The notes under the pieces are model-generated. The model saw only the letters and a program-made list of their open reading frames with translations, did no database searches and was not told the origin of the DNA. A stretch of 34,916 nt of DNA from Gammaproteobacteria bacterium (GTDB lineage: Bacteria > Pseudomonadota > Gammaproteobacteria > GCA-001735895): positions 1 through 34,916 of the forward strand of contig JASJBV010000004.1 in the NCBI GenBank assembly GCA_030066335.1, in the 5' to 3' direction. Both the position numbers and the translations under genes were made by a program. The first letter of the stretch is position 1. Every line of letters begins with the position of its first letter. Shown in pieces: positions 1-34,916 of the stretch.

Positions 1-2
1 CG

Positions 3-233
3 CAATCCATGAAAGTGCTGGCAGCCAACCAGGGTCTGTACAATGGGTTCCTGGCGGCAGGCCTGGTATGGGGACTGCTGCAAGGAGCCGATGGCTACGA
101 GTTTAAAGTATTCATGTTGCTGTGCGTGATCACCGCCGGGCTTTATGGTGCAGTAACCGCCAGTAAAAGCATACTGTTTATCCAGGCGCTACCGGGGCTG
201 CTCGCGTTAATTTCTGTTGTGCTGGCCTATTGA
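3..233 (+). CDS. DUF1304-like small membrane protein, C-terminal part (5' end cut by window edge)
   Basis: ORF 9..233 with open frame continuing to the window start; SKVLAANQGLYNGFLAAGL-like motif and hydrophobic segments typical of DUF1304. Confidence 0.7.
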   Translation, partial: QSMKVLAANQGLYNGFLAAGLVWGLLQGADGYEFKVFMLLCVITAGLYGAVTASKSILFIQALPGLLALISVVLAY

Positions 234-355
234 TCAACCGTTGTTAATGGGCAGGTTGATGACTACCAATGTCAGCGTTTGCAATGACCATCGATTTGCC
301 AAGATCGTCGCCAAATGGCTGGCAGAGATTTAGCCAGGATTCACGCTAGGCCAGT

Positions 356-724
356 TTACTGACCGAACTTATGTTCCAGGTAATGGATGATATCGGATGA
401 CTCGTACATCCAGACATCATTATCCCCGTCACGCATGTGCAGACAGGGCACTTGGATCCGGCCTCCGCCCTGCTCGAGCTCCTGGCGATGAGGACTACCC
501 TGTTGCACGCCACGGGTTTCCATCGGCAGGTTAAGACGACGCATGGCGCGACGGGTTTTAACGCAGAACGGACAGGCATACAACTGGTACAGGGTATAGT
601 CTTTCAGTTGCTGCTCGACCAACGCCTGTTGCTCATCGGAACGTTGCATCTTTGCCGGGCGGGTCAGCCAGTCGATAAAAACGATTATCCGCCCCAGGCC
701 TTCGCGTAGTATTTTTAACAGCAT
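356..724 (-). CDS. Glutaredoxin / GST N-terminal domain protein
   Basis: 122 aa ORF with YACPFCVKTRRAMRRLNLP redox CxxC motif and GGGRIQVPCL / MYESSDIIHYLE thioredoxin-fold motifs. Confidence 0.85.
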   Translation of the reverse strand: MLLKILREGLGRIIVFIDWLTRPAKMQRSDEQQALVEQQLKDYTLYQLYACPFCVKTRRAMRRLNLPMETRGVQQGSPHRQELEQGGGRIQVPCLHMRDGDNDVWMYESSDIIHYLEHKFGQ

Positions 725-733
725 TAAAAAATC

Positions 734-764
734 TAAAAAAAAGGGAGCTAAGTGCTCCCTTTTT
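734..764 (-). terminator. Rho-independent terminator of fba (possibly bidirectional)
   Basis: GGGAGC (743-748) / GCTCCC (754-759) hairpin flanked by A-tract (734-742) and T-tract (760-764). Confidence 0.85.
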
Positions 765-776
765 CAACAGCCTGGA

Positions 777-1814
777 TTAGTGGTAGAAACTAACCATGGA
801 TTCCAGTGACTTGACATGGATCTTATCGGCATGACCGGCACAACCGAATGACTCGAAACGTGCCTGGCAGATATCCTTCATGGCAGCTGTCGATGCCTTG
901 AGGAATTTGCGCGGATCGAAGTTACTGGGATTTTCCGCCAGGTGCTTGCGAATCGCGCCGGTGGAAGCCATCCGCAGATCGGTATCGATATTGACCTTGC
1001 GTACACCATGCTTGATGCCTTCCTGGATTTCTTCAACCGGTACACCATAGGTTTCACCCATATCACCACCATAGTTGTTGATGATTTGCAGCCAGTCCTG
1101 GGGCACCGAAGAAGACCCGTGCATCACCAGGTGAGTGTTAGGAATCCGGGCATGGATTTCCTTGATACGCTCGATGGCCAGGATGTCACCGGTCGGCGGA
1201 CGGGTGAACTTGTAAGCACCATGCGAAGTACCGATCGCGATCGCCAGGGCATCAACACCGGTCTTTTCAACGAAATCGGCCGCTTCTTCCGGATCGGTCA
1301 GCAACTGGTCCATCGACAACTTGCCCTCGGCACCATGACCGTCTTCCTCACCCATTTCACCGGTTTCCAGTGAACCCAGGCAGCCCAGTTCGCCTTCTAC
1401 CGAGACTCCGCCGGCATGTGCCATTTCCACCACTTCACGGGTTACCTCAACATTGTATTCGTAACTGGAAGGGGTTTTCATGTCGGACATCAGCGATCCG
1501 TCCATCATCACCGAGCTGAAACCGGACTGGATTGAACGCAGGCAAACCGCCGGCTCAGAGCCGTGGTCCTGGTGCATCACGATCGGAATATGCGGATACA
1601 TTTCGGTCGCGGCAACGATCAGGTGACGCAGGAAAGGTTCGCCCGCATAGGAACGCGCACCGGCCGAACCTTGCAGAATAACCGGGCTGTTTACCGCGTC
1701 GGCCGCCTGCATGATCGCATGAACCTGCTCCATGTTGTTTACGTTAAATGCCGGCATACCAAAATCGTTTTCTGCCGCATAGTCTAATAATTGTCTCATT
1801 GAAATAAGCGCCAT
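777..1814 (-). CDS. fba: Class II fructose-1,6-bisphosphate aldolase (Calvin-cycle subtype)
   Basis: 345 aa; [45 protein letters not shown] motifs; SD GAGGGAG upstream. Confidence 0.96.
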
Positions 1815-1926
1815 ACTGACTCCCTCTATGTGTTTAACATGTTAAATAAGTTTGATAAAAATGAACCCGAAACGGATGAGCTATGATTTCCCGCTGAAAA
1901 ACCATATCTCATCCGCCGCAGTCCGC

Positions 1927-3393
1927 CTAATCTGCAAGTTTGGGCATCGAGCCCACCTTGACAATCTTCATCGCGTTGGTACCACCACCGGTACCCATCA
2001 GGTCACCCTTGGTGATAATCACCAGGTCACCGTCCGCTACCACACCCTCTTCCAGCAAGGTATCGATCGCAACCTGGTTGGCCGCGGCATGATCATTATG
2101 CTGGATCTCCGGAAAATCCACCGGTGTCACCCCGCGGTACAAGGATACCTTGCGATTGGTCGCTTCCTGGGTGGAAAGAGCATATATCGGGATGCCGGAA
2201 CTGATCCGCGACATCCACAACGCGGTGGAACCGGATTCGGTCAATGCCGCAATCGCGCGAACATTGAGGTGGTTGGCAGTATACATGGTTGCCATTGCAA
2301 TCGCTTCATCTACCCGCTTGAACGTCGAGTCCATGCGATGATGTGAACGCAGCGCGGCCGCCTGTTGTTCGGCATTGCGGCAAATACGGGACATCGAGGT
2401 CACGGTATCGATCGGGTAGGCTCCGGTCGCAGTCTCGGCCGACAGCATCACCGCATCGGTGCCATCGAGTACCGCATTGGCCACATCGAATACCTCGGCC
2501 CGGGTCGGGATCGGATTATCGCGCATCGATTCCATCATCTGGGTTGCGGTGATGACGACCGTATTCATGTCGCGCGACATCTTGATCAGTCGCTTCTGCA
2601 CCGCGGGCAATTGATCGTCGCCGATCTCAACGCCCAGATCCCCGCGCGCGATCATGATCGCATCCGAGGCCTCGATCATCGCCTCGATGTTATCCAGTGC
2701 CTCGGCGCGTTCGATCTTGGACACGATACCGCCGCGACCACCGGCTTCACGCAGCAAGCTACGCGCCAGGTTGACATCCTCTACATGGCGTGGGAACGAG
2801 ATCGCGACATAGTCCGCATTGATTTCCGCCGCGACCTTGATGTCTTCACGGTCCTTTTCGGTCAGGGCCTCGGCCGACAGGCCGCCACCCTTGAGGTTGA
2901 TACCCTTGTTGTTCGACAGTTCGCCGCCGACCATGACCTGGGTGTGAATCTTGCTGCCATCTACCTCGGTTACCTTGAGCACAATGCGGCCATCATCCAG
3001 CACCAGCACATCATTGGCTTCGACATCCTGTGGCAGGGTCGTGTAAGTGATTCCGACCTGCTGTTGATCTCCATCGTCCCGGCCCAGCTCGGCATTGAGG
3101 CAGAACTTGTCATGGGGTGCCAGCTCAATCTTGCCCGACTTGAAACGCTCGATCCGGATCTTGGGTCCCTGCAGGTCGACCAGTACGCCGACGTGGCGGC
3201 CATTGGAGCGCGCCGCGGCGCGCACCCGATCGGCACGAATCTTGTGTTCTTCGTGGCTGCCATGAGAGAAGTTCAGGCGAACAACATCGACCCCGGCCTT
3301 GACCAGCTGGTCGATCATTTCAACCGACTCGGTCGCCGGCCCCAGGGTAGCCAGGATCTTGGTACGTCGCAGAACGACGTGTTCGTCATTCAT
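1927..3393 (-). CDS. pyk: Pyruvate kinase
   Basis: 488 aa; RRTKILATLGPATES, VRLNFSHGSHEEH, MIARGDLGVEI, TATQMMESM motifs. Confidence 0.97.
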   Translation of the reverse strand: MNDEHVVLRRTKILATLGPATESVEMIDQLVKAGVDVVRLNFSHGSHEEHKIRADRVRAAARSNGRHVGVLVDLQGPKIRIERFKSGKIELAPHDKFCLNAELGRDDGDQQQVGITYTTLPQDVEANDVLVLDDGRIVLKVTEVDGSKIHTQVMVGGELSNNKGINLKGGGLSAEALTEKDREDIKVAAEINADYVAISFPRHVEDVNLARSLLREAGGRGGIVSKIERAEALDNIEAMIEASDAIMIARGDLGVEIGDDQLPAVQKRLIKMSRDMNTVVITATQMMESMRDNPIPTRAEVFDVANAVLDGTDAVMLSAETATGAYPIDTVTSMSRICRNAEQQAAALRSHHRMDSTFKRVDEAIAMATMYTANHLNVRAIAALTESGSTALWMSRISSGIPIYALSTQEATNRKVSLYRGVTPVDFPEIQHNDHAAANQVAIDTLLEEGVVADGDLVIITKGDLMGTGGGTNAMKIVKVGSMPKLAD

Positions 3394-3399
3394 GATAAT

Positions 3400-4581
3400 T
3401 TATTTATTGGCCTGCTTTTCCAACATGGCGACGGCAGGCAGGGTTTTACCTTCGAGATACTCCAGGAAAGCGCCACCGGCAGTTGAGATATAGGAGACCT
3501 TGTCGTAGATATCGTATTTCTGGATAGCCGCGATCGTGTCACCGCCACCGGCAAGACTAAAACAATCCGAATTGGCAATAGCCATAGAAACCGTCTTGGT
3601 ACCTTCGCCAAACTGGTCGAACTCGAATACGCCGACCGGGCCATTCCATACCACGGTGCCAGCATTCTTGATGATCTCGGCCAGCTCATTGGCTGAATCC
3701 GGACCGATATCGAAGATCATGTCATCATCATCGACATCAGCGGCTGATTTCAGCGTGGCTTCCGCAGTCTCGGAAAATTCCTTACCGACCACGACATCGG
3801 TCGCGATCGGGATATTGGCACCACGTGCCTGCATCTTTTCAATCAGGCTGCTGGCGGTATCCACCAGGTCGTCTTCGCACAGAGACTTGCCGACATTATG
3901 TCCGGTAGCCTTGAGAAAGGTATTGGCGATACCACCACCGACAACCAACTGGTCGACTTTTTCAGACAAGGCCTCGAGCACGGTCAGCTTGGTCGAGACC
4001 TTGGAGCCACCGACAATCGCCACCATCGGCCGTGCCGGCTCGGCCAGGGCCTTGGCCAGGTTGTCCAGCTCATCGGATAACAGCAGTCCGGCACAGGCCA
4101 CCGGTGCATGTACACCGACACCATGAGTCGAGGCTTGCGCGCGATGCGCGGTACCGAAGGCATCCATCACAAAAACGTCGCAGAGTGCTGCATACTGCTT
4201 GGCCAGGCCTTCATCATCTTTCTTTTCACCGGCGTTGAAACGGACATTTTCCAGCAGCACCACTTCACCCTCGGCAACTTCAGGTGCATTGCCCAGGTAA
4301 TCCTTGATCAGGCGGACTTCTTTACCCAGCTTGGCTGACATGTCCTCGGCGATCGGTTGCATCGAATTTTCTTCATCGACCTGGCCCTCTTCCGGACGTC
4401 CGCGGTGGGACATGACCTGCACTCTGGCACCGGCCTGCATACAATGCTCGATGGTCGGCATCGATGCGGTAATCCGCGCATCCGAGGTCACCTTGCCATC
4501 TTTAACAGGAACGTTGAGATCGGCACGAATCAGCACGCGCTTACCCGCCAGGTCAAGATCAGTCAGTTTGATAAAAGCCAT
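3400..4581 (-). CDS. pgk: Phosphoglycerate kinase
   Basis: 393 aa; [51 protein letters not shown] motifs. Confidence 0.97.
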
Positions 4582-4619
4582 GAAGAATCTCCTTCAAGAT
4601 TTGATTTACTATAAAAACG

Positions 4620-4656
4620 GTTTGTTAAATATTGATGAAGCCAAAACTTAACAAAC
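4620..4656. repeat. Inverted repeat upstream of pgk
   Basis: GTTTGTTAA (4620-4628) / TTAACAAAC (4648-4656), 9-bp perfect arms. Confidence 0.7.
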
Positions 4657-4671
4657 AGTTCTGGAAGAAAC

Positions 4672-4697
4672 CTGCCCGGAGAGAATTCCCCGGACAG
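4672..4697. repeat. Inverted repeat between gap and pgk
   Basis: CTGCCCGG (4672-4679) / CCGGACAG (4690-4697), one mismatch. Confidence 0.6.
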
Positions 4698-4710
4698 ATT
4701 TTAATACTCG

Positions 4711-4835
4711 TCTAAGCGAGAGATTTTTTCTGCTGGCAAGGCGGAGGAATAATTTGAGCTGCGCAGCGTATGTAAAATACGTGAGCAGTCAAATTATTCC
4801 GACAACGCCGCCAGCGGGAAAAAGATCCGCTTAGA
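4711..4835. repeat. Large imperfect palindrome, likely a dispersed intergenic repeat element
   Basis: Outer arms TCTAAGCG (4711-4718)/CGCTTAGA (4828-4835), nested GCTGGC/GCCAGC and GGAATAATTTGA/TCAAATTATTCC, central CGTAT/ATACG. Confidence 0.8.
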
Positions 4836-5855
<1,020 letters not shown>

Positions 5856-5880
5856 CTAAGTTACTTTTCTCAGTCAAAAA

Positions 5881-7866
5881 TTAAGCTACAGAATTTACCG
5901 CTTCGACGACCTTGTCCACGGTGAATCCAAATTCTTCAAACAGCTCACCCGCCGGTGCAGATTCACCGAAACGGTTGATACCGACTACTGCACCAGTGCT
6001 GCCGACATACTTATACCAGCCGTCGGTGACCGCCGCTTCGACCGCAACCCTGGCGGTTACGTCAGCCGGCAATACCGCCTCGCGGTAACTTGCATCCTGC
6101 GTCTCAAACGCGGTGGTTGACGGCATGGATACGACACGGATCTTCTTGTCAGACAACTGCTCAGCGGCACCCACCGCCAATGCGACTTCGGAGCCGGTGG
6201 CGATGATGATCGCATCGGGGGTACCGTCACAATCTTTCAGGATGTAACCACCCTTGGCAATATCAGCAATCTGCTGTTCGCTGCGTTGCTGGTGCGGCAG
6301 GCCCTGACGCGAGAAGATCAGCGAGGTCGGACCTTCCTTGCGTTCTGCCGCCTGCTGCCAGGCAACTGCGGATTCAACCGCATCACAGGGACGCCAGACG
6401 GCCATGTTCGGGATCAGGCGCAGGGTCGGGATCTGTTCGACCGGCTGGTGAGTCGGACCATCTTCACCAAGGCCGATGGAATCATGGGTGTAAACAAAGA
6501 TCGACTGGATCTTCATCAGGGCTGCCATGCGCAGCGCATTCCGTGCATATTCGGAGAACATCAGGAAGGTCGCGCCGAAAGGCATCAGGCCACCATGCAG
6601 CGCGATACCGTTCATCATCGCCGACATGCCGAATTCACGCACACCATAGCGCACGTAGTTGGGTACATCGCTGTTATCCACCGGCTGGTAACCGGACCAT
6701 TCGGTCAGGTTGGAACAACCAAGGTCGGCAGAACCACCGAACAGTTCGGGCAGCATTGGTGAGTAAGCCTCGATCGAGTCCAGCGAAGCCTTGCGGGTGG
6801 CCGGGCTGGAAGCGGCGGCATTGGTTTCGGCGATAAACGCGGCAGATTTCTCGGCCCAGTCAGCCGGCAGGTCACCGGCCATCCGGCGTTCGAACTCGGC
6901 AGCCAGTTCAGGATATTCCGCCTTGTAGGCAGCGAATTTCTCATTCCACGCCGCTTCAGCTTTGGCACCTTTTTCTTTGGCATTCCAACCGGCGTAGATA
7001 TCCGAAGGTACGTCGAAAGCTTCATGGTCCCAACCCAGCGCGGCCTTGGTCAGGTTGATTTCATCCTGGCCCAGGGGTGCACCATGACTGGAGTGACTGC
7101 CGGCTTTATTCGGTGAACCGAAACCGATCGTGGTCTTGCAACAGATCAGGGTCGGCTTGTCGGTCATCGCCACGGCGAATTCAACCGCTTTCTCAATAGC
7201 TTCCGGATCATGACCATCGACATCGGCAATGACGTGCCAGCCATAAGCTTCGAAGCGCTTGGGGGTGTTGTCGGTGAACCAGCCATCGACATGGCCATCG
7301 ATGGAGATACCGTTATCGTCCCAGAACGCAACCAGTTTACCCAGGCCGAGGGTACCGGCCAGTGAACAGGCCTCGTGCGAGATACCTTCCATCAGGCAGC
7401 CATCGCCCATGAAGACGAAGGTGTTGTGATCGACGATGTTGTGACCACCCTTGTTGAACTGGGCAGCCAGGGTCTTCTCGGCGATCGCCATCCCTACCGC
7501 ATTGGTGATGCCCTGACCCAGTGGACCGGTAGTGGTTTCGATGCCAGGCGCATAACCATATTCGGGATGGCCCGGGGTTCTGGAGTGCAGCTGACGGAAA
7601 TTCTTCAGATCGTCCAGGGTCATATCGTAGCCGGTCAGATGCAGTAATGAATAAATCAGCATCGAACCATGGCCATTGGACAGGACGAAACGGTCACGGT
7701 CAGGCCAATCGGGATTGGCAGGGTTATGCTTCAGATGGTCATTCCACAGTACTTCGGCGATATCCGCCATCCCCATCGGGGCACCCGGATGACCTGAATT
7801 GGCTTTCTGGACGGCGTCCATACTCAGCGCGCGAACAGCATTTGCGAGATCTCTACGAGATGGCAT
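5881..7866 (-). CDS. tkt: Transketolase
   Basis: ORF 5881..7884; start placed at [14 protein letters not shown] preceded by [30 protein letters not shown] thiamine-diphosphate motif, [18 protein letters not shown]. Confidence 0.97.
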
Positions 7867-8133
7867 AGCTTTCTCCTCAAACAATAAAAAAATCGTGTGC
7901 AGCCTGGCCAGAATAATTGGCAGGACTAAAAATTAAGTAAATTCAATGGCTTATGGCCAAAATAGATAAATAGTGACTATTGAATTTGGCCACAGACAGT
8001 CTCAAAGGCGCGCTATTCTCGCTTAGAATGGGCTTTTCAGCAACATAAAAAGATTATCGCGGTATCAATTCTGGCTATGGCTCGATGCTTGAGTGACCGC
8101 GATACAAAGTGGGAAAAAAAATTATCAAGTCTA

Positions 8134-8139
8134 TATAAT
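8134..8139 (+). promoter_or_regulatory. Probable -10 element of the metK promoter
   Basis: TATAAT 28 bp upstream of the metK ATG at 8167; -35 element is weak. Confidence 0.5.
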
Positions 8140-8166
8140 CCGCGTTTTTGCTTTGGGATAGAAAAC

Positions 8167-9333
8167 ATGTACGGCGATTTCATCTTCACCTCCGAATCGG
8201 TATCCGAGGGACACCCTGACAAAGTCTGCGACGCGGTATCCGACGCGATCCTCGACGCCGTACTCGAGCAGGACAAGCATGCCCGGGTAGCCTGTGAAAC
8301 CCTGACCAAGACCGGGATGGTCGTGATAGCCGGCGAACTGACCACCACCGCCCAGATCGATTTCGAGAAGATCGTGCGCCAGACCGTGGTCGATATTGGC
8401 TACGACAGTTCCGATATCGGTTTCGATGGCAATACCTGCGCCGTGCTCAACGCCCTCGGCCAACAGTCACCGGATATCGCGATGGGCGTTGATCGCAGCA
8501 TCGATCAGAATCAGGGCGCCGGTGACCAGGGCCTGATGTTTGGTTTTGCCACCAATGAGACCGACAACCTCATGCCGGCGCCGATCAGCTATGCTCACCG
8601 GCTGGTGAAAAAGCTGGCGGATGTGCGTCGTATTGGCAGCCTGGGCTGGCTGCGGCCAGACTCCAAGAGCCAGGTGACCTTCGAATACAAGGACGGGCGC
8701 CCGGTCGCGGTCGATGCTATCGTCATCTCGACCCAGCATTCACCCGAGGTCTCGCAGGACCAGGTCAAGGAAGGCGTCATGGAGGAGATCATCAAGCCGG
8801 TGATCCCGCAGGAATGGATCAGCAAAAAAACCCAGTTTCATATCAATCCGACCGGACAGTTCATCATCGGCGGCCCGGTCGGTGATGCCGGCCTGACCGG
8901 ACGCAAGATCATCGTCGACACCTACGGCGGCATGGGCCGCCATGGTGGCGGCGCCTTCTCCGGCAAGGATCCGTCCAAGGTTGATCGCTCTGCCGCCTAT
9001 GCCGCGCGCTACGTGGCAAAGAATATCGTCGCCGCCGGTCTCGCCGATCGCTGCGAGATCCAGGTCAGTTATGCGATCGGGGTGGCTGAACCGACCTCGA
9101 TCAGTATCGAAACTTTCGGCACCCACCATGTCAATGAAAGCCAGATCGTCGACCTGGTGCACGAACATTTCGACCTGCGCCCCTGGGGCATCATCACCGC
9201 GCTGGATCTGCTGCGGCCGATCTACCGCAAGACCGCCGCCTACGGTCATTTCGGCCGTGATGAGGAACATTTCAGCTGGGAGCAAACCGACAAGGTAGAG
9301 CTGCTGCGCGCGGAAGCCGGGATGAATAACTGA
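8167..9333 (+). CDS. metK: S-adenosylmethionine synthase
   Basis: [61 protein letters not shown] motifs; ATG at 8167 rather than the upstream ORF start. Confidence 0.98.
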
Positions 9334-9362
9334 GCCATGGCCCGGCCAACCACGGTTTACAA

Positions 9363-9390
9363 TTGAATTTTTTTCAGGCTACACTATATT
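9363..9390 (+). promoter_or_regulatory. Probable sigma70-type promoter for the riboswitch-ahcY transcript
   Basis: TTGAAT (9363-9368), 16-bp spacer, TATATT (9385-9390), upstream of the riboswitch. Confidence 0.55.
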
Positions 9391-9404
9391 ATATCGACAC
9401 ATGA

Positions 9405-9423
9405 TGCCCGCCTCGCGCGGGCA
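9405..9423 (+). other. Leader hairpin 5' of the SAH aptamer
   Basis: TGCCCGC (9405-9411) / GCGGGCA (9417-9423), loop CTCGC. Confidence 0.6.
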
Positions 9424-9426
9424 CTG

Positions 9427-9497
9427 TCATTCAAGGAGCGTTGCGACGGTCTGCCGACTGCCAGGCTTGAATGATTGAACCAGATCCAACGGCGCTC
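9427..9497 (+). promoter_or_regulatory. SAH (S-adenosylhomocysteine) riboswitch aptamer
   Basis: P1 TCATTCAAG (9427-9435)/CTTGAATGA (9466-9474); conserved GGAGCGTTGCGAC core and CCAGGCTTG; pseudoknot GAGCG (9436-9440)/CGCTC (9493-9497); directly upstream of ahcY. Confidence 0.95.
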
Positions 9498-9526
9498 ATA
9501 AATACGACTCAATAGAGGTACTATTT

Positions 9527-10933
9527 ATGGACGCAAACTCCACTCGCGATTTTATCGTTGCCGACCTGAACCTGGCCGACTGGGGCCGCAAGGAAATTTC
9601 CATTGCCGAAACCGAGATGCCGGGCCTGGTATCCCTGCGTGACAAGTATGGCGCCGAACAACCCCTCAAGGGTGCGCGCATCGCCGGTTCGCTGCACATG
9701 ACGATCCAGACCGCGGTCCTGATCGAGACCCTGACCGCCCTCGGCGCCGATGTGCGCTGGGCTTCCTGTAACATCTTTTCCACCCAGGACCATGCGGCGG
9801 CAGCGATTGCCGAAGAAGGTGTGCCGGTGTTTGCTTACAAGGGTGAGTCGTTGGAAGAATACTGGCAATACACCCACAAGATCATGGAGTGGGCCGATGG
9901 CGGCGCTCCCAACATGATCCTGGATGACGGCGGCGATGCCACCCTGTTGCTGATCCTCGGCAGCAAGGCGGAAAAAGATATCAGCGTGCTGGATAACCCG
10001 ACCAGTGAAGAGGAGACCGTGCTGTATGCAGCGATCAAGCAACGCCTGCAGACCGAGCCCAACTGGTATTCCATCCGCCTGGCCAACATCAAGGGTGTGA
10101 CCGAAGAGACCACGACCGGGGTCCATCGCCTGTACCAGATGCAGGAGAATGGTGAGTTACCCTTCCCGGCGATCAATGTTAACGATTCGGTTACCAAGTC
10201 CAAGTTCGACAACCTGTATGGCTGTCGTGAATCCCTGGTCGATGGCATCAAGCGCGCCACCGACGTTATGATCGCCGGCAAGGTCGCCCTGGTCCTCGGT
10301 TATGGCGATGTCGGCAAAGGCAGCGCCCAATCCCTGCGTGGCCTGGGCGCCACCGTGTGGGTGACCGAGATCGATCCGATCTGCGCTCTACAGGCGGCCA
10401 TGGAAGGTTTCCCCGTGGTGCAAATGGATGAGGCCTGCAAACAGGCGGATATTTTCGTTACCGCAACCGGTAACTTCAATGTTATCACCCATGACCACAT
10501 GGCGCAGATGAAAGACCAGGCCATCGTCTGCAACATCGGCCATTTCGATAACGAGATCGATGTCGCCTCGCTCAAGCAATACGAGTGGGAAAACATCAAG
10601 CCACAGGTAGATCACATTATCTTCCCCGATGGCAAGCGCATTATCCTGCTCGCCGAGGGCCGCCTGGTCAATCTGGGTTGTGCCACCGGCCACCCCAGCT
10701 TCGTCATGTCCAATTCTTTCACCAACCAGGTGCTGGCGCAGATTGAGCTGTTCCAGCACGAGAATGATTATCAGGCTGAAGTCTACACCCTGCCGAAAAA
10801 ACTGGATGAGGAAGTGGCGCGCCTGCACCTGGAAAAAATCGGTGCCAAGCTGACCTCGCTGACCCAACAGCAATCGGACTATATCGGGATTGACATCGAC
10901 GGCCCTTACAAACCCGAGCATTATCGCTACTAA
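9527..10933 (+). CDS. ahcY: Adenosylhomocysteinase
   Basis: 468 aa; [49 protein letters not shown]-terminal KPEHYRY. Confidence 0.98.
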
Positions 10934-10947
10934 GCGAGTTGCCAGCG

Positions 10948-11790
10948 ATGACTACGCAGAACCTGGAGCTCAGTTGTGAGTTCTTTCCACCGCGTACGGA
11001 TGCGGGCAAGGCCACCCTTGCCCAAACCACCGCAGATCTCACCGTTCTGAGCCCCGAGTTCTTTTCGGTGACCTTCGGAGCCGGCGGTTCGACCCGTGAT
11101 AACACCCTGGAGACCGTGCTCGGGATCAAGCACAGCAGCCCGGTCGCCGCCTGTCCGCATCTGAGCTGTGTCGGTCTGACCAACAAGCAGATTCTGGAAC
11201 TGGTGGAAAACTACCGGCAACAGGGTATCAACCGCCTGGTCGTGCTGCGGGGAGATGCCCCGTCAGGGCTGATCGGCCTGGGCGAATGCCGCTATGCGGT
11301 GGACCTGGTACGCTTGATCCGCGAGCATTACGGGGATCATTTCACGATGGCGGTGGCGGCCTATCCTGAGGCCCATCCAGATTCCAAGAACCTGCTGACC
11401 GAGGTCGATCTATTCGCACAGAAAATGCAGGCCGGTGCCGACTTTGCGATCACCCAGTATTTCTACAACAATGACAGTTACTTTCACTTCATGGAGCTGT
11501 GTGCAAAACAGCAGATCGAGCAACCGGTAATCCCCGGCATTATGCCGATCCACAACTTCACCAGCCTGAAAAAATTCTCCAAGCAATGCGGGGCGGAAAT
11601 CCCGCGCTGGATTAAAAAGACCATGGCGGCCTATGAGGATGACGTCGAATCACAACGCCAGTTCGGCATTGAAATCGTCACCCGCATGGTCGAGGAACTG
11701 ATCGACTATGGAGTTCCCGGCCTGCACTTTTACACCATGAACCAGTCACGCCTGACCCTGGCCATTGCCCGCAATTTGAACTTGATCTGA
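10948..11790 (+). CDS. metF: Methylenetetrahydrofolate reductase
   Basis: LSCEFFPPRTDAGKATL, SVTFGAGGSTRDNT, VVLRGDAPSG, FAITQYFYNNDSYFHF; ATG at 10948 preferred over TTG at 10939. Confidence 0.97.
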   Translation: MTTQNLELSCEFFPPRTDAGKATLAQTTADLTVLSPEFFSVTFGAGGSTRDNTLETVLGIKHSSPVAACPHLSCVGLTNKQILELVENYRQQGINRLVVLRGDAPSGLIGLGECRYAVDLVRLIREHYGDHFTMAVAAYPEAHPDSKNLLTEVDLFAQKMQAGADFAITQYFYNNDSYFHFMELCAKQQIEQPVIPGIMPIHNFTSLKKFSKQCGAEIPRWIKKTMAAYEDDVESQRQFGIEIVTRMVEELIDYGVPGLHFYTMNQSRLTLAIARNLNLI

Positions 11791-11792
11791 TC

Positions 11793-12542
11793 ATGCCCAG
11801 CAGCAAACGACTTTCGCGGGTGTATGTCGACGCGGAAATACGGCCTGAAGTCGAATTGTTGTTGCCCGCGCCCGCGGCGCATTACCTGAAACATGTGCTA
11901 CGTTTGCAAACGGCTGACCAGGTCCTGCTGTTCAATGGCCGGTTGGTCAGTGATTACCTATGTGATATTCGGCTGCACGGCAAGCAGGTTTACGCACGCC
12001 CGCTGACTGAACGAACCCAGGATGTCGAGTCTCCACTGGCTACCACGCTGATCCAGGCCATCGGCAAATCCGAGCACATGGACCTGCTGATCCAGAAAGC
12101 CACCGAGCTGGGTATTCGACGCTTTATCTTGTTCAACAGTAAGCGTACCCAAAGCCCGCTGAAAGGTGCACGCCTGGAAAAAAGACTGCAGCACTGGCGC
12201 GGGGTAGCGATCAGTGCCTGTGAACAATGCGGACGTAACCAGCTGCCGGAGATGGATTTTGCCAATGATTTGTCATCCGCGCTTGCCAGCAGCCCGCCCG
12301 GTAATAAGATCCTGCTCGATTTTGCCGGACAATCGTTAAATCATCTATTGACGGGTTGTGTTGCGAGCGATGGCTTTGCGTTGCTGATTGGAGCAGAGGG
12401 CGGATTGACCGCAAGTGAAATTGAGTTGGCCAGGGAGCAGGGATTTCAGCCCTGTGTCATTGGACCGCGAACCCTGCGTATGGAGACGGCAGCGATCGCC
12501 ATGGTTGCCCTGATCCAGCACCGCATGGGCGACTCGCCCTGA
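11793..12542 (+). CDS. rsmE: 16S rRNA (uracil1498-N3)-methyltransferase
   Basis: HYLKHVLRLQ, IQKATELGIRRF, LIGAEGGLTASEIELA, GPRTLRMETAAIA motifs (SPOUT fold). Confidence 0.95.
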   Translation: MPSSKRLSRVYVDAEIRPEVELLLPAPAAHYLKHVLRLQTADQVLLFNGRLVSDYLCDIRLHGKQVYARPLTERTQDVESPLATTLIQAIGKSEHMDLLIQKATELGIRRFILFNSKRTQSPLKGARLEKRLQHWRGVAISACEQCGRNQLPEMDFANDLSSALASSPPGNKILLDFAGQSLNHLLTGCVASDGFALLIGAEGGLTASEIELAREQGFQPCVIGPRTLRMETAAIAMVALIQHRMGDSP

Positions 12543-12551
12543 GGGAAATGC

Positions 12552-13010
12552 TCAATGGCTGCTGCGTTGCTTGGTCGCTTCGATGATCGCGTCCAGGTCC
12601 GGGATATATAACTGTTCGAACATCGCATCCGCCTGTCCCAACAGGTAGTCACAGTTTGCCGTTGCCTGCATTGCCTGCAGACGCTCGGGCTCGGCCAGGT
12701 AGGCGCGGGGAATATCCTTTAAGATCAGGCCGAGATAAGGCAGAGATTGATCGCCGTTGGGATTGTAAATGATCGCGATCCGGGTGCGGTGACCGCTTTC
12801 CGCGGTTTCCATGCCACACATTTTTTCCACCGACACCACCGGTACCAACACACCCCGCCAGCTGATCTTGCCGTCATACCAGCCACTGCCCTGGTGCGCG
12901 GCCTCGGGAGAGGTGTAGCCGATAATTTCCGCCACTGCCGAATTCGGCAGCAACAGCTGTTGGTTGTGCAATGGTAATTGCATGCAGCGGATAGATTCAA
13001 TCTCAGCCAT
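12552..13010 (-). CDS. chpC: CheW-like protein of the pilus chemosensory system (ChpC-like)
   Basis: CheW-domain sequence LLLPNSAVAEIIGY...WRGVLVPVVSVEKM; position directly after chpA; start set at ATG 13010. Confidence 0.82.
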   Translation of the reverse strand: MAEIESIRCMQLPLHNQQLLLPNSAVAEIIGYTSPEAAHQGSGWYDGKISWRGVLVPVVSVEKMCGMETAESGHRTRIAIIYNPNGDQSLPYLGLILKDIPRAYLAEPERLQAMQATANCDYLLGQADAMFEQLYIPDLDAIIEATKQRSSH

Positions 13011-13040
13011 GTGTGGTTCCAACCTGTTGGATCATCGATC

Positions 13041-16000
13041 TCAGCCTACCAGCTCTGAAATGTTTTCGATCAATTCTTCTTCCTGGTAAGGCTTACCCAT
13101 GTATTTGTTGATGCCTATACCCATCGCGTGTTCGCGGTGTTTGCTACCGGTCCTTGAGGTAATCATGATGATCGGGATATTCCGATACCTGGCTTCGTTG
13201 CGCATATGGGTGGCCAGTTCGAATCCGTCCATCCGCGGCATCTCAATATCCAGCAGCATTACGTCCGGTTGACTGTCTTCCAGTTGCGCCAGCGCATCCA
13301 CCCCGTCCTTGGCCGTGATCACTTCATAGTTATTACGCGTCAACAACTTGGTCGCGACCCGGCGCATGGTGATCGAATCATCTACCACCATGACCACTTT
13401 CTGACCCGGAGCCTGGGCCGCTTCCTCGATAATCTGGGTTTCGGTGATGACCTGGGTGTGCACCCCGTGCCTGACCAGGCCGTTGATATCCAGGATCAGT
13501 ACCACCTTACCATCGGCGAGGATACTGCCGCCGGAGATACCCTTGACCGGGCTTAGCAATTTACCCAGCGGTTTGACCACGATTTCGCGGTTGCCGATGA
13601 TCTCATCGATATGCAGAGCGATGCGTAAATCGCCCGAACGTAGCAGGATCACCGGCTGCTTACTGTTGGGATCAGTGACATAGAATCCCCTGCCGGTATC
13701 CAGCATGGTCGACAGGTAGTGCAGTCCATAATGCTGACCGGCATAATCCAGCGCAGGTTTTTCTTCCTGGTAAAAAGATGCGATCTGGTCTGACTCGATA
13801 CGGGTAATACCCTCGATGTTGATCAACGGCAGGGCATAGGACTCTTCGCCGGCGCGGACCAGGATCGCCTGGTTGATGGAAAGGGTAAACGGCAGCCGCG
13901 CCAGGAACTGGGTGCCCTCGGGACTGGTGGAGATCTGCAAGGATCCGCCCAGTTGCTTGATACTGCTATCAACCACGTCCATGCCGACACCGCGGCCCGA
14001 GATCTGGCTCAACTGATCGGCGGTACTGAAACCGGGCTCGAGGATAAATTGCACCAGGTCGCTGTCTTCCATCTGTTCATCTTCGGCCAGCAGGCCCAGC
14101 TGGTAAGCACGTCGCCGCACCTTGTCGACATTGATGCCGCCGCCGTCATCACTGATTCTAAGCACGATATCGGATCCATCACGGGCGACATCGATCGAAA
14201 TCTTGCCGGTTTCCGCTTTACCTTTTTTCAGCCGTTCCATCGGGCTCTCAACGCCATGCGCTATCGCGTTACGGATGATGTGCTCGAGCGGAGCAACCAT
14301 GCGGTCGAGCACCTTGATATCGACCTCGTTCTGCTCACCGGACATCACCAGTTCGGCTTTTTTCGCCAGCTCTGAACTGGTTTGACGGACCAGTCTACGC
14401 AGGCGCGAGGACAGGCCGGCAAACCGCACCATGCGGCTGCGGATCAAGCCATCCTGCAAATCGGTGTTGATGCGAGACTGTTGAAGCAGCAGGGTTTCCG
14501 AGTCCTTGACCTGTTCGCCAAGAATATTCTGCAGACTGGATAAATCCTCCACCGATTCACTGAGCGCTTTGGATAATTGCTGAATCTGGGAATAACGGTC
14601 CATCTCCAACGGGTCGAAGTTCTGGCCGGCCTCCTCATCTTTGTGACTGAACAGGATCTGGGCGTCGGTCTCCGCTTCGAGGGCGCGTAACTGGTTTTTC
14701 AAGCGGGCAATGGTCTGCCCCAGTTCACCCAGATGGCTGCCAAAGGAAGAAACCTGTTGTTCCATCCGCGCCCGATAGATACTGACCTCACCGGCCGAGT
14801 TGACCAGGTTATCCAGCAGGTCCGACCGCACCTTGACGATATCATGATCCTGGCCGCGCCGATCCCCGCCGGGTCGCTCGGTTTTGCGCCGGTCCTGGCG
14901 ATGATGACGTCTGTCATCATCATCCTCTTCCTCGGCCGCTTCAGCCGCCGGGGCCGGAGTCGGTTCAGGTTCAGCCGCCGTCGGCGCCGCCGCACCCTCA
15001 CGCAGTTGCCGAATCGCCCTTATCTGCTCTTGCGAGGATTCCATCGGCTGGCGATTTTGCGCCTGTTCCACCTGTTTCTGCAACAGGTCGAAGCTTTCAT
15101 GCAATACCGCTACCAATTCATCCGATTTATCCACACGACCATCGATGACCGCGATGAACAACGATTCGAGTTCATGGCTGAGATCGCTGATATTGAGGAA
15201 TTCCGCCATCTTGGCGCCACCCTTCAAGGTGTGCAGGTAACGCTGCAACTCCATGACCAGGGCCTCGCTGGCCGGATCTCCGGGCTCCTGCTCATTCCAT
15301 GATTGCAGGGTATGATCACTCATCTCCAGCAGGTCGGTGGCTTCCTCGATAAAGATCTCCACCAACTCATCGTCATACTCGGGTTCGACCGCTTCATTCA
15401 TCATGGTCAGGGTATCGAGGAACTTGTCCGAGGGCGAAGCCGCTTCGGAAACCGGGATGTCCACGGTATGACTACCCAAATCCGCATTCAGGCTCAGCAG
15501 GTCCTGCTTCAGCAGATGCGGAATGGGCGGTACTTCCTTGTTGTCTACCAGCTTTGCAGCCATCTCGCGGATCGAATCATGGCCCTGCCGATACAGATCT
15601 AGTACCTCGGCATCGAGGCTCGAACCTTGCTCAAGAATAGTTTTAAGTGGCTTTTCCAACAGGCCGGCGAGTTCGCCGATCGAGCTGATATTCGCCGTCC
15701 GCGATGCGCCGTGGATCGTATGCAGTGCGCGATAGAGCTCTTCGGTGGGAACCAGTCCGCCAGCTTCCCTGGCACCCTGGTCAAGGACGGTATTTACGGT
15801 GTTTAGGTGCGCCTCGACCTCTTGTTGGTAAATCACCAGTAGCTCCGGATCCAATGCCAGGCCGCTTGCCTGCTCCAGGTTCGGAACTGACCCTTGACTC
15901 TGGCTTGCGGGCACGGGAGGTTCTACCTCTCCTCCAGGCACGCTCGCCATTGCGCTTGAGACGAAAGGGTCGGGTGGGGTCTCCTCTTGTTGAGTTTCTG

Positions 16001-18959
16001 CAGTCTGTGCAGGGGCCGCTTGCGGTTCGGGCTCTGGTGGCTGTTCGGCAGCGGGTGGTGCAGTAACCGGTTCTGGTGCTACCGGCGTAGCTGGCGGTTC
16101 CGGTTCAGGTTCAACCGCTGGCGCCGGGGCTGCTGCCTGTTCCGGTGGTTGTTCCGCAGGAGCCGGGGTTGCCGCCGGTTCCGGTTGTTCTGTGGGAGCC
16201 GGGGCTGCGGCCTGGCGCACTTCCATCGCCTGCTCGGGTTTGAATTCGGCCAGGTACTGGGCCAGTCCGCGCAGGTGAGGCACTTCTTCAGTAGCCGCGG
16301 CTTCTCCTTTCAATTCCTTGACCAGTTGTTCCAGTGCTTTACCGGCCTGCCCGATGGCATCGATGACCTGGTCATTGGGGGGAACGGTCTTGTCGATGAC
16401 CCGATTCAACAGGTTCTCGAAATCCCAGGCAAACTCGCCAATCTTCATTGCTCCGACCAGTCGTCCACTACCCTTGATGGTATGAAACGCCCGGCGAATG
16501 TTCTTCAGTGCATTTTCGTCATTGGGGTGCTGCTTCCAGTCATGTTGCAACTGGATGATATTCTCGGTCTCTTCCTCGGCCTCTTCGAGATAGATTTCCA
16601 GAATTTCTTCGTCGGCTTCGCCCTTGAGCACCGGTTGATCATCTTCCACCGGCTGAATTTCCGCGGCCGCTGGTTGCTCGGTTGCAGACGCTGCCACCTG
16701 ATCTACTGCTATGGGTATCTCGACGGACTGCTCGGGCGGTACCTCAGTGGTACGCATCATGACTTCCTTGACCTGGAATTCAGGTAACACCTCGGGTTCC
16801 GGCTCCGGCTCTACTGAGGGTTCAACCTGCTCCGCCGCAGTTGCCGGTTGCGGTATTTGTTCCATCAGCTCGGTCGCTTCACTGGCCCGTTGTGCCTCGG
16901 CCGCTGCCTGTTGCGCTTCGGCCGATGCCAGGGTGACGGTCTCCTCGGCGGATGCCAGGGTGACGGTCTCATCTACATCGGCTTCAGCCGGGGCCAGTGT
17001 TTCCTGGATCTGTTCCAGGCCGGTACTGATGTCATCGACGATTTCTGCACTGTCTGCAACTGCCTCGTCGATGTCCATCAACTCGGTCATTTCGATCGCG
17101 TCTGCGGACGCTTCCACCACGGGCTCTGGTTCATCGCCCAGGTCGGCTTCCATGTTATCGAGGTCGACATCGGCCAGAGCGGCTTCATCGACTTCTTGGA
17201 CCTCCTCATCGTCATCCGCAATCAGCAGGTCTTGTTCAATCAGTTCACCCTCGGCGGCACCTGCTCCATGCACCTTGCCCTCGAGTAACAGCACCAGCTG
17301 GCTATCGGCATAGTCAAGAATGGAATCTGCATCGGCACGCTGCTCACCAACGGCCTCGAGGTAATATTCGATACTGACCACCACCTGGGATAATTGATCA
17401 AGGCGATTGGTGTCCATGAACTCGACGATGTCCTGTTCCTTCAGGTAATGAATCAGGCCATCGGCCAGATGTACCGCACGTTCCTCGTTAAGTAACTTCA
17501 ACGCACCGCGAGTCTCCTGCAGCAGGTTCTCACAGAAACGAATATTTTCTTCCTTGGTTGAATCCTTAATGAAATCGAGAATCGCATCCTTGATTTTCTG
17601 GATATCGTCGAGGGCTGCCGTGACCACCGCCGACAGCATGTTATCCATCTCGAAATCGGAGGAAACCTGCTGGCCGGTCTCACCATCGGCATCCAGCGCA
17701 GAATATTGCCCTTTCTGCATCAACTCCAGCGCATGATCCACTTGCAGCAGCTCAGCCGCCATCGCCAGCAGTTTTTCCTGCTCCGGCTGGGCCTTGCCTG
17801 CAACGATCTCGCCGATGCTATTGATCTGGGATTCGATCATCTGCCGTTGCTGGCCAAGGCCAATCATCGCCAGGGTATCGGATATGACATGTAATTCTTG
17901 TGGGATGTCCTTGAGCTGGTCGGTATTGGACATGTCGCCGTTGACGTAGACTTCCAGGGTCGACTTGACCTGTTCCAGGTCGGCCTTGACCGCATCGGAC
18001 ACGGTTTTCAGTAATTCCTGGTTCGGCCCACTGATACTCTCGGCCGCATCCTGGCTGTCCGCGGAGGGCAGAAATTGCTCGAGGCGGTAAGCGGTTTTGA
18101 TCGCCTGGCTCTTGGGTCCATCACATTCGGGCTGGGCAATATAAAACAACAGGTTCTTGATCAATTCGATCGGCTGCTGGCTGATCAGGTGTTTTTCACC
18201 TTTCAGCACCATGTTACGCAACACCGAATCCACCTTGCCCAGTAGCATTTTGGTCGACACGCCCAGTGGCAGGTTATCCCGCCGCATGGATTCGACCAGC
18301 GCACCAATGATCCACCACAGGCGTGCCACCTGTTCGGAATTGGAGTGCTCTTCCATGATCTCGGAGATTTTTTCCAGCCGCGCCAGGTTGGCATCGACAT
18401 CTTTGTCCTTGATCAGGCCAAGCAGGGATATCTGATAGGTTGGACGGACTTTCTTGGCCAGTTGCCGGGTCTGCTGATTGACCGCATCATCGATCGCATC
18501 GGCCTCGCTGTCATCCATATGCATCGACAGATCCGGCAGAAACAACAGTTTCTCGGAAAACAGGTCTTCGTTCTTTACCGCGCGGATGTCGTTAAGGATC
18601 GGCAGGATTGCGAATGGAATGTCCTTATGGCCGGCCTGCAGGTGCTCGAGATAATCCGGCAGCTGTAACACCGCGCGCAGCAGGACTTCCAGTGCCTGCT
18701 CATTATCTTCTTGATTGTCACTGATGAAAGCGCATAAAGACTGCATTTCCTCGGTCAGCATGGCGGCGCCAAACTGCTCGATCATGGTCAGGACGCCCTG
18801 TAAATCGGATAGCTTTGCCTGCACCGAGGTCAGTAACGAAGCATCCTTTTCCTCGATGTAGATATTCAGTTCACTGCTGATAGCGGCCAGGTTGTCATCG
18901 ATGGATTTCTTAACCCACCCCAAGGCACTTTGTTTTATGGATGTATGTTTAAAATCCAT
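13041..18959 (-). CDS. chpA: Hybrid chemotaxis histidine kinase with multiple Hpt domains, HATPase, CheW-like and REC domains
   Basis: 1972 aa; Hpt histidines in FHTIKGSGR, LHTIHGASR, LHTLKGGAK; HATPase EHIIRNAIAHGVE / SDDGGGI; C-terminal REC VVMVVDDSITMRRVA...MLLDIEMPRMDG. Confidence 0.95.
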   Translation of the reverse strand: MDFKHTSIKQSALGWVKKSIDDNLAAISSELNIYIEEKDASLLTSVQAKLSDLQGVLTMIEQFGAAMLTEEMQSLCAFISDNQEDNEQALEVLLRAVLQLPDYLEHLQAGHKDIPFAILPILNDIRAVKNEDLFSEKLLFLPDLSMHMDDSEADAIDDAVNQQTRQLAKKVRPTYQISLLGLIKDKDVDANLARLEKISEIMEEHSNSEQVARLWWIIGALVESMRRDNLPLGVSTKMLLGKVDSVLRNMVLKGEKHLISQQPIELIKNLLFYIAQPECDGPKSQAIKTAYRLEQFLPSADSQDAAESISGPNQELLKTVSDAVKADLEQVKSTLEVYVNGDMSNTDQLKDIPQELHVISDTLAMIGLGQQRQMIESQINSIGEIVAGKAQPEQEKLLAMAAELLQVDHALELMQKGQYSALDADGETGQQVSSDFEMDNMLSAVVTAALDDIQKIKDAILDFIKDSTKEENIRFCENLLQETRGALKLLNEERAVHLADGLIHYLKEQDIVEFMDTNRLDQLSQVVVSIEYYLEAVGEQRADADSILDYADSQLVLLLEGKVHGAGAAEGELIEQDLLIADDDEEVQEVDEAALADVDLDNMEADLGDEPEPVVEASADAIEMTELMDIDEAVADSAEIVDDISTGLEQIQETLAPAEADVDETVTLASAEETVTLASAEAQQAAAEAQRASEATELMEQIPQPATAAEQVEPSVEPEPEPEVLPEFQVKEVMMRTTEVPPEQSVEIPIAVDQVAASATEQPAAAEIQPVEDDQPVLKGEADEEILEIYLEEAEEETENIIQLQHDWKQHPNDENALKNIRRAFHTIKGSGRLVGAMKIGEFAWDFENLLNRVIDKTVPPNDQVIDAIGQAGKALEQLVKELKGEAAATEEVPHLRGLAQYLAEFKPEQAMEVRQAAAPAPTEQPEPAATPAPAEQPPEQAAAPAPAVEPEPEPPATPVAPEPVTAPPAAEQPPEPEPQAAPAQTAETQQEETPPDPFVSSAMASVPGGEVEPPVPASQSQGSVPNLEQASGLALDPELLVIYQQEVEAHLNTVNTVLDQGAREAGGLVPTEELYRALHTIHGASRTANISSIGELAGLLEKPLKTILEQGSSLDAEVLDLYRQGHDSIREMAAKLVDNKEVPPIPHLLKQDLLSLNADLGSHTVDIPVSEAASPSDKFLDTLTMMNEAVEPEYDDELVEIFIEEATDLLEMSDHTLQSWNEQEPGDPASEALVMELQRYLHTLKGGAKMAEFLNISDLSHELESLFIAVIDGRVDKSDELVAVLHESFDLLQKQVEQAQNRQPMESSQEQIRAIRQLREGAAAPTAAEPEPTPAPAAEAAEEEDDDDRRHHRQDRRKTERPGGDRRGQDHDIVKVRSDLLDNLVNSAGEVSIYRARMEQQVSSFGSHLGELGQTIARLKNQLRALEAETDAQILFSHKDEEAGQNFDPLEMDRYSQIQQLSKALSESVEDLSSLQNILGEQVKDSETLLLQQSRINTDLQDGLIRSRMVRFAGLSSRLRRLVRQTSSELAKKAELVMSGEQNEVDIKVLDRMVAPLEHIIRNAIAHGVESPMERLKKGKAETGKISIDVARDGSDIVLRISDDGGGINVDKVRRRAYQLGLLAEDEQMEDSDLVQFILEPGFSTADQLSQISGRGVGMDVVDSSIKQLGGSLQISTSPEGTQFLARLPFTLSINQAILVRAGEESYALPLINIEGITRIESDQIASFYQEEKPALDYAGQHYGLHYLSTMLDTGRGFYVTDPNSKQPVILLRSGDLRIALHIDEIIGNREIVVKPLGKLLSPVKGISGGSILADGKVVLILDINGLVRHGVHTQVITETQIIEEAAQAPGQKVVMVVDDSITMRRVATKLLTRNNYEVITAKDGVDALAQLEDSQPDVMLLDIEMPRMDGFELATHMRNEARYRNIPIIMITSRTGSKHREHAMGIGINKYMGKPYQEEELIENISELVG

Positions 18960-18976
18960 GCCTGACCTTTATCCCT

Positions 18977-21142
18977 TTAGTTTGCCTGTGACTCACGGAA
19001 ATCCACTTCATCCATGTTATCGACACTGTGGATAATCGTCTGGTCCGACATTTCGCTCTCAGGCAGCTTAAATCCGGCTACCGAGGTTCTCAGGGCCTTA
19101 ACCATGTCGGTCAGTTTACCGATGGACATGGAGGCCTCGGCGGAATCCTCGGAAGTCTGCAATGTGAGTTGCTGTATCTGCTGCATGCTCCCTGAAATCG
19201 ATACGGTTTCCTTGGCGTGTTTTTCGGTGGCATCGGAAATCCGCAGGATGCGTTGCGCCAGGTTGGTTGAAACCGTTTCGATTTTTTCCAGCGCACTACC
19301 CGCTTCCTCAGCCAGATTCGCACCTTCCACAACGAAGGCGGTACTCTGTTCCATCGAGGTGATCGCTTCATTGGTATCGGCCTGGATGGTTTTTACCAGC
19401 GCCTCGATCTGCTTGGTCGCGTCACCGGTTCGTTCCGCCAGGCGTTGGACCTCGTCCGCAACCACCGCGAAGCCACGTCCGGCTTCACCCGCCATCGAGG
19501 CCTGAATCGCTGCATTAAGTGCAAGGATATTGGTCTGATCGGAGATTTCCGTGATCAGGTTAACGATATCACCGATTTCCTGCGAACTTTCACCCAGGCG
19601 CTTGATGCGTTTCGAGGTCTCCTGGATCTGCTCCCGGGTTGATTCCATACCGGAGATGGTTTTGCGCACGGTTTCACCACCATCGTGGGCGATGCTTACC
19701 GAGCTTCTGGCGACGTCGGCCGAATCCGATGCATTCTGCGATACCTTACTCATCTTGCCCGAGATCTTGTCGATGGCATCCGAGGCATCCTCGATCTTAT
19801 GTGCCTGGACGCCACTGGCCTCGGCCAGCGAACGGGTAGTCGACTGGGTGCTGGTCACCGCGTTGGAAACCGATGCCGCCGCCGAGTTGATGGTACCGAC
19901 CAGGTCACGCAGGGCGTCGATAGAGTAATTCACCGAGTCCGCGATTGCCCCGGTGATATCCTCGGTAACCGTGGTATGTGAGGATAAATCACCATCCGCC
20001 AGATTGGTCATCTCATCGAGCAGACGTAAGATTGCGCGCTGATTGGTATCGTTCTGCTGTTGCGACTCGACCAGGCGTCTTCTGGATTCGCGCACCACGA
20101 ATACACCCAGTAATACCAGCAGGATGGCCGACACGATCGCCGCCAGATAGGCGCCCAGGGTGACCAGTTGCAGGCGTTCGTCGTAAACCTCGATACTGTT
20201 CTCGAGGTCGCGCGCTGCACTCAATAGCTTGGGACTGACAAACTGGATATCACTGGCCGCATCGCGTACCTCGAATAACTGCGGTGAATTCTCCAGGATC
20301 AGGTTGACGTTCTTTTTCACCACCGAGAACAAATCGGCCAGTTGCAGCAGCTTGCCAACCAGTTCGTCACCGGTGAATTGCTTGATGCCCATCTCCGGGC
20401 TGCCTTCCAGCATCGCGATCAGGATCCGTTCAATGATCGCGGTCTCGCGACCGAACTGATCCGCCGCGGCCATGACCACGTCACCACCGGACAGGATCTG
20501 GTTGAGACTGTTCTGTACGGATTGCAGCAGTGCAATCTGCCTCGATGCGGTTGCGATCGCGTCGGCTGAAGCCTTGTTGCTAACCAGGATCTTGACCACA
20601 TCATCGGACAGGATCATCAGTTCCGGAATCGATTCATTGATCAGGGTGACATATTCACTCACCGTTTCGATCGATTCACGCGCGTTGAGGATCGCGGTGA
20701 TATTCTGATCATAATTGGTCCAGGCCTGCTCGATTTTATCCAGGTCCGGTTTCAGTTCGAACGGCAGCGGCGGCAGGTCCAGACTGGCATCACCGGCGAC
20801 CAATTGGTTCAGGGTATTGACATATCGTGCCTGTAATCGCTTGAGCTGAACAAAGGCCGATGAGGTACCAATCGAGGCCTCGAGCGAGAAGGTCGCTATC
20901 TGCTGCGACACAACCTGTTGTTCATTGACGATGGAAGCATAGCTTTTACTGTAGCCGGAATGGGTCGCTTCATAATTGAAAAGCAGGATCATCGCCAGGA
21001 TCGTAATGACGATACCGACCGCAAAGAAATAGATGCTGCGGTTACTACTGGCCGACGCCGTCTTGACTTTCCTTGCTTTGCCAGCAGACGATTTTTTACC
21101 AATTTTTGGCTTCAGATTTTTTAATTTTTTTAAGAGCGGCAT
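18977..21142 (-). CDS. pilJ: Type IV pilus methyl-accepting chemotaxis protein
   Basis: 721 aa; N-terminal TM, second TM region, signalling tip [39 protein letters not shown]. Confidence 0.95.
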
Positions 21143-21170
21143 AACACCCCCAGTTAAAAACTCCTAGTAA

Positions 21171-21704
21171 TCAGACCACCTTCAGAAACTGTTCATGATT
21201 CACCAGTTTCTTTACATTAAAGATGTCCCACTTAGTTTGAGCATCACTAAACGAGCCATCCAGGTAAGGTCTTAGAACGTTAGCTTCAGCATAATTCTGC
21301 TGTTCGATCATTTCCGGTTTAAATCTTCTTAAACCAAACACTTCATCCACCAGTAATCCGGCATTAACCCCATCCTTGTTAATTACCAGTATGCGGTTAT
21401 CCTTGCTGGATTGGCTGATTGCTCCCTGTAAATAGTTATTCATGTCGAGAATCGGCATCAGGTTGCCACGGATATTGGCCAACCCCTTAACCCAGGTCTT
21501 GACGCCGGGCAGGCGGATCGTGGATGGTGGCGGTAAAATCTCGGTCACATCAGACATCTTCGCGATCAGGCGCTGACCGGCCAGGCTGAAACCTATACCA
21601 ATCCAGTCCTGTTCCTCCTGCGCACCCGAAGGCAGTCCCGTCGAGTTGTCACGGCAACGCTGATCGATATCCTGCAGAATCTGGAACGGGGTCGCTGTGG
21701 CCAT
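21171..21704 (-). CDS. pilI: CheW-like adaptor of the pilus chemosensory system
   Basis: CheW domain WIGIGFSLAGQRLIAKMSDVTEIL...WVKGLANIRGNLMPILDM; between pilH and pilJ. Confidence 0.92.
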   Translation of the reverse strand: MATATPFQILQDIDQRCRDNSTGLPSGAQEEQDWIGIGFSLAGQRLIAKMSDVTEILPPPSTIRLPGVKTWVKGLANIRGNLMPILDMNNYLQGAISQSSKDNRILVINKDGVNAGLLVDEVFGLRRFKPEMIEQQNYAEANVLRPYLDGSFSDAQTKWDIFNVKKLVNHEQFLKVV

Positions 21705-21708
21705 AGTC

Positions 21709-22071
21709 TCAGCTGAGCACCTTGTTGATACGTTGAATTAAATCCGCCTCATTGGCCGGCTTGACGATATAGTCCTTGGCACCCTGGCGCATACCCCAGA
21801 TCCGGTCGGTTTCCTGATCCTTGGTGGTAATAATGATCACCGGGATATTAGCGGTCGCCGGATTACGGCTAAGATCACGCGTGGCCTGAAAACCATTTTT
21901 ACCCGGCATTACCACATCCATCAGGATACAGTCCGGTTTAATTTCTACCGCCTTGGCGATACCTTCTTCTCCATCAGTGGCCACTGAGACCTGGATCTGG
22001 TTTTTTTCCAGAATGGTTTTGAATACATGAACCTCTGTCGGAGAATCATCAATAATCAGAATATGAGTCAT
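21709..22071 (-). CDS. pilH: CheY-like response regulator
   Basis: 120 aa REC domain ILIIDDSPTEVHVFKTIL...CILMDVVMPGKNGFQATR...KDYIVKP. Confidence 0.93.
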   Translation of the reverse strand: MTHILIIDDSPTEVHVFKTILEKNQIQVSVATDGEEGIAKAVEIKPDCILMDVVMPGKNGFQATRDLSRNPATANIPVIIITTKDQETDRIWGMRQGAKDYIVKPANEADLIQRINKVLS

Positions 22072-22093
22072 TACCCGCTACCCTCTTATCAGC

Positions 22094-22513
22094 TCATGAT
22101 TTATCAACATGCGCGGTGATCGCGCTGATTAAATCTTCTTTGGAAAATGGCTTGGTCAGATATTCCTCAGAACCCACGATGCGACCACGCGCACGATCGA
22201 AAATACTGTCCTTACTGGATAGCATAATCACCGGGGTGGACTTGAAGGTCTGGTTATTCTTGATCAAGGCGCAGGTTTGATAGCCATCGAGACGAGGCAT
22301 CATGATATCGACAAAGATAATGTCTGGATGATGCTCGGTGATTTTTGACAAGGCCTCGAACCCGTCGGTAGCCGTCACCACATCACAGCCGACCTTCTTC
22401 AGCAAAGTCTCGGCACTTCTGCGGATCGTTTTACTATCGTCAATCACCATCACCTTGACATTCAGCTGAGCTGCCTGCGCTTGATTGTCTGACTGTTGGG
22501 ACTCGTCGCTCAC
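22094..22513 (-). CDS. pilG: CheY-like response regulator
   Basis: 139 aa REC domain VMVIDDSKTIRRSAETLLKKVGCDVVTATDGFEALSK...FVDIMMPRLDGYQTC. Confidence 0.93.
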   Translation of the reverse strand: MSDESQQSDNQAQAAQLNVKVMVIDDSKTIRRSAETLLKKVGCDVVTATDGFEALSKITEHHPDIIFVDIMMPRLDGYQTCALIKNNQTFKSTPVIMLSSKDSIFDRARGRIVGSEEYLTKPFSKEDLISAITAHVDKS

Positions 22514-22564
22514 TTTTCCCCCGTTAAAAACTCTGTTGATCTTAAGCCAACTTACTCTTCAATG

Positions 22565-22570
22565 ATTATA
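22565..22570 (-). promoter_or_regulatory. Probable -10 element for the pilG operon
   Basis: TATAAT on the minus strand ~52 bp upstream of pilG ATG; no strong -35. Confidence 0.45.
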
Positions 22571-22605
22571 TGCCACTTTCCGAGTAAAACCAGTGCTTTA
22601 TTCAT

Positions 22606-22631
22606 GTTAAGTAAAGTAAATTCTACTTAAC
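22606..22631. promoter_or_regulatory. Operator-like inverted repeat between divergent pilG and gshA
   Basis: GTTAAGTA (22606-22613) - N10 - TACTTAAC (22624-22631). Confidence 0.5.
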
Positions 22632-22720
22632 CCACCAACTCATCGAGTGGCTGCAATTTAATTTTTAATATCCACTCTAAACACAGTAGAATAGACGAAT
22701 ATTTACAACTTGATAGATCC

Positions 22721-24028
22721 ATGGCCGCGTTAAATTTACCTACTGTCCCTCATCTGTTGACCGCCAACGCACACCCGCTGGAAGAAATCGAGCGCCACAT
22801 CCTGGATCACCAGGACGACATCGAGATCTGGTTTCGTCAACAATTCATCCAGTCACCGGCACCTTTTTATGCCAGCGTCGATCTACGTAATGCCGGCTTC
22901 AAACTGTCACCGGTCGATACCAATTTGTTTCCCGCCGGCTTCAATAACCTCAATCCGGCATCAAAACCCTTGTGCATCCAGGCGTTTCAGATTGCTCTGG
23001 AACGATTCTGTCCGGAAGCCAAAGGCATCGTGATCATCCCCGAGAGTCATACGCGCAATCTCTTTTATCTGGAAAATATTGCCACGATTCAGGAATACAT
23101 CAGCCTTGCCGGCTATCGTTGTGCATTGGGCACGCTGCGCGAAGACATTAGTTCCGCCACCGAATTCAAACTTCCCTCTGGCCGCGAAATCACATTACAT
23201 CCGATCAAGCGTCAAAACGATAAAATTAGTATAGGAGACTTTACGCCGTGTGCCATTGTTTTAAACAATGATTTATCCGCGGGGCGGCCACCGATCCTCG
23301 AGGGCGTGACCCAGGACCTGATCCCGCCGATGGACCTGGGCTGGTCAAATCGTTTCAAATCCGATCATTTTGAAATCTATGATGACGTCGCCAACTGTTT
23401 TGCCGATCTGATCGATATCGACCCCTGGCTGATCAATCCCCTGTTCACCAATTGCGGGGCCATCGACTTCATGAAACGCGAGGGCGAGGAGTGCCTGGCC
23501 GATAATACCGAGGCCCTGTTGACGAAAATCCAGCAAAAATACGATCTGTTCGGGATCGATGAGGAACCATACGTGGTGATCAAGGCGGATCAGGGTACCT
23601 ACGGCATGGGGGTGATGGTCGCCACCTCGGCCGCTGATGTGCATCAGCTCAACCGCAAACAGCGCTCGCGGATGGCTTCGAGCAAGGGCGGCACCACAAT
23701 CACCGAGGTCATTGTGCAGGAAGGAGTCCCCACCCGCGAAACCTGGGGCGAAACCAAGCTGACCGCGGAGCCGGTGGTTTATATGATCGATCATTATGTG
23801 GTCGGTGGCTTTTATCGGATGCACGAAAAAAGATCGGCCACCGAAAATCTCAATGCGCCGGGCATGTCGTTTGAACCCCTGGCCTTCGCCGAGGCCTGCA
23901 ACACACCGGATCCAAGCCTGGCCGATGACGCCTGCCCTAATCGTTTTTATTCCTACGGTGTGATCGGTCGCCTGGCCCTGCTCGCTGCCGCCCGCGAGAT
24001 TGCGCAATCGCATAACGACAACGCATGA
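22721..24028 (+). CDS. gshA: Glutamate-cysteine ligase (T. ferrooxidans-type family)
   Basis: 435 aa; YASVDLRNAGFKLSPVDTNLFPAGFNNL, VVIKADQGTYGMGVM; adjacent to gshB. Confidence 0.92.
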   Translation: MAALNLPTVPHLLTANAHPLEEIERHILDHQDDIEIWFRQQFIQSPAPFYASVDLRNAGFKLSPVDTNLFPAGFNNLNPASKPLCIQAFQIALERFCPEAKGIVIIPESHTRNLFYLENIATIQEYISLAGYRCALGTLREDISSATEFKLPSGREITLHPIKRQNDKISIGDFTPCAIVLNNDLSAGRPPILEGVTQDLIPPMDLGWSNRFKSDHFEIYDDVANCFADLIDIDPWLINPLFTNCGAIDFMKREGEECLADNTEALLTKIQQKYDLFGIDEEPYVVIKADQGTYGMGVMVATSAADVHQLNRKQRSRMASSKGGTTITEVIVQEGVPTRETWGETKLTAEPVVYMIDHYVVGGFYRMHEKRSATENLNAPGMSFEPLAFAEACNTPDPSLADDACPNRFYSYGVIGRLALLAAAREIAQSHNDNA

Positions 24029-24978
24029 GCCAGCGCAAAATCGGCATCGTCATGGATGCCATCGACGACATCAAACCTTACAAGGACAGCAGCTTTGCCA
24101 TGTTGCTGGAAGCCCAGCGCCGGGACTGGCAGATCTACTACATGCAGCAACAGGATCTTTACCTGGAGGACGGCATCAGCTACGCCGATTGCGAATTGCT
24201 GCAGGTCTTCGATAACACTGAGGACTACTATCGATTGCAGCCCAGCCCACCGATCAAACTGGCGGATCTGGATGTGATCCTGATGCGCAAAGACCCACCC
24301 TTCGATCTGGAATATATCTATACCACCTACCTGTTACAGCAGGCCGAAGAACAGGGCACGCTGGTGGTCAACAAGCCGCAAAGCCTGCGCGACTGCAATG
24401 AAAAGCTGTATACCCGCGAATTTCCCCAGTGCTGCGCACCCACCAAGGTATCGAGAAAGCCGGCGCGCCTGCATGAATTCCTCCAGCAACACCGCGACAT
24501 CATCATCAAGCCGCTGGACAGTATGGGCGGACGCTCGATTTTCCGGATCAAACTGGGCGACCCCAATACCAATGCCATCATAGAGTCGGTTACCGATCAC
24601 GGCAGCACCCAGGTCATGGTGCAGAAATTCATTCCGGAGATCAGTGCCGGGGACCGGCGCATATTGTTGATCGATGGTGAAGCGGTGCCCTATGCACTGG
24701 CCCGCATTCCTGCCGAGGGTGAAAATCGCGGCAATCTGGCCGCCGGCGCAAGTTCCCAGGCCCAGCCGATCAGCGAACGTGAAGCCTGGATCTGCCAACA
24801 ACTCGCGCCCAACCTGAAGGAAAAAGGATTGTTATTTGTCGGTATCGATGTGATTGGCGACTATCTGACCGAAATCAATATCACCAGCCCGACCTGCATC
24901 CGTGAACTGGATAACGCCTACGGCTTGAATATCAGTGCTCAATTATTCGAATGCTTCGAACGCAAGTTGCAAGCCTGA
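24025..24978 (+). CDS. gshB: Glutathione synthase
   Basis: 317 aa; IGIVMDAIDDIKPYKDSSFAMLLEAQ, KPLDSMGGRSIFRI, EINITSPTCIRELD; 4-bp ATGA overlap with gshA. Confidence 0.97.
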   Translation: MSQRKIGIVMDAIDDIKPYKDSSFAMLLEAQRRDWQIYYMQQQDLYLEDGISYADCELLQVFDNTEDYYRLQPSPPIKLADLDVILMRKDPPFDLEYIYTTYLLQQAEEQGTLVVNKPQSLRDCNEKLYTREFPQCCAPTKVSRKPARLHEFLQQHRDIIIKPLDSMGGRSIFRIKLGDPNTNAIIESVTDHGSTQVMVQKFIPEISAGDRRILLIDGEAVPYALARIPAEGENRGNLAAGASSQAQPISEREAWICQQLAPNLKEKGLLFVGIDVIGDYLTEINITSPTCIRELDNAYGLNISAQLFECFERKLQA

Positions 24979-26006
24979 ACAAATCACCACGGATTAACCT
25001 ATTCCTTTGCGTGGTGCTGGTTGCCGGCATAACGGCCTGCCAACAAGCACAGATCCATCAGCAACAATACCTGCAGTTTGGCACCATCATCGATATCAGC
25101 CTGATCGCTGATGATTGGCAGGCAGTCGATGCAACATTCGCCGCTATCGACCAGCTGCTGCAACAACGTCATCAGCAATGGCATGCCTGGCTGCCGGGCA
25201 GCCTGCAGGACTTCAACCAGGCGCTGGTCAAAGACCTGCGCTCGGCGGTGGCGGTACCGCCTGAACTCAATCACCTGATCCAGTTATCCAAGCAATACCA
25301 CGAACTCAGCGACGGACTATTCAACCCGGCCATCGGTAAACTGGTCGCGGCCTGGGGATTCCACCAGCAACAGCCACCGGATCTCGAACTGATTGCGCTT
25401 ATCCAACGCGACATCCCGACCATGTGGGACCTGTTGCTGGAAAATGATCAGGCCCTGAGTCTGAACCCGCATTTGCAGCTCGATTTTGGCGCGGTAGCCA
25501 AGGGGACCGCGATCAAACAGATCGCCGCACTGCTGCAGCAACGGCACATAGAACATTTTATTATCAATGCCGGCGGCGACGTCTATGCACTCGGCCACAA
25601 ACACCAGCGGCCCTGGCGGGTGGCGATCGAAGACCCTTATCAACAGGGCGTCATCGCGACCCTGGATCTGCCGTCGGCGATGAGCATCTTCACCTCGGGT
25701 AACTATCGACGCTTTTACCTGGATGCCAATCAGCAACGCCGTCATCATATTATTGACCCGCGCAGTGGAGAGCCGTCAACCCAGATCAGTGCCGCGACGG
25801 TGTTGCATGCAGACCCGGAAATCGCCGATATCGCCGCCACCACCCTGATGTTAAGTGAGACTTCGCAAATAAAAGAGACCGCGGCACGACTGGGTATCGA
25901 CGATTTTTTGGTATTAACCGAGCAAAAACAGGCCTATGTCAGTGAATCTATGCTAAATAAAATTGAATGGCAGGAATCGCAACTACTGAATGTGCACCGA
26001 CTATAA
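24951..26006 (+). CDS. apbE: FAD:protein FMN transferase, lipoprotein
   Basis: 351 aa; lipobox LVAGITAC, LDFGAVAKGTAIKQ, NAGGDVYALG, HHIIDPRSGEPS motifs. Confidence 0.92.
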   Translation: MLRTQVASLNKSPRINLFLCVVLVAGITACQQAQIHQQQYLQFGTIIDISLIADDWQAVDATFAAIDQLLQQRHQQWHAWLPGSLQDFNQALVKDLRSAVAVPPELNHLIQLSKQYHELSDGLFNPAIGKLVAAWGFHQQQPPDLELIALIQRDIPTMWDLLLENDQALSLNPHLQLDFGAVAKGTAIKQIAALLQQRHIEHFIINAGGDVYALGHKHQRPWRVAIEDPYQQGVIATLDLPSAMSIFTSGNYRRFYLDANQQRRHHIIDPRSGEPSTQISAATVLHADPEIADIAATTLMLSETSQIKETAARLGIDDFLVLTEQKQAYVSESMLNKIEWQESQLLNVHRL

Positions 26007-26066
26007 ACCACTACCCGGAATATTAATCACTGGCCGCAATGCCAGCATGTTGGCACAATAATCATT

Positions 26067-26957
26067 ATGACAGCTACCGCCCAGCCCGACCCGACGATCC
26101 GCATCAGTGCCGGTGACCGCCTCGGTTTCACCCTGTTCCTGGCCCTGGCCCTGCACGTGATCTTCATCCTCGGCGTGGGATTTACCCAGAGCAATGCCAA
26201 TCAACCCGAGGCCCTGCCCAGTCTCGACATTATTCTGGCCAATACCAACAGTCATGAACAACCGGAAGACGCTGACTACCTGGCCCAGACCAACCAGATC
26301 GGCGGTGGCAACCAGGAAGAAAAAGCGCGCCCCAGCGCCGCGGTCTCGGCACCCACCCCGATCGACCAACAAGGTCTTGCTGACCGCAGTCAACAACGCA
26401 AGCTGGCGAACCAGGTCAAACTGGAGCAGATCTATTTCCTGAGCCAGCGCGAGGCCAGTGAATTGATCGCCCAGGCCGAGAAGATAGAACGCAACGAAAA
26501 CCAGCAGAACAGCGCGGATTCCATCAACCAGCAGCAACGCGATATCGCCAGTCTGCGCGCGGAAATCCGCAAGCTCACCAACGCCTATGCCAAGCGCCCG
26601 CGCGAAATCGCGTTGACCGCGAATACCCGCGAGGCGGTTGAAGCCGGCTACCTGGCGCAATGGGTCAAGAAGATCGAGCACATCGGCAATCTCAACTATC
26701 CGACCCGGGCCGAGACCGAAAAGATCAACGGCCAACTACGCCTGAACGTACGCATCAATGCTGCGGGCGAGGTGCTTGACGTCAAGATATCGCGCTCATC
26801 AGGTAAGACCCTGCTGGATGAGGCGGCGAAAAGAATCGTACGTCTAGCCGAGCCATTCGCACCGTTTCCCACGAAATTGAAGGATAAGGCGGATCAAATC
26901 GTCATCGTCCGTACCTGGGAATTTGTTTCCAACAAGCTGACCACCAAGGACAGTTGA
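26067..26957 (+). CDS. TonB-family protein with coiled-coil-like periplasmic region (TonB3-like)
   Basis: One N-terminal TM (LGFTLFLALALHVIFILGV), Q/E-rich middle, C-terminal TonB-like domain LNYPTRAE...GQLRLNVRINAAGEVLDVKISRSSGKTLLDEAAKRIVRLAEPFAPFP. Confidence 0.9.
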   Translation: MTATAQPDPTIRISAGDRLGFTLFLALALHVIFILGVGFTQSNANQPEALPSLDIILANTNSHEQPEDADYLAQTNQIGGGNQEEKARPSAAVSAPTPIDQQGLADRSQQRKLANQVKLEQIYFLSQREASELIAQAEKIERNENQQNSADSINQQQRDIASLRAEIRKLTNAYAKRPREIALTANTREAVEAGYLAQWVKKIEHIGNLNYPTRAETEKINGQLRLNVRINAAGEVLDVKISRSSGKTLLDEAAKRIVRLAEPFAPFPTKLKDKADQIVIVRTWEFVSNKLTTKDS

Positions 26958-26959
26958 GC

Positions 26960-27526
26960 ATGAACGCGGACAGCAACAGCCTGGTCAATCAGTACCTGCT
27001 GGCAACGCCCAGCATCCAGGACCCTTTATTTGCCTCGAGCCTGGTTTACATGTGCGAGCATAGCAATGAAGGCAGTATGGGGATGGTGATCAATCATCTT
27101 TCCGAACAGAACCTGGGCGATATCCTGCAGCAGCTTGAGATCGACTGTGATGACCCGGAAATCCTGCAAGTCCCGGTATTCATCGGCGGCCCGGTAAAAT
27201 TACAACAGGGATTTGTGCTGCATGAAGACTATCCGGACTGGGACCGTAGCATGCAGGTTGACGATAACCTGTACCTGACCAGCTCCAAGGATATCCTGCA
27301 GGCCATCGCGCACAAACGGGGGCCAGAGCGCTACCTGGTGTTGCTGGGTTTTTCCGGCTGGTCGGCCAACCAACTGGAACAGGAACTGCAGGACAATGCC
27401 TGGCTCACGGCCAAATCCTCCAACGACATCACCTTCAACGCTAATATCGATGACAAGTGGCAGATGGCGTTTGACACGCTGGGCTTCCACCTCGACAAGT
27501 TATCCCCGCATACCGGTAATGCCTGA
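26960..27526 (+). CDS. yqgE: YqgE/AlgH family protein
   Basis: LATPSIQDPLFASSLVYMCEHSNEGSMGMVINH, GGPVKLQQGFVLH; start at ATG 26960. Confidence 0.95.
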   Translation: MNADSNSLVNQYLLATPSIQDPLFASSLVYMCEHSNEGSMGMVINHLSEQNLGDILQQLEIDCDDPEILQVPVFIGGPVKLQQGFVLHEDYPDWDRSMQVDDNLYLTSSKDILQAIAHKRGPERYLVLLGFSGWSANQLEQELQDNAWLTAKSSNDITFNANIDDKWQMAFDTLGFHLDKLSPHTGNA

Positions 27527-27935
27527 TCAGCTGACGGTCCTCGGCTTCGATTTCGGCACCAGCTGGATCGGCACCGCGGTAGGCCAGACCCATACCCAAA
27601 CCGCATCGCCGCTGCCAGCGGTCAGGGTCACTAACACCAAACCGGACTGGGAGGTGATCGCCAGCTTGATCGATACCTGGCAGCCTGCACGCCTGATCGT
27701 TGGACTGCCGACGACGATGTCCGATGAAGAGCATGAACTCACGCGTAAAGCGGAACGTTTCGCGCGCCAGCTGCAGGGACGTTTTCAGATCAAGACCGAA
27801 TTGGTCGATGAACGCCTGACCACGCGTGAGGCCTGGCAGATCGTCGAGCACCAGTCGCATCGGCATATCGATAAACCGGAAATTGACAGTATCGCCGCGG
27901 TCCTGATCACCGAAACCTGGCTCAACCAGCATTGA
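27519..27935 (+). CDS. ruvX: Putative pre-16S rRNA nuclease / Holliday-junction resolvase-like protein
   Basis: LGFDFGTSWIGTAVGQ, VGLPTTMSDEEHELTRKAERFARQL, VDERLTTREA; start at ATG 27519. Confidence 0.94.
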   Translation: MPDQLTVLGFDFGTSWIGTAVGQTHTQTASPLPAVRVTNTKPDWEVIASLIDTWQPARLIVGLPTTMSDEEHELTRKAERFARQLQGRFQIKTELVDERLTTREAWQIVEHQSHRHIDKPEIDSIAAVLITETWLNQH

Positions 27936-28008
27936 GTCAACAATTACTTTTTAATTACCACAACAATTATGCTATAAAGCGTTAAATCAACCAGCCGACA
28001 ACACATGC

Positions 28009-28524
28009 GTGACTGATTTATCCGTTGAAACCCTGATCAACCAGCTCACCGAGACCCTGGCTCCTTTATTTTCCAGCACCGACTCAGTCCAGGACCAACC
28101 CATTATCGTCGGCATCGAAACCGGTGGTTTCTGGGTCGCCCAACAGCTGCATAAGAACCTCAAGCCAGACACCGAACTGGGTAAGCTCAACATCACTTTT
28201 TATCGCGACGATTACACCAAGATCGGCCTGCATCCGACGGTCAAACCTTCCAGCCTGCCCAGCGATATCGATGGCAAAACCATCATCCTGGTCGACGATG
28301 TGCTGTATTCCGGACGTACCGTGCGCGCGGCGATGAATGAGCTGTTCGATTATGGGCGTCCGGAAAAAATTCTGCTGGTGATCCTGATCGATCGTGGGGG
28401 ACGCGAGTTACCGATCCAGGCCGACATCGTCGCCCAGCGGATAGCGCTGGAAGCCGATGAACAGATTAAACTCGAGGGGCCAGATCCCTTGCGATTGCGC
28501 ATCAATAGAATAGACCAGGCATGA
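28009..28524 (+). CDS. pyrR: PyrR family bifunctional regulator / uracil phosphoribosyltransferase
   Basis: [39 protein letters not shown] (PRPP-binding motif), [19 protein letters not shown] start. Confidence 0.95.
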
Positions 28525-29486
28525 TTCATAACCTGCAACTCAATTCAGCGGGCAAACTGAAACACTTTTTGGATATCGAGGGTCTCAATCATTCGATCCT
28601 GACCGATATCCTGGATACCGCTGAATCCTTCATCTCGGTCACCGATCGCAGCATCAAGAAAGTCCCGATCCTGCGCGGAAAAACCGTCGCCAACCTGTTT
28701 TTCGAAGCCAGCACCCGCACCCGCTCGACCTTTGAACTGGCAGCGCAACGCCTGTCGGCGGATATTCTCAGCCTGGATATCAATACCTCGGCCACGGTCA
28801 AGGGAGAATCATTACTGGACACCCTGCACAATCTGCAGGCGATGCAGATCGACATGTTCGTGATCCGCCACCAGGACAGCGGCAGCGCGCATTTCTTCGC
28901 CCAGCACGTATTGCCCGGGGTCAGCGTGTTGAATGCCGGCGATGGCCAGCATGCGCATCCGACCCAGGCCATGCTCGACATGTTCACGATTCGTAATTAC
29001 AAGCAACAATTCGAAAATCTGAGTGTCGCCATCGTCGGCGATATCATGCATTCCCGGGTGGCGCGTTCGCAAATCCATGCGCTGAACATTCTAAACACCG
29101 GCCAGGTGCGGGTGGTGGGTCCACCGACGCTGATTCCGGAGCAGGCCGAGAGCCTCGGCGTGCAGGTTTATCATGACCTGAATGAGGGCATTCGAGACGT
29201 CGATGTCGTCATCATGCTGCGCCTGCAGAAAGAACGCATGCGGGGCGCCCTGCTGCCAAGTGAGGAGGAATACTTTGCCCAGTATGGATTGACCGCAAAA
29301 CGCCTGCAACAGGCCAAGCCCGATGCGATCGTGATGCATCCGGGACCAGCCAATCGCGGGATCGAGATTGAGTCGAGCGTGATGGATGGTAGTCAGTCGG
29401 TGATCCTCAACCAGGTAACCTTTGGTATCGCGGTAAGAATGGCAGTGATGTCGATGATCGCCGTGCAACCGGTGGCTGACGCATGA
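28521..29486 (+). CDS. pyrB: Aspartate carbamoyltransferase catalytic subunit
   Basis: 321 aa; [50 protein letters not shown]. Confidence 0.97.
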
Positions 29487-30754
29487 AGATTCTACTGGAA
29501 CAGGGGCGCTTGCTGGATCCGGCCACTGGCCGCGACGAGATCACGGATATCTGCATCGACAAGCAATTAATCATCGGGGTCGGCGATCAACCCGCTGGCT
29601 TTGAGCCTGACCACGTGATCAATGCCAGCGGCAAACTGGTCACCTCCGGCCTGGTCGACATTCAATGCCGGGTGCGCGAGCCCGGCCACACCCACAAGGC
29701 CACGATCAGCTCGGAAACCCGGGCCGCGGCTCATAACGGTATCACCAGCCTGTGTATTCCGCCTGATTCCAATCCGGTCACCGATAATTCAGCGGTGGTC
29801 GAACTGATCCATCATGCCAACCACAAGGCCGGTAACCGCTGCCACATCTACACCATTGGTGCGATCAGCAAGGGCTTGCAGGGGGAACAACTCAGCAACA
29901 TGGGCAGCCTGAAAAAGGCCGGTTGTATTGCGGTCAGCAATGCGCTGAATCCGTTCACCAATAACCTGGTCCAACGCCGGGCGATGGAATATGCCTCCGG
30001 TCAGGATATGCTGGTTGTGATCCAGCCCTATGACCGGGCCCTGTACGGCAACGGCTGCGCCCATGAAAGCGCGATGGCCACCCGTCTGGGACTGCCGCCG
30101 ATACCGGAAGCGGCGGAGACCGCGGCCCTGGCCAAGGACATCGAACTGGTCGCGCAAACCCATGCGCGCACCCATTTTGGCCAGATATCCTGTGCCCGTT
30201 CGGTGGAGATGATTCGCCAGGCCAAGCGGGACAAGTTACCGATCACCGCCGATGTCGCCATCCACCAGCTGTTCCTGACCGACCGCGACATCGATGGTTT
30301 CGACAGTAACAAGTTGACGATCCCGCCGTTTCGCAGCGAGCAGGACCGCGATGCCCTGCGCCAGGGAATCAGCGATGGCACCATCGACTGTATCTGCTCC
30401 GATCACCAGCCGCATAACATCGATGCCAAGCTGCAGCCTTTCCCCTCAGCGGAACCCGGCATCAGCACCCTGGACTGTTTCCTTGGGCTGGTATTCCGCC
30501 TGGTTGACGAGGGCGTGTTGAACCTGGCCCAGGCCCTGGCCAGCGTCAGCAGCAAGCCGGCCGGGATTTTCCGTCTGCCGGCCGGCCACCTGGCGGCCGG
30601 CGAAATCGCCGATGTCATCGTCATCGATGACCAGTCCCATTATCAATGCGATGCGGATCTGTTTGCCTCCGCCGGCAAGAATTGTGCGTTCACCGGCTGG
30701 GATTTCAGTGCCCGGGTGGAAACCACGATCGTGGCGGGTAAGATTATCAATTAA
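29483..30754 (+). CDS. Dihydroorotase-like protein, probably non-catalytic (PyrC'/PyrX type)
   Basis: 423 aa dihydroorotase fold ([28 protein letters not shown]) but HxH metal motif replaced by Q61-C-R63; 4-bp overlap with pyrB. Confidence 0.9.
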
Positions 30755-31659
30755 CCTGAACTGGAGCGCGGCCTGGTCTGGCTCTTGCGCAACGACAGGT
30801 AGATGCCGCTACCAATCGCCGCCGCCCCCACCAGGTGAAACCAGGCTAAACGCTCACCGAGGAAAGCGATGGCCATAATGGTGCCGAACACCGGCATCAA
30901 GTGGATGAATTGCCCGGCGGTGTCAGCACCGATCATTTTCACCCCCTGGTTCCAGCACAGGAAAGCCCCCAGCGAGGCAAACAGGGCGACATATGCGATG
31001 GCCAACAGATTTGGCGTGGTGACGACGAATGCGGGTTCATCCAGCCAGTTGAACCAGTAGATCGGGCTCAGGACCGCCACGCCGACGATCATCGTGACCG
31101 TTAGAAAAGCGGAAGCCGACAACTCCAACGGACGCCAGCGTAAACTGATCGAATAAACCGCCCACACGAACGCAGCGGTCAGTACCCACAGATCGCCGCG
31201 ATTGATCCTGAACGCCAGCAGGTTATCCAGCGAACCCTTGGCCACCAGCAATATGACGCCCAACGACGAGATCACGATGCCCAGCAGCTGCACCAGGCGG
31301 ATCGGGGTACCCGGGTAGATGCGGGATAACAGGATGATCAGGATCGGGATGAAGCTGTTGATCAACAGCGCATTGGTCGCCGTGGTGTAACTGAGACCGA
31401 GGTAAGCAAGGGTATTGAACCCGGCAACCCCAAACACCCCCATGAACAATAAGCGACCCCAATGGGCCCGGATAATCGGCCATTGCCTGATCAGGGTGAG
31501 GACGCTGAACGGCAGCAAGCACAGCAAGGCCAGGGACCAACGCAGGTAGGAAATGGTAAGTGGGGCGATATCCGAGGCAAAGGCACGGCCAATGACGAAG
31601 TTACCTGACCAGAACAGGGCCGATCCGGTTAATAACAGGTAAGCCCAGTTGCGGGACAT
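30751..31659 (-). CDS. EamA/DMT-family transporter
   Basis: 302 aa, ~10 hydrophobic segments; LLLTGSALFWSGNFVIGRAFASDIAPLTISYLRW EamA signature. Confidence 0.9.
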   Translation of the reverse strand: MSRNWAYLLLTGSALFWSGNFVIGRAFASDIAPLTISYLRWSLALLCLLPFSVLTLIRQWPIIRAHWGRLLFMGVFGVAGFNTLAYLGLSYTTATNALLINSFIPILIILLSRIYPGTPIRLVQLLGIVISSLGVILLVAKGSLDNLLAFRINRGDLWVLTAAFVWAVYSISLRWRPLELSASAFLTVTMIVGVAVLSPIYWFNWLDEPAFVVTTPNLLAIAYVALFASLGAFLCWNQGVKMIGADTAGQFIHLMPVFGTIMAIAFLGERLAWFHLVGAAAIGSGIYLSLRKSQTRPRSSSG

Positions 31660-31677
31660 CAGCCCATGCCCGCAGAA

Positions 31678-32838
31678 TTACATCTTTTCTTCTGATGGCA
31701 GCATCAGTTCATCCGGTTCCCCGGCTTCACCCTGGGACAGGGTCGACGTTCTGGTCTGTTCACCGCCAAAATTGATCTTCCATTCGAGGTTGGTACTGGA
31801 ATCCGCATAGGCCAGCGCGTTCTTGATCGAGATCTTATCGGCCTTGTACAGGTCATACAGGGATTGGTCGAAGGTCTGCATGCCCGCGGTTTCACCCTTC
31901 TCCATGATTTCCTTGATCTCGTTGAAGTTACCGTCTCGCAGCAACTCGGAGATGTAGGGTGAATTAAGCATGATCTCGACCGCACAGGCCAGCTTGCCGT
32001 CCATTGCCGGGACCAGGCGCTGGGAGATGACCGCCCGCAGGTTCAGGGATAAATCCATCAGCAACTGCTCGTGCATTTCCGGTGGAAACATGTTCATTAT
32101 CCGGTCCATCGCCTGGTTGGCGTTGACCGCGTGTAGTGTGGTCAGGCACAGGTGGCCGGTATCCGCATAATTGATCGCGGCCTGCATGGTCTCACGATCG
32201 CGTGCCTCGCCGATCATGATGACTTCCGGTGCCTCACGCAAGGCCTCGCGCAGCGCGTTCTCATAGGACAGGGTATCTATCCCCACCTCGCGTTGCGATA
32301 CGATCGACTGGTTATGCCGAAAAATGAATTCAATCGGGTCCTCGATGGTCAGGATATGTCCGCTGTCATGGGCATTGCGATGATCGAGCATGGCCGCCAT
32401 CGTCGTCGATTTACCGGAACCGGTGGATCCCACCACCAGCACCAGGCCGGTCTTATTCATCACGATGTCTTTCAGGATGCGGGGCAGGCCCAGGCCATCG
32501 ATGGTTGGGATATCCCACTTGATGTAACGGATGACCATCGACACTTCGGAGCGCTGAAAGAAGATGTTGACGCGAAATCGGCCGACGTTGACCAGGGTGA
32601 AGCCCAGGTTCATTTCGCGATTGATTTCAAAGTCGCGCATCTGTTCTTCATCGAGCAGGCTATAGGCCAGCTTTTGCACCTGGCCCGGGCCAAGACGGTT
32701 CTTGGCGATCGCCTGGGTCTTGCCATCGAGCTTCATGTTGGGTGGCGCACCGGTGACAAAAAACAGGTCCGATGCCTTTTTGTCCGCCATTACCTTGAGG
32801 TAAGGCTCGAGCAATTTGGTAGTGGGTTCATGACTCAT
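31678..32838 (-). CDS. pilU: PilT/PilU-family type IV pilus retraction ATPase (PilU paralog 1)
   Basis: 386 aa; Walker A GSTGSGKST, TIEDPIEF, GHLCLTTLHAVNANQAMDRI; DLFFVTGAPPNMKLDG start typical of PilU. Confidence 0.92.
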   Translation of the reverse strand: MSHEPTTKLLEPYLKVMADKKASDLFFVTGAPPNMKLDGKTQAIAKNRLGPGQVQKLAYSLLDEEQMRDFEINREMNLGFTLVNVGRFRVNIFFQRSEVSMVIRYIKWDIPTIDGLGLPRILKDIVMNKTGLVLVVGSTGSGKSTTMAAMLDHRNAHDSGHILTIEDPIEFIFRHNQSIVSQREVGIDTLSYENALREALREAPEVIMIGEARDRETMQAAINYADTGHLCLTTLHAVNANQAMDRIMNMFPPEMHEQLLMDLSLNLRAVISQRLVPAMDGKLACAVEIMLNSPYISELLRDGNFNEIKEIMEKGETAGMQTFDQSLYDLYKADKISIKNALAYADSSTNLEWKINFGGEQTRTSTLSQGEAGEPDELMLPSEEKM

Positions 32839-32847
32839 GCTTAGGCC

Positions 32848-34020
32848 CTAGATCATTCCGCTGATAGGATCTTCTTCATCCTCTTCCAGCTCAAAATCAT
32901 CACGATCACCGTCCAGTAAGCCGGAACTTTTCGCGGTTTCACTATCCAGCTTGATGCGCAGGCGCAGATCATTGACCGAGTCCGCATTCCTGAGCGCGTC
33001 CTCGTAACTGATCTTGCGGTTTTCATACAAATTGAACAGCGCCTGGTCGAACGTGATCATGCCCTGTTCGTTGGATTTTGACATCAGACTTTTCATCTCA
33101 TGCACCTCGCCCTTGAAGATCAGATCCGACATCAACGGTGTATTCAGCATGATCTCGACCGCCGGAATCCGGCCACCGCCATCCTGGCGCGGGATCAGGC
33201 GCTGCGATACCAGGCCTTTCAGGTTCAGGGATAAATCCATCAACAATTGCTGGCGTCTTTCCTCCGGGAAGAAGTTGATGATACGGTCCAGCGCCTGGTT
33301 GGTGCTGTTGGCATGCAGGGTGGACAGACACAGGTGGCCGGTCTCGGCGAAAGCGATCGCGTGTTCCATCGCCTCTCGGTCGCGGATCTCACCGATCAGA
33401 ATCACATCGGGGGCCTGGCGCAGGGTATTTTTCAGCGCGATCTCGTAGCTGTCGGTATCGACCCCGACCTCGCGCTGGGTGACGATACAATTGCGGTGCG
33501 AATGGACGAATTCGACCGGGTCCTCGATAGTGATGATGTGGCCGTAACTGTTGCGGTTGCGATAATCCACCATCGATGCCAACGAGGTTGATTTACCGGA
33601 ACCGGTACCACCGACAAAGATTACCAGGCCACGCTTGGTCATCGAAATTTCCTGCAGGGTATCGGGCAGGGACAATTCACCGAAGCTGGGGATCTCGGAA
33701 TTAATGATCCGCAACACCATGCCGGAATAGCCGCGCTGGACGAAGGCATTGACACGAAAACGTGCCACCCCGGGCAGGGAGATGGAAAAATTACATTCCT
33801 GGTGTTCTTCGAATTCGGAGACCTGTTTGTCGTTCATGATCGAACGCGCCAGCATCTGGGTATGGCTGGCTTTCAATATCTGTTTCGACACCAGGTTGAT
33901 TTTGCCATTGACCTTGATCGCCGGCGGTGAACCCTCGGTAATAAACAGGTCAGAGCCATCCTTGCTCACCATCATCCGCAACAGATCATGCATAAAACTT
34001 ATTGCCTTATTTCGATCCAT
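32848..34020 (-). CDS. PilT/PilU-family type IV pilus retraction ATPase (PilU paralog 2)
   Basis: 390 aa; Walker A GGTGSGKST, TIEDPVEF, GHLCLSTLHANSTNQALDRI; acidic C-tail FELEEDEEDPISGMI. Confidence 0.92.
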   Translation of the reverse strand: MDRNKAISFMHDLLRMMVSKDGSDLFITEGSPPAIKVNGKINLVSKQILKASHTQMLARSIMNDKQVSEFEEHQECNFSISLPGVARFRVNAFVQRGYSGMVLRIINSEIPSFGELSLPDTLQEISMTKRGLVIFVGGTGSGKSTSLASMVDYRNRNSYGHIITIEDPVEFVHSHRNCIVTQREVGVDTDSYEIALKNTLRQAPDVILIGEIRDREAMEHAIAFAETGHLCLSTLHANSTNQALDRIINFFPEERRQQLLMDLSLNLKGLVSQRLIPRQDGGGRIPAVEIMLNTPLMSDLIFKGEVHEMKSLMSKSNEQGMITFDQALFNLYENRKISYEDALRNADSVNDLRLRIKLDSETAKSSGLLDGDRDDFELEEDEEDPISGMI

Positions 34021-34063
34021 TTTTCCTCCGCCTTAATCCGCTATCCAACTGGTTGATAGTCAA

Positions 34064-34916
34064 TTACAAAGCATCCGGGTTGGCTGCCTTGCGCTGAGCC
34101 TCTTCCTTGGCGACCACGCCCTGCGCCAGTAACTCTTTCAGGTTCTGATCCAGGGTCTGCATGCCGACGCTTTGCCCGGTCTGAATCGCGCTGTACATCT
34201 GTGCCACCTTGTCTTCACGAATCAGGTTACGAATCGCCGGGGTACCGATCATGATCTCATGCGCGGCCACCCGACCCCCACCGATTTTCTTCATCAGGGT
34301 CTGCGAAATAACCGCTTTCAGGGATTCCGACAGCATCGAGCGAACCATCGCTTTTTCCGCCGCCGGGAACACGTCGACAATACGGTCGATGGTCTTGGCC
34401 GCGGAACTGGTATGCAGGGTACCGAACACCAGGTGACCGGTTTCGGCCGCGGACAGGGCCAGGCGGATGGTTTCCAGGTCACGCATCTCACCGACCAGGA
34501 TCGTGTCCGGATCTTCCCGCAGGGCCGAGCGCAAGGCCTCGTTAAAGCCGAGGGTATCGCGATGCACCTCACGCTGGTTGACCAGGCATTTCTTACTCTG
34601 GTGGACGAATTCAATCGGATCTTCTACGGTCAGGATATGGCCATACTCACTATCGTTTTTGTAGTCGATCATGCCGGCCAGGGTGGTCGACTTGCCGGAA
34701 CCGGTGGGACCGGTGACGAGTACGATACCGCGTGGATATTCCGAGATTTCCTTGAAGATATTCGGACAGTTGAGCTCCTCCAGGGTCAGAATCTTGGAGG
34801 GGATGGTACGAAATACTCCGCCAGCACCACGATTGTGATTGAAAGCGTTGACACGAAAACGGGCCAGACCGGGTATTTCAAATGAAAAGTCGGTCTCGAG
34901 AAATTCTTCAAAATCC
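34064..34916 (-). CDS. pilT: Twitching motility ATPase PilT (N-terminus outside window)
   Basis: Frame is open to the window end; Walker A GPTGSGKSTTLAGMIDY, TVEDPIEFVHQSKKCLVNQREV, canonical AIRNLIRE motif. Confidence 0.95.
   Translation of the reverse strand, partial: DFEEFLETDFSFEIPGLARFRVNAFNHNRGAGGVFRTIPSKILTLEELNCPNIFKEISEYPRGIVLVTGPTGSGKSTTLAGMIDYKNDSEYGHILTVEDPIEFVHQSKKCLVNQREVHRDTLGFNEALRSALREDPDTILVGEMRDLETIRLALSAAETGHLVFGTLHTSSAAKTIDRIVDVFPAAEKAMVRSMLSESLKAVISQTLMKKIGGGRVAAHEIMIGTPAIRNLIREDKVAQMYSAIQTGQSVGMQTLDQNLKELLAQGVVAKEEAQRKAANPDAL

Follow-up and report, generated by a model that had tools for sequence, protein, structure and literature searches.

Among described bacterial repeats, the CIR of Caulobacter (CcrM-associated intergenic repeats), RIME of rhizobia, and Bru-RS1/2 of Brucella are palindromic, multicopy, and mainly intergenic sequences of ~100-110 bp, with CIR1-4 measuring ~110 bp and carrying GANTC (PMC2229807, PMC10800456, PMC2573895). 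CIR have been described as a pair of independent stem-loops with a linker between them (PMC2229807). Rickettsia palindromic elements (RPE) are palindromes of 105-146 bp, some of which lie in frame within genes (PMC2229807), and they have been reported to end in CGTC (PMC3733652). REP/BIME are imperfect palindromes favoring the 3' ends of genes (PMC3733652). ERIC, NEMIS/Correia, RUP, and other MITEs are noncoding stem-loops of ~100-200 bp found near genes, and some such bacterial MITEs carry target duplications (PMC2229807, PMC3733652). Our literature search returned no paper uniting such elements across phyla, which is weak evidence of absence.

Here, we analyze a nested palindrome located between gap and pgk in a gammaproteobacterial genome, within a window of 34,916 nucleotides (the whole stretch of contig JASJBV010000004.1 that was studied). 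The genomes compared are drafts, and several of the counts given below were made by eye. By likeness, CIR/RIME/Bru-RS and RPE would be its nearest described kinds. It resembles CIR, RIME, and Bru-RS in being palindromic and multicopy. Alphaproteobacterial loci with the tip motif described below often carry GANTC at fixed offsets, but the window copy has no GANTC and, unlike CIR as described, forms one nested hairpin in both fold and covariation, which is why we do not file it as a CIR. A tip copy in Rickettsia tamurae lies within the dnaE reading frame, as some RPE lie within genes, whereas the window copy is intergenic, with no in-frame insertion. With REP/BIME, the element shares an imperfect palindrome and a preference for gene 3' ends. 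Like the ERIC, NEMIS/Correia, and RUP MITEs, it is a small noncoding stem-loop near genes, with duplications in one subfamily; unlike them, it has an unpaired core that stays constant across copies with freely varying stems, and a search for an IS with the same termini found none. Our analysis suggests that the feature next to gap probably belongs to a very widespread superfamily of nonautonomous, MITE-like DNA elements and sits at a recurrently occupied site.

A nested palindrome abuts the gap stop codon

The window carries the gene order tkt-gap-pgk-pyk-fba on the minus strand; Pfam supports tkt, gap, pgk, and pyk, and fba was named from sequence. A preliminary description had reported a nested palindrome of ~125 bp beside gap, and this structure is real. 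Its folding energy in gap sense is -57.6 kcal/mol, whereas shuffled sequences give -27.3 +/- 3.4 (0/200 fold as stably, z -9), and its arms lie where they had been placed: an outer pair at ~4711-4718/4828-4835, a middle pair at 4724-4737/4810-4823 (86% complementary), an inner pair at 4746-4757/4789-4800 (12/12 complementary), and a tip closed by CGTAT/ATACG. The coordinates also agree that the element ends at 4835, directly abutting the gap stop codon at 4836-4838, and a search of the whole window with our covariance model R2 (see below) found this copy alone, as had been noted. In an alignment of 13 gap-locus copies, the outer arms are mostly kept. The GCGTT within the conserved GGCGTTGTC part is also found in dispersed copies.

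Table 1. Features of the gap-pgk region of the window
Feature	Position	Strand	Evidence or remark
pgk, phosphoglycerate kinase	3400..4581	(-)	Pfam PGK
pgk leader hairpin, outside element	4614..4662	(-)	Fold
Separate terminator-like hairpin, between element and pgk	4668..4702	(-)	Fold
Nested-palindrome element	4711..4835	(-), gap sense	Fold z -9.0; model R2 120.8 bits
Outer arm, 3' in gap sense, CGCTTAGA	4711..4718	(-)	
Conserved CCGCCTTG, middle internal loop 3' side	4736..4743	(-)	Gap-locus and dispersed copies
Tip GCTCACGTAT-TTTAC-ATACGCTGCGC	4761..4786	(-)	Common to several phyla (pattern matches)
Conserved GGCGTTGTC, middle internal loop 5' side	4801..4809	(-)	Near-invariant in gap-locus copies
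Outer arm, 5' in gap sense, TCTAAGCG	4828..4835	(-)	Adjoins gap stop codon
gap, glyceraldehyde-3-phosphate dehydrogenase	4836..5843	(-)	Pfam Gp_dh_N + Gp_dh_C

Since both a terminator-like hairpin and a pgk leader hairpin lie downstream, the palindrome is not the sole candidate terminator of gap. At the other gap loci read, a hairpin likewise comes after the element. The pgk leader hairpin has a T-rich 3' side (TTTGTTAAG...TTAACAAAC...TTTTT), and the same hairpin is found upstream of pgk in most of the gap-pgk loci that were folded (L341-L370); it is possibly an attenuator.

The palindrome belongs to a widely dispersed family

A plain DNA search recovered homologues from the same position between gap and pgk in G074 and six of seven congeners, and from these a first covariance model, R1, was built. 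Of 95 genomes examined in the class, 51 contain R1 matches, and 75 matches were used to build the second model, R2. In the draft genome that contains the window, R2 finds 14 matches, 13 at E <= 1e-9 and one weak; these counts are approximate and the E-values rough, R2 having been trained on R1 matches and a subset of candidates scored per genome. The proposal that the palindrome is a dispersed repeat is thus upheld by these 14 matches and by many in relatives, and what would have spoken against it, a single copy with no homologues at other loci, is not what the model search found. Subfamilies of copies can be told apart by their stems, with GCGTT/CCTTG and the tip constant. Rfam gave no family match above its gathering score, and nothing matching the window copy was found in plasmid and phage records. 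Tandem copies in the same orientation occur at five loci (L104, L105, L107, L109, and L130), the last with three copies spaced ~126 bp apart, and one dispersed copy (L298) has a T run after its outer arm and may act as a terminator.

The tip extends much further. The pattern GCTCACGTAC-N3-6-GTACGCTSCGC occurs in at least 118 stretches, with hosts including Mesorhizobium, Agrobacterium, Listeria, Rickettsia, Nitrospirae, deltaproteobacteria, Pseudomonas, Vibrio, Klebsiella, and others, and the 25-nt tip of the window copy recurs in long palindromes from Alphaproteobacteria, deltaproteobacteria, Nitrospirae, Listeria, and Rickettsia. A likeness to elements of marine gammaproteobacteria, noted in the preliminary description, fits, although the family reaches much more widely. 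There are 48 matches in viral contigs, against 0 for two control patterns in which unpaired bases were altered, and many of these viral loci resemble phage or gene-transfer-agent gene clusters. A neighbor protein shared across loci was considered and rejected, the clusters read resembling such phage or gene-transfer-agent genes rather than a transposase. Among the matches listed, most tip copies sit inside long palindromes, though the pattern demands none, and R2 scores most of 42 tested tip loci in long palindromes, a cross-phylum link that is based on loci preselected by the tip pattern. Because 80 of 168 tip loci carry an alpha-type CTGCAAA and 20 a GCGTT/CCTTG core, the core itself varies between groups.

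Copies prefer gene 3' ends and recur at gap

Copies tend to lie just 3' of genes and in the sense of the gene. As scored with an ORF finder that is crude, especially at GC-rich loci, 28 of 61 copies have a sense ORF of 150 codons or more that ends within 60 nt upstream, mostly at 1-21 nt, and an antisense ORF lies on the other side in 10 of 61 (random positions, 6%); the exclusive cases number 24 sense versus 6 antisense (p 0.0014). A second recurrent site, in genus g3, lies between tRNA-Pro and tRNA-Arg (L043, L045, L046, L049, L052, L053, L054, and L063), where the arms are very different in each genome yet matched. In the R. tamurae locus (L175, 3505-3604), the PHP domain match of the dnaE that contains the tip copy covers 206 residues for 164 profile positions.

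The 3' end of gap is a recurrently occupied site, and the element has been exchanged there without its flanks. We read the 3' side of gap in 30 loci across the class and in G085. The site holds the element in seven of eight genomes of the genus and in six other families (G074, G085, G097, G123, G166, and G177), always in gap sense and either 0-6 nt past the stop codon or overlapping it. In sister genus g2, two genomes have short gap spacers and no element, most of the 17 gap loci of g3 have almost no spacer, and no gap match was found in G002; the gap loci devoid of the element still have a hairpin. By eye, the gap-pgk spacer of G181 (L352) contains an apparent decayed remnant of the 3' half of the element. 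A single vertical ancestry at gap was rejected, as the gap tree needs at least four changes of presence label and the identity of the element departs from that of its flanks. Between G001 and G004, gap beside the element is 93% identical and the element 80%, and between G003 and G005, gap is 76-80% identical and the element 93%. As its identity does not follow the flanks, the unit was exchanged in place, by reinsertion or conversion, and element-only exchange could be due to homologous recombination (gene conversion).

Arm complementarity is kept without a transcript signature

In the alignment of 13 copies from the gap locus, 94.2% of cells are paired, a share that falls to 39-49% once the pairing is slid; 24 of 41 pairs show double changes, with 70 double versus 7 single cells. 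Mean identity is 0.70 in the element and 0.47 at the fourfold sites of gap. On the sense strand, selection on pairing in the transcript is expected to make G-U commoner than A-C, and no such excess is seen, either in folds of the gap locus (G-U 19 sense versus 40 antisense) or in folds of the dispersed copies (204 versus 222). This places arm maintenance at the DNA level, where we infer that complementarity is upheld, and covariation as a proof of RNA function was rejected, unsupported by this strand test on G-U pairs.

These data bear on a different reading, in which the palindrome is a cis-acting element of the gap mRNA (a hairpin for 3'-end protection, processing, or protein binding) under selection for RNA structure, and the dispersed copies are the same RNA serving behind other genes. 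The strong covariation, the higher identity of the element than of fourfold sites, the invariable sense orientation right at the stop codon and before a hairpin at every occupied gap locus, and the equal placement favored by copies elsewhere all agree with it. We nevertheless consider it rather unlikely, because sense G-U pairs are not in excess, one-sided changes are rare, gap lacks the element in many relatives, and target duplications (see below) and element-only exchange indicate a DNA unit. A neutral fossil, functionless at gap, whose arms are matched by template-switch correction of a quasi-palindrome, would fit the predominance of double changes, the lack of the element in many relatives, and a G181 spacer that, by eye, looks like a decayed remnant. 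Correction of the arms, however, accounts neither for unpaired core motifs that are near-invariant among gap copies nor for an element much more alike than fourfold sites, which makes a fossil improbable.

Some family members have moved

Movement of some family members is evident from their flanks. In a subfamily with termini GGGCACCTCT...AGAGGTGCCC, 5 of 10 automatically delimited copies have exact 4-bp flanking duplications, against 0.09 at offset positions and with 0/2000 swaps reaching the observed level. The ends were fixed at GGG/CCC for this count, automatic arm extension having hidden duplications because flanking bases can pair. Three further duplications were seen by eye, at L085 (TAGC), L098 (TGAA), and L099 (TTAA); because TTAA reads the same on both strands, L099 and L091 carry less weight. 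In addition, two loci of congeners that are orthologous by their flanks (L064 in G000 and L071 in G006) each have a copy where the other has none, with edges too unclean for a duplication to be read. Two marks of a MITE are present, target-site duplication, demonstrated in the GGGC-ended subfamily but not for the gap copy, and insertion polymorphism, at L064 and L071. When GGGC termini were searched in 9 draft genomes, no IS-spaced pair and no parent IS were found.

The association with a REP-type transposase that had been put forward was not found: no model match lies in the 1.5 kb on either side of 30 genes for Y1 transposases, and no element near the one Y1 gene of the window genome. That the element belongs to REP/BIME and is mobilized by a RAYT (Y1 tyrosine transposase) is very improbable, even though Y1_Tnp genes are present in 46 of 57 relatives, REP/BIME are likewise imperfect palindromes 3' of genes, and the internal AAGGC/GCCGC is similar to an enterobacterial REP stem. 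Besides the lack of a nearby RAYT, the elements measure 95-150 bp (125 bp in the window) rather than 20-40, no GTAG tag was seen at copy ends, nor GTAG or CGTC at those of the gap copy, and one subfamily has 4-bp target duplications. That the palindrome is merely local, a long intrinsic terminator of gap, fits its stability and its position before pgk but is scarcely credible and, as a full explanation, refuted by homologous copies at many unrelated loci, no U tract following the sense-strand arm, a separate terminator-like hairpin coming next, and a hairpin being kept at gap loci devoid of the element.

Discussion

In the MITE-like superfamily that we favor, the unit would be a nested palindrome of ~95-150 bp with a strand-asymmetric unpaired core, made of GCGTT facing CCTTG and of the tip CTCACGTA-N-TACGCT(G/C)CGC. 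A putative enzyme may use this unpaired core to recognize one strand when it is folded into a DNA hairpin, and the arms would be kept matched by template switching between them or by selection on the hairpin. In the gap mRNA, the copy would form a structure in the 3' UTR, before the terminator-like hairpin, where it could protect or punctuate the gap message relative to pgk.

A bolder proposal, which we put forward tentatively and with considerable doubt, is that CIR, RIME, Bru-RS, RPE, and the unnamed elements of gamma- and deltaproteobacteria, Nitrospirae, and Listeria might form one pan-bacterial superfamily of hairpin DNA, moved by an unrecognized core-reading enzyme that is host encoded or acts in trans, the 3' end of gap and some other places being homing sites that are occupied repeatedly. 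Small palindromic repeats have so far been treated as lineage-specific curiosities, each with its own name. If the proposal is true, the asymmetric core across phyla, the duplications at the ends of one subfamily, and the element-only exchange at a fixed place would make them one family, and the search for a mobilizer and the effect on mRNA 3' ends would become testable. For this, the gap-pgk copies are a clean natural experiment, in which some related genomes have the element at one site and others lack it there.
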